From Aggregatilinea lenta (GTDB taxonomy: Bacteria; Chloroflexota; Anaerolineae; Aggregatilineales; Aggregatilineaceae): a stretch of DNA of 64,000 bases. Position 1 is the stretch's first letter. Each line of letters begins with the position of its first letter. Below are positions 1 through 64,000 of this stretch, piece by piece. The stretch is taken from the NCBI RefSeq assembly GCF_003569045.1, contig NZ_BFCB01000001.1, forward strand, positions 341,189-405,188, in the 5' to 3' direction. Both the position numbers and the translations under genes were made by a program. The notes beneath the pieces are model-generated. The model saw only the letters and a program-made list of their open reading frames with translations, was not told the DNA's origin and did no database searches.

Positions 1-256
1 GATCGACGCCCGGCTCGATGTTGCCCGCCGGGATTTCCAGGCACCAGTCGTCGATGGCGTAGCGGTACTGATCGATGAGCACGATGTGGCCGTCCGCCGT
101 CACGGGGATGATCCACACCGCGTCCGGCTTCTCGACCACGGTATACGTCAGGCGCTCGCCGGACCGGTCGGCTAACTCGTCCTGGCGCAGGGAATACCAT
201 TTGCTCTGCCACAGCATGCGGCTGGACAGCGTGCGATAGGGGCGCTCGTGATTCAC
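1..256 (-). CDS. NUDIX hydrolase, ADP-ribose pyrophosphatase type (N-terminal part)
   Basis: The minus strand is open from a GTG at 256 to the window edge and gives 85 residues that run off the end. The protein contains VIWIIPV-like and VLIDQYRYA segments followed by EIPAGNIEPG. That arrangement (beta strand, DQYR, then ExPAGxxEPGE) is the hallmark just before the NUDIX box in ADP-ribose pyrophosphatase-like hydrolases, which cleave nucleoside diphosphates linked to another moiety. The NUDIX box itself lies outside the window, so substrate class is inferred. An in-frame GTG at 295 is an alternative start; neither has a strong ribosome binding site. Confidence 0.75.
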   Translation of the reverse strand, partial: MNHERPYRTLSSRMLWQSKWYSLRQDELADRSGERLTYTVVEKPDAVWIIPVTADGHIVLIDQYRYAIDDWCLEIPAGNIEPGVD

Positions 257-488
257 TCTGCTTCGCTTTCGGCGTGCGATGGCGTTGATTGTCACGTGGG
301 ATTTTACGGATGAACAGGGCTTTGCGCCAGCAAAGGCAAGTCGTTAGTGATTAGCTGTTGGTTGTTAGTTTAAGCGAAAGAGCATACCTGGGATGAACAG
401 TGACATGCTTTTCCTACCTCTGCTTGTGTAAACAAGAGCAGTGACTAAACTAAAGACTATTCAAAAACAGCATAAGTGCGAGGCTACA

Positions 489-755
489 ATGGCTTTTCGT
501 CGAGATTTGTTTGCGGCGCTATCAATTGTGACCGCCATTCTCACAATAGTGTATATTGCGCTTATGATGTGGGCCGATACTCAGCCAGAGCTTTCTACTC
601 CAAGTGAAAACTTGGTTCGTGCAGTTGCTATAGGTGGTGCATTCGCGTTGGTCTTTGGCCTAGTGTCGTGGCGTAATGCAGCAGGATTACGGCGCGAACG
701 CTGGCAACGCCAGATGTTGGCTGAAACGAGACGACGCGCAAAGACAACACAATAA
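489..755 (+). CDS. Small two-pass membrane protein of unknown function
   Basis: This 88-residue protein is read from an ATG preceded by GAGG five bases upstream; an upstream in-frame GTG at 441 has no such site. Two hydrophobic segments are visible, about residues 7-28 and 45-64, separated by a short polar loop, and the C-terminus is strongly basic and rich in Arg (WRNAAGLRRERWQRQ), as expected for a cytoplasmic tail. It is AT-richer than its neighbours and stands alone between the NUDIX gene and gatC. I do not recognise a family. Confidence 0.6.
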   Translation: MAFRRDLFAALSIVTAILTIVYIALMMWADTQPELSTPSENLVRAVAIGGAFALVFGLVSWRNAAGLRRERWQRQMLAETRRRAKTTQ

Positions 756-799
756 CGAATAACTAACGACTAAAAACGTTCCACTGCATTTTTCCGCGC

Positions 800-805
800 T
801 ATAAT
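800..805 (+). promoter_or_regulatory. Probable -10 element of the gatC promoter
   Basis: A TATAAT hexamer lies 42 bases before the gatC ATG. No good -35 is seen at the proper distance. The predicted transcript would start near 812, which supports the ATG at 847 over the upstream ATG at 814. Confidence 0.5.
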
Positions 806-846
806 CGCTGCGTATGGCCTCACCGCACAAACGGAGCGACCCGCCC

Positions 847-1149
847 ATGAAACTCGACCGCGCGACCGTAGAGCACATCGCCAACCTCGCCAAGCTGGAC
901 CTGACCGACGACGAGATCGAGCGCTACGCGGAGCAGCTCTCCGCGATTCTCGACTACGCCGAGCGGCTGAACGAGGTGGACACGTCCGCCATCCCGCCGA
1001 CCGCGTCCGTGCTGCCGCTGCGCAGCGTGCTGCGGCCCGACGAGGCGCGCGAGTCGCTGCCGCGCGACGTGGCGCTGGCGAACGCGGCGGATACCGCTGA
1101 GGGGCAGTTCCGCGTGGAAGCCGTGCTGGATGGGGGCGGCGGCGCATAA
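847..1149 (+). CDS. gatC: Aspartyl/glutamyl-tRNA amidotransferase subunit C
   Basis: GatC stabilises the GatA-GatB complex that converts misacylated Glu-tRNA-Gln or Asp-tRNA-Asn to the correct amide form. The 100-residue product has the standard GatC opening (VEHIANLAKLDLTDDE), the central LNEVDTSAIPPTA segment and the LRPDEARESLPRDVALANA tail typical of the family. The ATG at 847 has GGAG ten bases upstream and matches the usual N-terminus; an in-frame ATG at 814 would add 11 unrelated residues. It is a single gene here: gatA and gatB are not in the window, and a terminator follows directly. Confidence 0.95.
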   Translation: MKLDRATVEHIANLAKLDLTDDEIERYAEQLSAILDYAERLNEVDTSAIPPTASVLPLRSVLRPDEARESLPRDVALANAADTAEGQFRVEAVLDGGGGA

Positions 1150-1177
1150 CGCCGTCCGCGCGCAGGCACAGAAATCA

Positions 1178-1214
1178 AAACACCTCCGGGCGGACTGCCG
1201 GGAGGTGTTTTTTT
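1178..1214. terminator. Bidirectional intrinsic terminator between gatC and pyrH
   Basis: CACCTCC at 1181-1187 pairs with GGAGGTG at 1201-1207, with two more pairs past a G-G mismatch. An A-run precedes it and a run of eight T follows, so it can end transcription of gatC (+) and of pyrH (-). Confidence 0.85.
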
Positions 1215-1237
1215 TGGCGTAAAGCGCACTGCTGTGG

Positions 1238-2053
<816 letters not shown>

Positions 2054-2073
2054 GGTGTGGTTATGCGTAAGGC

Positions 2074-2685
2074 TTACGCCTCGTCGGCTGCGCTCTGGCC
2101 GACTTCGAAGCGCGCAAAGCGACTGAGGGTGATGTTCTCACCCAGCTCGGCAATCGCGCGGGTGATCATGTCGCCGATGGTCACGCTGTCGTCCTTGATG
2201 AACGGCTGCTCCAACAGCGCCAGTTCCTCGTAGAACTTCGCCATGCGGCCATCCACGATCTTGTCCACGACCGCTTCGGGCTTGCCCTCTTCGAGCGCGC
2301 GGCGGCGCTGAAGGTCGCGCTCGGCGTCGATGACGCTCTGCGGGATGTCTTCGCGGCGCACGTATTCGGGCGCAAGGTTGGCGATCTGCAGCGCGATGTC
2401 GTTGGCCAGGGTGCGGAAGATGTCCGTCTTCGCGACGAAGTCGGTTTCGCAGTTCAGCTCGACCATTACGCCGAGCCGGTTGTTGTGGTGCAGGTAGATA
2501 TGGATGATCCCGTCATTCGTCGCGCGGCCAGCCTTCTTGGCGGCCTTGGCGAGGCCCTTTTCGCGCAGGAAATCGGCAGCGCGGGTCATGTCGCCTTCGA
2601 ACTGCTGGAGCGCGTTCTTGCAATCCAGCGGGCCAGCGCCGGTTACTTCGCGCAGTTCTTTGACCTGTTGTGCGGTAATCGCCAT
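2074..2685 (-). CDS. tsf: Translation elongation factor Ts
   Basis: EF-Ts is the guanine-nucleotide exchange factor that recycles EF-Tu. The 203-residue product starts MAITAQQVKELREVTGAG, the conserved UBA-like N-terminus, and has the NCETDFVAKTD motif that opens the dimerisation/core region, then an IGEN-like C-terminal segment (ELGENITLSRFARFEVG). It is of the short type, about 200 residues rather than the 280 of E. coli, as also known in Thermus. The ATG at 2685 lies four bases after the rpsB stop, with GAGG inside the end of rpsB; a GTG at 2703 would overlap rpsB and is less likely. Confidence 0.97.
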   Translation of the reverse strand: MAITAQQVKELREVTGAGPLDCKNALQQFEGDMTRAADFLREKGLAKAAKKAGRATNDGIIHIYLHHNNRLGVMVELNCETDFVAKTDIFRTLANDIALQIANLAPEYVRREDIPQSVIDAERDLQRRRALEEGKPEAVVDKIVDGRMAKFYEELALLEQPFIKDDSVTIGDMITRAIAELGENITLSRFARFEVGQSAADEA

Positions 2686-2689
2686 CGGA

Positions 2690-3577
2690 TTACTTTTCCT
2701 CACTCTCTGCTACTGCTTCGGACGTGCCTTTTTCTTCATCCTCGTTGTCGCCCACAAAGTCCAGGCCGCCGCTGCGCAGCTTGGCCAGGGTGGCTTCACC
2801 GAGGTACGCTTCGTCGTCGTCAGCATCGGTCATGACGGCGGTGAAGCTGACATCGCCCTCTTCACCTTCGCCCTCGTAGTCGTCGTGCGCCTTGCGCATC
2901 GCGATGCCTTCCAGCACCGCGTCGGCGATCTTGCCGGTCAGCAGCTTGATGGCGCGGATGGCGTCATCGTTGGCCGGGAGCACGTAGTCGATCTGGTCAG
3001 GATCGCAGTTGGTATCCACCAGGGCGATGATCGGAACTTTCAGGATATTGGCTTCCTGAACGGCGGTGACTTCACGCCGCACGTCCACGATGAACAACAG
3101 GTCGGGCAGGCGCGTCATCTTGCGCAGGCCGCCGAACCGCAGCTCTAGCCGTTCGATCTCACGGTCGAGCAGCAGGCGTTCCTTCTTGGTCAGACCTTCG
3201 AACCCACCCTCTTCGCGCTGGCGCTCCAGGCGCTTCATGGTTTCCAGACGGTCACGGACGGTACGCCAGTTGGTCAGCGTGCCACCCAGCCAGCGCTGGT
3301 TCACGAAGGGCATGCCGCAGCGCGCTGCTTCGGTGGCGATGGTTTCCTGCGCCTGGCGCTTAGTGCCGACGAACAGGATCGAGCCACCCCCGGCCACGGT
3401 ATCGCGCACGAGGTTGTAGACTTCGTCGATGAAGACGATGGTTTGCTGCAGGTCGATGATGTGGATCCCGTTGCGTTCCGTGAAGATGTACGGCTTCATC
3501 TTCGGGTTCCACTTGCGGGCGCGGTGTCCGAAGTGAACACCGGTCTCCAGCAGGGACTTCATGGAGACAACTGGCAT
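2690..3577 (-). CDS. rpsB: 30S ribosomal protein S2
   Basis: S2 is an assembly protein of the small ribosomal subunit. The N-terminal [20 protein letters not shown] and the [13 protein letters not shown] motif are diagnostic. At 295 residues it is longer than the usual 230-260: the last 60 residues form an acidic, low-complexity tail (Glu/Asp-rich, ending EAVAESEEK). AGGAGG lies about nine bases before the ATG. It heads the rpsB-tsf transcription unit and has a long untranslated leader behind a near-consensus promoter. Confidence 0.97.
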
Positions 3578-3720
3578 GGGTACTTCCTCCTGAGGTGTGT
3601 TTAGACGATCACGCCGTTCATCCCTCGCCCTAAATCCGGGTGTAGCCGGACAACACAGGTAAGGTCCCGACGTGTGGTTTTTTGGCTGGCGCGCGCCCTA
3701 AAAACGCGCACCAATCCGGC
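3578..3720 (-). promoter_or_regulatory. Long 5' leader of rpsB with hairpins (candidate autoregulatory leader)
   Basis: From the promoter at 3726-3754 about 140 bases are transcribed before the rpsB ATG. On the minus strand the leader contains TCCGG-loop-CCGGA and GC-alternating hairpins near 3680-3710. S2 autoregulates rpsB-tsf in other bacteria by binding its leader; that this leader does so is inference, since I did not match a described S2 leader motif. Confidence 0.4.
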
Positions 3721-3725
3721 GGAAA

Positions 3726-3754
3726 ATTATACCATGCGGGTGGGGCTGTAACAA
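3726..3754 (-). promoter_or_regulatory. Sigma-70-type promoter of rpsB-tsf
   Basis: On the minus strand TTGTTA (3749-3754) and TATAAT (3726-3731) are separated by exactly 17 bases. Confidence 0.85.
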
Positions 3755-3756
3755 GA

Positions 3757-3794
3757 CCGAACATGGCTGAGTACAGGGCCGCAGCCATGTTCGG
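3757..3794 (-). terminator. Strong hairpin after the cytidylyltransferase/kinase gene
   Basis: CCGAACATGGCTG at 3757-3769 pairs perfectly over 13 bases with 3782-3794. It sits between the stop of the upstream minus-strand gene and the rpsB -35. The following T-tract is weak (TCTTGTT). Confidence 0.65.
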
Positions 3795-3818
3795 GTGATG
3801 TGCGATCCGATGCGGCGA

Positions 3819-4961
3819 TCAGTCGCTCATGCGGCGGGCGACGATGCGCACCGCGTTGGGGATCGGCGTTTCGGAGGCCAGCACCAGATAGCCGCCGCCG
3901 CCTGCCCCGGAGAGCTTCCAGCCCAGCGCGCGGTCGCGGTACTGCTCGACCAGCCGCTCGACCTGGGGCGTGACCATCTTGGGGAACATGGCGATCTGCG
4001 CCTCGAAGCCCCGGCGCATCCCCATCCCGAACGCATGCAGATCCCGAGCCTGGATCGCGCCCCACAGGTCGGCGGCGGCCTGCGCCAGCGCCCCGGCGCG
4101 GTCGCGGTCGATGCACGTTTCGGACAGCACCGCGAACCCCGCGTGGCGCGGGCCGAGCGCCACCAGATAGAGCGCCTGCTCGACGAAGCGCAGCGCGTCT
4201 TCGTCGTACATCGTGTCGATGTGGGCCGGCCAGTAGTCGCCGTCGTAGTGCGCGCAGGCCAGCCCCGGAAAGACGATGCCGATCGCGTCCTGCGAGCCGG
4301 AGATCTCCTGTGTGCCGGGCGGATTGTCGTAGCAGAACAGGACTTTGGCGAGCTTTTCGGGGTTACCGATGGGCAGGCGCGGCCCCCACAGGTCGATCGC
4401 CGCGTTGCGCGTGCTGGACGCCATGCCACTGCGCTCGTTGAACTCAATGGTTGGCTCGATCGAGATGGTGACCACCGCGCCGGGATGGTGCTGGGAGACG
4501 AACGGCTGGTCGAGCCAGCCCCCGGCCAGGTCGATGCGGAACGGCACGCGATTCACCGTGCGCAGGTCGGTGGTGGAGCGCCGTTCCAGGCCTTCGTATG
4601 GCTCCCGCGAGAGTATGACGTACTCGACACCCGTGTCGCGGCAGAGCTGTTCTTTGTCCGGTGTGTGGCCGTCGCCGTTGACCACAAAAACATCGGGCTT
4701 CAGCGTCTCTAGCTCCTCGACGTAGTCCAGCACCCCGGACCCCTGCGAGACGAAGGCATCCTTGACGAAGCCCACCGATTTCACCATAAACAGCCGTTCC
4801 TGCTCGGAGTTCACCGGCAGGCGGCCTTTCAGCTCGTATACTGTTTTGTCCGACCCCAGCGCGACATACAGGTCGCCATAGGCCGCGGCCTCCTTAAAAA
4901 AGGCGATATGTCCGCTGTGCAGCAGGTCGTAACACCCGCTGACCATCACTTTTTTGGGCAT
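3819..4961 (-). CDS. Cytidylyltransferase-like / GHMP sugar kinase-like fusion
   Basis: The 380-residue protein has two parts. Residues 1-130 are a nucleotidyltransferase of the glycerol-3-phosphate cytidylyltransferase type: SGCYDLLHSGH at 8-18 carries the HxGH active site, followed by VALGSD and a late RSTTDLR (compare RTxGISTT in the family). Residues 136-380 resemble GHMP kinases of the heptose/fucose type: VPFRIDLAGGWLD at the start and KLSGAGGGGYLVL near 345, the third GHMP motif. The second motif is degenerate (GMASSTRN). The likely role is activation of a sugar or polyol phosphate for surface glycan synthesis, an inference from the two folds. It is monocistronic, ended by a 13-bp hairpin. 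Confidence 0.8.
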   Translation of the reverse strand: MPKKVMVSGCYDLLHSGHIAFFKEAAAYGDLYVALGSDKTVYELKGRLPVNSEQERLFMVKSVGFVKDAFVSQGSGVLDYVEELETLKPDVFVVNGDGHTPDKEQLCRDTGVEYVILSREPYEGLERRSTTDLRTVNRVPFRIDLAGGWLDQPFVSQHHPGAVVTISIEPTIEFNERSGMASSTRNAAIDLWGPRLPIGNPEKLAKVLFCYDNPPGTQEISGSQDAIGIVFPGLACAHYDGDYWPAHIDTMYDEDALRFVEQALYLVALGPRHAGFAVLSETCIDRDRAGALAQAAADLWGAIQARDLHAFGMGMRRGFEAQIAMFPKMVTPQVERLVEQYRDRALGWKLSGAGGGGYLVLASETPIPNAVRIVARRMSD

Positions 4962-5055
4962 GTGCGTTTGTCCTTACCGACCTTGATTCGACGTGCGGCT
5001 TCATTGTGCACCAGTGGACCGCCGCCGCGCAAGTGGAAGGGGTCCGGCAGGAGGC

Positions 5056-5086
5056 AAAAAAGAAGGCGCGGGGGTCAGCCGCGCCT
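5056..5086 (-). terminator. Intrinsic terminator of the small secreted-protein gene
   Basis: On the minus strand AGGCGCGG pairs with CCGCGCCT around a seven-base loop and is followed by TCTTTTTT. Confidence 0.85.
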
Positions 5087-5113
5087 CTGAAGGGGGGAAA
5101 ACGTTTCGGGCGG

Positions 5114-5545
5114 TTATGCTTCCCAGGTGAACTCGTAGCCGTTCGGTCCGGTCACCCAGTACCAGCCGGATTCCGAGTAGCCGATGGAATAATCGCCGTG
5201 CTGAAACACCACGTAGTCGCTGCTGGAGGCGGCCAGCGCCGTGTTGATCTGGTCCAGCGTCACGGAGTACGCCAGGTAGCCGTTGGAGTCGCTGTCGAGG
5301 GCCCACAGCTCGATGCCGGTGATGACGTCGTAGGTGTAGTTCCAGTCGAGGTCCTCGTCGTAGCCCAGCATCTCTTCGGTGCTGTAGTAAACGGCCAGCG
5401 GCGCGGACAGGTCGGTCTTGTTCAGGCGACCATCTTCGATCACGGCCCCGTAGCTGTCAGTATCGCCATCTGCAAATGCGCTGGTCGCGACTCCGAGCGC
5501 CAGGGCAACCACCATCACCATCGCCAGTACGGATCTCTTCAACAT
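5114..5545 (-). CDS. Small secreted protein of unknown function
   Basis: This 143-residue protein begins MLKRSVLAMVMVVALALGVATSAFA, a classic Sec signal peptide with a cleavage site after AFA. The mature part is acidic (DGDTDSYG, YDEDLDWNYTYD) and rich in Tyr, Trp, Asp and Ser, with no membrane segment. AGGA lies five bases before the ATG at 5545; seven residues in an upstream frame extension are not needed. It has its own terminator. No family recognised; it could be a cell-surface or extracellular protein. Confidence 0.7.
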   Translation of the reverse strand: MLKRSVLAMVMVVALALGVATSAFADGDTDSYGAVIEDGRLNKTDLSAPLAVYYSTEEMLGYDEDLDWNYTYDVITGIELWALDSDSNGYLAYSVTLDQINTALAASSSDYVVFQHGDYSIGYSESGWYWVTGPNGYEFTWEA

Positions 5546-5604
5546 GATAGTCCTCATTCCTCTCATCTCTGCGTCAGGTACTGCGTCGTGCTGATTTCCA
5601 TGTC

Positions 5605-5658
5605 TTGCTGACTACATTTATCTTGCTGGCTACATTCATCTTGCTGACTACATTCATA
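5605..5658. repeat. Three tandem copies of an 18-bp unit
   Basis: The unit TTGCTGACTACATTCATC occurs three times head to tail with one or two changes per copy, upstream of the secreted-protein gene. The unit length is a multiple of three, but no credible protein spans it. Confidence 0.85.
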
Positions 5659-5769
5659 AGGATACGGAGGGTGTGTTGCACGACGGTTAAGGCGACGTTA
5701 CAAGACGGCAACGCGATCCTACAGCTCTGCAACTTGTGCGCGGTCCATACGGTCTGCGCCGGGGCATGA

Positions 5770-5798
5770 TTGACCGTCTCCTCCCACGCGGTTAGAAT
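5770..5798 (+). promoter_or_regulatory. Promoter of the SDR gene
   Basis: TTGACC (5770-5775) and TAGAAT (5793-5798) are 17 bases apart. The start site would be near 5805, which favours the ATG at 5840 over the TTG at 5813. Confidence 0.8.
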
Positions 5799-5839
5799 GA
5801 TGCGCGTGCGGGTTGTCAGGGGATGAGCGAACCATATCG

Positions 5840-6637
5840 ATGCCAAGGCGTAACTGGAACAAAGTATTTGTCACGGGGGGCACGAGCTTCATCGGGCGGC
5901 AGGTGGTGGCCGCGCTGGTCGAGGCGAACGCCGAGGTCACCGTGCTGGTCCGGCCCGATCACGAGGACCGGCTCGGCACGCTGCGCCGCCACGTGCGCAT
6001 CGTCTTCGGCGACGTGTGGAACCCCGCCAGCCTCAAGGGGCGGTCGCGCGGGCATGGCGTGGTCGTGAACCTCGTCGGCAGCATCCGCGCGCAGCCGGAG
6101 CGCGGCCTGACCTTCCAGCAGCTCAACCTGGCCTCCGCCCGCAACGCGATTGCGATGGCCGTCAGCGACGGCGTGCCCTACTTCGTGCTGCTCAGCGCGG
6201 CGTCTAACCTCACCGGCGTTCCGTCCGAATATCTGCGCACCAAGCGCGAGGCCGAAGACTACCTGCGCAACAGCGGGCTACGCTGGACGATCGTGCGCGC
6301 GCCGCTGCTGTTCGACCGCGACCAGTCCACCGCCACGCTGTTTTCGCTGCTGTCAATCGGAGGACGGCTGCCGCCGCTCAGCCTGTTCTTCCGGCGTCGC
6401 GCGCCGCTGCCGGTCGATACGGCGGCACGCGGCATTGCGCGGCTGGCGCTTCAGGACGATCTCCCGCGCGATCAACTGATCTATGCCGGGGCGCTGCGCC
6501 GCCTGGGTCGCGCCAAGCGCGAACGCCGCCGTCTGCCGCGGGCGATGCCGCATCTGCGCGCGAACGAGCCGACACTCGACGACGACGCGCCGTTCGGCTG
6601 GCTGCCGGGCCGCACGCCGGGCGATGATGACGAGTAA
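5840..6637 (+). CDS. Atypical short-chain dehydrogenase, NAD(P)H-binding (NDUFA9-like)
   Basis: The 265-residue protein carries the N-terminal Rossmann signature VFVTGGTSFIGRQVV (residues 9-23), then LVRPDHE, VVNLVGSIR, and SYLRTKREAED-like helix (EYLRTKREAEDYLRNSGLRWTIVRAPLLFD), the pattern of atypical SDRs that resemble complex I subunit NDUFA9 and other NAD(P)H-binding epimerase-like proteins. The usual catalytic YxxxK is replaced by YLRTK, still compatible. The C-terminus is Arg-rich and low in conservation. It has its own good promoter and is followed after 100 bases by a GT-C gene. Substrate unknown. Confidence 0.85.
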   Translation: MPRRNWNKVFVTGGTSFIGRQVVAALVEANAEVTVLVRPDHEDRLGTLRRHVRIVFGDVWNPASLKGRSRGHGVVVNLVGSIRAQPERGLTFQQLNLASARNAIAMAVSDGVPYFVLLSAASNLTGVPSEYLRTKREAEDYLRNSGLRWTIVRAPLLFDRDQSTATLFSLLSIGGRLPPLSLFFRRRAPLPVDTAARGIARLALQDDLPRDQLIYAGALRRLGRAKRERRRLPRAMPHLRANEPTLDDDAPFGWLPGRTPGDDDE

Positions 6638-6740
6638 CGCAAGATCTGCGGAGCGCTGACTCATGCTTTCTCGTTGATCCAACTCCGCTCAGACCGGTCA
6701 GTGTCGCCCGCCGTAGATGAGGTCGAACAACTGAGACAGG

Positions 6741-8996
6741 ATGAGCACCGCCGCGAAACCTTCCCTCAAACTCGTGATCCTGCTGGCGCTTTTCGCTGTG
6801 GGCGTGATCGTGCACCAATCCGCGCTGCCCGTCATGGAGGGCAACGACGAGGTGCTGCATACCAACTACCTGATCTGGCTGCGTGCCAACGGCACGCTGC
6901 CCGACCGGACCGGTTATCTGACCAATTCCACGCGCCAGGAGAGCGGCCAGCCCCCCCTCGCTTATTGGGTCGCAGCGCGGTGCCTGGATCTGCTGGATCT
7001 GCCCCGCCCGAATATCGACCTGCTGACCGAGCTTTCCCCGGTGCGCAACCGCTGGTTCACCCCGCCCGACCGCTGGAACCGCCGCGATAACTTCAACCAG
7101 TATTTTCACGGCCCCGGTGAAGCAGCGTTCGATAACCCGGACATCGTGCACATCAATCGCGCGGCGCGCTGGCTGTCGTTGGCTTACGGTCTGATCGCTG
7201 TCGCGGGTATGTACAGGTTGGCGCGCGAATTTTTCCGCCGCGAACGGTGGGCGCTGCTGGCGACGGCGTTTTTCGCATTCATGCCGCAGATGCTGTATAT
7301 GTGCGCGATGTTCTCCAACGATTCGAGCGCGACGGCGTTTGCGACGCTGGCTCTATGGCAGACGATGGTGCTGCTGCGGCGCGGCGCGTCTCCGCTGCGA
7401 CTGGTGATCATCGGCGCGCTGGTGGGACTGGCTGGACTGTCGAAAGTGAGTGCGCTGTTGATCCTGCCAGGGATCGCGCTGGCCGTGCTGATCGACGGGC
7501 GCAATCGCTACCTCCCGATCTGGCGCGTGATCGTGAACTGGCTGCTGTTGGGCGCGGCGATCGCGCTGGTGTTCGGGCCGTGGGTCGTCTACGGCTGGCG
7601 CACGTTCGACGATCCGTTCGGGCTGCGTACGCACGGCGAAGCGGCGGACAGCCCGTCAGTTGTCGAGGTGATCGAGGCGGTGCCCGAACTGTATTTGTCC
7701 TATTGGGCGAAATTCGGCTCTGCGTCGATCTGGATCACGCCGGGGGTCTACGTGCTGTTCACCCTGACGGCGGCGCTGTCGCTGTGGGGATATGTGCGGG
7801 TCTTCAGACGTTTCGGGTGGCGGTCGCTGGCGGGCCAGCGCATCCTGGTATCGGTGGTGCTGGTGATCCCGGCGCTCGCGGCGCTGCTGTATTGGCTGGT
7901 GAAGCTGTTCCCGGTCGCGTTTGCCATCACCGGACGGCTGATCTACTTCGTGCATGGGCCGATCATCGCCGCGCTGGTGGGCGGGCTGCTCTGTCTCTCC
8001 GACCATCTCCCCGTCCGGCTCCGGCTGCCGCTGCGCATCGCCACGCTGGGACCCGTGATGCTGGCCGGGCTGCTGCTCGCGCCGGTGGTGGTGTGGAGTT
8101 CGTACGCGCCGCCTAAAATGCTGGCGCGAGACGATCTGCCCGCGCTGAAAGGGCCAACGGTCGATTACAATCAGACTATTCGCTTCCTGGGCTACGTGGA
8201 CGACGATCCACGGATCTACGACAACACCCTGCACCGGGTTACGCTATGCTGGGAAGTGCTCCGCCCCACGACAGAAACGGCGATGTTCTCGTTCAAGATC
8301 TTCGATGACACCGGGGCCGAGGTCGGCGGGCGCACGTCCGTGCACGGCATGGGCCATTACAGCGCGTCGCTATGGGAGGCGGGCGATATTTTCTGCGATC
8401 CGGTTGACGTGCCGGTCGAAGGACCGCTGGACCCCGCGCAGACCTACGACGCGCGGCTGGTGATTTTCGACACGCAGGCCGACTACCAGTGGCAGGCCAC
8501 CACGCCGGAGGGCGACGCGCTCGACGACCCGGTGATTTACCAGCTCGTCAGCCCGGCCAGGGATATGTCCGGCTCGGTGGAGATGGCATTGCAGGCGTCG
8601 GATATCACTTTCCCCGATCTCGCCCGGGTGGAGGGATGGGCGGTGGATGGGACGCCCGGTTCCGGCCAAACGTTCAACCTGACGCTGTTGTGGGATGCAA
8701 AGTCAGCCGCTCCCGGCGATTGGTCGATGTTCGTCCACCTGATCGGCCCTTCCACGGCCCTATCGCTGGCGGGCAGCCCACCTCGTGACGGCGCGTATCC
8801 CACCTGGGCGTGGTCGCCCGGCGAAAAGATCGTCGATACGTGGCAGATCGAACTGCCTGCCGATTTGCCGCCCGGCAGCTACGAAGTACGGATCGGATTT
8901 TTCGATGCCATGCTGAACCAACGGCTGCCTGCCCAGCAGGTAGGCGAGCCGGTCGCGGACGGCGATCCGCGACTGTTTACGTTCACGGTGGATTGA
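6741..8996 (+). CDS. Large GT-C type membrane glycosyltransferase-like protein
   Basis: The 751-residue protein has an N-terminal signal-anchor followed by PVMEGNDEVLHTNYL, the acidic first loop (DE plus His) that marks GT-C enzymes of the PMT/ArnT/DUF2142 kind, which use polyprenyl-linked sugars outside the membrane. About ten further hydrophobic segments follow to residue 450 (for example LALWQTMVLL, VIIGALVGLAGLSKV). Residues 460-751 form a soluble C-terminal beta-rich domain with repeated EVLRP/DTQ/GSYEVRIGFFD segments. A second, shorter relative is encoded at 17342-18706. Acceptor and donor cannot be read from the sequence. Confidence 0.8.
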   Translation: MSTAAKPSLKLVILLALFAVGVIVHQSALPVMEGNDEVLHTNYLIWLRANGTLPDRTGYLTNSTRQESGQPPLAYWVAARCLDLLDLPRPNIDLLTELSPVRNRWFTPPDRWNRRDNFNQYFHGPGEAAFDNPDIVHINRAARWLSLAYGLIAVAGMYRLAREFFRRERWALLATAFFAFMPQMLYMCAMFSNDSSATAFATLALWQTMVLLRRGASPLRLVIIGALVGLAGLSKVSALLILPGIALAVLIDGRNRYLPIWRVIVNWLLLGAAIALVFGPWVVYGWRTFDDPFGLRTHGEAADSPSVVEVIEAVPELYLSYWAKFGSASIWITPGVYVLFTLTAALSLWGYVRVFRRFGWRSLAGQRILVSVVLVIPALAALLYWLVKLFPVAFAITGRLIYFVHGPIIAALVGGLLCLSDHLPVRLRLPLRIATLGPVMLAGLLLAPVVVWSSYAPPKMLARDDLPALKGPTVDYNQTIRFLGYVDDDPRIYDNTLHRVTLCWEVLRPTTETAMFSFKIFDDTGAEVGGRTSVHGMGHYSASLWEAGDIFCDPVDVPVEGPLDPAQTYDARLVIFDTQADYQWQATTPEGDALDDPVIYQLVSPARDMSGSVEMALQASDITFPDLARVEGWAVDGTPGSGQTFNLTLLWDAKSAAPGDWSMFVHLIGPSTALSLAGSPPRDGAYPTWAWSPGEKIVDTWQIELPADLPPGSYEVRIGFFDAMLNQRLPAQQVGEPVADGDPRLFTFTVD

Positions 8997-9037
8997 GCTG
9001 ATCGCAGCTCTGGGCGCGATCAGCAAGCCGAAATCAA

Positions 9038-9069
9038 ACTGCCGCCGGAGAGATCATTCCGGTGGCAGT
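9038..9069 (+). terminator. Hairpin after the GT-C gene
   Basis: ACTGCCGCCGGA at 9038-9049 pairs with TCCGGTGGCAGT at 9058-9069 (one G-T pair), followed by CAAATTTTAG. A smaller CTGATCGC/GCGATCAG hairpin lies just before it. Confidence 0.65.
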
Positions 9070-9195
9070 CAAATTTTAGTTACGGCCCGATTTGCCCCCT
9101 GACTAAGGAGATGATCAAGATATTTGAAACGCAAGCTCATTGGGGCGTATAATTAAACAATTAATCAACCTAAGTTCGTCAGGTGTGGAGCGGGC

Positions 9196-9552
9196 ATGAA
9201 TATCATTTACGTCGAAGACGATCCCGGAAACATCCAGCTTGTGCAGCGTCTGACGCGGTCGACGGGGGACACGCTTCAGACCTTTCCCGATGCAGAAAGC
9301 GCACTTTCCAGCGAGACGATCTGGGATGCCGACCTGATCCTGGTCGATATCCGCTTGCCCGGCAAGCTGACCGGCCTGGACATGACCGGCCTGCTCCGCG
9401 ACCACGGGCTGAACGTGCCGGTGATCATGATCACGGCCTACGACATTCCCGATTACATCGAACGCTACCGGGATGTGGGCGCGAATCTGTTCCTGATCAA
9501 GCCGGTGAGTGTGCCGGTGCTGGTGGACGTGCTGAACGAATACCGCGTCTGA
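9196..9552 (+). CDS. Stand-alone response regulator receiver protein
   Basis: The 118-residue protein is a complete REC domain and nothing more. Acidic pocket residues are seen in YVEDD (7-9), the phosphoacceptor is Asp51 in LILVDIRLPG, Thr lies in MITAYD and the conserved Lys in LIKPVSVP. It may shuttle phosphate or control a partner by protein contact, since there is no output domain. GGAG lies seven bases before the ATG. No histidine kinase is adjacent; the nearest is at 27.6-29.5 kb. Confidence 0.92.
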   Translation: MNIIYVEDDPGNIQLVQRLTRSTGDTLQTFPDAESALSSETIWDADLILVDIRLPGKLTGLDMTGLLRDHGLNVPVIMITAYDIPDYIERYRDVGANLFLIKPVSVPVLVDVLNEYRV

Positions 9553-9580
9553 GCCGCACCCTCCCCCTAAGCGCATTGCA

Positions 9581-9617
9581 ACGCCCCGGATCGCATGATC
9601 CGGGGCGTTTGTTTTTG
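9581..9617 (+). terminator. Intrinsic terminator of the response regulator gene
   Basis: ACGCCCCGGATC (9581-9592) pairs perfectly with 9597-9608 around a four-base loop, then TTTGTTTTT. Confidence 0.9.
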
Positions 9618-9629
9618 TTATTCGGGCGA

Positions 9630-9833
9630 CCTAGGTAGGGGCATTCATGCATTGCCCCTACCTAGGTGCGGCGGACCTTCGAAAAGACCTCACCCCCGCC
9701 CCTCTCCAATCAAGTTGGAGAGGGGCGCAAAACGCGATCCTTAGGGGCGGAGCGGACGGAACTTGCTACGCCCGGTTTTTTCGCTTCCAACTCCGCTCGC
9801 GGCAGGGCGTATCGCAATACGCCCCTACAAGAC
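9630..9833. repeat. Cluster of dispersed intergenic repeats (families A and B)
   Basis: 9630-9666 is an imperfect palindrome built from GTAGGGGCATT and its complement. 9687-9726 is a family B copy (CCTCACCCCCGCCCCTCTCC, then GTTGGAGAGGGG). 9804-9828 is a family A copy containing GCGTATCGCAATACGC and ending CCCCTAC. No gene is seen in this interval. Confidence 0.85.
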
Positions 9834-9867
9834 CTGTCGGACGTGAGCGGGACGCTGACCGGGGCAT

Positions 9868-9902
9868 AAAAAACGCCGGGGCGTATCGCGTACGCCCCGG
9901 CG
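9868..9902 (-). terminator. Intrinsic terminator of the PFOR gene
   Basis: A perfect 12-bp stem (9874-9885 with 9891-9902) is followed on the minus strand by six T. Its arms share the GGGGCGTA/TACGCCCC core of the family A repeats, so a repeat may serve as the terminator. Confidence 0.88.
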
Positions 9903-9928
9903 GGTGATTCAGCGTGCGATGTGCCGGG

Positions 9929-12900
9929 CTAGATGTCCAGCGCGGACATCTGCTCGTACATCTTCCAGCGGGTCGCCACGTCCGTGCGGGCGGCCTGGAG
10001 CAGGTTCTCGGCGCGCTCCGGGTCGGCGGCACGCAGGATCTTGAAGCGGTTCTGGCGGTACATGAAGCCTTCGACATCTTCCGTCGGGGCCTTGCAGTCC
10101 AGCACCAGCGGAGTCTTGCCCTGCTGCGCCAGCATCGGGTTGTAGCGGTAGAGCGGCCAGAACCCGCAGGCGACGGCGTCCTTCTGGAGGTCGTTGCCAT
10201 AGCGCAGATCGTAGCCATGCGCGATGCAGTGCGTGTAGGCGATGATGATCGACGGTCCGTCGTACTCTTCCGCTTCCTGGAAGGCCTTGACCGCCTGGTT
10301 CATGTTGGCGCCCATCGCGACCTGTGCGACATAGATGTTGCCGTAGGAGATGGCGATCATGCCCAGGTCCTTCTTGGGCATATCCTTGCCGGCGGCGGCG
10401 AACTTCGCCACCGCGCCGCGCGGGGTCGCCTTGGACATCTGGCCGCCGGTGTTGGAGTACACGCCGGTGTCCAGCAGCAGCACGTTGACGTTCTTGCCGG
10501 AGGCCAGGACGTGGTCCAGACCGCCGTAGCCGATGTCGTAGCCCCAGCCGTCGCCACCGAAGATCCAGACGGACTTCTTGACGAGGTAGTCGGTCACGGT
10601 CATCAGCGTCTTAGCCAGATCGCTGCCGTCCTGCGCCAAGAGATCCTTCAGTTCGGCCACGCGGGCGCGTTGGGCTTCGATGCCCTCCTGCGTGCTCTGG
10701 TCGGCGTCGCGGATCGCGGTCAACAGATCGACGTGGCTGCTTGCCTGCGCGGTGAGCTGCGCGAGCTTTTCGTAGGCGAATTCGGTCAGCTTATCGACGG
10801 TCAGGCGCATACCCATGCCGAATTCCGCCGCGTCTTCGAACAGTGAGTTCGACCACGCCGGGCCGCGCCCGTCCGAGCGGGTGGTATAAGGCGTCGTGGG
10901 CAGGTTGCCGCCGTAGATCGACGAGCAGCCCGTCGCGTTGGCGATGATCGCGCGGTCGCCGTACAACTGCGACATCAGCTTGATCACCGGGGTTTCACCG
11001 CAGCCCGCGCACGCGCCGGAGAACTCGAACATCGGCGGCAGGAACTGCGACCCCTTGACCGTGAAGCGGTTGAAGGTGGCCGGATCGGTGTCGGGCACGG
11101 TCTCAAAGTATTCCCAGTTCGCCACTTCCTGCTGGCGCAGGGACTCGGTCAGCGGGGCCATATTGATCGCCTTGTGATCCGGCGTCTTGTTGCCCTGGGC
11201 ATCCTTGCCGAAGGCCGGGCAGATCTCGACGCAGGCGTCGCAACCGGTGCAGTCTTCGGGCGAGATCTGGAGCGTGTAGCGCATATCGGCCCACTGCTTG
11301 CCCTTGGCATCCATCGACTTGAAGCCATCCGGCGAGCTGCCGTTGGCGTACTGCGCCGGGTAGACCTTGATGCGAATGACGCCGTGCGGGCAGACGAGCG
11401 AGCACTGGTTGCACTGGATGCAGAGTTCCGGCTCCCACACGGGGATGTCGGTGGCGATGTTGCGCTTCTCGTACTTGGTCGTGCCGGTCGGGAAGGTGCC
11501 GTCGGCGGGCATGGCTGAGACGGGCAGCAGATCGCCGCGTCCCGCGATAATTTCGCCCGTGATGGCCTTGACAAAGGCGGGGGCGTTGGCGGGCACGGGC
11601 AGGCGCATGTGCGCTTCGGTCGGGGTCGGTTCGATCACCTGCGCCGGGACCGCCACCTGCTGGATGCGGCTGCTGGTCTGGCGCGCGGCGTTGATGTTCA
11701 TCTCGACCACGACGCCACCCTTGCTGCCGTAAGTGTCCTCGACGGCCATTTCGATCATCTCCATGGCCTTTTCTTCGGGCAGCACACCGGAGATGAGGAA
11801 GAACGCCGTCTGCATGATGATGTTGATGCGGCGGCCCAGGCCTACTTCGCGGCCCAGCTCGTCGGCATTGATGACGTAGAATTTCAGGTCCTTGGCGATG
11901 ATCTTTTCCTGCACTTCGATGGGCAGGTGCTGGAAGATCTCGCTGGCGTCGTACGGACTGTTGAGCAGGAACGTGCCGCCGACCTTAACGTGCCCGAACA
12001 TGTCGAGGTAGCGGTCGATGAAGCTGAACTGGTGGCAGGCCACGAAGTCGGCTTTTTTGGTCAGGTACGTGCTGCGGATCGGCTTCTTGCTGAAGCGCAG
12101 GTGCGAGTCGGTGCGCGTGCCGGACTTCTTCGAGTCGTAGTAGAAGTAGCCCTGGGCGTAGTAATCGGTGGCTTTACCGATGATCTTGATCGAGTTCTTG
12201 TTCGCGCCAACCGTGCCGTCCGAGCCGAGGCCGAAGAACAGCGCACGGTGCACGTCGTCGTTTTCGGTGTCGAAGTCTTCGTCCCAGTCCAGGCTGGTTC
12301 CGGTCACATCGTCGATGATGCCGACGGTGAAGTGATTCTTGGGCTTGTCGGCGGTCAGGTTGTCGAACACGGCCTTGACCATGCCGGGGGTGAACTCCTT
12401 GGAGCCGAGGCCGTAGCGCCCGCCGACGATGGCCGGGTGGCTGGCCAGGTCACCGCTGGTGACGGCTTCGTTGATCGCGCCGACCACGTCCAGGTAGAGC
12501 GGTTCGCCCTGCGAGCCGGGTTCCTTGGTGCGGTCGAGCACGGCGATGGCCTTGACGGTCTCCGGCAGGGCCTTGATCAGCGCGCTGCCGTCGAACGGGC
12601 GGTAAAGGCGGACCTTAACCAGGCCGACCTTCTCGTCCTGCATGTTCAAGCGTTCCGCGACTTCGTGCGCGGCTTCTGCGCCGGAACCCATCATAATGAT
12701 CACGCGCTCGGCGTCGGGCGCGCCCACGTAGTCGAACAGGTGGTACTGGCGCCCCACGATGCCCGCAAAACGATCCATGGCCTTCTGCACGATGGCCGGA
12801 GTGGCATCGTAGTATTGGTTGACGGATTCACGGCCCTGGAAGTAGACGTCCGGGTTCTGCGAGGTGCCGCGCAGCACCGGGCGATCGGGCGACAGGCCGC

Positions 12901-13531
12901 GCAGGCGATGTGCGATCACGAGATCTTCATCGATCATGGCGCGCAGGTCGTCTTTGGTGAGCTGCTCGATCTTCTGGACTTCGTGCGAGGTGCGGAAGCC
13001 GTCGAAGAAGTGCACGAACGGGATGCGCGATTCGAGCGTGGCCGCATGCGCAATCAGCGCCATGTCGGTGCACTCCTGGACATTACCAGCGCACAGGAAA
13101 GCGAAACCGGTGGCGCGGGCCGCGTTAATGTCGGAGTGGTCACCGTAGATAGAGAGCGCCTGGGCGGCCAGGGAGCGCGCCGCGACGTGGAACACCGCCG
13201 AGGTCAGCTCGCCCGCGATCTTGTACATGTTGGGAATCATCAGCAGCAGGCCCTGCGAGGCTGTGAACGTTGTCGTCAGCGCCCCGGCGGTCAGCGCACC
13301 GTGCACCGCACCTGCCGCGCCACCTTCGGACTGCATCTCGGCCACCGTGGGGATAGTTCCCCAAATGTTCGTTTCCCCGGCTGCCGACAGCTCGTCGGCC
13401 AGCTCACCCATCGGCGACGAGGGGGTAATGGGGTAGATGGCAATCACTTCGCTCAGCGCGTGTGCCACCTGCGCTGCGGCGGTGTTGCCGTCGATCGTCA
13501 CCAGTTTGCGCGACGATTCATTTTGAGACAT
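9929..13531 (-). CDS. nifJ: Pyruvate:ferredoxin (flavodoxin) oxidoreductase
   Basis: The 1200-residue single-chain enzyme oxidises pyruvate with CoA to acetyl-CoA, CO2 and reduced ferredoxin or flavodoxin. Domain order is complete: the pyruvate-binding YPITPSSPMGE near residue 35, the gamma domain, a 2x[4Fe-4S] ferredoxin domain with CIQCNQCSLVCP (about 705) and CTGCDACVEICP (about 760), the proximal-cluster CAGCGETP, and the TPP domain with GDGWGYDIGYGG near 995 and DTGVYSNTGGQ. GGAGG lies seven bases before the ATG at 13531; an ATG 15 bases upstream is unlikely. It is monocistronic with its own terminator. It implies fermentative or anaerobic carbon metabolism. Alternative symbol por. Confidence 0.97.
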   Translation of the reverse strand: MSQNESSRKLVTIDGNTAAAQVAHALSEVIAIYPITPSSPMGELADELSAAGETNIWGTIPTVAEMQSEGGAAGAVHGALTAGALTTTFTASQGLLLMIPNMYKIAGELTSAVFHVAARSLAAQALSIYGDHSDINAARATGFAFLCAGNVQECTDMALIAHAATLESRIPFVHFFDGFRTSHEVQKIEQLTKDDLRAMIDEDLVIAHRLRGLSPDRPVLRGTSQNPDVYFQGRESVNQYYDATPAIVQKAMDRFAGIVGRQYHLFDYVGAPDAERVIIMMGSGAEAAHEVAERLNMQDEKVGLVKVRLYRPFDGSALIKALPETVKAIAVLDRTKEPGSQGEPLYLDVVGAINEAVTSGDLASHPAIVGGRYGLGSKEFTPGMVKAVFDNLTADKPKNHFTVGIIDDVTGTSLDWDEDFDTENDDVHRALFFGLGSDGTVGANKNSIKIIGKATDYYAQGYFYYDSKKSGTRTDSHLRFSKKPIRSTYLTKKADFVACHQFSFIDRYLDMFGHVKVGGTFLLNSPYDASEIFQHLPIEVQEKIIAKDLKFYVINADELGREVGLGRRINIIMQTAFFLISGVLPEEKAMEMIEMAVEDTYGSKGGVVVEMNINAARQTSSRIQQVAVPAQVIEPTPTEAHMRLPVPANAPAFVKAITGEIIAGRGDLLPVSAMPADGTFPTGTTKYEKRNIATDIPVWEPELCIQCNQCSLVCPHGVIRIKVYPAQYANGSSPDGFKSMDAKGKQWADMRYTLQISPEDCTGCDACVEICPAFGKDAQGNKTPDHKAINMAPLTESLRQQEVANWEYFETVPDTDPATFNRFTVKGSQFLPPMFEFSGACAGCGETPVIKLMSQLYGDRAIIANATGCSSIYGGNLPTTPYTTRSDGRGPAWSNSLFEDAAEFGMGMRLTVDKLTEFAYEKLAQLTAQASSHVDLLTAIRDADQSTQEGIEAQRARVAELKDLLAQDGSDLAKTLMTVTDYLVKKSVWIFGGDGWGYDIGYGGLDHVLASGKNVNVLLLDTGVYSNTGGQMSKATPRGAVAKFAAAGKDMPKKDLGMIAISYGNIYVAQVAMGANMNQAVKAFQEAEEYDGPSIIIAYTHCIAHGYDLRYGNDLQKDAVACGFWPLYRYNPMLAQQGKTPLVLDCKAPTEDVEGFMYRQNRFKILRAADPERAENLLQAARTDVATRWKMYEQMSALDI

Positions 13532-13851
13532 TGAACTTCCTCCCATATCCGTTCAAGGGCCTGCGGACTTGCAGGGCTTGTGACCATCAGTGCGATCACG
13601 TATCATCTTAAAAGACGGACGTGCAAGCGGTGGTGCGGGGAATTTAAAGGTTAAATTTGACAGAAATCTCCCGCTTCTCTCCAGCTAACGTCACGAGTTT
13701 AGTCTTTTTGCGGTGACCTCAGTAGTGTGAAACGTCGCCATATCCTTGATGAGTGTCACTTTTCGATCCGGCGCACGCGGCGCCGGAGATCGTCCACGAC
13801 GCCGAGACGTAGGGGCGCGCAGCTTGACCCTGAAGGAGGCACACCAGCGTC
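13532..13851. other. Divergent intergenic region between PFOR and cinA genes
   Basis: These 320 bases hold the two leaders. A weak minus-strand candidate promoter (TTGCAC, 17 bases, ATACGT) lies near 13595-13625 and a CCTGC/GCAGG hairpin near 13558-13575. I see no gene, RNA or repeat. Confidence 0.4.
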
Positions 13852-14358
13852 ATGCCCGATCCTGAGCTTTTAACGAGCAATTCCGAACTCGACCACCACG
13901 TGCAGCACGTGCTGACCGCCCGCCAACTGACGATCGCCACGGCTGAATCGAGCACGGGCGGGCTGATCGCCGCACGCCTGACGGCGCTGAGCGGCAGCTC
14001 GGCGTACGTGATGGGTGGTGTGGTGACCTATTCCGACCAGTTCAAGCGCGACCTGCTCGGCGTGCGGCAGGAGGCGCTGAGCGGGTACGGCGCGGTCAGC
14101 GAGCCGGTCGCGCGGCAGATGGCCGACGGCGTGCGCGAATTGCTGCGCACCGATCTGGCCGTGAGTGTGACGGGGATCGCCGGGCCGACCGGGGAAACGC
14201 CGACCAAACCGCTGGGCCTGCACTTCATCGGCCTGAGCACGACCGAGGGCACGTGGGTGCGGCGCTTCATCTTCGAAGGCAATCGCGGCGAGAACCGGCA
14301 GGCAGCAGCCGACGCGGCGTTCAAGTTGGTGCTGGACTACCTGGACAGGAACCTGTGA
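13852..14358 (+). CDS. CinA C-terminal domain protein, nicotinamide-nucleotide amidase
   Basis: The 168-residue protein is the stand-alone CinA C-terminal (PncC-type) amidase, which deamidates NMN to NaMN in pyridine nucleotide recycling. Signatures are TIATAESSTGGLIAARLTALSGSSAYVMGGVVTYS (split by the catalytic Ser in AESSTGG), the Tyr/Lys region and VSVTGIAGPTGETPTKPLG. AGGAGG lies 12 bases before the ATG. Its TGA overlaps the GTG of the next gene, so the two are translationally coupled. Confidence 0.93.
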   Translation: MPDPELLTSNSELDHHVQHVLTARQLTIATAESSTGGLIAARLTALSGSSAYVMGGVVTYSDQFKRDLLGVRQEALSGYGAVSEPVARQMADGVRELLRTDLAVSVTGIAGPTGETPTKPLGLHFIGLSTTEGTWVRRFIFEGNRGENRQAAADAAFKLVLDYLDRNL

Positions 14359-14606
14359 CAGACGATCCGGTTGAGGGCGATCCGGTTGAGGTCGAAGCGA
14401 CGTGGTCGGCGGAGGGCTGGCCGTCCCCGGCGCGTATCTTGTGGCACGGCGAATTGCTGCCCGTGATCGACGTGGGCCGCCGTTGGAAGGACGCGAACGG
14501 CATTCACCTGCTGGCGCGCCTGCTCGATGGCCGCGTGCTGGAGCTGCGCACCAACGGTGCGCTGTGGTGGGGGCAGGTCGTCTCTGAGCCGCCGGGCAGA
14601 GCCTGA
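14355..14606 (+). CDS. Small conserved-looking protein coupled to cinA
   Basis: The 83-residue product starts at a GTG overlapping the cinA stop by four bases. It opens with a short internal duplication (DPVEGDPVEVE, from a 15-base direct repeat) and then has a compact domain with ILWHGELLPVIDVGRRW and LLARLLDGRVLELR, followed by GALWWGQV. The Trp and Gly pattern recalls small beta-barrel proteins of the DUF6504 kind, but I cannot confirm this. Coupling to cinA is the only context. Confidence 0.6.
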   Translation: MTDDPVEGDPVEVEATWSAEGWPSPARILWHGELLPVIDVGRRWKDANGIHLLARLLDGRVLELRTNGALWWGQVVSEPPGRA

Positions 14607-14718
14607 CTCCCCATCCCCTGATCCGCTTCCCCAGGCAAGCAGCGGAGCGTATAGCGATACGGCCCGCCCTTACGAACGCGCATTAGCGCACGGCGGGTAA
14701 GGTGAATGACGTGCCAAC

Positions 14719-14755
14719 AAAAAAGGCCCGCCACATGTCAACGGCGAGCCTTTTT
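14719..14755. terminator. Bidirectional terminator between cinA unit and cytochrome gene
   Basis: AAAAAGGC-C-CGCC pairs with GGCG-A-GCCTTTTT around a ten-base loop (one mismatch). A-run and T-run flank it, so it works in both directions. Confidence 0.85.
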
Positions 14756-14778
14756 ACGTCAGTTGGTGCGTGGCGGCG

Positions 14779-15783
14779 TTAGTGGGTCTCGACCAGATAG
14801 TCGATCACGGCCTGCCGCTCGGCGCTGTCCAGTTCCGCGCCGTACGAGATCATACGGTCCACGGTTTCCGTCCAGCCTGCCTCGTCCTTGTCCTGCGCGT
14901 CGATGCGCTCCCGCGTATGGCAGGTGGTGCAGCGCTCGTCCACCAGCGCGTTACCGTCGAGCGTGCCGGGATCGACGTCGCTTTGCTCGACGTCAGGGGC
15001 CTGCATCACCAGCAGGTCCGGCGTGCCCGCGAACTGGACGCTCGCCGCGATCTGCACGGCGGTATTGATGATGTCGTCGGTCAACTCACCTTCGGCGGTG
15101 AAGACGTTCACCACGCCGTATACGCCTTCGCCAACTTCGTAGAGGAGGTACGCGTCCGATGAGCTGCCCGGATATTCGACCTGCGCCCACGCTGCCGTGC
15201 GGCCATCCTCAAACTCTACTGTCTGGATCTCACCGGCGACAGGCATACCCATTTCCATGCCCGGCTCGGCGGTCATCTCCATGCCAGCTTCCGCCGTCAT
15301 CATCATGGACGGTTCTTCGGTAGCGGCCATGTCACTCGCGTCCATCGACGGCTCGGCGGTCATGTCCATTCCGGCTTCAGCGGTGCCCTCGGCAGGCGGC
15401 GGACCACCTTCGGGCGAGGTCACGAAGTCAAGGAACACGCCGAGCATGTCCTCGGGGGCCATGCCTTCTTCCATCGGCATGCCGAACGTCTGGAACGTTT
15501 CAAGCGAGGCTAATGTGACCTCGACGATGACCGTGCCGGACGGGATCGCAGCTTCTTCTTCCAGCTCGCCCATCGCGTCGAGCGCGTCCTGAGAATTGAC
15601 GATGGTCGCGCCGTAGAGGAAGTCGCTTTCTTGCGCGACCCACCCGGCGGGATAGGACAGGGTCAGGAACCCGTCAGGGGAGGTGTACTGCTCCGTCTCT
15701 CCGTCCTGGGCCAGAACGACCAGGGGCACGACCAGCAGCGCACACACAGTAAGGAGGCTGATTAAACGGGTACGATGTCGCAT
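14779..15783 (-). CDS. Secreted mono-haem cytochrome c with Met-rich linker
   Basis: The 334-residue protein has a signal peptide (residues 1-25, ending VLAQ), a domain to about residue 125 with YPAGWVAQES, a Met/Glu/Ala low-complexity stretch of about 60 residues with repeats such as AGMEMTAEPGM and EEPSMMMTAEA, another globular piece, and a C-terminal cytochrome c domain with CTTCH near residue 283 and DEAGWTETVDRMISYG. The Trp-Met arrangement resembles quinohaemoprotein-type cytochromes, where a Met is the distal ligand. It would act outside the membrane as an electron carrier. GGAG lies eight bases before the ATG. Partner unknown. Confidence 0.8.
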   Translation of the reverse strand: MRHRTRLISLLTVCALLVVPLVVLAQDGETEQYTSPDGFLTLSYPAGWVAQESDFLYGATIVNSQDALDAMGELEEEAAIPSGTVIVEVTLASLETFQTFGMPMEEGMAPEDMLGVFLDFVTSPEGGPPPAEGTAEAGMDMTAEPSMDASDMAATEEPSMMMTAEAGMEMTAEPGMEMGMPVAGEIQTVEFEDGRTAAWAQVEYPGSSSDAYLLYEVGEGVYGVVNVFTAEGELTDDIINTAVQIAASVQFAGTPDLLVMQAPDVEQSDVDPGTLDGNALVDERCTTCHTRERIDAQDKDEAGWTETVDRMISYGAELDSAERQAVIDYLVETH

Positions 15784-16017
15784 GTTCGGTTCTCCTTCAA
15801 CTTATACTACGGGTGTATTCGACACGGCATTCGCCGTACAACAAACCTGTTCCCTTTGTATGCTTCCACAGGGACTTGCGCGAGCACCGGAATGGGGTGA
15901 CACGCGACTGAAAAGTTCGTATGTTGATAATAGAATTATTTAGGCGTAAGAGGATCGGCCAAAAGACCTATTTGTGGCAGGGTGAACTGGATGTTGCGAA
16001 GGAGCCAAAGAGAGGCG

Positions 16018-16428
16018 CTACGCCTCCGCTGCGCCGCGTGCTTTCGCGTTTGCCCGCTGGATGAAGCGCGCGCCGTCCACGAGGTAGCGCTCGTGCGTGC
16101 CGGACGCGATTTGCTCCGCGTCGTCCCACGCGGCCACGTCGAAGGCCAGCCGCCGCCCATCGACCTCGCGCAGCGTCGCCTGGGCGCGTACCGTCATGCC
16201 GACCGGCGTCGCGGCGAGATGGCGCACGTCGAGGTGCGTGCCAACGCTGGTCTGCCCCTCGGCCAGATGCCCATCCAGGGCGGCGACTGCAGCGGCTTCC
16301 AACAGTGCGATCAACGAGGGCGTGGCATAGACCTCCACCAGTCCGCTGCCCAGCGCGCGGGCGGTGAGATCGGCGGTCACGGTGACGCTGCGTTCCCCGG
16401 TCAGGCCGGGCGCGAGGGAGTCAGTCAT
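16018..16428 (-). CDS. Hot-dog fold thioesterase, FlK-like
   Basis: The 136-residue protein has the fluoroacetyl-CoA thioesterase-like pattern: TPSLIALLEAAAVAAL (the ME/LE helix), then GQTSVGTHLDVRHLAATPVGMTV. The Thr, Glu and His of this pattern are the catalytic set in FlK. Biological substrate is unknown; relatives often act as house-cleaning acyl-CoA thioesterases. The gene overlaps the preceding GNAT gene by eight bases and is last in the minus-strand run. Confidence 0.88.
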   Translation of the reverse strand: MTDSLAPGLTGERSVTVTADLTARALGSGLVEVYATPSLIALLEAAAVAALDGHLAEGQTSVGTHLDVRHLAATPVGMTVRAQATLREVDGRRLAFDVAAWDDAEQIASGTHERYLVDGARFIQRANAKARGAAEA

Positions 16429-16939
16429 TGCTGGACGGTCCTTTCCGGTCGTTCACAGCGAACGTCTTCTTGAGATCCATCACCCGTTCCGGCATGCCTT
16501 CGTACACGCCGCCGATGTAAACCGGACGGCCCGTTGCGACGTAGCCGAACCGGGTGTAGAGTCGCTGCGCGCCTTCGTTTTGCACGCCGACCGAGAGCTG
16601 GATGGCGGGATAGCCGCCTTCGCGCGCGATCGCTTCGCAGCGCACCAGCAGCGCCGTGCCAATGCCCCGGCCCCGGAAGCCGGCGTGGATGTAGAGGTCC
16701 TCTATGACCGGGGCGTTGGGATCGCTGGGGTTGCCGTACAGCCTCAGGAAGACGTGCCCGACTACCCGGTCGCCATCAATGGCCACCAGATACACCGACT
16801 CGCCGGACCGCGTCTCCCGCAGGCGGCGTTCGATGGACACGTCCGCCTGGGATGGCTTGAGCGCCGCGATCTGCGCGCGGTCGGCGGCCCCTGCCGGGCG
16901 GATGGTCACGTCCAGGGGTGCGGGATGGTCTGCGCTCAC
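16421..16939 (-). CDS. GNAT-family N-acetyltransferase
   Basis: The 172-residue protein contains the acetyl-CoA binding motif GFRGRGIGTALL preceded by IEDLYIHA and followed by LSVGVQNEGAQRLYTRFGY, all typical of GNAT enzymes. The GTG at 16939 overlaps the stop of the upstream SnoaL-like gene by four bases (GTGA), which decides the start. Acceptor substrate is unknown; the C-terminal YIGGVYEGMPERVMDLKK is the usual beta-strand ending. Confidence 0.92.
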   Translation of the reverse strand: MSADHPAPLDVTIRPAGAADRAQIAALKPSQADVSIERRLRETRSGESVYLVAIDGDRVVGHVFLRLYGNPSDPNAPVIEDLYIHAGFRGRGIGTALLVRCEAIAREGGYPAIQLSVGVQNEGAQRLYTRFGYVATGRPVYIGGVYEGMPERVMDLKKTFAVNDRKGPSSND

Positions 16940-17313
16940 AGCCGCTCGACCCACTGCGCGCGCCAGTCCGGCGCAGGATACGGATCGGGCCAGTACTCGC
17001 GCAGGTGCACGATCTTGCCGCCTGCCAGCGTGAAGAACGAGATCGCGGTGTTGGATGTGTCGCCGTCGCTGACCTGCGTCTCGGTCACCACTTCATCCCC
17101 GCAGACGAGAATCCGCTGGATGGTGCAGCGCCACTGGCCGGGATAAACCTTGTTGACGGCGACGAAGTTCTCGCGCCCGCGAATGCGCTCGCCGGACTGC
17201 GGCCACTCGCACAGGAAGTCGTCGTGCAGCAGGTCTCCGGCGGCGTCGAAGTCGAAGCGATCGAAGGCGTCCCACAGCGCCTCAACGGTCTGGAGGTTGG
17301 CGATCTCACTCAT
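16936..17313 (-). CDS. SnoaL-like / NTF2-fold protein
   Basis: The 125-residue protein has the cone-shaped NTF2-like fold pattern: an N-terminal helix (VEALWDAFDRFDFDAAGDLLHDDF), the GRENFVA turn, strands with VVTETQVSDGDTSNTAISFF, and GGKIVHLREYWPDP at the end. Such proteins bind small hydrophobic molecules or act as isomerases/cyclases. GAGGAGG lies five bases before the ATG. It sits 28 bases after the GT-C gene and is coupled to the GNAT gene. Confidence 0.88.
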   Translation of the reverse strand: MSEIANLQTVEALWDAFDRFDFDAAGDLLHDDFLCEWPQSGERIRGRENFVAVNKVYPGQWRCTIQRILVCGDEVVTETQVSDGDTSNTAISFFTLAGGKIVHLREYWPDPYPAPDWRAQWVERL

Positions 17314-17341
17314 AGCAGCCTCCTCTGAGTATTATCGAGCA

Positions 17342-18706
17342 TTACCACGCGGGGAGATTGGGCACGATATACGTTTCGAGCGCATAGAGTGCGAAGACGC
17401 CCAGGATGCCCATGACGAGCAGGGGCACCACCGACAGCACCGGAATCCGCGCCGCGAGTGGGGCAACCCAGCCATACAACCCGATCCCGACCAGCAGCGC
17501 CAATGGAAGCAGCGCCGGGTAGAGGTAGCGGCCCTGGAACTGCACGAAGTCCAGGTTGTAAATCAGATACGCGGCCAGCACGAGCACGAATGCTGCCGCG
17601 AACAACAGCAGGGCATCCCACTGCGGCCCGCTGAGGCGGCGCGGCCCGCGCGCATAGAGCATGAACAACAGCGCCCCGGCCAGCGCGGCAACGGTGAAGA
17701 CCAGCAGGATCGTATAGATCCGGTCCGGCATGACCAGTTCCATCCACCCGAACTGGCCCCAAAAACTGTGGAAGGTCGTTTCGGCGTAGTTTTCCAGGTA
17801 GAGGCGCGTGCTGCCGCCGTACATCGTGTCGATGTAATCATCCGTGCGCGGCTGCCCGACCGTCACCTCATCGTGGCGCTGAAGCCCGACGAAGTCCGTG
17901 CCGCCGTAGACGCTGATGTTGCGCCCCCACCAGATGCCGCCGATCAGCAGCGCGGGCAGGATCACGGCGGCCAGATGCGCCACCGCGCGTCCGAACGACC
18001 AGCGATCGCGCCGCCAGCGCAGCAGTACAGCCAGGGCCGCGATCCCCGCCACGAAGTAGATGGTAGTCTTGGTGAACAGCGCCGCGCCGACCAGCAGCCC
18101 CAACACCAGCGGACCGATCCGCTTCGGCGGTTCGACGGCGTCCGGGTCGGAAGTGTTACCCACATAGCGCACGCAGGCCAGCAGCAGCAGCGCGACGATC
18201 AGCTCCGCCGCCGGGTCGTTGCTGACGCTGCCCAGGATCGCCACATGCTGCGGCAGGAAGGCCATGAACGCCGTGCCGACCAGGGCGACCACCGGCCAGC
18301 GCGGCAGCAGGATGCGCAGCGTCGCCCACGCCGTGACGATCACGCACGCGCCGATCAGCACCGAAAACAGCCGTATCGCGGTCAGGTCGCCGTCTGTCGC
18401 CAGATAGACCGGCACGTCCAGTGCGTAGGCCAACGGCGGCTGGTGATCCTCGTACTGCAGCGTGTCGAGCCGGTCCAGCAGCGCGGGATCGAAATCCGTC
18501 GCGCGCAGCTCGTCGAGGTAATCCTGCTGCCAGTCGCCCATTTCCAGCACGGGCAGATCGCCGTCCGCCAACTGCGCGATGTAGTTGTAATGGGCGGGTT
18601 CGTCGGGGGCCTGCCAGTCCGGCGTGCGCAGCGCATACAGCGACGCCAGCACGAGGTAGGCCATAACGATCAGCGAGAGGGCGGCAGCTTCGGTGCGCTT
18701 GATCAC
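17342..18706 (-). CDS. GT-C type membrane glycosyltransferase-like protein
   Basis: The 454-residue protein has a signal-anchor, then APDEPAHYNYIAQLADGDLP, the acidic first loop motif (DEPAH) of DUF2142 and related GT-C proteins, and about ten more hydrophobic segments to the C-terminus. It lacks the soluble C-terminal domain of the relative at 6741-8996. GGAG lies seven bases before the GTG start. It heads the minus-strand run with SnoaL-like, GNAT and thioesterase genes. The transferred sugar is unknown. Confidence 0.82.
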   Translation of the reverse strand: MIKRTEAAALSLIVMAYLVLASLYALRTPDWQAPDEPAHYNYIAQLADGDLPVLEMGDWQQDYLDELRATDFDPALLDRLDTLQYEDHQPPLAYALDVPVYLATDGDLTAIRLFSVLIGACVIVTAWATLRILLPRWPVVALVGTAFMAFLPQHVAILGSVSNDPAAELIVALLLLACVRYVGNTSDPDAVEPPKRIGPLVLGLLVGAALFTKTTIYFVAGIAALAVLLRWRRDRWSFGRAVAHLAAVILPALLIGGIWWGRNISVYGGTDFVGLQRHDEVTVGQPRTDDYIDTMYGGSTRLYLENYAETTFHSFWGQFGWMELVMPDRIYTILLVFTVAALAGALLFMLYARGPRRLSGPQWDALLLFAAAFVLVLAAYLIYNLDFVQFQGRYLYPALLPLALLVGIGLYGWVAPLAARIPVLSVVPLLVMGILGVFALYALETYIVPNLPAW

Positions 18707-18748
18707 GGGGAATCTCCGGCAGCCACAGGCGGCGAGATCGTGTCAGAG

Positions 18749-19016
18749 TGTAGGGGCGTATTGATGCAGTTCAATAAAATAATCCGGTCATCACCGCGAC
18801 CTCACCCCCGGCCCCTCTCCAATCAAGTTGGAGAGGGGAGACAAGCCGTCTCAGCGGGTTTTGTAGGGGCAGGTTTCTAACCTGCCCTGGTTTTTGTCCG
18901 GATTTAAAAGTTAAAGAGCATCAATACGCCCCTACGGAAAATCACAGTAGGGGCAATTGCCACCCCACCAAACCATGTTTGGCGGGGACCCCGGCTCATG
19001 AATTGCCCTTACAAAA
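18749..19016. repeat. Repeat cluster between the GT-C gene and metG
   Basis: 18749-18775 is a degenerate family A copy; 18800-18840 is family B (CCTCACCCCCGGCCCCTCTC and its complementary arm); 18862-18889 pairs GGGGCAGGTT with AACCTGCCC; 18931-19016 is a larger inverted arrangement of TAGGGGCAATTG and CAATTGCCC-type arms. No gene is seen here. Confidence 0.8.
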
Positions 19017-19038
19017 CGGCTGTGCGGTAGAGTCCGGC

Positions 19039-20838
19039 TTACGCCTTCCCGGTCAGGCCCGCGACCTCGCGCGGCTGGCCCAGGCGCGCCCGCTCCTCGT
19101 CGATCACTTCCGGCTCCAGCTTGCGGAACAGCGGCTCCGGCTTGCGCAGCGCCTGCCCGACAGGCAGATCGCCCGCCGCCCAGTGTCCGATGGCCTGCGA
19201 GTTGTCGATGGTCAGTGCTTCGTGTGTGCGCTCGGATTCCTCGTACGTGACGATCTTCTGTTCCCCGAACAACTGGCCGTCGTAGCCGAGGAATTCGTGC
19301 ACGCGCTGCGAGCTGAACGGCACGAACGGCGCGAGCAGCGTCTTCAGGTTGTCGATGCAGCGCAGCGCGGTGTAGATCGTTGTCGCGGCGGCCTGCTTGT
19401 CCTGCTTGACCACCTTGAACCACGGCGCGTAATCGAGATAAGCGTTCACCTCGCGCGCCAGGGCCATTGCCTCGGCCAGCGCGTCGCGCAGCTTGACCGC
19501 ATCCAGGAGCGCACCGACCGTCTGGAACCCGGCTTCGGTCTTGGCGATGATCTCGCGGTCGAAGTCGCGCAGGTCGCCCGGCTGGGGCACGGTGCCGTCG
19601 AAGTGCTTGGCCGCGAAGCTCAGCACGCGGTTGACCAGGTTGCCCCACGCGGCCAGCAGCTCCGTATTGTTGCGCATCACGAAGCCTTCCCAGCTCCAGT
19701 CGGAGTCGCGGGTTTCGGGCAGCGTCGTGGCGATGTAGTAGCGGATCTGGTCCGGCGCGTAGCGCTCCAGAATGTCGGGCATCCACACCGCCCAGTTGCG
19801 GCTCTTGGAGAACTGTTTACCCTCGATGTTCATGAACTCGTTGGCGGGCACGTCGTAGGGCAGGTTGAGGTGGCCGTCGCCCTCGTTCGCGTACAGCCCA
19901 TCGATGCCGGTCAGCTCGGCAGGCCAGATGATCGTGTGGAACTCGATGTTGTCCTTGCCGATGAAGTTATACAGCTTGGCATCCGGGTTATACCACCACT
20001 GCTTCCAGGCGTCAGGCTGGCCGGTGTTTTTGGCCCACTCGATGCTGGCGGTCAGGTAACCCATCACCGCCTCGAACCAGACGTACATGCGCTTGGTTTC
20101 CCAGCCCTCCAGCGGGATGGGGATGCCCCATTCGATGTCGCGTGTGATCGGACGCGCGTGCAGGTCCTTGGCCTTGTTCTGCGACACCTTGAGCACGTTA
20201 TCACGCCAGTGCTCTTTGCCGCTGCCGAGATATGTTTCCAGCGCGCCGATGAAGTCGTCGAGCGCCAGGAAGAAGTGCTCCGTCTCGCGCACGACGGGGA
20301 TGCTGCCGTCGATCTTGCTGCGCGGGTTGATCAGGTCGAGCGCGTCGAGCAGCGAGCCACAGTTGTCGCACTGGTCGCCGCGCGCCGGTTCGAAGCCGCA
20401 CACCGGGCACTTGCCCTCGACGTAGCGGTCGGGCAGGAAGCGGTGTTCCGTCTCGCTGTAGAGCATACGCTGCGTCTCGCGGTGCAGGTGACCGCGTTCG
20501 AGCAGCAGCAGGAAGATATCCTGCGCGACGCGGGTGTGATTTTCCGTGTCGGTATGGGTGAACAGGTCGTAGCTGATGCCCATCTGCTTCTGCGTTTCGA
20601 GGAAGCGGTGATGGTAATACTCGAAGACTTCGCGCGGCGTGATGCCGAGCCGGTCCGCCTCGACGGTAATGGGCGTGCCGTGCGCGTCCGAGCCGCTGAC
20701 GGCCAGCACGGTGTTGCCCTTCATGCGCTGGTAGCGCGCGAAAATGTCGGCGGGTAGGTAGCACCCGGCGAAGTGACCGGCGTGCATGTCGCCGTTGGCG
20801 TAGGGCCAGGCAAGCGAAACGTGAATGAACTCTGGCAT
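19039..20838 (-). CDS. metG: Methionyl-tRNA synthetase
   Basis: The 599-residue class Ia synthetase charges tRNA-Met. The HIGH motif appears as HAGH at 19-22 and KMSKS as KQFSKS near 341, a natural variant. A zinc knuckle CPVC...CDNC lies near residues 143-157, and the anticodon-binding domain follows. There is no C-terminal tRNA-binding (EMAP/Trbp111) domain. AGAGGA lies about six bases before the ATG. Directly upstream is a strongly promoted structured RNA that ends in a terminator. Confidence 0.97.
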   Translation of the reverse strand: MPEFIHVSLAWPYANGDMHAGHFAGCYLPADIFARYQRMKGNTVLAVSGSDAHGTPITVEADRLGITPREVFEYYHHRFLETQKQMGISYDLFTHTDTENHTRVAQDIFLLLLERGHLHRETQRMLYSETEHRFLPDRYVEGKCPVCGFEPARGDQCDNCGSLLDALDLINPRSKIDGSIPVVRETEHFFLALDDFIGALETYLGSGKEHWRDNVLKVSQNKAKDLHARPITRDIEWGIPIPLEGWETKRMYVWFEAVMGYLTASIEWAKNTGQPDAWKQWWYNPDAKLYNFIGKDNIEFHTIIWPAELTGIDGLYANEGDGHLNLPYDVPANEFMNIEGKQFSKSRNWAVWMPDILERYAPDQIRYYIATTLPETRDSDWSWEGFVMRNNTELLAAWGNLVNRVLSFAAKHFDGTVPQPGDLRDFDREIIAKTEAGFQTVGALLDAVKLRDALAEAMALAREVNAYLDYAPWFKVVKQDKQAAATTIYTALRCIDNLKTLLAPFVPFSSQRVHEFLGYDGQLFGEQKIVTYEESERTHEALTIDNSQAIGHWAAGDLPVGQALRKPEPLFRKLEPEVIDEERARLGQPREVAGLTGKA

Positions 20839-20913
20839 GGGTGTCCTCTTCCGTTACTGCTAGGGTCCCGTGGACCTCGAAACATTGTAGCAAGGGCGCG
20901 CCGGTGTAACCAA

Positions 20914-21072
20914 TAAAAAACCGCCGAAGATCATTCGACGGTCCGCTTGCCGTGGTGGTGATGGCCGGGGCGCTAGCGCAGCGCAGCAGGCCATCGCCGG
21001 AGGGAATCCGGCCACGGCAAGCGCGGCATGCGCATCAGGGTGCGCCCGGAGGTATCAAACAGCGTGTTCATA
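20914..21072 (-). ncRNA. Candidate structured RNA or metG leader ending in a terminator
   Basis: A near-consensus promoter (21079-21107) drives about 159 bases that end in a hairpin (20921-20941, CCGTCGAA pairing with TTCGGCGG) followed by TTTTTT. Inside, CTTGCCGTGG and CCACGGCAAG (20946-20955, 21011-21020) form a perfect ten-base closing stem; it encloses GATGGCC/GGCCATC and a CCGGA/TCCGG hairpin, i.e. a three-way junction. A GCGCA/TGCGC hairpin lies at its 5' side. No reading frame of note. The metG ATG is 76 bases past the terminator, so this is either a stand-alone small RNA or an attenuated metG leader. No T-box sequence is present. I do not recognise the class. Confidence 0.6.
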
Positions 21073-21078
21073 TCGTTA

Positions 21079-21107
21079 ACTATAAGGGGTTGGGCGGCCA
21101 GTGTCAA
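21079..21107 (-). promoter_or_regulatory. Near-consensus promoter of the metG-upstream RNA
   Basis: On the minus strand TTGACA (21102-21107) and TATAGT (21079-21084) are exactly 17 bases apart, the best promoter match in the window. Confidence 0.88.
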
Positions 21108-21127
21108 CGGCGGGAGCATACCCAGAA

Positions 21128-21133
21128 TATAAT
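21128..21133 (+). promoter_or_regulatory. Probable -10 element for the small gene at 21179
   Basis: TATAAT lies 46 bases before the ATG. No good -35 is seen; it overlaps the upstream edge of the divergent minus-strand promoter, so the two may interfere. Confidence 0.5.
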
Positions 21134-21178
21134 ATGCTTCTGAATGACTTGAATGAGGTGGACTCAGGTAGGGGCGAA

Positions 21179-21412
21179 ATGAATTTTCAGGAACTATTCT
21201 GGCAAGCCTTGAGCGAACAAGATCCCGTGTCTGCACTGCGGCAGGTACTGATCGATCTGCGCGCGAAAGGTATCGAAAAAGGTATTCTACTCAAAGAACT
21301 TGGAGCTTTCCGTCAGGTAGCAGCCCGCAGAAGCGAAGAAGACGAGGACAACATATTAGACGTGATGGATTTTTTAGTGGGAAATTGCAGCCCGCATATG
21401 CTGATTGACTGA
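21179..21412 (+). CDS. Small hypothetical protein
   Basis: The 77-residue protein starts at an ATG preceded by AGGGG. It appears all-helical: FWQALSEQDPVSALRQVLIDLRAKG, then GILLKELGAFRQVAARRSEEDEDNILDVMDFLVG. There are no Cys pairs, signal or membrane segments. Codon use is AT-richer than in neighbours, which may mean recent acquisition. An upstream in-frame ATG at 21134 is possible but would overlap the -10. Family not recognised. Confidence 0.65.
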   Translation: MNFQELFWQALSEQDPVSALRQVLIDLRAKGIEKGILLKELGAFRQVAARRSEEDEDNILDVMDFLVGNCSPHMLID

Positions 21413-21473
21413 AAGATTGCTACGTATTCTTGAGCAAGCACACACGTTTCGCCTCACCTGTTGGCGTGTGATC

Positions 21474-21537
21474 CGTAGGGGCAGAGCTTGCTCTGCCCGT
21501 TTTGGGGTGGCGGGCGATGCTTGCATCGCCCCTACGA
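21474..21537. repeat. Family A repeat pair
   Basis: Two abutting palindromes: GGGCAGAGCTTGCTCTGCCC after GTAG, and GGGCGATGCTTGCATCGCCC before CTACG. Ends GTAG and CTAC match the other family A copies. Confidence 0.85.
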
Positions 21538-21554
21538 AAAGCCGATCCGCCACA

Positions 21555-21749
21555 TCACGCATAATCCGGCAGATCCGTTTCCAGCCGCCGCACGGGCGCA
21601 TACGCCAGCACCAACGCCGTTGCCGCCAGAATCAGCAGCCCGGCCCCGATCAGCAGTAGGCCCATGCCCGCGTCCAGCAGCAGGAAGGTCCCGCCGAGCG
21701 CCAGGGAGCCGCTGTTTTTCCGCCGCCCGTCGCGTAAAAGAAATTTCAC
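21555..21749 (-). CDS. Possible small membrane protein
   Basis: A 64-residue frame with a Lys/Arg-rich start (MKFLLRDGRRKNSGS) and two hydrophobic runs, SLALGGTFLLLDAGMGLLLIG and GLLILAATALVLAYA, then a polar tail (PVRRLETDLPDYA). The two runs may be one hairpin. Only a weak GAG precedes the ATG. It lies between a repeat and the pyrB promoter and reads away from pyrB. It could be chance. Confidence 0.45.
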   Translation of the reverse strand: MKFLLRDGRRKNSGSLALGGTFLLLDAGMGLLLIGAGLLILAATALVLAYAPVRRLETDLPDYA

Positions 21750-21751
21750 TC

Positions 21752-21780
21752 TTGATCCCAGTCCCAGAACCCGCTATCAT
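21752..21780 (+). promoter_or_regulatory. Promoter of the pyrimidine operon
   Basis: TTGATC (21752-21757) and TATCAT (21775-21780) are 17 bases apart. Transcription from about 21787 gives a leader of roughly 190 bases before pyrB. Confidence 0.7.
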
Positions 21781-21860
21781 ACAATCCCGGACATGAGCCG
21801 GGCTTCGCGCGGCGCAGTCCAGTTCATTTGCCGGGATTGAGCCAGCGAGATGCCACACGA

Positions 21861-21944
21861 ATGAGAGCCGCACCCAACCATCACCCTTCCGCTGAGCCAC
21901 AATCATGTCGCGTTTTCGGATTTGATCGAGCCACCCTTTATTAG
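21861..21944 (+). CDS. Possible pyrB leader peptide
   Basis: A 27-codon frame starts at an ATG in the pyrB leader and ends with TAG at 21942-21944, inside the loop and first base of the 3' arm of the terminator just before pyrB. A ribosome translating to this stop would cover the hairpin. That is the arrangement of the E. coli pyrBI leader. The ribosome binding site is weak, so this remains a proposal. Confidence 0.4.
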   Translation: MRAAPNHHPSAEPQSCRVFGFDRATLY

Positions 21945-21956
21945 GGTGGCTTTTTT
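21929..21956 (+). terminator. Attenuator hairpin in front of pyrB
   Basis: AGCCACCC (21929-21936) pairs with GGGTGGCT (21944-21951), followed by TTTTT. It lies 20 bases before the pyrB start and between the pyr promoter and the gene, so it can only serve as an attenuator of pyrB. Confidence 0.85.
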
Positions 21957-21976
21957 ATGTCCAGGAGAGGAACACC

Positions 21977-23050
21977 GTGAACAGCAGCGTATCTAACCAC
22001 AATGACCTCCGCCACTCTAGCGACTACCTTCAGCGCTACACGCCCGAAAAGATCGCCGGAGACTTCACCGGCAAGCACATCATTTCCGTGGAACAGTTCG
22101 ACCGCGATGACCTGAAGATCCTGTTCGACGCGACGGCCTCCATCCGCAAGCGCCTGAAGCAGCGCGACCGTGGCCTGCTGGAACTGGGCGCGGGCAGACT
22201 GATGGTCACGCTGTTCTACGAGGCCAGCACCCGTACCGATATGTCCTTCCAGGCGGCCATGCGTCACCTGGGCGGCGAAGTCGTCGCGGCCAGCAACGGC
22301 GTGCAGTTCTCCTCGGTTTACAAGGGCGAGAACCTGGGCGACACGGTCCGCGCGGCGGGCTGCTACGCGGACATCATCGTGCTGCGCCACCCGGACGTCG
22401 GCTCGTCCTACGAAGCGGCCTACTACCTCGACCGCCTGGCCGAGCAGCTCGGACGCAAGACGCTCATCATCAGCGGCGGCGACGGCGTGGGCGAGCATCC
22501 CACCCAGGCCCTGCTCGACATGTTCACCATCTACGACTTCAAGAAGGGTTTCGACAACCTGATGATTACGCTGGTGGGCGACCTGAAGCACGGGCGCACG
22601 GTCCACTCGCTCGCCAAGCTGCTGGCCCGCTATCAGGCGCAGAACACGACCATCTCGCTCGTCTCGCCGCCCATGCTGCGCATGCCCGCCGAGATCATCG
22701 AGTACTGCAAGTCCGCCGGGCTGACCATCTACGAAACCGAGGACCTGTCCGAAGTGCTCGGCAAAACGGACGTGCTCTACTGGACGCGCGTCCAGGAAGA
22801 GCGCTTCGCGAACCGCGAAGACTACGAGGCCATCAAGGACGGCTTCATCATGACGCCGCCCGTTCTGGCTCAGGCTCCCGAAAACATGATCCTGATGCAC
22901 CCGCTGCCCCGCAAGGGCGAGATGGGCACGCCCACCGACCACGACCTGCTCGACGCCGACAAGCGCGCCGTCTACTTCCAGCAGATGGAAAACGGCATGT
23001 TCGTGCGGATGACGCTGCTGGCGAAGGTCCTTGGGGACCTGTGGGTCTAG
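21977..23050 (+). CDS. pyrB: Aspartate carbamoyltransferase
   Basis: PyrB joins carbamoyl phosphate and aspartate to carbamoyl aspartate in de novo pyrimidine synthesis. The 357-residue protein has the carbamoyl phosphate motif FYEASTRTDMSF near residue 77, GDGVGEHPTQALLD near 168, and HPLPRKGEM near 307. It is longer than the 310-residue E. coli catalytic chain, with an N-terminal extension. No pyrI regulatory chain follows. AGGAGAGGA lies before the GTG start. It is preceded by an attenuator and followed four bases later by pyrC. Confidence 0.96.
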   Translation: MNSSVSNHNDLRHSSDYLQRYTPEKIAGDFTGKHIISVEQFDRDDLKILFDATASIRKRLKQRDRGLLELGAGRLMVTLFYEASTRTDMSFQAAMRHLGGEVVAASNGVQFSSVYKGENLGDTVRAAGCYADIIVLRHPDVGSSYEAAYYLDRLAEQLGRKTLIISGGDGVGEHPTQALLDMFTIYDFKKGFDNLMITLVGDLKHGRTVHSLAKLLARYQAQNTTISLVSPPMLRMPAEIIEYCKSAGLTIYETEDLSEVLGKTDVLYWTRVQEERFANREDYEAIKDGFIMTPPVLAQAPENMILMHPLPRKGEMGTPTDHDLLDADKRAVYFQQMENGMFVRMTLLAKVLGDLWV

Positions 23051-23054
23051 GCTG

Positions 23055-24134
23055 ATGACACGGCTTATCCGTCTGCCGGGTATGCTCGATCCGCACGTGC
23101 ATCTGCGCGATCTCGACTGGTCGCACAAGAGCACGTTCGCCAGCGAGACGGCGGCGGCGGTGGCGGGGGGCTATTGGGCGGTGTTCGACATGCCCAATAC
23201 CCCGCCCAGCACCACCACCCGTCCCGCGCTGGATCGTAAGCTGGCGAGCATCGGCGCGCAGGCCGTCTGTGACTGGGGCATCTACTTCGGCGCCAGCCAG
23301 GACGACAACAGCGCCGAATACGCGGGCGCGATCGATGACGTGTGCGGGCTGAAGATCTACAACAACGCCACCACCGGCAACCTGCTGATCGGGGAGCAGG
23401 CTGCGCGCGTGCCGCACTACCGCGCGTGGCCGGGCCGCAAGCCCATCGCCGTGCACGCGGAGGGTCCGACCGTGGCCGAGATCCTGGCGCTGGTGCGCGA
23501 AACGGGCAAGCACACGCACTTCTGCCACATCAGTACCGCCGAGGAGATCAACTACCTGAGCGCGGCGAAAGCGGACGGGCTGCCGGTCAGCATCGGCGTG
23601 ACGCCGCATCACCTGTTTTTAACCGAAGACGACGTGCGCACACTCGGCCCGTTCGGGCGCATGAAGCCGGAACTCAAGACGCAGGCGGACGTCAACGCGC
23701 TGTGGGACGCCATCCGCGCCGGGCTGGTGGACGTGATCGAATCCGACCACGCGCCGCACACCCGCGCCGAAAAGCTGGGCGACGTGCCGCCTTCGGGTGT
23801 GCCGGGCCTGGAAACGAGCCTGCCGCTGATGCTCACCGCCGCCCACGAGGGACGCGTCGAGCTGGAGCGTGTGCTCGCCATGCTGACCACCGAGCCGCAG
23901 CGCATCTTCGGCGTGACGCCGCCCGATGGCACGTACACCCTGGTTGATCTCGATGACAGTTACGTCATCGAGGATGCCAGTCTGTTCACTGCCTGCGGCT
24001 GGTCGCCGTTCGCCGGGACGCGCGTGCAGGGCCGCGTGCGCGAAGTGTGGATTCGCGGGCAGCAGGTCTTCGACGGCGAAAACGTGCTCGTGCCGCAGGG
24101 GTTCGGCCAGAACCTCGCCGCGTCGCAACACTAA
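23055..24134 (+). CDS. pyrC: Dihydroorotase
   Basis: PyrC cyclises carbamoyl aspartate to dihydroorotate. The 359-residue amidohydrolase has DPHVHLRD (zinc His14 and His16), GLKIYNNATTG with the Lys that is carbamylated in the family, HAEGPT and HFCHIST zinc ligands, and ESDHAPHT with the catalytic Asp. It is shorter than type I dihydroorotases of about 425 residues and resembles the CAD-type domain. It lies four bases after pyrB and is surely cotranscribed. Confidence 0.95.
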   Translation: MTRLIRLPGMLDPHVHLRDLDWSHKSTFASETAAAVAGGYWAVFDMPNTPPSTTTRPALDRKLASIGAQAVCDWGIYFGASQDDNSAEYAGAIDDVCGLKIYNNATTGNLLIGEQAARVPHYRAWPGRKPIAVHAEGPTVAEILALVRETGKHTHFCHISTAEEINYLSAAKADGLPVSIGVTPHHLFLTEDDVRTLGPFGRMKPELKTQADVNALWDAIRAGLVDVIESDHAPHTRAEKLGDVPPSGVPGLETSLPLMLTAAHEGRVELERVLAMLTTEPQRIFGVTPPDGTYTLVDLDDSYVIEDASLFTACGWSPFAGTRVQGRVREVWIRGQQVFDGENVLVPQGFGQNLAASQH

Positions 24135-24141
24135 ACGTCCG

Positions 24142-24207
24142 GTAGGGGCAGTTCGTGAACTGCCCCTATGGTCACTGCGGTAGGGGCGTATCGCAATACG
24201 CCCCTAC
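24142..24207. repeat. Two family A repeats between pyrC and pyrD
   Basis: 24142-24168 has GGGGCAGTTCGTGAACTGCC as a palindrome. 24180-24207 is a perfect family A copy: GTAGG, then GCGTATCGCAATACGC, then CCTAC. Confidence 0.9.
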
Positions 24208-24258
24208 AAAAACCCAATGCTACCCAACGACCGATTTTCCCGCATCGATGGAGCGTCC

Positions 24259-25404
24259 ATGAGCAGCCTCACCCGCGCGGCACGATCCCTGGTCCTGAAC
24301 ACATACGATCTGGCCTACGAACGCCTCGCCCGCCCGGTGATCTTCCGCCGCTCTGCGCAGGACGCGCACGAGCGTATGCTGGTGATGCTGTCCCGGCTGG
24401 ACGACGCGCGCCCGGCAGTGTGGGCGCTCGGTGGACTGCACGCGCTGGTCGCGCGCCCGCATCCGGTGACGGTTGGCGGCGTGGCGCTGCCTTCCCCACT
24501 GATCCTGGCGGCGGGCTTCGTCAAGGGACACGGCTTCGCGGACGAAGACGCGGCGCATGCCGCCGTGGAGCGCGGCGAGAATATCATCCCCGGTTGGCGG
24601 ACCATCCCGCGCCTGCTGGGGCCAATCGAGTTCGGCTCGTTCACGCGCTGGCCGCGCCTGGGTAATTCCGGCGTGGTCGTGTGGCGGCATCCCGAAGCCC
24701 ACGCGACACAAAATCGCGTCGGGCTGCGCAATCCGGGTGCGCAGGCGGCGGCACGGTTCCTGGCCCGCCGCGCGCCCGACCTGCCGGATGTGTACGGGAT
24801 CAATATCGCGGTCAGCCCCGGCGTCAGCGACCCGGCGCAGGAGCAGCGCGAGGTGATCGAGTCCATCGTTGCGTTTCTGGACGCGGGCCTGCGTCCGGCC
24901 TGGATCACGCTCAACCTGAGCTGCCCCAACACCGAAGACGATCCCGGCAACCGCCAGACCGAATCCGGCACGCGCGCCCTGTGCGATGCAGTGATCGAGC
25001 AGCTAATGCCGCAGAACATCCCGCTGTGGGTCAAGATCGGCCCAACGCTGGCCGAGGCGCAGATCCGCGTGCTGATGCGCGTCTTTGCCGAGACGGGCGT
25101 GCGCGCCGTAATTGCCACCAACACCCTGCCCATGCCCGCCCCCGGCGATCCGGCCCTCAGCGCGGGCATGGCGGGCCGCCTGCTGCACGCGCGGGCGCTG
25201 GCCGTCGCCGGGACGCTGCTTGACGAGCGCGCGCGGACCGGCGCAGAGGTGGACGTCATCGGCTGCGGCGGCGTGGAAGACGGCGCAACGGCGCGAGCGT
25301 TTTTGCGCGCGGGCGCGTCGGCGGTACAGTACTGGTCTGCGCTGGTGTACCGGGGTCCGCTAGCCCCGGCCTTGATCGCCAAAGAAGCATTCCGAGATGC
25401 GTAG
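24259..25404 (+). CDS. pyrD: Dihydroorotate dehydrogenase, class 2-like
   Basis: PyrD oxidises dihydroorotate to orotate; class 2 enzymes are membrane-bound and use quinone. The 381-residue protein has an N-terminal amphipathic stretch (LVLNTYDLAYERLARPVIFR), the FMN-binding core with GINIAVSPG, ITLNLSCPNTEDDPGN, VKIGPTLAEAQI and VIGCGGVEDGATARAFLRAGAS. Glycine-rich early motif is AAGFVKGHG. The ATG at 24259 has GGAG five bases upstream; an ATG at 24217 lies in repeat DNA. The sequence is divergent, so class is inferred. Confidence 0.9.
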   Translation: MSSLTRAARSLVLNTYDLAYERLARPVIFRRSAQDAHERMLVMLSRLDDARPAVWALGGLHALVARPHPVTVGGVALPSPLILAAGFVKGHGFADEDAAHAAVERGENIIPGWRTIPRLLGPIEFGSFTRWPRLGNSGVVVWRHPEAHATQNRVGLRNPGAQAAARFLARRAPDLPDVYGINIAVSPGVSDPAQEQREVIESIVAFLDAGLRPAWITLNLSCPNTEDDPGNRQTESGTRALCDAVIEQLMPQNIPLWVKIGPTLAEAQIRVLMRVFAETGVRAVIATNTLPMPAPGDPALSAGMAGRLLHARALAVAGTLLDERARTGAEVDVIGCGGVEDGATARAFLRAGASAVQYWSALVYRGPLAPALIAKEAFRDA

Positions 25405-25462
25405 GGGCGGGGCTTGCACCGCCCGCTGTCTGAAAACGGGTAGGGTAAGCCTTACCTCTACA
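25403..25462. repeat. Degenerate family A repeats between pyrD and pyrE
   Basis: GTAGGGGCGGGGC with a GCACCGCCC arm, then GTAGGGTAAGCC with GGTAAGG-type complement ending CTCTAC. Confidence 0.65.
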
Positions 25463-25494
25463 AACCACCCTCTGCAGACAAGGATGGAGGCACG

Positions 25495-26145
25495 ATGTCA
25501 ACGGTTGCAGTCGAGGTCGCACGGGCGCTGATCGAGATCGGCGCAGTGGGCTTCTCGCCCGACAAGCCGATCACGTTCAAGTCCGGCATTCTGTCGCCCG
25601 TGTACGTGGACAACCGGCGGCTTCCCTACTGGCCCGCCCAGTGGCAGACCGTCATCCAGGGATTCCGCAAAGCCGTCAACGACCAGCAGATCGCCTTCGA
25701 CGTGATCGCGGGCATCGAGACGGCGGGCATTCCGCACAGCGCGGCCCTGGCCTACTCGCTCGAACGGCCTTCCGTGTTCGTGCGCAAGCAGGCCAAGGAT
25801 CACGGCACGCGCAGCCGCATTGAAGGCGGCGACGTGACCGGCAAGCGCGTGCTGCTGGTCGAGGATCTGGTCACGACGGGCGGCAGCAGCCTGTCCGGCG
25901 TGGAGGCGCTGCGCGACGACGGCGCGGTGGTCGAGAACTGCCTGGCGATCATCAGCTACGGCTTCACGGAAGCGGCGGAAGCGTTCGAGGCGGCGCACGT
26001 CACGCTGCACACGCTGACCGCTTTCGACGTCGTGCTGGATCAGGCCCTGGAAATGGGACGTTTCGGCGGACGCGAGCACGAGATCATCGCCGACTGGCTG
26101 CGCGACCCGCACGGCTGGGCAGACCGGCAGGAGGTGGCTGAATGA
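25495..26145 (+). CDS. pyrE: Orotate phosphoribosyltransferase
   Basis: PyrE transfers PRPP to orotate to make OMP. The 216-residue protein has TFKSGILSPVYVDNR (orotate loop), a flexible catalytic loop with RKQAKDHGTRSRIEGG and the PRPP motif VLLVEDLVTTGGSS. GGAGG lies four bases before the ATG. Its stop overlaps the pyrF start. Confidence 0.96.
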   Translation: MSTVAVEVARALIEIGAVGFSPDKPITFKSGILSPVYVDNRRLPYWPAQWQTVIQGFRKAVNDQQIAFDVIAGIETAGIPHSAALAYSLERPSVFVRKQAKDHGTRSRIEGGDVTGKRVLLVEDLVTTGGSSLSGVEALRDDGAVVENCLAIISYGFTEAAEAFEAAHVTLHTLTAFDVVLDQALEMGRFGGREHEIIADWLRDPHGWADRQEVAE

Positions 26146-26930
26146 ATGCGATCGACAAATTCAACGCCCGCGCGGACGCGATCAACTCGCTGCTGTGCGT
26201 TGGGCTGGACAGCACACTGGACAAGCTCCCGGCGCAGTTTGGGGGCAATCAGGCTGCGTTCAACCGTTGGATCATCGAGCAGACGCATCCGTATGCGGCG
26301 GCCTACAAACCCAACATGGCCTTTTACGAGGCGCGCGGCGAGCAGGGCTGGCGCGCGCTGCGCGAGACGATGGTATTCCTGCGCGCCGAGCATCCCGACA
26401 TCCTGACCATCTGTGACGCCAAGCGCGCGGACATCGGCTCGACCAACGCGGGCTACGTGCAGGCCATCTTCGACGACCTGGGCTTCGACGCCGTGACGCT
26501 GCACCCGTACCTGGGGCGCGAGGCACTTGCGCCGTTTTTGGAGCGTGCGGACAAGGGCTGCATCGTGCTGTGCCGCACCTCGAACCCCGGCGCGGGCGAA
26601 TTGCAGGATCGCGCCATCGACGGCAGGCCGCTGTGGCAGGTGGTCGCGGAGACGGTGCGCGACGGCTGGAACGCGAACGGCAACTGCATGCTGGTGGTGG
26701 GCGCGACGTATCCCGACGAACTGCGGCAGGTGCGCGCATTGGTGGGCGAGATGACGCTGCTGGTGCCGGGCATCGGCGCGCAGGGCGGCGACGCAGAAGC
26801 GACCGTTACGGCGGGGCTGAACGCGGCGGGCAAGGGCATCATCGTCAACAGCTCGCGCGGGATCATCTTCGCGGACGATCCGGCGGCGGAATCCCGCGCC
26901 CTGCGCGACGCGATCAATGCCTATCGTTAA
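26142..26930 (+). CDS. pyrF: Orotidine 5'-phosphate decarboxylase
   Basis: PyrF decarboxylates OMP to UMP, the last step before PyrH. The 262-residue protein is of the longer subfamily 2 type: LCVGLDSTLDKLP at the N-terminus, KPNMAFYEARGEQGW, the catalytic DAKRADIGSTN near residue 90 and VPGIGAQGGD for phosphate binding. ATGA overlap with pyrE. It closes the pyrB-C-D-E-F series; carAB and pyrK are not in the window. Confidence 0.96.
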   Translation: MNAIDKFNARADAINSLLCVGLDSTLDKLPAQFGGNQAAFNRWIIEQTHPYAAAYKPNMAFYEARGEQGWRALRETMVFLRAEHPDILTICDAKRADIGSTNAGYVQAIFDDLGFDAVTLHPYLGREALAPFLERADKGCIVLCRTSNPGAGELQDRAIDGRPLWQVVAETVRDGWNANGNCMLVVGATYPDELRQVRALVGEMTLLVPGIGAQGGDAEATVTAGLNAAGKGIIVNSSRGIIFADDPAAESRALRDAINAYR

Positions 26931-26965
26931 CACACCCTTTGAACGACGGTAGGGCAAAACAATTC

Positions 26966-27035
26966 GCCTCACCCCCGTCGATGATGCTCACAGGCCCCTC
27001 TCTCCAATCGGATTGAAGAGGGGGCCGGGGGCGAT
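26966..27035. repeat. Family B repeat after pyrF
   Basis: CCTCACCCCCG at 26967, an interrupted CCCCTCTCTCCAATC arm and a GATTGAAGAGGGGGCCGGGG arm near 27013-27030. The copy carries an insertion relative to other members. The rest of 26931-27264 holds no gene I can support. Confidence 0.75.
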
Positions 27036-27264
27036 GTATGCAGCGTACATTCCCAACCGTACCCAGCCCGACAACCGGCTAACGCAGCGCCGCGCGCTAT
27101 TTGAAATTCACCCGGCGGTGTGGTATCACTGTGGGACACAGTGGCCCGCCGACCCCTCACGCCAGACTCCGGTTGGAGCAGGGCTGCCGCTCGACCGATG
27201 TCCAACCAAAAGTGTTGGCTAACTGCTGATTGTTGAAGCGTTTTTAGGAGATAATGAGGCCGGT

Positions 27265-27570
27265 ATGGCTAAGAAGACGACTCGCCGCCCTAATTTGCCG
27301 CAAGAAACCCTCGCCCGCGCTCGCCAGGAAATGTACGGCGCTGCCGCCGACGAGGCCGCGCCCGCCCCGGCTCCCGCCGAGGCACAGCCCTCGGCGTCCC
27401 CGGTTGTCCAGCGGCCCCGCCGCACAACCGGTGTGCCCTCGAAGTCCGCGCACCCGCGCCCGGTGGATTTGCGCCAGGAATATGCGTATGTGGTCCATGA
27501 CCTGCAAACGATGGCCCTGCTCGCGGTGACGCTGATGTTCGTGCTGGTCCTGCTGTCGTTCTTCATCTAG
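27265..27570 (+). CDS. Small tail-anchored membrane protein
   Basis: The 101-residue protein has a basic N-terminus (MAKKTTRRPNLPQETLARAR), a 30-residue Ala/Pro-rich linker and a single hydrophobic segment at the extreme C-terminus (ALLAVTLMFVLVLLSFFI), so it should be tail-anchored with a cytoplasmic N-terminus. GAGG lies five bases before the ATG. A terminator follows. Function unknown; size and topology recall small translocase or assembly subunits, but no motif confirms that. Confidence 0.7.
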   Translation: MAKKTTRRPNLPQETLARARQEMYGAAADEAAPAPAPAEAQPSASPVVQRPRRTTGVPSKSAHPRPVDLRQEYAYVVHDLQTMALLAVTLMFVLVLLSFFI

Positions 27571-27601
27571 TCCAGACAGCAGTCCCTTACCGCGTAAATC
27601 G

Positions 27602-27633
27602 ACGAGGCGAGCCGGGTGCTCGTCTCGTTTTTT
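27602..27633 (+). terminator. Intrinsic terminator of the tail-anchored protein gene
   Basis: ACGAGGCGAGC (27602-27612) pairs with 27618-27628 (one G-T pair), followed by six T. Its end overlaps the stop of the convergent kinase gene. Confidence 0.85.
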
Positions 27634-29506
27634 ATCGAGCGGGGCCGTTGGTGCGGCGCGGATCGTTCTCCTGCTGGCTTTGCAGGGTGAGCGGCAGCGG
27701 CACGATGTCGTCGCCGAGCGCGCCGGGTGCGCGGTCCGACTGCGTGGGGATGAGGATCGTGATCTTCGTGCCCTGGGCGGGCGCGCTCTCGATGCGCAGC
27801 GTGCCCTCGATCAGCTCGGCGCGCTCGCGCATGTTGACCATGCCCAGGCTGCCGCGCTGGTCGTAATTCGCGTCCACCGCGCCCAGGTCGAAGCCCACGC
27901 CATCGTCTTCCACCTCGACCACGATCACCGTGTCCTGGCGATAGATCCGCACCCAGATGTGCTCGGCCTGGGCGTGCTTGCGCGCGTTGTTGATCGCCTC
28001 TTCCACGATGTAGAACAGCACGCCCTGCCCGTGCCCGTCCATGCTGTCCTCGACGTGGAGCTGGCCCTCCAGCATCACGTTCATGTCGAAGGTATCGCGC
28101 ATCTTCTCGACGAGCTGCCCCAGCGCAGCCAGCAGCCCCTGCGTTTCCAGCACGAGCGGACGCATGGTGAACAGCATGTGCCGGATTTCTTTGGTCGTGC
28201 GGCGCGCCAGCTCCTCGACCTTCCACAGCTCCTCGACGGCCTGCTGCGGCTGGCGCTCGATCAGGCGGCGGATGTAGTTCACGCGCATGGCGATGGCCGC
28301 GACGCTCTGCGTGGGGCCGTCGTGCAGGTCGCGCGAGAGCTTCTTGCGCGTATCTTCCTCGATATCGACGATGCGCTCTTTTTCGGCCAGCAGATTCTGG
28401 TAGAGCACGGCGTTTTGCAGCGCGATGGTGACCTGCGTGCCGATGGCGTTGAGCAGCTCGACGTGCTCGTCGGAAAACGCGCCCGGCTCGTCACTGCCGA
28501 AGATCAGCACGCCATAATTCTGGAACCCGGCGCGCAGCGGGATCGCTAGCACCGACCTGGCATTCTGGAACGCGACGAAGTAGTGCAGCTCCGGGTCGTG
28601 GCTGATATCGCCCGCGAACACCGGCTCCGCCTGCTTGAGCGCCAGCCCCAGCACGCCCTGACGGCCCGGCACGTTCACGACCTGATCCGCACGGGTCAGC
28701 CCGCGCGAGCTGAGCACCCGCAGGTGGTTGTCCTCGCCCTGGAACAGCAGCGCCGCGCTGACGATGCGCGCGCCGTCGCCACCCAACCCGCTGAGGCCGA
28801 GCGTGCCGATGTTCTGCGCGGCGTCCAGCACGTGCTGGTAATCGAGCGTCGCGCTGAGCGTGCTGGCCATCTCGTAGATCGCGTGGGCGCGCTCGCGGGC
28901 GATGCGCAGCTGCGCCGATTCGGCCTCGCGTTGAGTCAGACCGCTGCGCCGCGACATGCCCCATCCGCCGGGCCGCAGCGCCACCCCCAGAACGCCGAAC
29001 ACCGCCAGCAGCAGCAGGCTCAGCCCGGTGTTGATCACGGCGTCGTCCGGCGCGTCGAGCGCAGCGGGGCCGCCCAGCATCAGCACGCTGCCCGCCAGCA
29101 GCAGCACGAGGCAGATGCTGGCCCCCATCCAGCCGAAGCGGATCGCGGCGGGCAGCACGGCCAGCGTCCCGAAGACCAGCAGCGACAGCGGCGCGCTTTC
29201 GTAGGCCCAGGCGAACAGAATCGCCAGGGTCGTATCGGCCAGCAGCGAGAGCAGGCCCAGCAGAATGTCCGTCACGGAGGAGAAGTAGATCAGGGTCGCC
29301 AGACCGCCGTTCGCCAACGCGGCGATGCCCAACACCAGCGGGAGCCGGTGCGTACCGGCGGCAGCGCCGTCCAGATGTGATTCACCTGCCAGCAGCAGCG
29401 CGGCGCTCAAAATGAACAGCCACCGCAGCCAGAAGAGGGCCTTGTCGAGCCGATGTGTGGAAGGTGTGGAAGCTCGCGGATCCAAGGGAGGTCCCGGTAT
29501 AAACAA
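27632..29506 (-). CDS. NarL-type sensor histidine kinase with GAF domain
   Basis: The protein has five or six hydrophobic segments in residues 22-185, a GAF domain about 215-385 (LDYQHVLDAAQNIG through GTQVTIALQNAVLYQ), a HisKA_3 dimerisation domain with the phosphoacceptor His in SRDLHDGPTQSVAAIAMR near 397, and a HATPase with EEAINNARKHAQA and DDGVGFD. It should phosphorylate a NarL/LuxR-type regulator, none of which is adjacent. The reading frame begins with a TTG that lies in the T-run of the tRNA-Val terminator, so the true start is unsettled; TTG at 29485 is another option. Confidence 0.88.
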   Translation of the reverse strand: MFIPGPPLDPRASTPSTHRLDKALFWLRWLFILSAALLLAGESHLDGAAAGTHRLPLVLGIAALANGGLATLIYFSSVTDILLGLLSLLADTTLAILFAWAYESAPLSLLVFGTLAVLPAAIRFGWMGASICLVLLLAGSVLMLGGPAALDAPDDAVINTGLSLLLLAVFGVLGVALRPGGWGMSRRSGLTQREAESAQLRIARERAHAIYEMASTLSATLDYQHVLDAAQNIGTLGLSGLGGDGARIVSAALLFQGEDNHLRVLSSRGLTRADQVVNVPGRQGVLGLALKQAEPVFAGDISHDPELHYFVAFQNARSVLAIPLRAGFQNYGVLIFGSDEPGAFSDEHVELLNAIGTQVTIALQNAVLYQNLLAEKERIVDIEEDTRKKLSRDLHDGPTQSVAAIAMRVNYIRRLIERQPQQAVEELWKVEELARRTTKEIRHMLFTMRPLVLETQGLLAALGQLVEKMRDTFDMNVMLEGQLHVEDSMDGHGQGVLFYIVEEAINNARKHAQAEHIWVRIYRQDTVIVVEVEDDGVGFDLGAVDANYDQRGSLGMVNMRERAELIEGTLRIESAPAQGTKITILIPTQSDRAPGALGDDIVPLPLTLQSQQENDPRRTNGPAR

Positions 29507-29540
29507 AATGCCGCAACGGTTACTGTGCTAACCTGCGGCA
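29501..29540 (-). terminator. Terminator of tRNA-Val
   Basis: On the minus strand TGCCGCA (29534-29540) pairs with TGCGGCA (29509-29515), with an inner GGTTA/TAACC stem, then TTTTGTTT. Confidence 0.8.
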
Positions 29541-29554
29541 TCTTTATTTCACTG

Positions 29555-29628
<74 letters not shown>

Positions 29629-29787
29629 AAGATGCTCCGCATTATAGCATCGATAGAATCGGCTGACAAGAGCGGTTTCGCAGCAGGATCGCTCAGGTGA
29701 CACAGCTTCATTGTAGCATGAAATGAGCCGTCTCCCCAGGCGCACAGTCCCGGCAAACAACGCGCGGCACGCGGGTGTGTGCCGGGA

Positions 29788-31068
29788 CTATTTGTCTGTT
29801 TTGGTATGGCCGGGCGCGTTTTCGCTGTTGCCCGGCCCGTCATCCTGCTGCCCCGGCGCGTTCTCGCTGTTGCCGGGGCCATCCACCTGTTGGCCGGGCG
29901 CGTTCTCGCTGTTGCCCGGCCCGTCATCCTGCTGCCCCGGCGCGTTCTCGCTGTTACCCGGTCCATTATCCTGCTGCCCCGGTGCGTTTTCGCTGTTACC
30001 GGGGGCGCCTCCTTGCTGGCCGGACGCGTTTTCGCTGTTGCCCGGCGTCACGGTGGGATAGCGATGCGGCTGCGGGACCATCGTCGGCATGCGGGTGGCC
30101 GCTGGCTCCGGCAGAATCGAGTCGGACGGGGGACGCCGGGTCGGGGTGACGCTGCGCCGCGTGGCGGTGGGCGTCAGGGTGAGGGTGGCCGTCGATGTCG
30201 CCGTGACGGTGGCCGTTTCCGTGGCCGTGGGCGTCACCGAGGGGGTTGTGGTCGCGGTGGGCGTCGGCGTGAAGGACGCCGTCGCCGTCCGGGCCGGTGC
30301 TTCGGTCGGTTCCCTGGTTACCTCTTCGGTCGCAACCGCGTCGAGGATCAGCGGCGTGCCGTCGCCATACAACTCGTGCAGCACGGTGCTGTCGCCGGTC
30401 ACGGTTTGCAGCCGCGTCTGCACTTCGACCGAAGCGGACGGAATCGCCTGCGTAGCCAGCGCGGCCTGCTGCGCGGCAATGGTATCGATCCGGGGGCCAA
30501 GCTGCGCAGAGTCACCGTGCCCGGCGTCCAGCAGACGTCCAGCGGCCCAGAGCTGATCAGAGGCTTCTTCCAGCGCGCGGGGGTAGACGTCGCCGCGTCC
30601 CAACAGCGCGCCAAATTCGCTCACGCGGCGGTCGGCCAGCTCGATACGCAGCGCGGCCTCGTCGTTGGTTCCTACCAGGGCCAGGCGTCCGCTTTCGATC
30701 GCGCGTTTGACCGGATAGAGCGTGTCGCCGGGCAGGCTGCTGGTGGATGCCTGCGCCGCTCCGACCACGGCGAAAATGAAGATTACCAGACACGCCGCCA
30801 CGGCCAGACGCAGCACACGCAGCACCGAGTGCCGGGACGCGGGCGCGTCCGACACGGGCATCGTTACGTGCAGGCGCGCCTGAATGCGCGCCTCGATGCG
30901 GTTCACCGCTTCGGCGTCCAGCGCAGGCAGGGGCAGCTCTGCCAACTGGCGGGCCGCATCCACCAGCGGATCGTCGCCGTTTTCATACACAGCGCGTGTA
31001 TGGGGTGGCAGCGCACGATCCAGCCGATCCATCAAGTCGCGCGCTTCGTCGGAGCGATCCGGGGTCAT
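29788..31068 (-). CDS. DUF5667 membrane protein, putative anti-sigma factor, with GNSENAPG tail
   Basis: The 426-residue protein is coupled (ATGA overlap) to an ECF sigma gene. Residues 1-70 are cytoplasmic and helical, one membrane segment lies at about 88-108 (LRLAVAACLVIFIFAVVGA), then a DUF5667-type region with SSLPGDTLYPVKRAIESGRLAL, followed by a Thr/Pro-rich stretch (about 260-330) and seven C-terminal repeats of a 14-residue unit based on [14 protein letters not shown]. By context it is the anti-sigma partner. The tail recurs in the secreted protein encoded upstream at 31759. Confidence 0.8.
   Translation of the reverse strand: MTPDRSDEARDLMDRLDRALPPHTRAVYENGDDPLVDAARQLAELPLPALDAEAVNRIEARIQARLHVTMPVSDAPASRHSVLRVLRLAVAACLVIFIFAVVGAAQASTSSLPGDTLYPVKRAIESGRLALVGTNDEAALRIELADRRVSEFGALLGRGDVYPRALEEASDQLWAAGRLLDAGHGDSAQLGPRIDTIAAQQAALATQAIPSASVEVQTRLQTVTGDSTVLHELYGDGTPLILDAVATEEVTREPTEAPARTATASFTPTPTATTTPSVTPTATETATVTATSTATLTLTPTATRRSVTPTRRPPSDSILPEPAATRMPTMVPQPHRYPTVTPGNSENASGQQGGAPGNSENAPGQQDNGPGNSENAPGQQDDGPGNSENAPGQQVDGPGNSENAPGQQDDGPGNSENAPGHTKTDK
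29815..30050. repeat. 42-bp coding tandem repeats (GNSENAPG units)
   Basis: The 3' end of the DUF5667 gene consists of about six 42-base units differing by a few bases. All keep frame and encode [11 protein letters not shown] with a variable three-residue spacer. Confidence 0.85.
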
Positions 31069-31640
31069 TCTGACGTCCCTCGAAGATAATACCGGCCAGT
31101 CTTTCTGATCCCGAGCAGGGATGCCAGCCGTTTCAGGGCGCGATGCTGCGCCGTGGCAGTCGCCTCAACACTCTTATTCACAATCAGTGCGACTTCCTCA
31201 TGGCTCATGCGCTCCACGAAGCGCAAAATCAGAATCGTCTGCTGCTCGTCGCTTAACTGCTGAAGCGCCGCCCGCAGCTCCTGGAAGGTTTCGTCCTGCT
31301 GAACCGTCTGTTCGGGCAGGAGCGCGCCATCGGCGTGCAAGTCGTCCAGGGGTTCGAGCGCAGCCCGGCGGTGCCGCCGGTAATAGTCGGCCACGCGTGC
31401 CGCCGCGATACGATACAGCCAGGCTTCAAACGGCGCGCCCGTCACCCGGTAAGCAGGCAGGCTCTCCACCACGCGCAAAAACACCTCCGAGGTCAAATCC
31501 TCAACGATTTGACCATCGGGCACCCGGTAGCCGATGTAGCGCGCAATCGCTTGCACATAACGCTGGTACAAGATCGATATCGCGCCAGCGTCGCCACGTT
31601 GTGCACGCGCGATCAAAATGTCGTCGGGCGTTTCTGCCAT
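31065..31640 (-). CDS. ECF-subfamily RNA polymerase sigma factor
   Basis: The 191-residue protein has region 2 (AISILYQRYVQAIARYIGYRV, then DLTSEVFLRVVESLPAYR) and region 4 (LQQLSDEQQTILILRFVERMSHEEVALIVNKSVEATATAQHRALKRLA), with AWLYRIAAARVADYYRRHRR between. It directs polymerase to a stress or envelope regulon. The stop overlaps the start of the DUF5667 gene by four bases, as in sigma/anti-sigma pairs. RBS is weak. Confidence 0.95.
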   Translation of the reverse strand: MAETPDDILIARAQRGDAGAISILYQRYVQAIARYIGYRVPDGQIVEDLTSEVFLRVVESLPAYRVTGAPFEAWLYRIAAARVADYYRRHRRAALEPLDDLHADGALLPEQTVQQDETFQELRAALQQLSDEQQTILILRFVERMSHEEVALIVNKSVEATATAQHRALKRLASLLGIRKTGRYYLRGTSE

Positions 31641-31706
31641 AAAGATTAGTCACACATGAATACGCCATCCCTGCACCCTAAGAATATAAGCATGAGCCAC
31701 GGGATA

Positions 31707-31742
31707 AGCGAACGGGGCGAGCGTCGGCCCGCTCCGTTCGCT
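31707..31742 (-). terminator. Hairpin between the TSP3-repeat gene and the sigma gene
   Basis: AGCGAACGG (31707-31715) pairs perfectly with CCGTTCGCT (31734-31742). There is no T-run on the minus strand, so it may slow decay of the upstream message or terminate weakly. Confidence 0.5.
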
Positions 31743-31758
31743 GGGGGATCAACCGCTA

Positions 31759-33306
31759 CTACTTTTTGCCGCCCCCCTTGCCGTCATCCTTCTTCTGCTG
31801 GCCAGGCGCGTTTCCACTGTTGCCGGGTGAACCACCGTCATCCTTCTTCTGCTGACCGGGCGCGTTTTCACTATTGCCCGGTCCGTCGTCGTCGTCCTTC
31901 TTCTGCTGGCCGGGTGCGTTTTCGCTGTTGCCCGGTCCGTCTTCACCAGCCTGCATCTGCTGCTGGTCTTGCTGCTGATCCTGTTCCTGAACCGTCATTT
32001 GTTCCTGGGTTTCGGACGGATCATCCAGCATGTCGTCGTCGTACTCGTCGTCCGTGCCCCACTTGTCGGCGTGCTTCTGGGCCGAGATCACGCGGCCCGG
32101 TGCGAGGCTGCTTGGCTGGACGTCGTACTCCTGCACGATCTGTCCCCAGCCCAGGCCGCCTGCCTTTTCGGCCAGCAGGTCGTCCGGCGTGGTGCCGTCC
32201 GTCTGCTCCGCAATCAGCAGCGCGCGGGCGATCTCGCCGAAGCCGAAGCCTTCGCAGTGCCAGTCCATTACCTGGCCGTAGTCCAGGTCGAACTCAGCCG
32301 CCAGTACAGATGCTACCGGGTGACCAGGACGGTCGCAGACGTACTCCACCGGCTCCTCAGTTGCCACCGGCGGTTCTTCGGTGGCGACCGGCGGCTCCTC
32401 GGTGCCCACAGGGCCGGGCGTCTCGTCGCACACATCGCCGATGCCGTCCGCGTCTGTGTCCATCTGGTCAGCGTTCGCGACGAACGGGCAGTTGTCAACC
32501 GCGTCCATCACGCCGTCCGCGTCCGTATCGAGCAGGTCAGGGTCGCACACATCGCCGACGCCGTCGGCGTCCGTGTCTGCCTGATCCGCGTTCGCGACCA
32601 GCGGGCAGTTGTCGAGCGTATCCACGACACCATCCGCGTCCGTGTCGAGCAGGTCAGGGTCGCAGATGTCACCGACGCCGTCGGCGTCCGTGTCTGCCTG
32701 ATCCGCGTTCGCCACGAACGGACAGTTGTCAACCGCGTCCATCACGCCGTCCGCGTCCGTGTCGATCAGATCGGGATCGCAGGCATCGCCGATGCCATCG
32801 GCATCCGTATCAAGCTGGTCAGCGTTCGCGACGAACGGGCAGTTGTCAACCGCGTCCATCACGCCGTCCGCGTCCGTGTCGATCAGATCGGGATCGCAGG
32901 CATCCCCAACACCATCCCCATCCGTATCGGTCTGGTCGGGATTGGCGACGTCAGGACAGTTGTCGGTGTCGTCCGCGACCTCGTCCCCGTCGAGATCCAC
33001 GCCCAGCACCAGCAGCGTCGCATTGAGTGTCGAATCCTCTTCCAGGGTGCCGGTAATCGTCACAACCTGGCCCAACGTCAGCGTCGTCGGATCGAACGCC
33101 CCGTTAACGTTGACCTCATAGCCATCCACCACGATCGTGTCGAGGCTGATCGACTCGACGGTGCCGGTGATGCGGATGGTCACGTCGATGGGCGTGTCAT
33201 CCTGCGCGGACGCGGGGCTTACGAGGACGGACGGCGTGACAGCAAAGCCTGCCACCAGCAGCACGGCAACCGCGATTCCAATACCTAAACGCTTCAGATT
33301 TCCCAT
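31759..33306 (-). CDS. Secreted thrombospondin type 3 repeat protein with GNSENAPG tail
   Basis: The 515-residue protein has a signal peptide (cut after PASA near 34), a DUF5666-like domain of about 70 residues ([21 protein letters not shown]) and then five TSP3-type calcium-binding repeats of 36 residues, each with DTDADGVGD and [11 protein letters not shown]. After a TEEPPVA linker comes a helical domain with [17 protein letters not shown] and [13 protein letters not shown], then a Gln-rich piece and three [16 protein letters not shown] units. It is likely a calcium-dependent surface or matrix protein. The tail links it to the neighbouring DUF5667 protein. Confidence 0.85.
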
Positions 33307-33440
33307 AAACTGTTGCTCCTATCATCCACTAACACCTGCCTGCAATACCGTACCATTTCATAGAACCTTACAAACGCAGCATAAAGATAGGACCAGAATC
33401 CTACGCTGCCTTAATGGGAAATGAATGGGGGAGCGCATGT

Positions 33441-33479
33441 AAAAAAACAGGGGCGACGCGGTGTGCATCGTCCCTGTTA
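33441..33479 (-). terminator. Terminator of the moa operon
   Basis: On the minus strand AACAGGG-ACGATGC pairs with GCGTCG-CCCCTGTT (one mismatch, one wobble) and runs into seven T. Confidence 0.8.
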
Positions 33480-33508
33480 ATCAGGCATTCGAAGTGGGAA
33501 AAACGCGT

Positions 33509-33964
33509 CTAGCTCTCGCTGCTGTGCGCGGGTGCAGGCTGGTAATGAACCTCGCCGCTTTTGCCGCCCTTTTTCATCAGCAGGCGCGTGTAGGTTATTT
33601 CGAGCTGCTTGGTGTGCGGCTTGAGCATGTCGTACAGCGTCAGCGCAGTCAGGCTGGCGGCGGTCATCGCCTCCATCTCAACGCCGGTCGGCGCGATGGT
33701 CTTTACCAGCGCTTGCAGGCGCACGCCCTCCGGCTCGAAGAAGTAGGTGATCTGTACGTGCGTGATCGGCAGCGGGTGGCAGAACGGGATCAGGTCGGAG
33801 GTGCGCTTGGCGGCCATGATGCCCGCCGCACGGGCGATCTCCAGCGCGTCGCCTTTTTCCAGCTTGCGCTCGCGCAGCATCGTCTGGATGTCCGGCGGCA
33901 TGGTGATCATGGTTTCGGCGATCGCCTCACGCAGCGTCGCGGTCTTTTCGGTGACATCTTTCAT
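33509..33964 (-). CDS. moaC: Cyclic pyranopterin monophosphate synthase
   Basis: MoaC rearranges the MoaA product to cyclic pyranopterin monophosphate, the first stable molybdopterin precursor. The 151-residue protein has GIMAAKRTSDLIPFCHPLPITHVQ and the EMEAMTAASLTALTLYDMLK segment with the catalytic Lys. It is the last gene of the moa run and overlaps moaE by four bases. Confidence 0.97.
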   Translation of the reverse strand: MKDVTEKTATLREAIAETMITMPPDIQTMLRERKLEKGDALEIARAAGIMAAKRTSDLIPFCHPLPITHVQITYFFEPEGVRLQALVKTIAPTGVEMEAMTAASLTALTLYDMLKPHTKQLEITYTRLLMKKGGKSGEVHYQPAPAHSSES

Positions 33965-34404
33965 GATTTCGCTTCGTCCTTCCGGCGCAGCGGCACGCCG
34001 TCGAGATAGCGGCTCTCGCCGTCAATATAATGTTCTTCTTTCCAGATCGGCACGCGCTGTTTTAGCTCATCGATGGCGTAGCGTGACGCGTCGTAGGCCG
34101 GGGCACGATGTCCGCCGCGCACGACGATGATCACGCTCGCCTCGCCCAGCTTCAGCGCCCCGATGCGGTGAAGGATGCGGCAGACGCGCACGTCGAATTT
34201 CGCCACCACTTCGGCTTCCAGGTCGGCCAGCGTCTTTTCGGCCAGGCTGACGTGCGCTTCGTAGGTCATGCCGTCCACGGGCCGCCCGTCATTCTCGTTG
34301 CGCACTGTGCCAATGAACACGATCAGCGCGCCGCTGGCGTCATCTTCCGTTTCCAGCAGCAGCGGGTCGAGCAGCAGGGGATCTTCGGTGACCCAACGCC
34401 CCAT
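33961..34404 (-). CDS. moaE: Molybdopterin synthase catalytic subunit
   Basis: MoaE inserts dithiolene sulfur carried by MoaD. The 147-residue protein has GALIVFIGTVRNENDGRPVDGMTYEAH, HRIGALKLGEASVIIVVRGGHR and the catalytic Lys in VPIWKEEHY. GGAGG lies before the ATG at 34404, four bases past the moaD stop; a longer frame reaching 34485 would run through moaD and is rejected. Confidence 0.96.
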   Translation of the reverse strand: MGRWVTEDPLLLDPLLLETEDDASGALIVFIGTVRNENDGRPVDGMTYEAHVSLAEKTLADLEAEVVAKFDVRVCRILHRIGALKLGEASVIIVVRGGHRAPAYDASRYAIDELKQRVPIWKEEHYIDGESRYLDGVPLRRKDEAKS

Positions 34405-34408
34405 CACG

Positions 34409-34657
34409 TTACCCTCCACTGACCGGCGGCAGCACGCCTGCTTCGTCACCGTCGCGCAGCACGTAGTCGTCGCCGACGATCTCATCGTTCACCACGTAGG
34501 CGACCACGCCCAAGCGGGGCAGCAGCGCGGGATAGCGCTCGCCGAGCAGACCGGGCAGCTCGCGCACGGGCAGGCTGTCACCCGCCAGTTCGAGCGTCTC
34601 GGTCTTGATCCCGGCGGTCTGTTTCAGGCCGCCGTAAAATACGACTTGCAGCTTCAT
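34409..34657 (-). CDS. moaD: Molybdopterin synthase sulfur carrier subunit
   Basis: The 82-residue ubiquitin-like protein ends PPVSGG, the Gly-Gly that is adenylated and thiocarboxylated. The core reads VVFYGGLKQTAG at the start and LRDGDEAGVLPPV at the end, both typical. It directly precedes moaE. Confidence 0.94.
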   Translation of the reverse strand: MKLQVVFYGGLKQTAGIKTETLELAGDSLPVRELPGLLGERYPALLPRLGVVAYVVNDEIVGDDYVLRDGDEAGVLPPVSGG

Positions 34658-34704
34658 ACCAGCTTATCCTCGTCATCCCATTTAAGGGTGTTTCGTGTCG
34701 TCGA

Positions 34705-34850
34705 GCAGACCTCACCCCCGGCCCCTCTCCAATCAAGTCGGGGAGGGGAGACAAGCAAAATTCCCGGTGGTTTTGTAGGGCGGGTTTGCAACCCTGATTT
34801 TATGTCCGACTTGAACGCTCAAGGGCATCGATTCACCCCTACACATTGAT
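34705..34850. repeat. Repeat cluster between moaA and moaD
   Basis: 34709-34750 is family B (CCTCACCCCCGGCCCCTCTC with a GTCGGGGAGGGG arm). 34776-34850 is a degenerate family A pair starting GTAGGGCGGG and ending CACCCCTAC. No gene in 34658-34864. Confidence 0.8.
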
Positions 34851-34864
34851 ATCCGGGGCAAACC

Positions 34865-35881
34865 TCACCCGCCGATGTGATACATCTCCACCTTGGGCCG
34901 TTCGAGGTCCGTCAGGGAGGAACGAATTTCGGAATAGCGGTCGGCGCGGGCCTGCCACACGCCGCGAATGCGATCGGCGATGGCCTCGTCCGGCGCGCCG
35001 CTGCGCAGCAGATCGCGCAGTTCGGTCCCCTGAACCGCAAACAGGCAGGTGTAAATATTGCCTTCCGGCGTCAGGCGCAGACGGGTACACGTGCCGCAGA
35101 ACGGCTGCGTCACGGAGGCGATCACGCCGATCTCGCCGCTGCCGTCCGCGTAGCGGTAGCGCGAGGCGACCTCGCCGCGATAGTTCGGCTCGATGGGTTC
35201 CAGCGGGATCTCCGCGCCGATGCGCTCGATGATCTCGCGCGCCGGGACGACCTGATCCAGCTTCCAGCCGTTGAGCGTGCCCACATCCATATACTCGATG
35301 AAGCGCAGGATCAGCCCGTTGTCGCGGCAGTAGCGCGCGAGGTCCACAAGCGTGTGGTCGTTGACGCCGCGCTGCGCCACGGAGTTAATCTTGATCGGCG
35401 CGAATCCGGCCTGCTGCGCCGCCGCGATACCGTCCAGTACCTGCTGTACGTCCGCGCGCTCGCCGTTCATGCGGCGGAACACGTCGTTGTCCAGACTGTC
35501 GAGACTGATCGTGACTCTCTTCAGCCCGGCATCCTTGAGCGCCTGGATTTTTTGCGGCAGCAGCACGCCGTTGGTGGTGATGGCGATGTCGTCGATGCCG
35601 TCGATAGCCGCGATCTGCTCGACCAGCTTTTCAAGCTGCTGGCGCACCAGCGGCTCGCCACCGGTCAGCCGGATCTTCTCCACGCCGAAGCCCGCCATGA
35701 TGCGCACCAGCCGCGCGATCTCCTCGAAGGAGAGCATCTCGGCTTTGGGCATAAAGCGGTAATGCTCGCCGTAGATCTCGGCGGGCATGCAGTAGCGGCA
35801 GCGGAAATTGCAGCGGTCTGTGACTGAAATGCGAAGGTCCCGGAGCGGTCTGTGAAGCGTGTCGGTAATGTTTGGGCCCAT
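34865..35881 (-). CDS. moaA: GTP 3',8-cyclase (radical SAM)
   Basis: MoaA starts molybdopterin synthesis from GTP. The 338-residue enzyme has the radical-SAM cluster CNFRCRYC near residue 24, RLTGGEPLVR, and the C-terminal second cluster (CGTCTRLRLTPEGNIYTC), ending in KVEMYHIGG, the conserved GG tail. The ATG at 35881 gives the usual N-terminus (TDTLHRPLRDLRISVTDRCN); the longer frame adds 29 unconserved residues. A repeat-filled gap separates it from moaD-E-C. Confidence 0.96.
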   Translation of the reverse strand: MGPNITDTLHRPLRDLRISVTDRCNFRCRYCMPAEIYGEHYRFMPKAEMLSFEEIARLVRIMAGFGVEKIRLTGGEPLVRQQLEKLVEQIAAIDGIDDIAITTNGVLLPQKIQALKDAGLKRVTISLDSLDNDVFRRMNGERADVQQVLDGIAAAQQAGFAPIKINSVAQRGVNDHTLVDLARYCRDNGLILRFIEYMDVGTLNGWKLDQVVPAREIIERIGAEIPLEPIEPNYRGEVASRYRYADGSGEIGVIASVTQPFCGTCTRLRLTPEGNIYTCLFAVQGTELRDLLRSGAPDEAIADRIRGVWQARADRYSEIRSSLTDLERPKVEMYHIGG

Positions 35882-36070
35882 GATATCGCCGTGTGAACTC
35901 AACCGGGCAAGAATGAGGCGGGCGAAGCGGTGAACTGGCCAATCTGCTTGCTCGCGTAGCGTATGCAACTGTGTAAAACGTACCCGGATTATAACGAATT
36001 TAGGGCCATTTTACAGGATAGAGTGTCATACACATTCCGGTATACCTGCACATACGGCCCAAACCGGGTT

Positions 36071-36076
36071 TATAAT
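36071..36076 (+). promoter_or_regulatory. Probable -10 element of the CAP-protein gene
   Basis: TATAAT lies 35 bases before the ATG; no clear -35 is seen at 17 bases. Confidence 0.45.
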
Positions 36077-36110
36077 TCTATGAGTCCACAAATTACTCAG
36101 GGGGATATCT

Positions 36111-37436
36111 ATGTTTCGCCAGGGCCTCGCGCTGCTCGCACTCACCGTCCTGATCGTCGCCGCTTTGCCTGCGCACCCCGCGCTCGCCCAGTCCACTGAC
36201 CCCTCTTCCGACCAGGCCGCTGCGGACGAGATTGTCGAAAAGCTCAACGCCTGGCGCGTCTCCGAAGGCACCTGGCCGCTCAAGGTCAACCCCACGCTGG
36301 AAGCGCTGGCGCTCAGTCAGGCGCAGTATCTGCTCACCCTGCCGGACATCCCCGATGGGGGCGACGTGCACCTGGGCCGCACCGGCGAAGGGCCCAAGGC
36401 CCGTGCTCGCACTGCGCCCTACAACTGGCCGACCTACGACCGCCCGGAGCAGATTGCACTGGACGAGATCGCGTACGTGGGGCACACCGCCGACGCCGCG
36501 CTCGGCTTCTGGCAGTCGTCCAGCGTGCACCGCGCCTCGTCGCTCAATCCCACCTATCGCGAGGTGGGCGTCGCGGCGCTGCCGCACACCTTCGGTCACC
36601 TGTACATCGTGGTGCTGGGCGCGCGGCCCAACGTGCTGCCCGTGACGTACGATTCGGCGTCGGGCGTGCTCTACCTGACCAACGAGCGCTACCTGGGCGC
36701 ACGCGGCGAAAGCTGGATCAAGGACGTGACCGAGGTCAAGGTGTTCGATGCGGAGGGCAAGCCGCTGTGGACGGGCTGGCGTCCGTGGCAGCCGACCATC
36801 CGGCTGAGCAGCTATACCGGCGACATGGTGTTCGTCAGCTTCCGCGACAGCCAGGTGGAGGTGATCACGCTGGTCATGCTTGCGCGGGACACCGTGATGC
36901 TGACGCCGGGGGTCGCCGTGCCGACCACCGCGCCGCCCGCCGCCATGGTCGAGTCGAACACCGCGACGCCCGCCCCCACGGCGACGGCCACGCCGAGCGC
37001 CGCCGCGCTGCCAAGCGTCAGCATCCCCACGCCGACGCCGGGTACCTCCACGACCACGGACGGGGCGGAGGACATTGCCATCATCTACGACAGCCGCTCC
37101 CTGGCGATCCTGAACACGTCGGGCGCGGCGCGCGACCTGTCGCGGCTGGAGTTGGCCGCCGGGACGACGACGTTCCCCATCACGCGCTGGCAGTCGGAGT
37201 TCCTCGCCGCGCCGCTGGACGCCTTCCCCGCCGACGATTGCCTGCAAACGTGGTCGTGGAACGAGCAGGAGGACGTGCCGAAGCCGCCGGACTGCGACAA
37301 CCAGCGCGGCGTGCGGCTCGTCGCGCCGGAGGCGCGCTTCTGGCTCACCCAGGAGTTCGCGGTGCGGTGGGATGGTATCGTGGTCGCCACGTGTCCGGCT
37401 GGCGCGGGCCGCTGTCCGGTGGATCTGCCGGGATAA
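36111..37436 (+). CDS. Secreted CAP-superfamily (SCP/PR1) protein
   Basis: The 441-residue protein has a signal peptide to about residue 26 (HPALAQ), then a CAP domain of about 140 residues: EIVEKLNAWRVSEGTWPLKVNPTLEALALSQAQYLL and, later, SSVHRASSLNPTYREVGVAAL with the conserved HR...NP..REVG pattern. A Thr/Pro/Ala-rich linker (about 265-310) leads to a C-terminal domain with four Cys (DDC, PDC, ATC, GRC) and several Trp that may form disulfides. It is extracellular; activity unknown. AGGGGG lies before the ATG. Confidence 0.85.
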   Translation: MFRQGLALLALTVLIVAALPAHPALAQSTDPSSDQAAADEIVEKLNAWRVSEGTWPLKVNPTLEALALSQAQYLLTLPDIPDGGDVHLGRTGEGPKARARTAPYNWPTYDRPEQIALDEIAYVGHTADAALGFWQSSSVHRASSLNPTYREVGVAALPHTFGHLYIVVLGARPNVLPVTYDSASGVLYLTNERYLGARGESWIKDVTEVKVFDAEGKPLWTGWRPWQPTIRLSSYTGDMVFVSFRDSQVEVITLVMLARDTVMLTPGVAVPTTAPPAAMVESNTATPAPTATATPSAAALPSVSIPTPTPGTSTTTDGAEDIAIIYDSRSLAILNTSGAARDLSRLELAAGTTTFPITRWQSEFLAAPLDAFPADDCLQTWSWNEQEDVPKPPDCDNQRGVRLVAPEARFWLTQEFAVRWDGIVVATCPAGAGRCPVDLPG

Positions 37437-37443
37437 CGGGGCG

Positions 37444-38046
37444 TTACCAGCGCTGCCCGCCGCGCTCCTGGACGCGGCGCACGAGCGTCATGAACGCGTC
37501 GATCAGGCGCTGGATCGCGGCGTCTGAGGCGGATGCGGGCACAGTTTTGAGCGCGCGGTCGTAGTCGCCGATTAAGAGCAGGTCGAGCGCGACCATCACC
37601 TGCTGCAAGTAGTCGGTGGTGTAGCGCACGCGCTCGACCATGCCGCGCATCATCGCCAGCCCGGCCAGCGGGTGCGCGTCCAGAAAGCGTAGAAAGTCGT
37701 CGCGGCCCAGCCGCAGCACTTCCAGCGCGCCATCCGCCTGGGCAAAGGCCGAGCGCGGCTTGCCGTCCAGCACGGCGAACTCCCCGAACACGTCGCCCGG
37801 TCCATAGGTGCGCAGCGTCAGCTCGTGGCCGAGCGGATCGCGCGTGAAGATCCGCACCTGCCCGGCCACGACGAAGTACAGCGCGTCGCCGGGTGCATCC
37901 TTTTCGAAGATGACGCCGCCCGCCGGGTACGTCTCGCGGCGCATCTGGCGCGCCAGCCGTTCGCGGTCCTGCAGCTCAACCGCGCGCAGCAGTCGTGACT
38001 GGCCCAACTGTGCGGCGACGCCGGCGTAATCCGGCTCGTTGTACAT
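37444..38046 (-). CDS. Cyclic-nucleotide-binding domain protein
   Basis: The 200-residue protein has a cNMP-binding beta-roll (residues 20-135): GGVIFEKDAPGDALYFVVAGQVRIF, GPGDVFGEFAVLDGKPRSAFAQA and a following helix. The phosphate-binding cassette reads FGEFAVLDGKPRSA, close to FGExALLxxxPRxA. There is no DNA-binding HTH; residues 140-200 are a helical extension. It may sense cAMP, cGMP or another nucleotide through protein contacts. An in-frame ATG three codons upstream (38055) is possible. It lies beside a PrsW-cNMP fusion gene with the same orientation. Confidence 0.88.
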   Translation of the reverse strand: MYNEPDYAGVAAQLGQSRLLRAVELQDRERLARQMRRETYPAGGVIFEKDAPGDALYFVVAGQVRIFTRDPLGHELTLRTYGPGDVFGEFAVLDGKPRSAFAQADGALEVLRLGRDDFLRFLDAHPLAGLAMMRGMVERVRYTTDYLQQVMVALDLLLIGDYDRALKTVPASASDAAIQRLIDAFMTLVRRVQERGGQRW

Positions 38047-38051
38047 GGTTT

Positions 38052-38220
38052 CCATAGCGATCAGCCGTTAGCGATGAGCGGTTAACCAAAAAACTAAGCG
38101 CAAGAAGAACAAGAGCACCTCACCCCCGGCCCCTCTCCAATCCGATTGGAGAGGGGAGGCAAGCAGGTCGGGCGTGGTTTTCGTAGGGGCGGGGACCCCG
38201 GGGCTTGCTCCGCCCAGTTT
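38052..38220. repeat. Family C, B and A repeats
   Basis: 38052-38085 has family C words (GCCGTTAGCGATGAGCGGTTA). 38118-38160 is family B. 38183-38215 is a family A variant: GTAGGGGCGGGG, CCCCGGGG, CTCCGCCC. No gene here. Confidence 0.8.
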
Positions 38221-38265
38221 TGCCGCTCCGTTTCCCGCAGGAAAAATTAAAGGCCGGCAACTCCC

Positions 38266-40110
38266 CTATTCCCCATTCCCTATCCCCTGATTCCTCTCGC
38301 GGAGCCGTCGCAGCAGGCTGTCGCCCGCGTCGCGCGGTTCTGGCTGTGTGGGCGCGGGCGTGTCCGGCTCATCCGGCGGAGCGTCCCACGTTTCGGCGAT
38401 GCGCGCGAACGTCCAATCGATGCGGGACAGCGTCGCTTCGGACAGCACTTCCGGGTCGAAGTCCAGCACCGCCGCGTCGAACGGCAGGGACCGGGTGCCG
38501 GATGCAGGCGCGGCGCGGGTCGCCGCCTGCTGGATGCGCGCCATCCACGTGATGCTGGCCTCGATCGCGTCAGTGGTGGTGCGCGCCTTCGCCGCCAGAT
38601 ATTGCAGCACGGCCAGGATCACGCGCGGGCGGCTCTGAATGAACAGCATGAACGCCTCGCGCGGCAGCAGCAGCGCGCGTACGGGGCCGTTCGCCTGGGC
38701 GCGCGCCGAGCGCGGATGCCCGTCCAGCAGTGAGAACTCGCCCACCACGTCGCCCGCGTGCGCCGTCAGCAGCTGCTTGACGTCGCCGGACGAATCGCGC
38801 CGCGAAATATCGACCAGCCCCTGCTCGATCAGCACCATCGCGTCGCCCTGGTCGCCCTGCTCGAACAGCACCTGCCTGTCCGCGTACGTTTCGGACGTGA
38901 TCGCGCGGCTGAGGTTTTCCAGGTCTGCCAGGGAGACGTGCTTGAAGATCTCGATCTTGCTCAGGCGGGCGGCCAGCGCTTCCAGATCGGCGGGCGCGAA
39001 AGTTTGCGCTAGCTCCGAGACGCGCATGAACATGTCGAAGGTGTGCACCAGCGTGGGGTCGAAGCGCGCGATCTCCGCGCCGAATGCATCTTGCAGGGCG
39101 CGATCCCCAGAAGGGAACACCCGCCGCAGGAACAGCCGCACCGGGGCGCTCAATTCATCGCGGATCGCGGCGATCTCGGTGTGCAGCACGCCGATCTCCT
39201 GCTGCCACGCGGCGCGCAGGCGCGGGCTGGACGGCCCGGCGAGGTTATTTTGCAGGATGCCGAGATTGGCTTGCAGCACCAGCAGGCGGCGGATCTGCGC
39301 GACGTTGTGCGGCCCAAAGAAGCCTTCCAGCTCTGCCAGGATCTGTTCCATCGAGGTCTGGCCGAGCTGCTGGACCGCCTGTCGCTCGCCGGACGACACG
39401 TCGCTTTGCAGGCCGAGCGTGCGTGCGAAGCGGCGCTTTTCGTCGGCCAGCCCTTGCTGGATGAACCACACCACCAACAGGCTGCCGCCGCTGCCGAGGC
39501 CGACCGCGACCAGCAGGAGCACGTGCCCGTCCAGCCGCCCGACGACGTTGTTGTAGGCGAGGTGCAGCACGATGGCGAGCACCAGCCCGGTCGCCGCGCC
39601 CGGCATGCCTTTGCGCGGCGCGGCGCGGCGCGACCGCCCCAGCGCGATCCCGACGAGGCCGCTGGCGGTGGCGTGCATCAACGACGTGGACAGCACGCGG
39701 CTGATCGCGGTGCCCAGCACGGCACTGCCGGACGCAGGCAGGTAGATGAACAGGTTTTCGGAAAGCGCGAAGCCGATCCCGACCGCGATGCCGTAGAGCG
39801 CGCCGTCCACGAGGTAGCGGAACTGCGGACGGCGTACCAGCACCACCAGGATCACGGCCTTGAGGAGTTCCTCGATCACCGGGCCGGAGACGTGCGTCAC
39901 CCGGTCGGCGTTCAGCAGGCCGAGCGCCACGGTCGCGTCGTTGACCACCAGCGCCAGCCCGTACGCGCCGACCGCACCCCACGCCATGCTGACCAGCATC
40001 GTGCTCGGCTTACCGGTTCCAAACACGTCCTGCGTCACGAACAGGTACACCGTGAACAGGGGGATGGCGACGGCGATGCCGTAGGCGACGATGGTGACGA
40101 TCAGGGACAT
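38266..40110 (-). CDS. PrsW-type intramembrane protease fused to a cNMP-binding domain
   Basis: Of 614 residues, 1-235 form seven to eight membrane segments with PrsW motifs: PVIEELLKAVILV (catalytic EE), YGIAVGIGFALSENLF, LMHATASGLVGIAL and LHLAYNNV with metal-ligand candidates Glu and His. Residues 240-390 are helical. Residues 395-510 are a cNMP-binding domain (VLFEQGDQGDAMVLIEQGLVDI, GEFSLLDGHPRSARAQ). The Pro-rich C-terminus is disordered. In Bacillus PrsW cleaves an anti-sigma factor; here a soluble ligand might gate the protease, which is inference. Confidence 0.85.
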   Translation of the reverse strand: MSLIVTIVAYGIAVAIPLFTVYLFVTQDVFGTGKPSTMLVSMAWGAVGAYGLALVVNDATVALGLLNADRVTHVSGPVIEELLKAVILVVLVRRPQFRYLVDGALYGIAVGIGFALSENLFIYLPASGSAVLGTAISRVLSTSLMHATASGLVGIALGRSRRAAPRKGMPGAATGLVLAIVLHLAYNNVVGRLDGHVLLLVAVGLGSGGSLLVVWFIQQGLADEKRRFARTLGLQSDVSSGERQAVQQLGQTSMEQILAELEGFFGPHNVAQIRRLLVLQANLGILQNNLAGPSSPRLRAAWQQEIGVLHTEIAAIRDELSAPVRLFLRRVFPSGDRALQDAFGAEIARFDPTLVHTFDMFMRVSELAQTFAPADLEALAARLSKIEIFKHVSLADLENLSRAITSETYADRQVLFEQGDQGDAMVLIEQGLVDISRRDSSGDVKQLLTAHAGDVVGEFSLLDGHPRSARAQANGPVRALLLPREAFMLFIQSRPRVILAVLQYLAAKARTTTDAIEASITWMARIQQAATRAAPASGTRSLPFDAAVLDFDPEVLSEATLSRIDWTFARIAETWDAPPDEPDTPAPTQPEPRDAGDSLLRRLRERNQGIGNGE

Positions 40111-40180
40111 GGGTCAGGCGCTCACCTCGTAGGCGGATGGGGATGAGCGCGATCATAACACGATCTCGGAGAAATCAAGC

Positions 40181-41074
40181 TCACTCGCCGATGATCTCGC
40201 CCGACTGCGGCGCGCGGCGGTCGCCCTCGAAGTCGAGCCGGACGGGTAGCGGACTGGCGGCCAGGAAATCGGGACCGTCCATGAAATGCAGGTGCAGGTG
40301 CGGCCCACTGCTGAATCCGGAGTTGCCGACTTCGCCCAGGACCTGCCCCGCCGCGACGGAATCACCCGCCTGCACGGCAACCGATCCGTAGCGCAGGTGG
40401 CCAAGCGCCGAATAGACGCCGCCTTCGTGTTCCAGGATCACGCCGTTGCCCAGTGCCAGCGCGAGATCGTCCAGAAACGGCTGGCGGTCGGGGTACAGGC
40501 CCACGGTTTCGTGATCGGGTTGGCCGTCCACAGCGCGCACCACGCGTCCTGCGGCGGGCGCGATCACCTGCCGCCCAAACGCCGCGAAGAGCGACGCGGG
40601 CAGCCCGGCGTCCGGCGGGCCGTTCAGCACGCTCCATGTCGCATCGCCCAGCGGCAGAAAATCCCACCCGAATTGCTGTGAGGAAATGTCCCAGGCGGCG
40701 CGGTGCACTTCCCCGACGCGGTGCCCGCCAACGACCAGCGCTATGCCCACGAACGGCAGGCCGTAGTTGCCCGGCTGGTCGTACTGCTCGATGGGCCACG
40801 CGACGACTGCGTCCACCGTACCGACCGTCAACCGTATAGTGGACCATCCGGGCGGGATCACGGTCGCGACGAACACGCGCCCGGCCTCGCGCTGCGTCTG
40901 ATCAAGGCGGCAGCGGCCCGTCACGATCGTTTCGCCTGTGTCGTCCGCGATGCTCCAGGTTAGCGCATCCAGGCCGTCCACGTCTTCGGACGTGAACCGC
41001 ACGTAGCAGGAAAACTCGTGCCCGCCGGTCGGCAGCGGCGTCGCAAACAGGCGGCGCGGAACGGTCGTGATCAT
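40181..41074 (-). CDS. M23-family peptidase without signal peptide
   Basis: The 297-residue protein ends with a LytM/M23 domain: GNGVILEHEGGVYSALGHLRYGSVAVQAGDSVAAGQVLGEVGNSGFSSGPHLHLHF contains the zinc ligands (HxxxD-type early His, HLHLHF at the end). The N-terminal 130 residues form a beta domain with DVDGLDALTWSIADDTGET. There is no signal peptide or membrane segment, unusual for a cell-wall peptidase, so it may act inside or be exported differently. A metallopeptidase role is by family. Confidence 0.85.
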   Translation of the reverse strand: MITTVPRRLFATPLPTGGHEFSCYVRFTSEDVDGLDALTWSIADDTGETIVTGRCRLDQTQREAGRVFVATVIPPGWSTIRLTVGTVDAVVAWPIEQYDQPGNYGLPFVGIALVVGGHRVGEVHRAAWDISSQQFGWDFLPLGDATWSVLNGPPDAGLPASLFAAFGRQVIAPAAGRVVRAVDGQPDHETVGLYPDRQPFLDDLALALGNGVILEHEGGVYSALGHLRYGSVAVQAGDSVAAGQVLGEVGNSGFSSGPHLHLHFMDGPDFLAASPLPVRLDFEGDRRAPQSGEIIGE

Positions 41075-41103
41075 CAGCGTGGCGGCTCCCGCTCAGGATC
41101 GAC

Positions 41104-41616
41104 TCAGGACAGGAAGAACTCGGTGCCACAGAAGCGGCACTTGGCGACGCCCTTGCCGCTCAACGTGATCTCACCACCGCAGTTGGGGCACTGCTTCAGG
41201 TCGCGGAGCTGGCTGGCCTGGCTGGAATAGAGCATGCCCTTGTCCCAGTTGATGTAACCGCTGAAGACTTCCAGCCCGACGAGGTTGTAGATCATATTGC
41301 GGATCTGCTCACGCGGGAGCTGCATTTCCAGGGCGACGTCGTTGATGTCGACCTGCCCCCGGCTCTGTACGATGTTGAGCAGCGTGCGCTGTTCCGAGGC
41401 GCTCTGCTGCTGTTTGGCCTGCTTGCCGCCGAAGACGGTCAGGTAGATGCCAAAACCTACCAGCGGCGCGACCAGCGCCAGCAGCACCAGCCCCAGGCCC
41501 AGGATCTGCGCGGAGCTGGTCAGATCGTCGTTGGTGAACAACCACGCCGACGCGACAATGCCCACAATCGCGCCCAGGACGATCAGCAAAATCCCTGCGA
41601 GGCGATTCATATTCAT
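41104..41616 (-). CDS. Membrane protein with winged-helix-like and zinc-ribbon parts
   Basis: The 170-residue protein has two membrane segments (residues 7-28, 37-62), a helical region with EQRTLLNIVQSRGQVDINDVALEMQLPREQIRNMIYNLVGLEVFSGYINWDKGML that resembles a PCI or winged-helix domain, and a C-terminal zinc ribbon (CPNCGG...CRFCGTEFFLS). Such proteins occur next to TPM/DUF2207 membrane genes in this kind of bacterium. Function unknown. AGGAC lies nine bases before the ATG. Confidence 0.75.
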   Translation of the reverse strand: MNMNRLAGILLIVLGAIVGIVASAWLFTNDDLTSSAQILGLGLVLLALVAPLVGFGIYLTVFGGKQAKQQQSASEQRTLLNIVQSRGQVDINDVALEMQLPREQIRNMIYNLVGLEVFSGYINWDKGMLYSSQASQLRDLKQCPNCGGEITLSGKGVAKCRFCGTEFFLS

Positions 41617-41726
41617 GCGTGCCGTCCTTTTACCCAGTGCAAGCCCGGATATCTGTTAGCGTTTCAAACACATAGGAGCAATTCGCGGATTGCCCTATCA
41701 TGAGGGAGTCGATCGCATTGGAGCAG

Positions 41727-41930
41727 ACCTCACCCCCGACCCCTCTCCAATCAAGTTGGAGAGGGGAGAAAACCAGAACACCCGGCGGATTTTGTAGGGG
41801 CGAGTTTGCAGCCCGCCCCCTGCATTTCGACATTTCACGCACCGGGCGGAGCAATCCCCACCCCTACACGATCGCGTTTATTAACCGGGGCGTATCGCAA
41901 TACGCCCCTATGCATTCTGTGACGTGGTCG
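41727..41930. repeat. Repeat cluster upstream of the zinc-ribbon gene
   Basis: 41727-41767 is family B. 41796-41868 is an A-type pair with GTAGGGGCGAGTTTGCAG and CACCCCTAC. 41887-41912 is a family A copy with GCGTATCGCAATACGC. No gene in 41617-41970. Confidence 0.85.
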
Positions 41931-41970
41931 TCTTTGCTCCTGGCTAATCGCCAGCCGCTGACGGCTGCCT

Positions 41971-43896
41971 CTAGCCGAATCCCCGGCTGCCACCGCCCGA
42001 TCCGCCGCCGCTAAAGCCGCCACCACCGCTGAAGCCGCCGCCGCCACTGCCGGAGCTTTGCGGCTTGCTGGTCATGGCGCTGGAGGCGTCGTTGAGCATC
42101 TTGGTCAGGCCGGTGCTCATGGCGTTGAGGCCGTCGGTCAGGCCGCCGCTCATCTGGTTCAGGCCGCCCGGCCCGCCGAGCGAAATATCGCCCATGCCGC
42201 CTCCCGGACCGCCCATCATCGTGCGGCGATAGCCGCGCCGGTAGCCGCCGCCCCACGGCCCGCCCATGTAGGTGGGGTAATACCACGTGGGCATGGCGGT
42301 CATGGCGGGCGTGCACTGGCGCACGAAGTTACGCTCAATACCAAACGCGACCGCATAGGCCATGTATTCGTCGAACTTCTGCGCGGCCTCTTCGACGCCC
42401 GTATAGTGCTCGATGTCGGACAGGTAGCGCTTGAACGCCTTCCAGCGCGCGGCTTCCTGCGCGCCCTTCTGCGTCTTGGCGGGCATCGCGGTGGACGCGG
42501 CGGCCATTGCCAGCCCGATAGCGCCCAACGCGGCAGGCAGGCACGGCAGGGTATAGGCGATGGACTCCGCGCCGCCAACGGCTGCGAAGAACAGCGCGGC
42601 CCCGATGACGAGCACGATCACCCCGCCGATGGCCCACAGGTTGCGCGTCGTTTCCGGCGAGCGGGTGAAGTAGTCCCGTTCGACAAGCTGGTCATACAGG
42701 CCCTTTTTGATGCCGGGCACGTGCGTGTAGAACTTGTTGCGCAGCTCCGACAGCGACGTGTCCTGGTCGCCGCCCTTGAACAGACCGCGCAGCAGCGTTT
42801 GCTCGTGCGCCTTCAGGCCGGATGTGTCCTGGTCCTCGCGGTGGAACTCAAACTCGGTGCTCTCGAACATGCCCAAGACACCGCCTTTGGTCGTCTGCTC
42901 GATGGTCAGATAGCCGCGCCGGGCAAGGTCGATCAGCGTCGCCATGACGTCTTTCATGTCCGCGCGTTCGTCGAGCAGCACGCCGATCACGCCGGGCAGC
43001 TCTTCCGAGGGCGGCTCGGACAGGAACTCCGGCACGACGACCGCCTCCGGGTCGCGCCCGTGCGTCATGTAGCGCGTATAGACCATCAGCACACCGCCGC
43101 CGCCCAACAGCAGCGCCAGCACGGCCAGGACCACCGTGACGATCGGCTTCCAGTCTTCCTCGTAGGCGCGCTGGCGGTCGAAGGACGCCTGCCAGCCGGG
43201 TTTCGCCATCGCCGGATCGTGCTCGTACTGCACGCGCACTTCGGCCTCGTTGCCGGGGGTGATGATGCCGGGCGCGGTCCAGGTGACCGTGTTACCGCTG
43301 ATCGTCTCGTCCCAGGTGTCCGGGTAGCTGGCCGTCACCTGCGGCGGACGGTCGTCCGGCAGCGTGACCGTGATGCGCGAGTCGCGCACCAGGAACGGCA
43401 AATCGGCGGGGATGGCGACCCAGTACAACTGGTCACCGTCCTCGTAGGAGCGCAGCGCGCCGGTCACGGTGTAGCTGAGTTCGATCGTCGTGCGGGCGCG
43501 GCTTTGCAGCGACGACAGGAAATAGTAGGTGATGCTGGCGGTGTCGCCGCCGGTCGTGGCGCACACCGTGCCCGCGCCGCCGTTGCACGAATTACTCAGG
43601 CGCTGGCCGTCCTGAGTCACGGTGACGCTGGTGAGCGTGTCCAGCCGGTCCATTGGGATCTCCGCCGTGCCAAAGCGGAAGGGGCCGGTGTTCACGTAGA
43701 GTTGATACGTCTCGGTGACGTCGAAGCGGTTGGCCGAGGTGTCCATGTTGTCGATGGTGACGTCGAAACGTTCCCACTCCAGGGAGCGATTGTCCTGGGC
43801 GACCGCCGCGCGCGGCGAAGCGGGCAGCAGCGCCGCGATGAGGCACAGGGCGATCACAACCAGCAGGGGAAGGCGCGAACGCAGCCGGGTAGTCAT
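41971..43896 (-). CDS. DUF2207 membrane protein with Gly/Ser-rich tail
   Basis: The 641-residue protein has a signal peptide (cut near VAQ at about 34), an extracytoplasmic DUF2207 domain (WERFDVTIDNMDTSANRFDVTETYQLY to about residue 235), a membrane segment near 258-280 (IVTVVLAVLALLLGGGGVLMVY), a cytoplasmic winged-helix-like part with VIGVLLDERADMKDVMATLIDLARRGYLTIE, two further segments near 425-470 and a C-terminus of Gly/Ser repeats (GGGFSGGGG). The same layout is found in many bacterial DUF2207 proteins of unknown role. AGGA lies six bases before the ATG at 43896. Confidence 0.88.
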   Translation of the reverse strand: MTTRLRSRLPLLVVIALCLIAALLPASPRAAVAQDNRSLEWERFDVTIDNMDTSANRFDVTETYQLYVNTGPFRFGTAEIPMDRLDTLTSVTVTQDGQRLSNSCNGGAGTVCATTGGDTASITYYFLSSLQSRARTTIELSYTVTGALRSYEDGDQLYWVAIPADLPFLVRDSRITVTLPDDRPPQVTASYPDTWDETISGNTVTWTAPGIITPGNEAEVRVQYEHDPAMAKPGWQASFDRQRAYEEDWKPIVTVVLAVLALLLGGGGVLMVYTRYMTHGRDPEAVVVPEFLSEPPSEELPGVIGVLLDERADMKDVMATLIDLARRGYLTIEQTTKGGVLGMFESTEFEFHREDQDTSGLKAHEQTLLRGLFKGGDQDTSLSELRNKFYTHVPGIKKGLYDQLVERDYFTRSPETTRNLWAIGGVIVLVIGAALFFAAVGGAESIAYTLPCLPAALGAIGLAMAAASTAMPAKTQKGAQEAARWKAFKRYLSDIEHYTGVEEAAQKFDEYMAYAVAFGIERNFVRQCTPAMTAMPTWYYPTYMGGPWGGGYRRGYRRTMMGGPGGGMGDISLGGPGGLNQMSGGLTDGLNAMSTGLTKMLNDASSAMTSKPQSSGSGGGGFSGGGGFSGGGSGGGSRGFG

Positions 43897-43995
43897 AATG
43901 TATCCTTTGGCCCAAAGTGCAAGCATAAAGTTCCCTATTTATTCTAACGGATAGCAGAAAGCCGCGCACGCAAGGGTAACGAATTTTTTGCAGCT

Positions 43996-44002
43996 CTTGA
44001 GT
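43996..44002 (+). promoter_or_regulatory. HAIR-like half site upstream of dnaJ
   Basis: CTTGAGT is one arm of the HspR-binding HAIR element; the second arm ACTCAAG is not found seven bases on. It is noted only because an hspR gene lies downstream. Weak support. Confidence 0.2.
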
Positions 44003-44074
44003 CGTTTTTTGCAGGTGCGCATCCGCAGGCCGCGCCACCCACATAAAACTTTCCTAAGAAAAGGCTCAAAAACA

Positions 44075-44103
44075 TTGACTGCAAAAGACTAAAGGTCTAA
44101 AAT
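44075..44103 (+). promoter_or_regulatory. Promoter of the DnaJ gene
   Basis: TTGACT (44075-44080) and TAAAAT (44098-44103) are 17 bases apart. The spacer carries AGAC-TAAAG-GTCT, a small inverted repeat. The transcript leader is about 105 bases, AT-rich and without a gene; the rest of 43897-44212 shows nothing else. Confidence 0.8.
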
Positions 44104-44212
44104 CCTGACATGAATTTAGAGAATATTGCTCTTGTTTTCTATCATTCAAATCTCACCAAATTCTCAGGTTTATCACGTACAGTAACGAAACGAAAAAGGG
44201 TCAATAGCAGCG

Positions 44213-45172
44213 ATGGATTATCCTGATTACTACAAATTGCTTGGTGTGGACCGGGCGGCCTCCGACAAAGACATCCGCAAAGCGTATCGCAAACTGGCGC
44301 GCCAGTATCACCCGGACGTGAATCCCGGTGACGCGAAGGCGGAAGAGCGCTTCAAGGAAATTAACGAGGCCTATCAGGTCCTCTCCGACAAAGACAAGCG
44401 CCAGAAATATGACGAGCTGGGGCAGAGCTACCAGCAGTGGTCACGCATGGGCGGCCAGCCGGGCGGGTTCGATTGGTCGCGCTGGTCCACAGGCCAGCAG
44501 CCGGGCGGCTACCGGGTCGAGTTCAGCGACGCGGACTTCGGCGCAGGCGGCGGCGATGCGTTCTCTGACTTCTTCCGCAACATCTTCGGCGGCGGATTTG
44601 GGGGCAACAGCGGGTTCGAGCGCCAGCGCGCGGCCAGCCGGTCGGTGACCGGCCAGGACCTCGAAGTCGCGGCGCAGATCTCGCTCGAAGAAGCCTATCA
44701 CGGCTCGCAGCGCATCGTGCAGATCGGTGATCGCCGCCTGACGGTGACGATCCCGGCAGGCGCGCGCGACGGCATGCGCATCCGGCTGAGCGGCCAGGGC
44801 GAGCGCGGCTATTCGGGCGGGCAGAACGGCGACCTGTACGTCATCGTGGAGATGATGCCGCACCCGGTCTTTCGGCGCGAGGGCGACGACCTGCATATGG
44901 ACGTCAAGATTCCGCTGTATACTGCCGTGCTGGGCGGCCCGGTGCGCGTCACGACGCTGTCGGGCGACGTCACCGTGCGCATCCAGCCCGGCACGCAGTC
45001 GGGCCAGTCGATCCGGCTGCGCGGCAAAGGCATGCCGGTGCTGCGCCAGAAGGACACTTTAGGCGACCTGTACCTGCACACCCTGGTTCAGGTACCCACC
45101 AATCTCAGCGACGAAGAGCAGGCGCTGTTCCGCGAACTGCAGTCGCTCGAAGGCGCGAAGAATCCGCAATAA
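44213..45172 (+). CDS. DnaJ-class co-chaperone, CbpA-like
   Basis: The 319-residue protein has a J domain (residues 5-70: YYKLLGVDRAASDKDIRKAYRKLARQYHPDVNPG with HPD), a Gly/Phe-rich stretch with GGDAFSDFFRNIFGGGFGG and the two substrate-binding beta domains (GQDLEVAAQISLEEAYHGSQR onward). The Cys-rich zinc domain of DnaJ is absent, so it is the CbpA type. It stimulates DnaK ATPase and presents clients. It begins a stress cluster with htrA and hspR. Confidence 0.95.
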   Translation: MDYPDYYKLLGVDRAASDKDIRKAYRKLARQYHPDVNPGDAKAEERFKEINEAYQVLSDKDKRQKYDELGQSYQQWSRMGGQPGGFDWSRWSTGQQPGGYRVEFSDADFGAGGGDAFSDFFRNIFGGGFGGNSGFERQRAASRSVTGQDLEVAAQISLEEAYHGSQRIVQIGDRRLTVTIPAGARDGMRIRLSGQGERGYSGGQNGDLYVIVEMMPHPVFRREGDDLHMDVKIPLYTAVLGGPVRVTTLSGDVTVRIQPGTQSGQSIRLRGKGMPVLRQKDTLGDLYLHTLVQVPTNLSDEEQALFRELQSLEGAKNPQ

Positions 45173-45176
45173 CACG

Positions 45177-45213
45177 CAAACTGGGGCAGCACCGGGTGTG
45201 CGACCCCAGTTTG
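45177..45213 (+). terminator. Hairpin after the DnaJ gene
   Basis: CAAACTGGGG (45177-45186) pairs with CCCCAGTTTG (45204-45213) perfectly, without a T-run. It may be a weak terminator or mRNA stabiliser. Confidence 0.5.
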
Positions 45214-45235
45214 GCTACAATCTTAAGAGCGTGTC

Positions 45236-45330
45236 CGGAAACCCTCATCCCCCGACCCCTTCTCCCTCAGAGAGAAGGGAAGCAGGACAGCGGAAGGGGC
45301 TTGTCGCGAGTCATGAGAAGGGGAGTAAAG
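45236..45330. repeat. Divergent family B-like repeat
   Basis: CCTCATCCCCCGACCCCTTC with TCCCTCAGAGAGAAGGG forms the two arms. It lies in the 340-base gap between the DnaJ and HtrA genes, which holds no gene I can support. Confidence 0.6.
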
Positions 45331-45514
45331 CCGCCTTCCAGATACGCTCTAACTATCCTGTCGCCTGCGGCCCCGCCGCGAGACGCTCGCCCTGGCGGGG
45401 CGGGCACACACCACCCACCGTCCGCCGTGCCGCCGCTCCCCGCTGCGCGCCCAGTCTGTAGAACTCCGCGAACATGTGATGTGTCGTGATTTAGGACCAG
45501 AAAGGCAGCAGCAG

Positions 45515-46879
45515 ATGGATCGATATGATTGGAATTTGCCGGAGCCGGAAGACGAACCGCGGGGACGTTGGACGGGCATTCTCGTGGGCCTGGGCATGGG
45601 CGCCGTGACGCTGGTGCTCATTGCGGCGCTGGTCGGCACGCTGGTCGGCTATATGTTCTGGCCGCGCGGCGAGGATGCCAACAGCAGCAGCCCACTGATC
45701 CAGCGCACCGCGTACAAGCCTTCCGAATCGGAGCTGCGCAACGCCAACTACCGGCCCGGTGACCTGCCCTCCGTCGCCCAACAGCAGGTGACGCCAACCG
45801 CCGTGTCAGACGACATCGTGCAAGCCGCCGACGCGGAATATCTGCTGCTCACCAACCTGTACGAGCGGGTGAACCCGTCCGTGGTGAACATCGAGATCGT
45901 CTCGGCGTTCCACAGCGACAGCGGCATCGTGGACAGCAGCGGGTCGGGCTTCGTGTACGACACGATCGGGCACATCGTCACCAACTCGCACGTCGTGCGC
46001 GACGCGGACGAGATCCTGGTGACGTTTTCGGATGGATACGTCGCCAGCGCGACCGTCGTCGGCATCGACGACTACAGCGACCTGGCCGTGATCGAGATCG
46101 ACCGGGACGACGCGCCGCTGTGGCCGGTTACCCTGGGCGACAGCAACTCGCTCAGGGTGGGCCAGCGCGTGGTTGCCATCGGCAACCCGTTTGGCCTGGA
46201 AGGCAGCATGACCGCCGGAATCGTCAGCGCGCTGGGGCGCTCTTTGCCCTCGGCGCAACTGCTTGACGCCAGCTACGAGCGCTACGATAACCCCTCGATC
46301 ATCCAGGTGGACGCCTCGGTCAACCCCGGCAATTCGGGCGGGCCGCTGCTCAACTCGTCCGGCGAGGTCGTCGGCATCAACACCGCGATCCGCACCGAAA
46401 CCGGCAGCTTCGAGGGCGTGGCCTTCGCCGTGCCGGTCAACACCATCAAGCGCATCGTGCCGCAGATCATCGACGGCGGGCAGGTCCGCTATTCGTGGTT
46501 GGGCATCGTCACCTCGACCAGCAACTTGCCGGGCATCAGCATGGCCGTGCTGGCCGACGAGCTGAATCTGTCCGTGACGTACGGCGTGTTGATTGACTCT
46601 GTGCAGTCCGATTCACCGGCGGAGCGCGCCGGGCTGCAGGGTGCGACGAACGCCCAGACTGTGCGCGGCATCGACGTGCCCATCGGCGGTGACATCGTGG
46701 TGGCGATCAACGGCGACATCGTGCGCGACATCGACGATCTGGTGGCCTATCTTGTCGAGAACACTTCGCCGGGCGACACCGTGGTGCTGACCATCGTGCG
46801 CGGCGACCAGACGCTGGACGTCAACGTGACGCTGGGCGAGCGGCCCGCCAGCTCGCTGGTGACGTCATCGCAGGACTAG
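45515..46879 (+). CDS. HtrA/Deg-family serine protease
   Basis: The 454-residue S1C protease has an N-terminal cytoplasmic stub, one membrane anchor (residues 22-48), the protease domain with His in IVTNSHVV, Asp in DDYSDLAVIEID and Ser in VNPGNSGGPLLN, and one PDZ domain toward the C-terminus (SDSPAERAGLQG...GGDIVVAINGDIV). It degrades or refolds damaged exported proteins at the outer face of the membrane. It lies 15 bases before hspR, so both are probably cotranscribed. The in-frame ATG at 45476 lacks support. Confidence 0.94.
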   Translation: MDRYDWNLPEPEDEPRGRWTGILVGLGMGAVTLVLIAALVGTLVGYMFWPRGEDANSSSPLIQRTAYKPSESELRNANYRPGDLPSVAQQQVTPTAVSDDIVQAADAEYLLLTNLYERVNPSVVNIEIVSAFHSDSGIVDSSGSGFVYDTIGHIVTNSHVVRDADEILVTFSDGYVASATVVGIDDYSDLAVIEIDRDDAPLWPVTLGDSNSLRVGQRVVAIGNPFGLEGSMTAGIVSALGRSLPSAQLLDASYERYDNPSIIQVDASVNPGNSGGPLLNSSGEVVGINTAIRTETGSFEGVAFAVPVNTIKRIVPQIIDGGQVRYSWLGIVTSTSNLPGISMAVLADELNLSVTYGVLIDSVQSDSPAERAGLQGATNAQTVRGIDVPIGGDIVVAINGDIVRDIDDLVAYLVENTSPGDTVVLTIVRGDQTLDVNVTLGERPASSLVTSSQD

Positions 46880-46893
46880 GGCAGGAGCAGGCG

Positions 46894-47214
46894 ATGATGA
46901 ACGACGGCATACCTCGTGACGAACCGTGTTACACGATTGGGATCGTTGCGCGGATGGTCGAGCTGCATCCTCAAACCCTGCGCAACTACGAGCAAATGGG
47001 TCTGGTGGTGCCCCAGCGCAGCGATGGCAACTTCCGCCTGTATTCGCAGCGCGAAGTGGATCGCCTGATGAAGATCAACCGCCTGACGCAGGAAATGGGC
47101 GTGAATCTGGCGGGCGTCGAGATTATCCTGCGCCTATCGGACCAGATCGAGGCGCTGCAAGGCCAGGTCGAGGCGCTGGAACAGGACCGGCAGGCGGCGC
47201 GGTCGCGGCACTGA
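46894..47214 (+). CDS. hspR: MerR-family heat-shock repressor HspR
   Basis: The 106-residue protein matches HspR: YTIGIVARMVELHPQTLRNYEQMGLVVPQRSDGNFRLYSQREVDRLMKINRLTQEMGVNLAGVEIIL is the MerR winged-helix with the HPQTLR recognition helix and the GVNLAGVE end. A short coiled coil follows. HspR represses dnaK/dnaJ/clp genes through HAIR sites. It follows HtrA and is preceded by AGGAG. I found only a half HAIR site upstream of dnaJ. Confidence 0.93.
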   Translation: MMNDGIPRDEPCYTIGIVARMVELHPQTLRNYEQMGLVVPQRSDGNFRLYSQREVDRLMKINRLTQEMGVNLAGVEIILRLSDQIEALQGQVEALEQDRQAARSRH

Positions 47215-47264
47215 CGCGGCGTGCTGGAAGCCTGACCGCTGGCGGTGGTCTGTGATACACTCTT

Positions 47265-47292
47265 GGGGGAAGCATCGAGCTTCCCCCTTTTT
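47265..47292 (+). terminator. Terminator after hspR
   Basis: GGGGGAAGC (47265-47273) pairs perfectly with GCTTCCCCC (47279-47287), then TTTTT. Confidence 0.9.
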
Positions 47293-47327
47293 CGTTCATG
47301 ACTGGCACATGACTGAAGGATGACGGC

Positions 47328-48167
47328 ATGCCCCCTACTCACATCCTGCCCCGGCTGCGGATCAACACGGACATGGCGCGCAAAATCCTGGTGCTGTTCC
47401 TGCGCGACGCCGTGACGAAAGTTGGCTTCAAGCGCGCGGTGATCGGCCTCAGCGGCGGCATCGATTCGGCGCTGTCATGCTATCTGGCCGCCGAGGCGCT
47501 CGGCCCGGAAAACGTGCTGGCAGTGCGCATGCCTTACAAAACCTCGTCGCCGGGCAGCCTCAGCGACGCGCAAGCGGTGATCGACGCGCTCGGCGTGCAG
47601 CACGGCACGGTCGAGATCACGCCGATGGTCGATCCGCTGTTCGAGCGCTTCCCCGACATCACGCCGATGCGCAAAGGCAACGCGATGGCGCGCACGCGCA
47701 TGGTGGTGCTGTACGACCAGTCGGTGGCGTTCAACGCGCTGGTGATCGGCACCAGCAACAAGACCGAAACGCTGCTCGGCTACACGACGATCTTCGGCGA
47801 CAACGCGGCGGCGGTCCAGCCCATCACGGACCTGTATAAGGCGCAGGTGCGGCAGTTGTCACGCGCGCTGGGCGTGCCGCAGAGCGTGATCGACAAGGCT
47901 CCCTCGGCGGACCTGTGGGCCGGGCAGACGGACGAGGAGGAGCTGGGCTACACCTACGACACGGCGGACCAGTTGCTTTACCTGCTGGTGGACCGGCGCT
48001 TTACGGTGGACGAGGTCGTCGCGGAGGGCTTCGACCGCACGGTGGTCGAGCGCATCTGGCGGCAGGTGCGGCTGAACCACTACAAGCGCACCATGCCCAA
48101 CGTGGCGAAGGTCAGCCAGCGCAGCATCGGCCACGACTTCCTGTACCTGCGCGACTGGGTGGGATAG
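47328..48167 (+). CDS. nadE: NH3-dependent NAD+ synthetase
   Basis: NadE amidates NaAD to NAD+. The 279-residue protein has the PP-loop LSGGIDSALSCYLAAEALG, then GTSNKTETLLGYTTIFGDNAA and KAPSADLWAGQTDEEELGYTYDTAD. It lacks the nitrilase domain, so it uses free ammonia. AAGGA lies before the ATG. It is flanked by a terminator upstream and a repeat downstream. Confidence 0.95.
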   Translation: MPPTHILPRLRINTDMARKILVLFLRDAVTKVGFKRAVIGLSGGIDSALSCYLAAEALGPENVLAVRMPYKTSSPGSLSDAQAVIDALGVQHGTVEITPMVDPLFERFPDITPMRKGNAMARTRMVVLYDQSVAFNALVIGTSNKTETLLGYTTIFGDNAAAVQPITDLYKAQVRQLSRALGVPQSVIDKAPSADLWAGQTDEEELGYTYDTADQLLYLLVDRRFTVDEVVAEGFDRTVVERIWRQVRLNHYKRTMPNVAKVSQRSIGHDFLYLRDWVG

Positions 48168-48211
48168 AAGCTGTTTCGAACTCTTTGAGCGAACAGGGGC
48201 GCAGAAACAGA

Positions 48212-48272
48212 AACCTCACCCCCACTCGCTAATGCTCGTTTCCCCCCTCCAATCTGATTGGAGAGGGGGCCA
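48212..48272. repeat. Family B repeat after nadE
   Basis: CCTCACCCCCA at 48212, CCCCCTCCAATC arm and GATTGGAGAGGGGGCC arm, with a short insertion as in the copy after pyrF. Confidence 0.8.
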
Positions 48273-48389
48273 GGGAGCGAGGTGCCCTTGACACAGCACC
48301 ATTTTGGCCGGTAATAGCGCAAGAGTGCATAACACGCTCTAGTGGCAGCCTGCGCAAAACGGAACGATGATGGGAGGGGAGCAGATCGA

Positions 48390-48677
48390 ATGGCCTCTGA
48401 CTTCAAAATTGATTACGAAACGGATCGTCCCGTGGAGGTGAGTATCCACAGCGGCAAAGTCTGGGTCACGCTGGCGGATGGCCGCACGATTGCCAACCCG
48501 CTCGACTGGCATCCCTGGCTGGCCGAAGCCACGCCCGACCAGCAGGCAAACGTCGAGTTGGGTGTCTTCAGCGTGGATTGGCCCGACCTGGACGAAGGGC
48601 TGGACGTCGAAGGCATGCTGCGCGGTATTCGCCCGTACCAATCGCGTTCGTCCGAATCCGCCGCAAGCGTCATCTAA
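48390..48677 (+). CDS. DUF2442-type small protein
   Basis: The 95-residue protein has VSIHSGKVWVTLADGRTIANPLDWHPWLAEATPDQQANVELGVFSVDWPDLDEGLDVEGMLRG, a clear DUF2442 pattern (DG...vPL.w.P.L..At, then I.WP.LDEDI.ve.lL.G). Such proteins are small folds often found near toxin-like partners, but none is present here. It ends nine bases before selA and may be cotranscribed with it. GGAGGGGAG lies before the ATG. Confidence 0.88.
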   Translation: MASDFKIDYETDRPVEVSIHSGKVWVTLADGRTIANPLDWHPWLAEATPDQQANVELGVFSVDWPDLDEGLDVEGMLRGIRPYQSRSSESAASVI

Positions 48678-48686
48678 TTGATCCCT

Positions 48687-50024
48687 ATGCCCACCCTACG
48701 CGATCTGCCCAGCATTGACACCCTGCTGCACGGCTCCGGCGAGCTTGAGGCGCAGTACGGCCACGAGCGCACTGTCGCGGCGCTGCGCGCAGCGGTAGAC
48801 GAGGCGCGCGCGGCGGTGCGCGACGGCGCGGCAGTTCCGGCGGCGGAGGCGCTCGTCGCGCAGGCGGCGGCAGGGCTGCATGCGGAATCGGAGCCTACTC
48901 TGCGCCCGGTGATCAACGCGACGGGGGTGATCATCCACACCAACCTGGGCCGTGCGCCGCTCTCCGACGACGCCCTGGACGCGATCCGCGCGGTGGGCGG
49001 CGGGTACAGCACGCTCGAATATGACCTGGAACCCGGCACGCGCGGCAAGCGCGACCGGCACGCTGAGCGCCTGCTGGCCGAGGTCACCGGGGCCGAAGCG
49101 GCGATGGTCGTCAACAACAACGCGGCGGGCGTGCTGCTGGCGCTCTCGGCGTTGGTCCAGGGGCGCGAGGCGATCATCAGCCGGGGGCAGCTCGTCGAGA
49201 TCGGCGGGGCGTTCCGCATCCCCGATGTGATGGCGCAGAGCGGCGCGATCATGGTCGAAGTGGGCGCGACCAACCGCACCCGCCTGCGCGACTACGAGGC
49301 GGCTCTCACCGAGCGCACCGCCGCGATCGTGCAGGCGCACCCTTCCAATTACCGGATCGTCGGGTTTACCGAATCCGTCCCCCTGCCGGATCTCGTCGCG
49401 CTGGCCCACGCGCACGACCTGATTGTGATCGAGGACGTGGGCAGCGGCGCGCTGATCGACCCGGCGTTGTTCGGCCTCGCCAGCGAACCGTTGGTGCAGG
49501 ACAGCCTCGCGGCGGGCGCGGATCTGGTGCTATTCAGCGGCGACAAACTGCTCGGCGGGCCGCAGGCGGGCCTGATCGCCGGGCGTTCGGATTTGATCGC
49601 GCGGCTTAAACAGCATCCACTGGCGCGGGCGGTGCGGGCCGATAAATTGTGTTTGGCCGGACTGGTCGCCACGCTGGAGCACTACCGGCGCGGCGACGCG
49701 CTCGACTGCATCCCGGTGTGGCGCATGATCGCGCTGCCGCTGGAGACGATCCGCACGCGGGCGGACGCGTGGGCGGCGGCCATCCCCGGCGAGATCGTCC
49801 CGGCGGAATCGACTGTGGGCGGCGGATCGCTGCCCGGCGAAACGCTGCCGACGTGGGCCTTCGCGCCGCGCGTCGATCAGCCCAACGCGGCGGCGGCGCG
49901 CCTGCGCCAGCACACGCCGCCGGTCATCGCGCGCGTGGCACAGGACCGCCTGCTGCTCGATCCGCGCACCGTGTTCCCAGAGCAGGACGCCCTCGTCCTC
50001 GACGCCCTGAAAGCGCTGGCGTAA
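48687..50024 (+). CDS. selA: L-seryl-tRNA(Sec) selenium transferase
   Basis: SelA converts Ser-tRNA-Sec to Sec-tRNA-Sec with selenophosphate. The 445-residue PLP enzyme has VINATGVIIHTNLGRAPLSDDAL, GGYSTLEYDLEPGTRGKRDRH, NNNAAGVLLAL, and the PLP Lys in LFSGDKLLGGPQAGLIAG. The start is the ATG at 48687; a TTG three codons upstream is possible, and neither has a strong binding site. The stop is two bases from selB. Together with selB and the tRNA-Sec at 54580 this gives UGA recoding, with selD elsewhere. Confidence 0.97.
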   Translation: MPTLRDLPSIDTLLHGSGELEAQYGHERTVAALRAAVDEARAAVRDGAAVPAAEALVAQAAAGLHAESEPTLRPVINATGVIIHTNLGRAPLSDDALDAIRAVGGGYSTLEYDLEPGTRGKRDRHAERLLAEVTGAEAAMVVNNNAAGVLLALSALVQGREAIISRGQLVEIGGAFRIPDVMAQSGAIMVEVGATNRTRLRDYEAALTERTAAIVQAHPSNYRIVGFTESVPLPDLVALAHAHDLIVIEDVGSGALIDPALFGLASEPLVQDSLAAGADLVLFSGDKLLGGPQAGLIAGRSDLIARLKQHPLARAVRADKLCLAGLVATLEHYRRGDALDCIPVWRMIALPLETIRTRADAWAAAIPGEIVPAESTVGGGSLPGETLPTWAFAPRVDQPNAAAARLRQHTPPVIARVAQDRLLLDPRTVFPEQDALVLDALKALA

Positions 50025-50026
50025 TC

Positions 50027-51898
50027 ATGCACGTTATCGGAACCGCCGGGCACGTCGATCACGGCAAATCGACGCTGACCCTGGCGCTCACCGGCATCAA
50101 CCCCGACCGGCTGGCCGAAGAACAGGCCCGCGAGATGACGATCGACCTCGGCTTCGCGTGGCTCGACCTGCCCGGCGGCGAGCGCGTGGGCATCGTGGAC
50201 GTGCCGGGGCACCGCGACTTCATCGAGAACATGCTGGCGGGCGTGGGCGGGATCGACGCGGCGATGCTGGTGATCGCCGCCGACGAAGGCGTGATGCCGC
50301 AGACGCGCGAACACCTCGCCATCCTCGACCTGCTGGACGTCCCGGCGGGCCTCGTCGCGCTGACGAAAATCGACCTCGTGGACGATCCCGGCTGGCTGGA
50401 CCTGATCCAGCTCGACATTCTCGACGTGACGCAGGGCACGGTGCTCGACGGCTGTCCGATCGTGCCCGTTTCCGCGCGGACGGGCGAAGGGCTGGACCGG
50501 CTGGTGCACACCCTGGCGGATCTCCTGCGCGGTCTGCCGCCGCGCGCCGACCGGGGCGCGCCGCGCCTGCCGGTCGACCGCGTGTTCACCATCAGCGGCT
50601 TCGGCGTGGTGGTGACCGGCACGCTGCTGGGCGGGGCGCTCAGTGTGGGGCAGGAGGTCGAGATCGAGCCTGCCGGGGTGCGCGCGCGGATTCGCGGCTT
50701 GCAGTCGCATGAGGAGACGGTCGAGTTGGCCGGACCGGGCCGCCGCGTGGCGGTCAATGTGCGCGGCGTGGAAAAAGACCAGATCCGGCGCGGGGACGTG
50801 CTCGGCCTGCCGGGCGCGTGGCATCCGACCGTATTATGTGATGCGTGGCTGCGGCTGCTGCCCGGCGCGCACCACCCGCTGAAGCACGACGATCCGGTTA
50901 AGATATTCGTTGGGGCGGCGGAGGTCATGGGCCGCGCCCGCGTATTGGACCGGGACGCCGTGCTGCCCGGCGAGGAAGCAGCGATCCAACTGCGGCTCGA
51001 CGCGCCGCTGGTAGCCGCGCCCGGCGACCGCTTCATTGTGCGTCGCGCATCCCCGCCGGAGACGATCGGCGGCGGTGTGATCCTCGACCCGGCCCCCGGC
51101 CAGCGCTGGAAGCGCTTTCGCCCGGACGTGATCGAGCGCTTCCGCGTGCTGCGCGAGGGCGATCCGGTCGCGGTGGTGCTGGCGGATCTGGCCCAGGCGC
51201 GCGGCCCCGTGCGCGCGGACGATCTGCCGCTGTCGCCGGACCAGTGGGCGCAGGCCCTCGCGGACGGGCAGGCGATCGATCTCGGCGCGGGCTGGGTGGC
51301 GCATGCAGACGTCTGGGCGCGGCTGGCGGATCAGGCTGTCGCGGCGCTGGAAACGTTCCACGCGGCGGAACCGCTGCGGTTGGGTATGCCGCGCGAGATG
51401 CTGGCCGATCGCCTGCGGCTCGATGCGGCGGCGTATGGAGCAATCGAGGGGCGGCTGGCGGCGGAGGGACTGATCGCTGCGGAGAACGGCGCGATCCGGC
51501 TGCCCACACACGCGCCGCGCTTCACGACGGCACAGGAAACGGGCCTGCGCCAGCTTTGGCGGGCAGTCGAGCGCGCGCCGCACAGCCCGCCCACCTACGC
51601 GCAGGCGTGCGAGATCGCCGGGGACGCTGTGGTACAGCATTTGATCGAGCGCGGCGAGTTGGTGCGGCTGAGCGCGGACGTGATCCTGACGCCGGACGTG
51701 CTGCGCGAGTGGATCGCGTTCACGCGCGAGACGCTGGAGCGCGACGGCGAGATCGCGCTGCCCGCCCTGCGCGACCGGTTCGGTACGACGCGGCGGTATG
51801 CGCTGGACTTCCTCGAACGGCTGGACGCGCTCGCCATCACGCGGCGCAAGGGCGACGTGCGCGTGCGCGGCTCCGGCGCGTGGGAGCGGTTGGGGTAG
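50027..51898 (+). CDS. selB: Selenocysteine-specific elongation factor
   Basis: SelB carries Sec-tRNA to the ribosome at UGA codons with a SECIS hairpin. The 623-residue protein has the GTPase motifs GTAGHVDHGKSTL, DVPGHRDFIENML, LTKIDLVDD and VSARTGEG, EF-Tu-like domains 2 and 3, and a long C-terminal region (about 390-623) of winged-helix modules that bind SECIS RNA (for example RDRFGTTRRYALDFLERLD near the end, ITRRKGDVRVRG). Start ATG at 50027, two bases after the selA stop. Confidence 0.97.
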   Translation: MHVIGTAGHVDHGKSTLTLALTGINPDRLAEEQAREMTIDLGFAWLDLPGGERVGIVDVPGHRDFIENMLAGVGGIDAAMLVIAADEGVMPQTREHLAILDLLDVPAGLVALTKIDLVDDPGWLDLIQLDILDVTQGTVLDGCPIVPVSARTGEGLDRLVHTLADLLRGLPPRADRGAPRLPVDRVFTISGFGVVVTGTLLGGALSVGQEVEIEPAGVRARIRGLQSHEETVELAGPGRRVAVNVRGVEKDQIRRGDVLGLPGAWHPTVLCDAWLRLLPGAHHPLKHDDPVKIFVGAAEVMGRARVLDRDAVLPGEEAAIQLRLDAPLVAAPGDRFIVRRASPPETIGGGVILDPAPGQRWKRFRPDVIERFRVLREGDPVAVVLADLAQARGPVRADDLPLSPDQWAQALADGQAIDLGAGWVAHADVWARLADQAVAALETFHAAEPLRLGMPREMLADRLRLDAAAYGAIEGRLAAEGLIAAENGAIRLPTHAPRFTTAQETGLRQLWRAVERAPHSPPTYAQACEIAGDAVVQHLIERGELVRLSADVILTPDVLREWIAFTRETLERDGEIALPALRDRFGTTRRYALDFLERLDALAITRRKGDVRVRGSGAWERLG

Positions 51899-51962
51899 CG
51901 AGCGCGAAATGCCGGGGACAATAACGGCAAGCAGGGACCAGATGGTCAAAAACGGGGTTTGT

Positions 51963-51990
51963 GTAGGGGCGTATCGCAATACGCCCCTAC
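51963..51990. repeat. Perfect family A repeat
   Basis: GTAGGG, then GCGTATCGCAATACGC, then CCCTAC: a nearly perfect 28-base palindrome after selB. Confidence 0.9.
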
Positions 51991-52038
51991 AAGATCCATC
52001 GGCAGGTACTTTTTAGCGCCAGCGCCGTGGTGTGCGGC

Positions 52039-54402
52039 TTAGCCCTGTGCCGCCCGTCGCCGCAGGAAGATCCCCGCCAGCAGCAAAAGCAGCAGGCCGA
52101 TGATCCCGGCTCCGACCAGGATCACCTCGTCGGTGTTCCGGCCCGATTCGACTTCCTGCTCGACCAGCTCCGGCGTGGGGCTGCTGGTCGGCGCGGGCGT
52201 CGTGGGCGGCGCACCGGTTGCTGTCCAGGTCGCCGTCGGCGTGCGCGTCACGGTTGGGGTGCGCGTCACGGTGTTGCTTGGCGTGAAGCTCGGCGTTGGC
52301 GTCACTGACGGCGTGAGGGTCTCGGTCGGCTCCGGCATCTCGGTCGGCGTGTCGCTGGGCGTCGGCGTGGCGGTATCGGTCGGCGTGGCCGTATCCGTTG
52401 GTGTGCGCGTCGGACGCGGGGTACGTGTCGCGGTTGCGGTAGCCGTATCGGTTGGCAGCGGCGTATTGGTCGCCGTCGCGGTGGCTGTGTCGGTGGGTTC
52501 CGGCGTGTCGCTCGGTGTGCGTGTTGGACGCGGCGTACGGGTCGCGGTGGCGGTCGGCGTGTCGCTCGGCGCGCGTGTGGGCAGCGGCGGCAGCGTCGCG
52601 GCGCGATCCTCGGTCGTAGCCTCCGGCGCGAACGCGACTTCCGTCGGCTCAACGGTCGGCGTCAGGGTCAGGGTCGGCTCCGGCGTATCGCTCGGCGCGG
52701 CGGTGACGGTCGCCGTGCGGGTTGGACGCGGCGTATTGGTTGCCGTCGCGGTCGGCGTCAGCGTGACCGTCGGCGACGCGGTGTCGGTCGGAGTCGCCGT
52801 ATCCGTCGGGGTCGCGGTGGCCGTGTCGGTAGGCGTGGCCGTCGGCGTAGGCGTATCCGATGGCGTGGGCGACGGGGTCACCGTCGGCGTGTTGGTCGGC
52901 GTGGCGGTGGGCGTCACGAACAGTTCGGGATCGAGCGTGAACACGCGCTCGAAGGTCGTCTCGCCGCTGGCATCGACCACGCCGATCTCTAGCGTATGCT
53001 GGCCGGGACCGAACGGCAGCAGGTCCAGCGCCAGATCGTACGGGGCCGAATCCACGCGGGCGACCTCTTCGCCATCCACGCGCGCGACTACGGCGTCCAC
53101 CGCCTGCTGCGTACGCTCGATCTCGACGCTTACGTCGATGCTGCCCTGGCTGATCAGTGCGCCCTCGTCCAGGCCGCTGATGGTCACCTCCGGCGGCAGG
53201 TCGGCCACGCTGAAGGAGGCACTCGTCTCACGCGATCCGCCTTCCGCGTCGGTTGCCTGGAAGGTCAGTGTATGCTCGACGCCCGGCTCAAAGTCGAACG
53301 GGTCGAGCGTGAGCGTTGCCTGTACGCTGGCCTCGACGAAGGCCTCGAACGGCACGTCGACCGGCTCGCCATCGACCAGCAACGACTGCGTGCCCAGGCC
53401 GCGTGGCGCGCTGACCTCCGCCGTGATGGTCACCGGCTCCTCAAACGCGTCCTCAGGCAGGCCGTCAATCGTGAGCTGCGGATAGAGATCCGGCGCTTCG
53501 AAATCGCCCTGCGCGCTGGCCTCACCGGCGGCGGCTTCGGCGGTGTGTGCCGATCCATCCGGCTCCAGCGCGGTACGCACGCGGATTACATACTGCGTGC
53601 GCAGGTACGACGCTAGATACGCGTACTGATCGGCCAGCGCCTCGGACGTCGGATAGAGCAGCGCACGCCCGCGCGAGGCGTCGGCAAGCTGCTGCACGTA
53701 ATTGGCGTCCAGCCCGTAGCCCAGGCCGAAGGTGTAGAACGGGATGTTCTGGTCTTGCGCCAGGGTCAGGGCCTCTTCCGCGAAGTGCGTGCTCAGGCTG
53801 CCGTAGTTGTTCCCGTCCGTCAGGAAGACGACAAAGCGCCGGGGCGTGCCCGCCTGCGTGGCCGTCTCGGCGGCGGTATAAGCTGCATCCCACAGCGCGG
53901 TCGCGCCGTCGGCGGTCAGCCCGTCGATGGCGGCGCGCACGGCGTCGAGGTCAGTGGTGAAGTCCTGCGCCAGCTTGACGGTCGAGTCGAAGTCGATCAG
54001 AGCGACTTCATCGCCGCGCGCGAGGTTATCAAGGAACGCCTGCGCCGCCTGCTGTGCGTCTTCGAGCGGCTGGCCGAGCATGCTCTCGCTGGTGTCGATC
54101 ACCAGCACGACCGAGATGGGAAGCTGATCGCGCGTGACATTTTCGGCGGAGAGAACGCTGACGGGGGCCCCATCAACGGTGATCGTGAAGTCGTCAGCGG
54201 TAAGATCGGGGACGGGGACGTCGAAGGCATCCCACACATTGACCAGCAGGGTCAGCTCCGGGAAGGCTTCCCGGTCGATCCCTCCGATCTCCATGCGGGC
54301 CGGTTCGCCGCCCTGACCCTCCTGGGCCTGAGTGAACGCGAACGGCATAAACGCGACGAGCAGGGCAAGCAGAGCGAGCAATCCGAGCCAGCGAAAACGC
54401 AT
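52039..54402 (-). CDS. Secreted/anchored VWA-domain protein with long Thr/Pro-rich stalk
   Basis: The 787-residue protein has a signal peptide (to TQAQ near 27), a short beta domain, a von Willebrand A domain (about 95-270) with MIDAS VLVIDTSESMLG and FLTDGNNYGS, one or two Ig-like domains (to about 495), then about 240 residues of TPTATPTDTATPTD-type low complexity and a C-terminal membrane segment (VILVGAGIIGLLLLLLAGIFL) with a short basic tail. It looks like a stalked cell-surface adhesion or sensing protein. A minus-strand -10 (TATAAT, 54447-54452) lies upstream. It interrupts selB and selC. Confidence 0.87.
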   Translation of the reverse strand: MRFRWLGLLALLALLVAFMPFAFTQAQEGQGGEPARMEIGGIDREAFPELTLLVNVWDAFDVPVPDLTADDFTITVDGAPVSVLSAENVTRDQLPISVVLVIDTSESMLGQPLEDAQQAAQAFLDNLARGDEVALIDFDSTVKLAQDFTTDLDAVRAAIDGLTADGATALWDAAYTAAETATQAGTPRRFVVFLTDGNNYGSLSTHFAEEALTLAQDQNIPFYTFGLGYGLDANYVQQLADASRGRALLYPTSEALADQYAYLASYLRTQYVIRVRTALEPDGSAHTAEAAAGEASAQGDFEAPDLYPQLTIDGLPEDAFEEPVTITAEVSAPRGLGTQSLLVDGEPVDVPFEAFVEASVQATLTLDPFDFEPGVEHTLTFQATDAEGGSRETSASFSVADLPPEVTISGLDEGALISQGSIDVSVEIERTQQAVDAVVARVDGEEVARVDSAPYDLALDLLPFGPGQHTLEIGVVDASGETTFERVFTLDPELFVTPTATPTNTPTVTPSPTPSDTPTPTATPTDTATATPTDTATPTDTASPTVTLTPTATATNTPRPTRTATVTAAPSDTPEPTLTLTPTVEPTEVAFAPEATTEDRAATLPPLPTRAPSDTPTATATRTPRPTRTPSDTPEPTDTATATATNTPLPTDTATATATRTPRPTRTPTDTATPTDTATPTPSDTPTEMPEPTETLTPSVTPTPSFTPSNTVTRTPTVTRTPTATWTATGAPPTTPAPTSSPTPELVEQEVESGRNTDEVILVGAGIIGLLLLLLAGIFLRRRAAQG

Positions 54403-54515
54403 AATAAGTAATCCCCCGATCTATGTACGGTTGACTCCGCACTTTCATTATAATGGCAGACCCTGGTTTCTCGTGCAACCTGCGTTGTTAGAGTTCGGTT
54501 ATGGGGACGATGCGG

Positions 54516-54544
54516 TTGAGAAATGCGGGGGGATCGCCTACAAT
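54516..54544 (+). promoter_or_regulatory. Promoter of selC
   Basis: TTGAGA (54516-54521) and TACAAT (54539-54544) are 17 bases apart, 36 bases before the tRNA. Confidence 0.75.
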
Positions 54545-54579
54545 GTGGCATCTCCCCGACACAGGGAGAGGCCGTCTGT

Positions 54580-54675
54580 GGGGGTGTATGAGTCCCGGTG
54601 GGCTTCCCGGTCTTCAAAATCGGCGGCGGGTCGCGCAGAGCGGGCCGCGGTGGGTTCGACTCCCATACACTCCCG
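54580..54675 (+). tRNA. selC: tRNA-Sec (UCA)
   Basis: The 96-base sequence folds as tRNA-Sec: a nine-base acceptor GGGGGTGTA/TACACTCCC, anticodon arm CCGGT-CTTCAAA-ATCGG with anticodon TCA, a long variable arm (GCGGGTCGC with GCGGGCCGC, one mismatch) and T arm TGGG-TTCGACT-CCCA. Discriminator is G. It reads CC then T after it, so CCA is not fully encoded. The extra-long acceptor and variable arm with UCA anticodon rule out a suppressor Ser or Trp tRNA. Confidence 0.95.
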
Positions 54676-54683
54676 CCTTCTTC

Positions 54684-54920
54684 AGCAGATAGCGGTTAGC
54701 CGTTAGCCAAAAGCCAAGAGCAAAAACAGCGACCTCGACGGTCGCTGTACTTTTTTGAGGAATGAGTATACGGCGGAGAAACCTCACCTCTGCCCCTTCT
54801 CCAATCCGATTGGAGTGGGGGCGAGGTGATTTGCGCACCCTGTCCCACGTTCGAAGCAATCCACGGAACCAAACTACTCTGAAACGGGCTTTTCGCTAAC
54901 CGCTAGCTGCTCATGGCTAA
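54684..54920. repeat. Family C and B repeats downstream of selC
   Basis: 54690-54712 has GCGGTTAGCCGTTAGCC. 54781-54830 is family B (CCTCACCTCTGCCCCTTCTC with a GATTGGAGTGGGG arm). 54893-54920 has the complementary word GCTAACCGCTAGC. No gene in 54676-54923. Confidence 0.75.
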
Positions 54921-54923
54921 CTG

Positions 54924-55955
54924 CTACTCGTCGTCCTCGTCGTCGCGGCGACGGCGGCGCATGCCCAGCATCCCGCCCAGCGATCCGAGCGGCCCGGCGA
55001 CGCTGTCGATGGCGGCGCGGCCCTCTTCCCACTGGCCGCTGTAGCGCTTCACGTCCCACTTGTCCCACTCCGACAGCGCCTGGCTGACGAACGCCTCGAT
55101 TGTGTCCTCGTCGCCCTCGGACAGCGCCTCACGGAGCTGGCTCAGCACGCCGATCAGCGCGTCCAGGTGGCGTGCGACGTTGGTCGCATTGCGTTCCAGC
55201 AGCCCGTTGATGTCATCCGCGCGCTGCGTGCGCAGCCCTTGCATCGCCAGCGCCATCGTCGGATTGATCATGCGCCGCAGCTCCTTCCAGCCCTCGGACT
55301 GCGCCAGCATGTAAAACGTCGCCGTGCCGAGCAAACTCGGCAGGATCTCCGTCGCAGCGATCAGCCCGTCGTGCTCGGCAGGGTCCATGAAACGCGGCTT
55401 GCCGCCCACCAGCCCGATGATGTCCTCGGCCAGCTGGATCGCCTCGCTGGGCGACCTGGTATCAGGCGTAATCAGCACTTCCGCCTCGTCGAACAGGTCC
55501 GCGCGCGCGCCCTCGACCTCCAGATCGCCGCTGTAGAGCGCCTTGGCGCTGACGATCGGCGTGATGCCGATCACGTACGCAACCGGGTTGCCCTGGGCGT
55601 CCTTCGGGAAGAACTCGTTGGCGTAGCCGAACACGGGCACCTTGAGCAGCGACGTATCGAGCACGACCGCGCCGCGCTTGAGGTCCGGGCCGAACTGCGC
55701 GTACAGCTCTTCCGTCGCGCCAAACGGCGCGTTGACGATCAGCAGGTCGGCGTTGGCGGTCGCCTTGAGCACGGCCCGGTTGAAGTTATCGATTGCGCCC
55801 ATCTTGTTGGCGTCTTTCATCGGTTGGGCACGGGGATCGTTACCGATGATGGTGAAGGTGTGCTGTCCCTTCGAGGTGCTCTCGTAGCGCTTCAGCGCCA
55901 ACCCGAAGGAGGCTCCCAGCCGGTCCATGCCGATGATTGCAACATTAACGTGCAT
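54924..55955 (-). CDS. TyrA-like prephenate/arogenate dehydrogenase family protein
   Basis: The 343-residue protein starts with a Rossmann fold (NVAIIGMDRLGASFGLALKR; the GxGxxG glycines read GMDRLG), then NDPRAQPMKDANKMGAIDNF, ADLLIVNAPFGATEELYAQ and a C-terminal helical dimer domain with DPAEHDGLIAATEILPSLLGTATFYMLAQSEGWKELRRM. This is the prephenate dehydrogenase-like layout. Catalytic His of TyrA is in the right zone (AEHDG), but the substrate is uncertain. It ends with Arg-rich and Asp/Glu-rich tail. GAGGA lies before the ATG. Confidence 0.8.
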   Translation of the reverse strand: MHVNVAIIGMDRLGASFGLALKRYESTSKGQHTFTIIGNDPRAQPMKDANKMGAIDNFNRAVLKATANADLLIVNAPFGATEELYAQFGPDLKRGAVVLDTSLLKVPVFGYANEFFPKDAQGNPVAYVIGITPIVSAKALYSGDLEVEGARADLFDEAEVLITPDTRSPSEAIQLAEDIIGLVGGKPRFMDPAEHDGLIAATEILPSLLGTATFYMLAQSEGWKELRRMINPTMALAMQGLRTQRADDINGLLERNATNVARHLDALIGVLSQLREALSEGDEDTIEAFVSQALSEWDKWDVKRYSGQWEEGRAAIDSVAGPLGSLGGMLGMRRRRRDDEDDE

Positions 55956-56040
55956 TTTTGTGTGTCCTCTCCCGCACGCGCGGGTGTGTGGCGGTACATC
56001 CTACTGATACTACGCCGTCAGGGCGCGAAAAGTTGAATAG

Positions 56041-56126
56041 AAGCAGCGGTTAGCAATGAGCGGTTAGCCAGATCAAATCGAGTAACAGTTGACTATCGCC
56101 TGTAGGGGCGTATCGCGATACGCCCA
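56041..56126. repeat. Family C and A repeats
   Basis: 56043-56070 has GCGGTTAGCAATGAGCGGTT. 56101-56126 is a family A copy with GCGTATCGCGATACGC. Confidence 0.8.
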
Positions 56127-56147
56127 CGGACAGATCGCCGCAATCCG

Positions 56148-56666
56148 TTAGCTCCGATCGTCAACGGCTTGCAGCGCGCACAGCAGGCGATCCGTCTCCG
56201 TCTGTGGCGGGCCGTCGAGCACGTCCTGGTGCCGCCGGATCAGCTCGACCGTGCGTGGCGACGCTCCGGCAGCAGCGGCCAGCTCCGCGCCCCAGGCCGG
56301 ATGTTGCACACTGACCGCGAACGGACGCCGCCAGCCGTGCGCGGACCCGCCGCCCCAGGCCCAATAGCGCGACGGTGCGACCGCCTTCACCAGCACCACC
56401 AGGACTTTTTCCGGCAGGTAAAACGCGGTGCGGATCTTGCCCACGTCGTGCAGCAGGGCGGCGGCCAGTAGATCCGGGTCGCTGTGCCCGCCCCGGAGCA
56501 GCGCATTCAGCACGCGCAGACTGTGCTGGCGTTCGGCGCGGCGCATCCGCCGGTACAGCGCAAACAATTCCGGCGCCAGGGCGCGCGCGGCGCGCATATC
56601 GTCCACGGGACGCGCCCACGCTCCCAGCGCACGCAGCCCCTGGTACAGGCGTGACGAAGCGCTCAT
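56148..56666 (-). CDS. HD-domain protein
   Basis: The 172-residue protein has an HD-type metal-binding pattern: RAERQHSLRVLNALL, then LLAAALLHDVGKIRTAF with the HD pair, a conserved His in VQHPAWGAELAAAAG, and a last region with VELIRRHQD. Such proteins are phosphohydrolases or phosphodiesterases. The ATG at 56666 is two bases after the stop of the M50 gene, so it is cotranscribed with it; a longer frame into the M50 gene is rejected. Confidence 0.87.
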   Translation of the reverse strand: MSASSRLYQGLRALGAWARPVDDMRAARALAPELFALYRRMRRAERQHSLRVLNALLRGGHSDPDLLAAALLHDVGKIRTAFYLPEKVLVVLVKAVAPSRYWAWGGGSAHGWRRPFAVSVQHPAWGAELAAAAGASPRTVELIRRHQDVLDGPPQTETDRLLCALQAVDDRS

Positions 56667-56668
56667 GG

Positions 56669-57304
56669 TCACCAGCCGAGGATCAGGTTGCGCAGCGCTG
56701 TCAGTGGCGGACCCAGGATCGCCCACAGCACATCCAGCCGCCCACGTGTGATCACGCCCACCATCAGCAGCAGGAGCAGCGCGAAGGTCGTCTCGCGCTC
56801 GTAGCGCACGAGGTCGTTGCTGTAGCGCCAGGGCAGCACGCCAACCGCGATCTTGTACCCGTCCAGCGGCGAAAACGGCAGCAGGTTGAACAGGAACAGC
56901 ACGAGGTTGAACAGCATGATCGTGTACAGCACGTTGTAGGTGAAGTTGTTCAGCGAATCCGCCGCCAGCGTCGCACGCAGCACCAGCCCCACGACGATGC
57001 CGATCAGCAAATTCATCACCGGCCCCGCCAGCGAGACGAGCACCAGCCCACGCGTCTCGTTGGGGTAAAAGGCGCGCGGGTTGATCGGCACGGGTTTGGC
57101 CCAGCCGAACCCGGCCAACAGCGCCAGCGCGATGCCGATCGGGTCGATATGCGCGCGCGGATCGAGCGTCAGGCGGCCCTGATTGTACGGCGTGCGGTCA
57201 CCGAGCCGGTCGGCGGTCCAGGCGTGGGCGAACTCGTGCAGCGTGAATCCGATCAGCAGGCCGATGGCGCGGCCCAGCAGCGTTTCGAGCGATACGTTGT
57301 ACAA
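56669..57304 (-). CDS. Site-2 protease family (M50) membrane metalloprotease
   Basis: The 211-residue protein has HEFAHAW (zinc HExxH variant HEFAH) near residue 23 in the first membrane segment and NLLPFSPLDGYKIAVG near 138 with the third ligand Asp. Four to six membrane segments are visible. It is of the small type without PDZ. It may process membrane regulators. It is divergent from DUF951 and precedes the HD gene. GGAGG lies ten bases before the ATG. Confidence 0.9.
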   Translation of the reverse strand: MYNVSLETLLGRAIGLLIGFTLHEFAHAWTADRLGDRTPYNQGRLTLDPRAHIDPIGIALALLAGFGWAKPVPINPRAFYPNETRGLVLVSLAGPVMNLLIGIVVGLVLRATLAADSLNNFTYNVLYTIMLFNLVLFLFNLLPFSPLDGYKIAVGVLPWRYSNDLVRYERETTFALLLLLMVGVITRGRLDVLWAILGPPLTALRNLILGW

Positions 57305-57345
57305 TGCGCCTCCGGTGAGTGAATGGTTGCGTTGGCGTCGGGCGG

Positions 57346-57397
57346 ATTATAGCACGCCGCGATTGCGCGCGACGATCCGGCGCGGCGCAGGTATAAT
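57346..57397. promoter_or_regulatory. Divergent -10 elements between M50 and DUF951 genes
   Basis: TATAAT is seen on the minus strand (57346-57351) and on the plus strand (57392-57397). Neither has a good -35; both point to their genes. Confidence 0.55.
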
Positions 57398-57441
57398 CGG
57401 GGATTGGGCGGCGTTGTACTGCCCGCGAGGATGTGCTACCC

Positions 57442-57645
57442 ATGCCAATCGAGATTCATCTGGGCGATGTGGTCCAGATGCGCAAGGAACACCCCTGCGG
57501 CAGCAGTCGCTGGGAGGTGTACCGCGTCGGCGCGGACGTCGGGCTGCGCTGTTTGGGCTGCGGTCACCGCGTGATGCTGCCGCGCCGCAAGCTGGAACGC
57601 GCCGTGAAGCGCGTCGAGCCGCCGCAGAAAAGCAGTGAACTGTGA
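57442..57645 (+). CDS. DUF951 family protein
   Basis: The 67-residue protein reads [52 protein letters not shown], a full DUF951 domain with HPCG and CLGCG Cys motifs. The family is small, conserved and of unknown function; Cys residues may bind metal. ATG at 57442 is eleven bases from GAGG; a GTG at 57433 is only two bases away from it and is rejected. Confidence 0.93.
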
Positions 57646-57654
57646 TTAGGTTTC

Positions 57655-57830
57655 AGTGGCCAGTTAAAAGCTAAGAGGAGACCCGGCGGGCACGCAGATT
57701 ATGCCTATAGAAACACCCGGATGCAGAAGTAAGGGCGCAGAGCCGGGCGGAGCAAGCCCCGCCCCTACGGATCCCAGTTTTCTCCCCTTTCCAGTCTGAG
57801 CTGGAGAGGGACCGAGGGTGAGGTGCCTTT
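57655..57830. repeat. Family A and B repeats upstream of the MGDG-synthase-like gene
   Basis: 57748-57771 has GGGCGGAGCAAGCCCCGCCC then CTACGG. 57783-57826 is a B-type pair (CCCCTTTCCAGTCTG and TGGAGAGGGACC). No gene in 57646-57886. Confidence 0.7.
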
Positions 57831-57886
57831 TGTTCTTATTGAATCCTGATGACCGAAGGCATCACTAATCACCGACCACTCCCGTT

Positions 57887-59098
57887 ATGAAACGTATCGT
57901 CTTCCTGATGTCTGATACCGGCGGGGGACACCGCGCCGCCGCCGACGCGATCCGCGCCGCGCTCGACCAGCGCCACCCCGGCGAGTACACCTATGCGCTG
58001 GTGGACGTCTACCGGCGCTATACCCCGTTCCCGTTCAACCGCATGCCCGAAATTTACCCGCGATGGGTGCAGTATGCCGCCGCAACGTGGGGCTGGAGCT
58101 ACGCCTTTGCCAACGCCCGCGTCCGCGACCGGCTGGTGATGGGCGCGATCAAGCGCCTGTGGGGCCAGGGCATGCAGAGGCTGGTGGCCGATCACCCCGC
58201 CGACGTAGTGGTGGGCGTGCATTCGGTGCTGGTGCGGCCCGCGCTGTGGGCGTTCAACCGCATGCAGCCGTACCGTCCGCCGTTCGTCACCGTGATCACC
58301 GACCTCGTCAGCACGCACGCCTTCTGGTACGACCGCGACGTGGACCGCTGCCTCGCTCCGACGCAGGCCGCCTACCGGCGCGGGCAAGCGTTCGGTCTGC
58401 GCCCCGATCAACTGCGGATTACCGGGCTGCCGGTCCATCCCGCTTTCGTCGAGGGTCTGCTGGGCAAGGCCGAGGCACGCCGCAAGCTCGGCTGGGATGC
58501 GCGCCGCCCGGCAGTGCTGCTGGTCGGCGGCGGGGATGGCATGGGACCGGTCTATGCGACGGCACGGGCGCTCAACCAGCGCCGCCTGGATATGCAGCTC
58601 GTGATCATCGCGGGGCGCAACGGGACGCTGCGCCAGCAGCTCGAAGCGGTGCGCTGGAACCAGCCCACCACGATCCTGCCCTTCGTGAACAACATGCCGG
58701 AGCTGATGGCGGCGGCGGACGTGCTGGTGACCAAAGCCGGACCCGCCACGATCTGCGAGGCGTGCATCGCCGGGCTGCCGGTGGTGCTCAGTGGCTATGT
58801 GCCGGGGCAGGAAGACGGTAACGTGACGTATGTGGTCGAGAACGGCGCGGGCGTCTACGCGCCGACCGCGCGCGGCGTCGCGCAAACGGTCGCGGCGTGG
58901 TTGGCGGAGGGGCCGGACGGTCTCGCACGGCGCTCTGAGGCGGCCCGCGCGCTCGCACGACCGCAAGCGGCGTGGGACATCGCGGAGGAAATCCACGCGC
59001 AGACGCTCAAAGCCGCGATCCGCACCCGGCTGCCCGGTGCGTATGACCACGCCGCGCCGCGCCTGCGTCCCACGCCCGAAGACGGTTGGGTGATTTGA
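57887..59098 (+). CDS. MGDG synthase-like glycosyltransferase (GT28-type)
   Basis: The 403-residue protein has SDTGGGHRAAADAI at 9-22 (the GGGH motif of monogalactosyldiacylglycerol synthase and MurG-like GT-B enzymes), VVGVHSVLVRPAL, the C-terminal LLVGGGDGMGPVY, LPFVNNMPELMAAADVLVTKAGPATICEA and GYVPGQEDGN. It should transfer a sugar from a nucleotide to diacylglycerol or another lipid, giving glycolipids for the membrane. Exact acceptor is inferred from family. Confidence 0.88.
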   Translation: MKRIVFLMSDTGGGHRAAADAIRAALDQRHPGEYTYALVDVYRRYTPFPFNRMPEIYPRWVQYAAATWGWSYAFANARVRDRLVMGAIKRLWGQGMQRLVADHPADVVVGVHSVLVRPALWAFNRMQPYRPPFVTVITDLVSTHAFWYDRDVDRCLAPTQAAYRRGQAFGLRPDQLRITGLPVHPAFVEGLLGKAEARRKLGWDARRPAVLLVGGGDGMGPVYATARALNQRRLDMQLVIIAGRNGTLRQQLEAVRWNQPTTILPFVNNMPELMAAADVLVTKAGPATICEACIAGLPVVLSGYVPGQEDGNVTYVVENGAGVYAPTARGVAQTVAAWLAEGPDGLARRSEAARALARPQAAWDIAEEIHAQTLKAAIRTRLPGAYDHAAPRLRPTPEDGWVI

Positions 59099-59129
59099 GC
59101 GTGCCAATCCCTCGCCCGCGCAAGCGGAG

Positions 59130-59230
59130 GGAAGAAAACGGGCGGAGCAAGCCCCGCCCCTACGGATCGCATGATCGTGCCTGTCTTCTCCCTCCAGCCC
59201 AGACTAAAGAAGGATGGGGGCGGGTGTCTC
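59130..59230. repeat. Family A and B repeats
   Basis: 59139-59165 has GGGCGGAGCAAGCCCCGCCC then CTACGG, the same as the copy near 57748. 59190-59225 is B-like. No gene in 59099-59341. Confidence 0.7.
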
Positions 59231-59277
59231 TTCCGCGGTCCTGACCACACAAAGCCGCCAGGCACACGCCCACGATC

Positions 59278-59314
59278 AAAAAGCCGGGCGCTTCGTCGTG
59301 CGAAGGCCCGGCTT
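59278..59314 (-). terminator. Terminator of the NrfD operon
   Basis: AAGCCGGGC (59281-59289) pairs with GCCCGGCTT (59306-59314), with an inner CTTCG/CGAAG stem, then TTTTTT on the minus strand. Confidence 0.9.
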
Positions 59315-59341
59315 CAAGTGTCTTAATTCGCTGCGGGGCGC

Positions 59342-60583
59342 CTAGTGTCCGGCGTCGTGCCCGTGACTCGCCGGGAACAGCGGCAGGAACCGCAGGCCCA
59401 ACGTCAGCATGAGCAGCGCGTAGCCGAGCACGCCCAATCCCACGCCCATCTCGGTCAGGCTGGGGAAGTAGTGGTGCACCGGGAACAGGTCCGCCACGCC
59501 CGGCGACCAGTCCATGGGCACGACCAGCCCGGAGAGCGTCACGTTCCACCGGTTGACAATCACCCCAATCACAGCCAGCAGCCCGGCGACCAGGACCCAC
59601 ATGTCCTGGCTGCGCAGCCGCCCCGACAGCAAAATGATCGCCGGGATCAGCGCGCCCAGCACGACTTCGATCCACCAGAACGTCGTACCGTAGGGTGTCG
59701 TGGCGTGCAGGATTTCGTTCGCCTCCACGCGGGCGGGCAGGTGGCTGTAATAGAACGTCGCCAGGAAGTCCCACAGCTTCAGGTAGAGATAGCCCAGCGT
59801 CACCAGCCCGGCGAAGGTCGCAATCTGCCCGCGCAGCTTCGACGAGATCTTGCGCGACTGCACCATGTTCTCGTAGAACACGGTAACCGCCAGCGTGATC
59901 GTCGCGCCTGCCGCGACCGCCGACAGGATGAACATCACCGGCAGGGACGGCTTGAACCACAGGGGCCGCGCGACCAGCACGCCGTACGTCGCACCCAGCG
60001 ACGACTGGTGCAGCAGCGACAGGCCAAGGCCGAAGATCGCCACAAACGGCGTGAAGCGGTGCATTACGTGCGCGATCTGCGGCGCGCGCTTGATGCGGCG
60101 GCGGACCTGATCCATCTCCAGGATCGCAGGCGACAGCTCGAAGACCAGCACCATCGAATAAAACACCACGCACATGGTGATTTCCCACAGCACCGAGTGC
60201 ACGTTCCAGTAGACGGTCGGGTGCCAGAAACGCTCCGGGCGACCGATGTCCATGATCAGGGCCAGCATCGCGGACGTGTAGCCCACGAAGCCGACGAACA
60301 CGGCCATGCGCGCGATGCGCTCGAACGACTTCACGCGGAAGATGTAGGCGATGGTCGAGAGCGAGAATGCGCCCGCTCCCAGCGCAATCGCGGACAGGTC
60401 GATGGTGATCCACAGGCCCCACGGCACCTGATCCAGCAGGTTGGTGACTGCCAGACCGTTGAGCAGCACGTTGATCGCGGAAATCGCGCCGATCAGCAGC
60501 AGCACGCCGATGAACGTGGCCCACACGGCGTAGCGCGGATAGGTGATTACTTGACGTCGGAGCGTCGTCATCATGGTCGTCAT
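59342..60583 (-). CDS. nrfD: NrfD/PsrC-type quinone-interacting membrane subunit
   Basis: The 413-residue protein has about ten membrane segments and the NrfD pattern: LDQVPWGLWITIDLSAIALGAGAFSLS at helix 2-3 and GRPERFWHPTVYWNVHSVLWEI. It has no haem and exchanges electrons with quinone in partner complexes. The start overlaps the FeS gene by four bases. With the eight-haem cytochrome and FeS protein it forms a quinone:cytochrome electron-transfer complex. His-rich C-terminus (HGHDAGH). Confidence 0.92.
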   Translation of the reverse strand: MTTMMTTLRRQVITYPRYAVWATFIGVLLLIGAISAINVLLNGLAVTNLLDQVPWGLWITIDLSAIALGAGAFSLSTIAYIFRVKSFERIARMAVFVGFVGYTSAMLALIMDIGRPERFWHPTVYWNVHSVLWEITMCVVFYSMVLVFELSPAILEMDQVRRRIKRAPQIAHVMHRFTPFVAIFGLGLSLLHQSSLGATYGVLVARPLWFKPSLPVMFILSAVAAGATITLAVTVFYENMVQSRKISSKLRGQIATFAGLVTLGYLYLKLWDFLATFYYSHLPARVEANEILHATTPYGTTFWWIEVVLGALIPAIILLSGRLRSQDMWVLVAGLLAVIGVIVNRWNVTLSGLVVPMDWSPGVADLFPVHHYFPSLTEMGVGLGVLGYALLMLTLGLRFLPLFPASHGHDAGH

Positions 60584-61425
60584 ACGGTGAGGCCCTCCGG
60601 CGGCACGTAGTACACGCTTGGCTCGGTGCCGAGGTCTTCACGCAGGCGGAAGTTCGGCAGTTCCTGAAGCTGCAGCGAAATCGGGCTGTTGATGTCATTG
60701 AGGTCGCCAAAGACGCGGGCCTGCACCGGGCAAATGTTGACGCAGGCAGGCGTCGCGGCGCGGTCTTCGCCGGGGACAAGCCCCTGCGCCAGACCGCGGT
60801 CGATGCGCTGAACGCAGAAAGTACACTTCTCCATCACGCCGCGCGGGCGACGCTCCACTTCGGCGCTGCCCCATTCGGGCTGGTAGCCGCTCGATCCTTC
60901 ACGCTCCGACCAGTTGAAGCGGCGCACGTCGTAAGGGCAGGCCACCTGGCAGTAGCGGCAGCCGATGCACAGGTCGTAGTCCATGACCACCAACCCGTCC
61001 TCGCGGTTGAAGGTCGCGCGGGTGGGGCACACGGCCACGCACGGCGCGTCCTCGCAGTGCAGGCAGGGGCGGGTCATGTGGAATGGATCGCCGTTGGGGG
61101 TAACCTCTGGCAGGTAGACGTTCCAGCGCATGTCGTCCGGCACGTCATTCGTCGCCTGGCAGGCATAGACGCAGTACTGGCAGCCGATGCACTTGCGCAG
61201 GTCGATCAGCATGCCCCAGTGGTGACCCTCTTCGGTCACGTTGAGATTGGTACCGTTACCGCTGGACTGCTGAACTTCGTCTTGAAGGGCGACTTCCTGA
61301 GCGATGAGATCCCGCAGGGGCGGGAACTCGCTCAGCGCGACGGCGACCGCCACACTGGCGCCCAGCGTTGCTGTGGCCGTGACGAACTCACGGCGAGTGA
61401 GATATTTTCCGTTTTCCTCAGGCAT
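60580..61425 (-). CDS. Tat-exported 4x[4Fe-4S] ferredoxin-like subunit (NrfC/HybA type)
   Basis: The 281-residue protein has a Tat signal (TRREFVTATATLGA at 9-22), then four Fe-S motifs: CIGCQYCVYACQ, CLHCEDAPCVAVCP, CIGCRYCQVACP and CTFCVQRI...CVNICP. It links NrfD to the cytochrome at the outer face. Of the usual three-part complex, no molybdopterin catalytic subunit is adjacent. ATGA overlap with nrfD; 18 bases after the cytochrome gene. Confidence 0.94.
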   Translation of the reverse strand: MPEENGKYLTRREFVTATATLGASVAVAVALSEFPPLRDLIAQEVALQDEVQQSSGNGTNLNVTEEGHHWGMLIDLRKCIGCQYCVYACQATNDVPDDMRWNVYLPEVTPNGDPFHMTRPCLHCEDAPCVAVCPTRATFNREDGLVVMDYDLCIGCRYCQVACPYDVRRFNWSEREGSSGYQPEWGSAEVERRPRGVMEKCTFCVQRIDRGLAQGLVPGEDRAATPACVNICPVQARVFGDLNDINSPISLQLQELPNFRLREDLGTEPSVYYVPPEGLTV

Positions 61426-61443
61426 GGGTGTTTACTCTGCTTA

Positions 61444-62493
61444 TCACTCTTCCCGGTCTTGGATGATGGTAGGGTTACGACGACGGAAGCGCGAAGCAAG
61501 GGCGACGACGACGGCCCCGGTTGCGACACCCAGGATCAGGCCCTGGATCAGGCGCAGCGTGGCGTTATTATCGCCCTCAGCGTAGGCTGTTTTCACTTCT
61601 GCCTCCAGCTCCTGAATGCGCACCTGCGCTTCCAGGAGTGGATGAGCGGACGATAGTGTGACATCGGTTTCGACGGTGACGCCGGGAGTAGCCTCGGCTG
61701 CGACCAGCTCACCGTGACAGGTAACACACGCCTGTGTTTCCACTTTGGCGGTGTGTCCGGTGGGGAACAAGTTACCACTGGTGTAGTGCGCCAGCAAGTC
61801 TTCCTGCGACGGATGGAACCAGTGACAGTCGGTACAATTTTGATCTACATGTGTCAAATGTGCAAAGTCATCGCGCACATCTTCATCGTGACAATTTAAG
61901 CACAGCGCGTTGGCCGAGTCGAACCGCAGCGTTTGCGGGTGCGGGTTGTGGCACGTGGTGCAGGCCAGCTGCTGCTCGCCATGCGCGCTGACCTTCCACT
62001 CGGCAAAGGTCGTCGTGTGGCACCCGGCGCACACTTCCAGTCCCGGCTCCACGATCAGCGGCTCGTCGGGGTGGTTGGCCGGTGTCTCGCCGTGGCACGC
62101 CTCGCAGGTCACGCCCTCGTGCGCGTACTCACCGGTGCGCGCGTCGAAATCGGTCGTGTGGCATTCGAGGCACATCGAGTCGTTGCTTTGCGCGTCCCAC
62201 GCGGTTTGAAACACGGGATCGGCGTATGCCTGGGCGTGCGCGCCACCCTCCCACGCGCTGACCACATCCACATGGCAGTCGGCGCACGACTGCGGCTGCG
62301 CTTCGGCAGTCCCTTCCAGCAGCATGTCCGTCGCCGGATCCGGCGACTCGACCGGTTCCGGCTCGGCGGTGATCTGGGGACTATCCCCCTGCGCGAAGGC
62401 GCCTGTACTTGCCAATGCAGCGCCCGCCAGTCCAAATAAGAGTATGACCAGACCGCGCAGCAGCGCTTGACGAACCAGGGAGGCAGGCATCAC
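61444..62493 (-). CDS. Eight-haem cytochrome c, membrane anchored
   Basis: The 349-residue protein has a signal peptide (to TGAFA near 34) and eight CxxCH motifs: CADCH, CLECH, CEACH, CAGCH, CTTCH, CLNCH, CTDCH and CVTCH between residues 69 and about 260. A coiled-coil-like stretch (EAQVRIQELEAEVKTAYAEG) precedes one C-terminal membrane segment (LILGVATGAVVVALAS). No catalytic Lys-haem (CxxCK) is seen, so it is an electron-transfer protein rather than nitrite reductase. It begins the operon after the LysR gene. Confidence 0.93.
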   Translation of the reverse strand: MMPASLVRQALLRGLVILLFGLAGAALASTGAFAQGDSPQITAEPEPVESPDPATDMLLEGTAEAQPQSCADCHVDVVSAWEGGAHAQAYADPVFQTAWDAQSNDSMCLECHTTDFDARTGEYAHEGVTCEACHGETPANHPDEPLIVEPGLEVCAGCHTTTFAEWKVSAHGEQQLACTTCHNPHPQTLRFDSANALCLNCHDEDVRDDFAHLTHVDQNCTDCHWFHPSQEDLLAHYTSGNLFPTGHTAKVETQACVTCHGELVAAEATPGVTVETDVTLSSAHPLLEAQVRIQELEAEVKTAYAEGDNNATLRLIQGLILGVATGAVVVALASRFRRRNPTIIQDREE

Positions 62494-62503
62494 TCACAAC
62501 CCC

Positions 62504-63424
62504 TTAAAGAATGTGTTGGCGCAAAAGTTCATTTTCGGACGCAAAGGTGAAGTCCCAGAAGGCTTCTTGAGCTTCGGTGGTGCGGAAGCTGGTATTGCGG
62601 GCCATATAGAGCCGCTGCACAGGCCGCAGCCCGGTCACCGGCACTTCGGCCACCAGCCCGGCGTGCAACGCCCATTCCGCCGCCGTGTACGACACGAAGC
62701 CCGGCGCGACGCCTTCGACCACCGCCTGCACGATCGCCTCGGTATTCCACAGCGTCAGGCACGGCTGGAACATCTCGATGCTCATGTCGAACGCCGCCAG
62801 CTCGCGGTTGAGCGTGATGCATGTGCCGGAGCCGGACTCGCGCAGCACCATCGGGTGGGCCAGCAGGTCTTCGGGGCACAGGCTCGCCGCCTTCGCCCAC
62901 GGATGATCGAGCGGCGCGATGAGCACCAGCAGATCGTCCGAAAAATGCTGGTATTCAACCCCGCTGCGGGGCACTCGCAGGCTGCTCACGGCCAAATCCA
63001 CCTGGCCCGCGCACAGCCGTTCCAGCGCGTGCTCGCGCGCGCCCACGTAGCAGGTCATGTTCACGCTGGGATAGTGGTTGCGGAAGCGCGCCATGATCTT
63101 GGGCAGCACGTACTTGCCCGCCGCGGTGCTGCACCCGATCGTCAGGTGTCCCACCAACTGTCCCTGGTAAGCGGTGATGCTTTCCTCCAGCCGCTGCGCT
63201 TCGCGCAGCAGGTTGCGCACCATCGGCACCAGCGCCTCGCCCACCTCATTCAGGTGAATATTGCGCCCCGCCCGGTCGAACAACTGGGTATGCAGCCGGT
63301 TCTCCAGGGTCTGAATCTGCGCGCTGACGGCAGGCTGCGAGATCTGCAAGATCCGCCCTGCTTCTGAAAAGTTCTCGGTTTCGGCGGCGGTGAGAAAGAC
63401 CTGGAGTTCGTGTAGCTCTAGCAT
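62504..63424 (-). CDS. LysR-family transcriptional regulator
   Basis: The 306-residue protein has the LysR HTH at the N-terminus (LHELQVFLTAAETENFSEAGRILQISQPAVSAQIQTLENRLHTQLFDRAGR) and a periplasmic-binding-type effector domain with GHLTIGCSTAAGKYVLP. It resembles the CysL/RbcR branch. The ATG at 63424 is in the usual position; 25 upstream residues are unlike the family. It lies ten bases before the cytochrome gene and divergent from the lipoprotein cytochrome gene, so it probably controls both. Confidence 0.93.
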   Translation of the reverse strand: MLELHELQVFLTAAETENFSEAGRILQISQPAVSAQIQTLENRLHTQLFDRAGRNIHLNEVGEALVPMVRNLLREAQRLEESITAYQGQLVGHLTIGCSTAAGKYVLPKIMARFRNHYPSVNMTCYVGAREHALERLCAGQVDLAVSSLRVPRSGVEYQHFSDDLLVLIAPLDHPWAKAASLCPEDLLAHPMVLRESGSGTCITLNRELAAFDMSIEMFQPCLTLWNTEAIVQAVVEGVAPGFVSYTAAEWALHAGLVAEVPVTGLRPVQRLYMARNTSFRTTEAQEAFWDFTFASENELLRQHIL

Positions 63425-63584
63425 GTCGCGGCTCGCCACGATCCTTTTACGCTCAATCGCAGGCGGAATTCGGTGCGACTGTATTAAACCAAATTTCAAC
63501 GGGCATTGATACAGCCAAACATCATAAGAAAACCGGATAAATGTTAGTGCCTTGCATCACAAACTTCGATTAAACTGTGAATTA

Positions 63585-63598
63585 GTGAGAATTCTCAC
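63585..63598. promoter_or_regulatory. Perfect 14-bp palindrome in the divergent region
   Basis: GTGAGAATTCTCAC is a perfect inverted repeat, 21 bases before the lipoprotein cytochrome ATG. Its place suggests an operator; the protein is not known. Confidence 0.55.
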
Positions 63599-63619
63599 AC
63601 GCACCGATCCGGAGTCTTT

Positions 63620-64000
63620 ATGCAAAAGTTATTTAGGCCCTGGTTTTTGGGGGCGCTCGGCAGTGCGCTCATTCTGGCCGCCCTGGCGAGCTGTTCCCCG
63701 GATACATCGGCCCCGGACCTGAACGAAGCGGCGCGCGACGAACGCGCTCGCCAGACTCAGGTAGGCCCGCCACCTACCCCGATCGCGCTGGTGCCCGAAT
63801 CGACGGTGCTCGCGATGGCGACGCCCAACACCACGGACGCGATCTGCCTGGACTGCCACAGCAACGAAGAGCTGCTGCGCGAGCTGGCCGTCGAGGACAA
63901 CGAACCGGAGAGCCTGTCTTCAGGCCCTGGCTGAGGTGGCTCGGTGCCTCCGGTGGAGGCCTGGGAGCGCGTCTACGTAGACGCCGAGACTTATACCACT
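63620..64000 (+). CDS. Lipoprotein cytochrome c, possibly a selenoprotein (in-frame UGA; runs off the window)
   Basis: The product starts with a lipoprotein signal (LAALASC, lipid Cys25) and has one haem motif CLDCH at 76-80. The usual reading ends at codon 105, TGA at 63932. However the frame stays open past this codon to the window edge for 22 codons with protein-like sequence (VPPVEAWERVYVDAETY), and a hairpin with a G-U-containing loop begins shortly after the TGA. With selA, selB and tRNA-Sec nearby, selenocysteine insertion is the favoured reading; otherwise the gene is a 104-residue truncated cytochrome. CGGAG lies five bases before the ATG. It is divergent from the LysR/cytochrome/NrfD operon. 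Confidence 0.7.
63935..63970 (+). promoter_or_regulatory. SECIS-like hairpin after the in-frame UGA
   Basis: GCCTCC (63946-63951) pairs with GGAGGC (63955-63960) around the loop GGT; a lower stem GCTC/GAGC (63939-63942, 63965-63968) extends it. The apical loop starts 17 bases after the TGA and has G at its first two positions, as known bacterial SECIS elements require. Its protein-coding frame is kept open. Confidence 0.5.

Follow-up and report, generated by a model that had tools for sequence, protein, structure and literature searches.

What is the structured RNA that lies directly in front of metG in Aggregatilinea lenta, and does it control that gene? The window, by which we mean the whole stretch of 64,000 nucleotides analysed, carries metG, the methionyl-tRNA synthetase gene and presumed target of regulation, at 19039–20838 on the minus strand (TIGR00398, 478 bits with a cut-off of 336). 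A first-pass annotation, made from the letters of the window, had described a promoter, a structured RNA and a terminator ahead of metG and had offered two explanations, a riboswitch-type attenuator of metG and an independent small RNA. Elsewhere in the window, at 54580–54677 on the plus strand, a selenocysteine tRNA gene points to selenoprotein synthesis in this organism.

The leader RNA and its conservation

All the elements that the annotation had listed were found in place. The promoter, on the minus strand, consists of a −35 box TTGACA (21102–21107) detected by promoter-site scan and, 17 nt further on, a −10 box TATAGT (21079–21084), with 11 of 12 consensus matches. Counts of such signals alone are not above chance, with one promoter site found against 0.5 expected and two terminators against 1.2 expected in 1.3 kb. 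The RNA from 21072 to 20914 (minus strand) has a predicted folding energy of −76.3 kcal/mol (z −4.84), equalled by none of 200 shuffled sequences, and its predicted fold comprises a closing stem P1, a three-way junction, two inner hairpins and an intrinsic terminator. P1, which emerges from folding and covariation, joins the 5′ strand CGCTTGCCGTG (21013–21023) to the 3′ strand CACGGCAAGCG (20944–20954), so that 21023–21013 pairs with 20954–20944; the closing stem of the annotation is real in this fold, with a length of 11 pairs, not 10. Folding and covariation also give hairpin P2, GCCGGA-UUCCC-UCCGGC (20996–21012). Hairpin P3 (20960–20995) comes from folding and is weaker in the alignment, where 83.8% of its cells are paired. 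The intrinsic terminator hairpin with its U tract occupies 20915–20943, as judged by terminator scan, folding and covariation, and metG starts at 20838, 76 nt past the U tract. Two features had escaped the annotation: a leader ORF at 21071–20973 and a likely second promoter at 20892–20884.

By BLASTN the element is present in 15 of the 18 genomes of the window's family (E ≤ 6.5e-5), and most weaker matches are short and due to chance. Two of the three genomes without it are ones in which metG was not found (G004, G006); the third, G005, has metG at locus L031 with no detectable leader or terminator. A covariance model built from the 15 family sequences was matched 43 times at E ≤ 0.01, within 42 of the 154 genomes of the order, and 36 of the 43 lie within about 230 nt ahead of metG on the same strand, 13 of them in the window's family and 23 in other families. 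Among the remainder, two are on contig pieces of the window's family where metG was not found and one is ∼650 nt upstream of metG; four are unlinked to metG and were taken as chance (E 0.003–0.008).

In an alignment of 44 matches (A4) 93.5% of cells pair, compared with 82.6% when the 3′ letters are shuffled and 30.6–50.6% when partners are slid, and 23 of 28 pairs show changes on both sides, the terminator included; since A4 was fitted to the model structure, with 15 of the 44 rows having built the model and 49 sources chosen by hand, these pairing and covariation counts are favoured. Two other alignments, A2 and A3, were kept out of the counts, and 6 of 53 matches in one model search are reverse-strand reads of the same hairpins. 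Covariation in relatives and a scan of Rfam were the checks that the annotation had proposed, with missing conservation or an unrelated known family as grounds for dropping its claim: the stems covary, and no unrelated family turned up in the element. At the gathering score Rfam has nothing relevant in the element across the whole window, and the T-box, SAM, 6S and SRP models were not matched, which bears out the annotation's own remark on these four at Rfam thresholds. With the limit relaxed to E ≤ 10, the region 20800–21200 yields a single match, due to chance (Pinc, E 5.9), and a plasmid collection gave short chance matches only.

Methionine codons and the start of the leader ORF

The minus-strand ORF at 20973–21071 encodes the leader peptide MNTLFDTSGRTLMRMPRLPWPDSLRRWPAALR, and Met-rich ORFs occupy the equivalent place in relatives, with peptides of the same kind such as MNTVIRVSTGVWSAMMRMPRLPWSDPLRRWRCARG, MENQPLRITGMMMQSPRWLGSRNARRWHFGRG and MNTFSRDMMTMRMPLPQRDRRQ. 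Its ATG at 21071 is 7 nt past the −10 box and coincides with the predicted transcription start or adjoins it, and its stop codon TAG (20975–20973) falls within P3, 29 nt ahead of the terminator. The candidate sensor codons, ATG-CGC-ATG at 21027–21035, follow a pattern, ATG-NNN-ATG, that all 15 of the 15 aligned family sequences share and whose middle codon varies. The last Met codon stands 17–18 codons ahead of the stop in 12 of 13 family leaders, and the thirteenth has one more Met downstream. In one relative, L014, a one-base gap follows the Met codons, so the leader reads on in another frame; the stop is nonetheless at about the same position.

To judge the Met codons across the order we used 76 regions upstream of metG from eight families (f1–f8, the window's family being f1), drawn from 143 metG-bearing genomes: 16 from the BLASTN-matched set and 60 added. 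One of them (L037) is mostly N, and two loci on which metG was not found (L007, L010) are excluded from the 76 but present in the alignments. We defined a Met cluster as two or more internal ATG codons in a span of five. ORFs with such a cluster are found in 59 of the 76 regions in sense, in 7 in antisense and in 9.8 on average after dinucleotide shuffling (20 rounds, maximum 18). With at least three Met in five codons the numbers are 33 of 76, 0 and 0.35, respectively. When all 20 amino acids are compared in this way, Met has the largest excess of sense over antisense (59 to 7) and Phe the second largest (47 to 19). A Met-cluster ORF with an intrinsic terminator behind it is found in 58 of 76 sense regions and in none of the 76 antisense ones, which leaves 18 regions failing the combined detector. 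A stricter detector passed 55 of 76, and these 55 leaders were used for terminator spacing, complementarity, start geometry, arm swaps by family and folding; their stop codons lie 16–54 nt ahead of the terminator. Four f7 leaders (L032, L033, L035, L040) have a single internal Met in an otherwise similar layout and are perhaps weaker or decaying sensors.

Outside the order, the full architecture is seen in 7 of 40 sense and 0 of 40 antisense regions from other orders of the class, a sample taken from the 103 genomes in which a match was found. A set of 76 GTDB loci with sufficient upstream sequence, which partly overlaps by genome with the other samples, has 25 that pass the detector, all 25 titled as Chloroflexota groups; no actinobacterial or dehalococcoid locus within those 76 passes. 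Two loci, L160 and L165, have Met-rich leaders of another build upstream of metG (MIVLLTVMMVMRKGRVSP... and MAVVMFMAMRKGADSP...), also with terminators, and their MetG proteins are only 55–56% identical to that of the window. The Met-leader trait may be wider, or may have arisen more than once.

A promoter scoring at least 9 of 12 ends 6–7 nt ahead of the leader ATG in 13 of 13 family leaders, and a near-consensus promoter stands 6–7 nt ahead of the in-frame leader ATG in 32 of the 55 leaders (f1 13/13, f2 15/18, f4 2/4, f7 1/2, f8 1/9); this spacing was not found in f3 (0/6), f5 (0/1) and f6 (0/2). Other distances between promoter and ATG are rare, with three cases at 9 nt, one at 10 nt and single ones at 25, 26 and 30 nt, and none of 193 other ATGs, taken as control, shows the 6–7 nt spacing. 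Leaderless genes are recognized, in PMC3160421, by a TANNNT box whose first T is about 12 bp ahead of the start codon, and the first T of the −10 box in the window is 13 bp ahead of the leader ATG, in agreement with that description. As the ATG is only 7 nt past the −10 box, the leader mRNA in the window is probably leaderless.

The layout of a leader-peptide attenuator is present, with an ORF that holds a cluster of cognate codons and an intrinsic terminator between its stop and metG. Because a Met-codon ORF starts at or next to the predicted 5′ end of the RNA and stops just before the terminator, a switch operated by Met-tRNA is the most likely function. We regard it as highly probable, from the comparison of these sequences, that the element is a ribosome-mediated attenuator of metG transcription by which the cell senses charged methionine tRNA.

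Could the three-way junction be an aptamer of a riboswitch that binds methionine, SAM or another ligand? The junction is stable and covarying and the sequence of P1 is strongly conserved in the family alignment, but Rfam gave no match above chance, and the junction is in part coding sequence, on its 5′ side. Moreover, f2 keeps the Met codons and the terminator, yet the f1-based covariance model hardly recognizes this family (4 matches, E 0.005–0.008, only one near metG). This reading is extremely improbable. The attenuator proposed in the first-pass annotation is upheld by the Met-codon leader and the terminator; its riboswitch-type part is not supported, because the evidence points to a translated Met-codon leader peptide and not to a ligand-binding aptamer.

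A proposed switch at the terminator and a probable second promoter

Attenuation by the leader peptide could proceed as follows. The 5′ strand of P1 begins only 3 nt past the last Met codon and so lies within one ribosome footprint of it. With ample Met-tRNA the ribosome would reach the leader stop and P1 would form, leaving the 5′ arm of the terminator free, so that transcription ends. With scarce Met-tRNA the ribosome would stall at the Met codons and cover the 5′ strand of P1. The stall would free the 3′ strand of P1, and either this strand or the segment after P2 would hold the terminator 5′ arm; if the arm is held long enough, RNA polymerase would read through into metG.

The first-pass annotation had suggested a search for an alternative antiterminator pairing, and its outcome differs between families. 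In f2 a leader segment, e.g. GACAGACGG, is complementary to the 5′ arm of the terminator, e.g. CCGUCUGUC; in 17 of 18 leaders it lies 11–23 nt past the final Met codon of the cluster. Compared with shuffled sequences, such complementarity has p < 0.05 in 10 of 18 f2 leaders and in only 2 of 37 others, so f2 has a likely antiterminator that is visible by complementarity. For the window's type, where a switch pairing found no support in arm swaps, we only infer an antiterminator, and in the modelled folds it is just the direction of change that agrees with it. In f1 P1 is predicted to keep the terminator 5′ arm free: the predicted pairing of this arm before the 3′ arm is made is 0.14, compared with 0.46 in shuffled sequence. 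Blocking P1 raises it to a mean of 0.39 in f1, and in the window the value goes up to 0.47 from 0.05; with the ribosome at the stop codon it is predicted to stay at 0.14 and 0.05, respectively. Several results speak against taking this scheme as complete. The stalled-state value of 0.39 for f1 is no higher than that of shuffled sequence (0.45), and in the window with P1 blocked the terminator remains the minimum-energy fold, with an occupancy of 0.93.

When arms are swapped among 44 sequences, a sequence's own arms turn out to be the poorer match, with 1999 of 2000 permutations at least as good, and the same holds within f3–f8 (4847 of 5000). For f1 and f2 the result is marginal (332 and 303 of 5000 permutations at least as good). 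Two candidate pairings were rejected. One is CGAUGG, located after P2, with CCGUCG of the terminator 5′ arm, which is kept in most f1 sequences and is unsupported by arm swaps; CGAUGG is also retained in relatives whose terminator arm has changed. The other is a hairpin of only 4 bp, ACGG/CCGU, that would join the 3′ strand of P1 to the terminator arm; it was seen in 9 of 13 f1 sequences and in 1 of 24 other non-f2 sequences. An antiterminator formed without a ribosome in families that have no second promoter fails for f4 and f8.

These results bear on another possibility, that the leader peptide has its main effect through translation, mRNA stability or Rho and not through the intrinsic terminator. 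It would fit a window-type antiterminator that is weak by folding and finds no backing in arm swaps. It is harder to reconcile with the terminator itself, which is conserved, covaries and keeps within the above range past the leader stop in all 55 leaders, and with a putative ribosome-binding site of metG, GAGGA at 20848–20844 (assigned by eye), that is more than 60 nt beyond the terminator. We therefore consider action away from the terminator very unlikely, and retain transcription attenuation as the preferred explanation.

Downstream of the terminator, at 20884–20892 on the minus strand, a conserved motif marks a putative extended −10 promoter, TGCTACAAT. TG[TC]TACAAT occurs in 14 of 14 f1 sequences examined, 47–66 nt ahead of metG, and L031 is among them; the exact motif is found in 1 of 62 sequences from other families. 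Given the conservation of this box, metG of f1 can probably be transcribed without the attenuator, and the box probably provides basal, unattenuated expression. In the attenuation scheme such a promoter past the terminator would supply basal metG transcripts in f1. At L061 (f5), L058 (f3) and L047 (f8) the end of the terminator is 25, 33 and 42 nt from metG, and a search limited to this promoter type found no extended −10 box. With the terminator so close and the motif not seen, metG at these three loci seems to depend on read-through.

Another alternative is an independent small RNA that happens to lie in front of metG, the gene being served by its own extended −10 promoter alone. Such an RNA would have its own strong promoter and terminator, as this one has, and the motif present in all 14 f1 sequences examined, among them L031, where metG is present without the leader, is in line with it. 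Against it, the element is fixed to metG in the 36 of 43 model matches described above, its Met codons are invariant, and the search for that promoter type found none at the three loci just mentioned. Leaders with cognate codons and the same start geometry before hisG and proS, to which we turn below, argue in the same direction. The small RNA proposed in the first-pass annotation is thus very unlikely.

Leaders of other genes and known attenuators

The promoter and spacing pattern alone has 5 strict matches in the 6.2 Mb genome, and the reversed pattern has none. Among the five are the metG leader and one that opens MNVQAQFHAHHHGITPG with a stop codon, followed by a terminator and then hisG (L211 1537–1590, plus strand; own genome, C1:149444 region), a His-rich leader of the leaderless type. 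Three looser patterns, with up to one mismatch, yield 47 matches, most of the others being without such a leader; one, picked by eye from the 47, opens MNANYSLPVPTGCHNRPALRRWSVR with a stop codon, followed by a terminator and then proS (L216, minus strand; own genome, C2:508816–508854 region). At 19 of 28 hisG loci in relatives, including all 16 of the loci analysed in the family, the gene is preceded by a His-rich leader with the 7 nt spacing; at another locus, in f3, a His-rich ORF is present but the promoter spacing is not. For proS, 13 of 20 loci have a leader with this spacing, and 11 of these 13 leaders contain a P-x-P motif; two more proS loci show a P-x-P ORF that is not so spaced. One hisG locus (L309) and three proS loci (L279–L281) were left out of the analysis. 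A very short ORF, MRHHH with a stop codon (L243; own genome, C3:98239–98276), directly follows a promoter with this geometry and lies a short distance ahead of another ORF; it may be due to chance.

Mean numbers of internal Met, His and Pro codons are 2.77, 0.85 and 2.46 in 13 metG leaders, 0.25, 5.44 and 1.94 in 16 hisG leaders of the family, and 0.54, 1.23 and 2.23 in 13 proS leaders, a set that includes L271, which is without the promoter spacing, and excludes L272. The Met and His signals are gene-specific, since these means differ with the downstream gene. The Pro count by itself shows no such specificity, and what supports the proS case is that P-x-P stands at a conserved position.

It is tempting to see here a family of leaderless leader-peptide attenuators in this lineage of Anaerolineae, covering at least Met for metG, His for hisG and Pro for proS. 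Since both initiation and elongation of the leader require Met-tRNA, the Met switch of such a family would have to separate elongator from initiator charging, and the second promoter of f1 or a ribosome-free antiterminator of f2 would keep an essential gene from locking off when initiation fails. We put this forward tentatively, as a reading with somewhat less than an even chance.

How does this element compare with known regulators that sense tRNA charging? T-boxes bind uncharged tRNA directly. T-boxes of aminoacyl-tRNA synthetase genes do the same job, read-through of a terminator in response to tRNA charging, and PMC2494555 reports them in two Dehalococcoides genomes. Unlike them, the metG element has no Rfam match to a T-box, and its presumed sensor is a translated ORF.

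A further case comes from mycobacteria: work by Canestrari in 2020 reportedly describes leaderless polycysteine ORFs as attenuators of cysteine operons. They resemble the metG leader, itself apparently leaderless, as short ORFs with a cluster of codons for a single amino acid, in their case cysteine instead of methionine. In PMC1262725 the candidate cys leaders of Mycobacterium are reported without obvious terminators. The His-rich leaders of Firmicutes, in front of his operons and hisS paralogues, resemble our case as attenuation outside Proteobacteria and differ from it in amino acid and phylum (PMC2965389, PMC9413887). Before its own Firmicutes case, and with the atypical ermC leader set aside, PMC2965389 (2010), in the sections available, knew of leader-peptide systems in Proteobacteria and Actinobacteria only.

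An open-access literature search brought up no Met-sensing leader-peptide attenuator of metG; an earlier prediction in the Lopatovskaya 2010 survey is possible. The name metG is absent from the available portions of PMC4833913, PMC2965389, PMC1262725 and PMC13236596. Leader-peptide attenuation as such is already known; this case stands apart by its specificity for Met, its phylum and a start that appears to be leaderless. What makes methionine special is that every protein also begins with its tRNA, and the element makes it testable how a shortage of elongator Met-tRNA is told from one of initiator Met-tRNA. Three specificities with one start geometry are a ready set for examining how attenuation works on leaderless mRNA, in a phylum that has received little study.

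Attenuators of E. coli have clustered cognate codons, alternative structures and an intrinsic terminator. The trpL, hisL, leuL and pheM-type leaders of Proteobacteria and the trp, trpS and leuS leaders of Actinobacteria are like the metG element in their short ORF with cognate codons, terminator and cognate gene, and have alternative RNA structures such as are proposed for it (PMC1262725). For methionine operons of Actinobacteria the same paper reports that a conserved upstream RNA structure is absent. The metG element differs from the classical attenuators in its Met codons, in an AUG apparently at the very 5′ end, in its occurrence in Chloroflexota and in a closing stem with a three-way junction.
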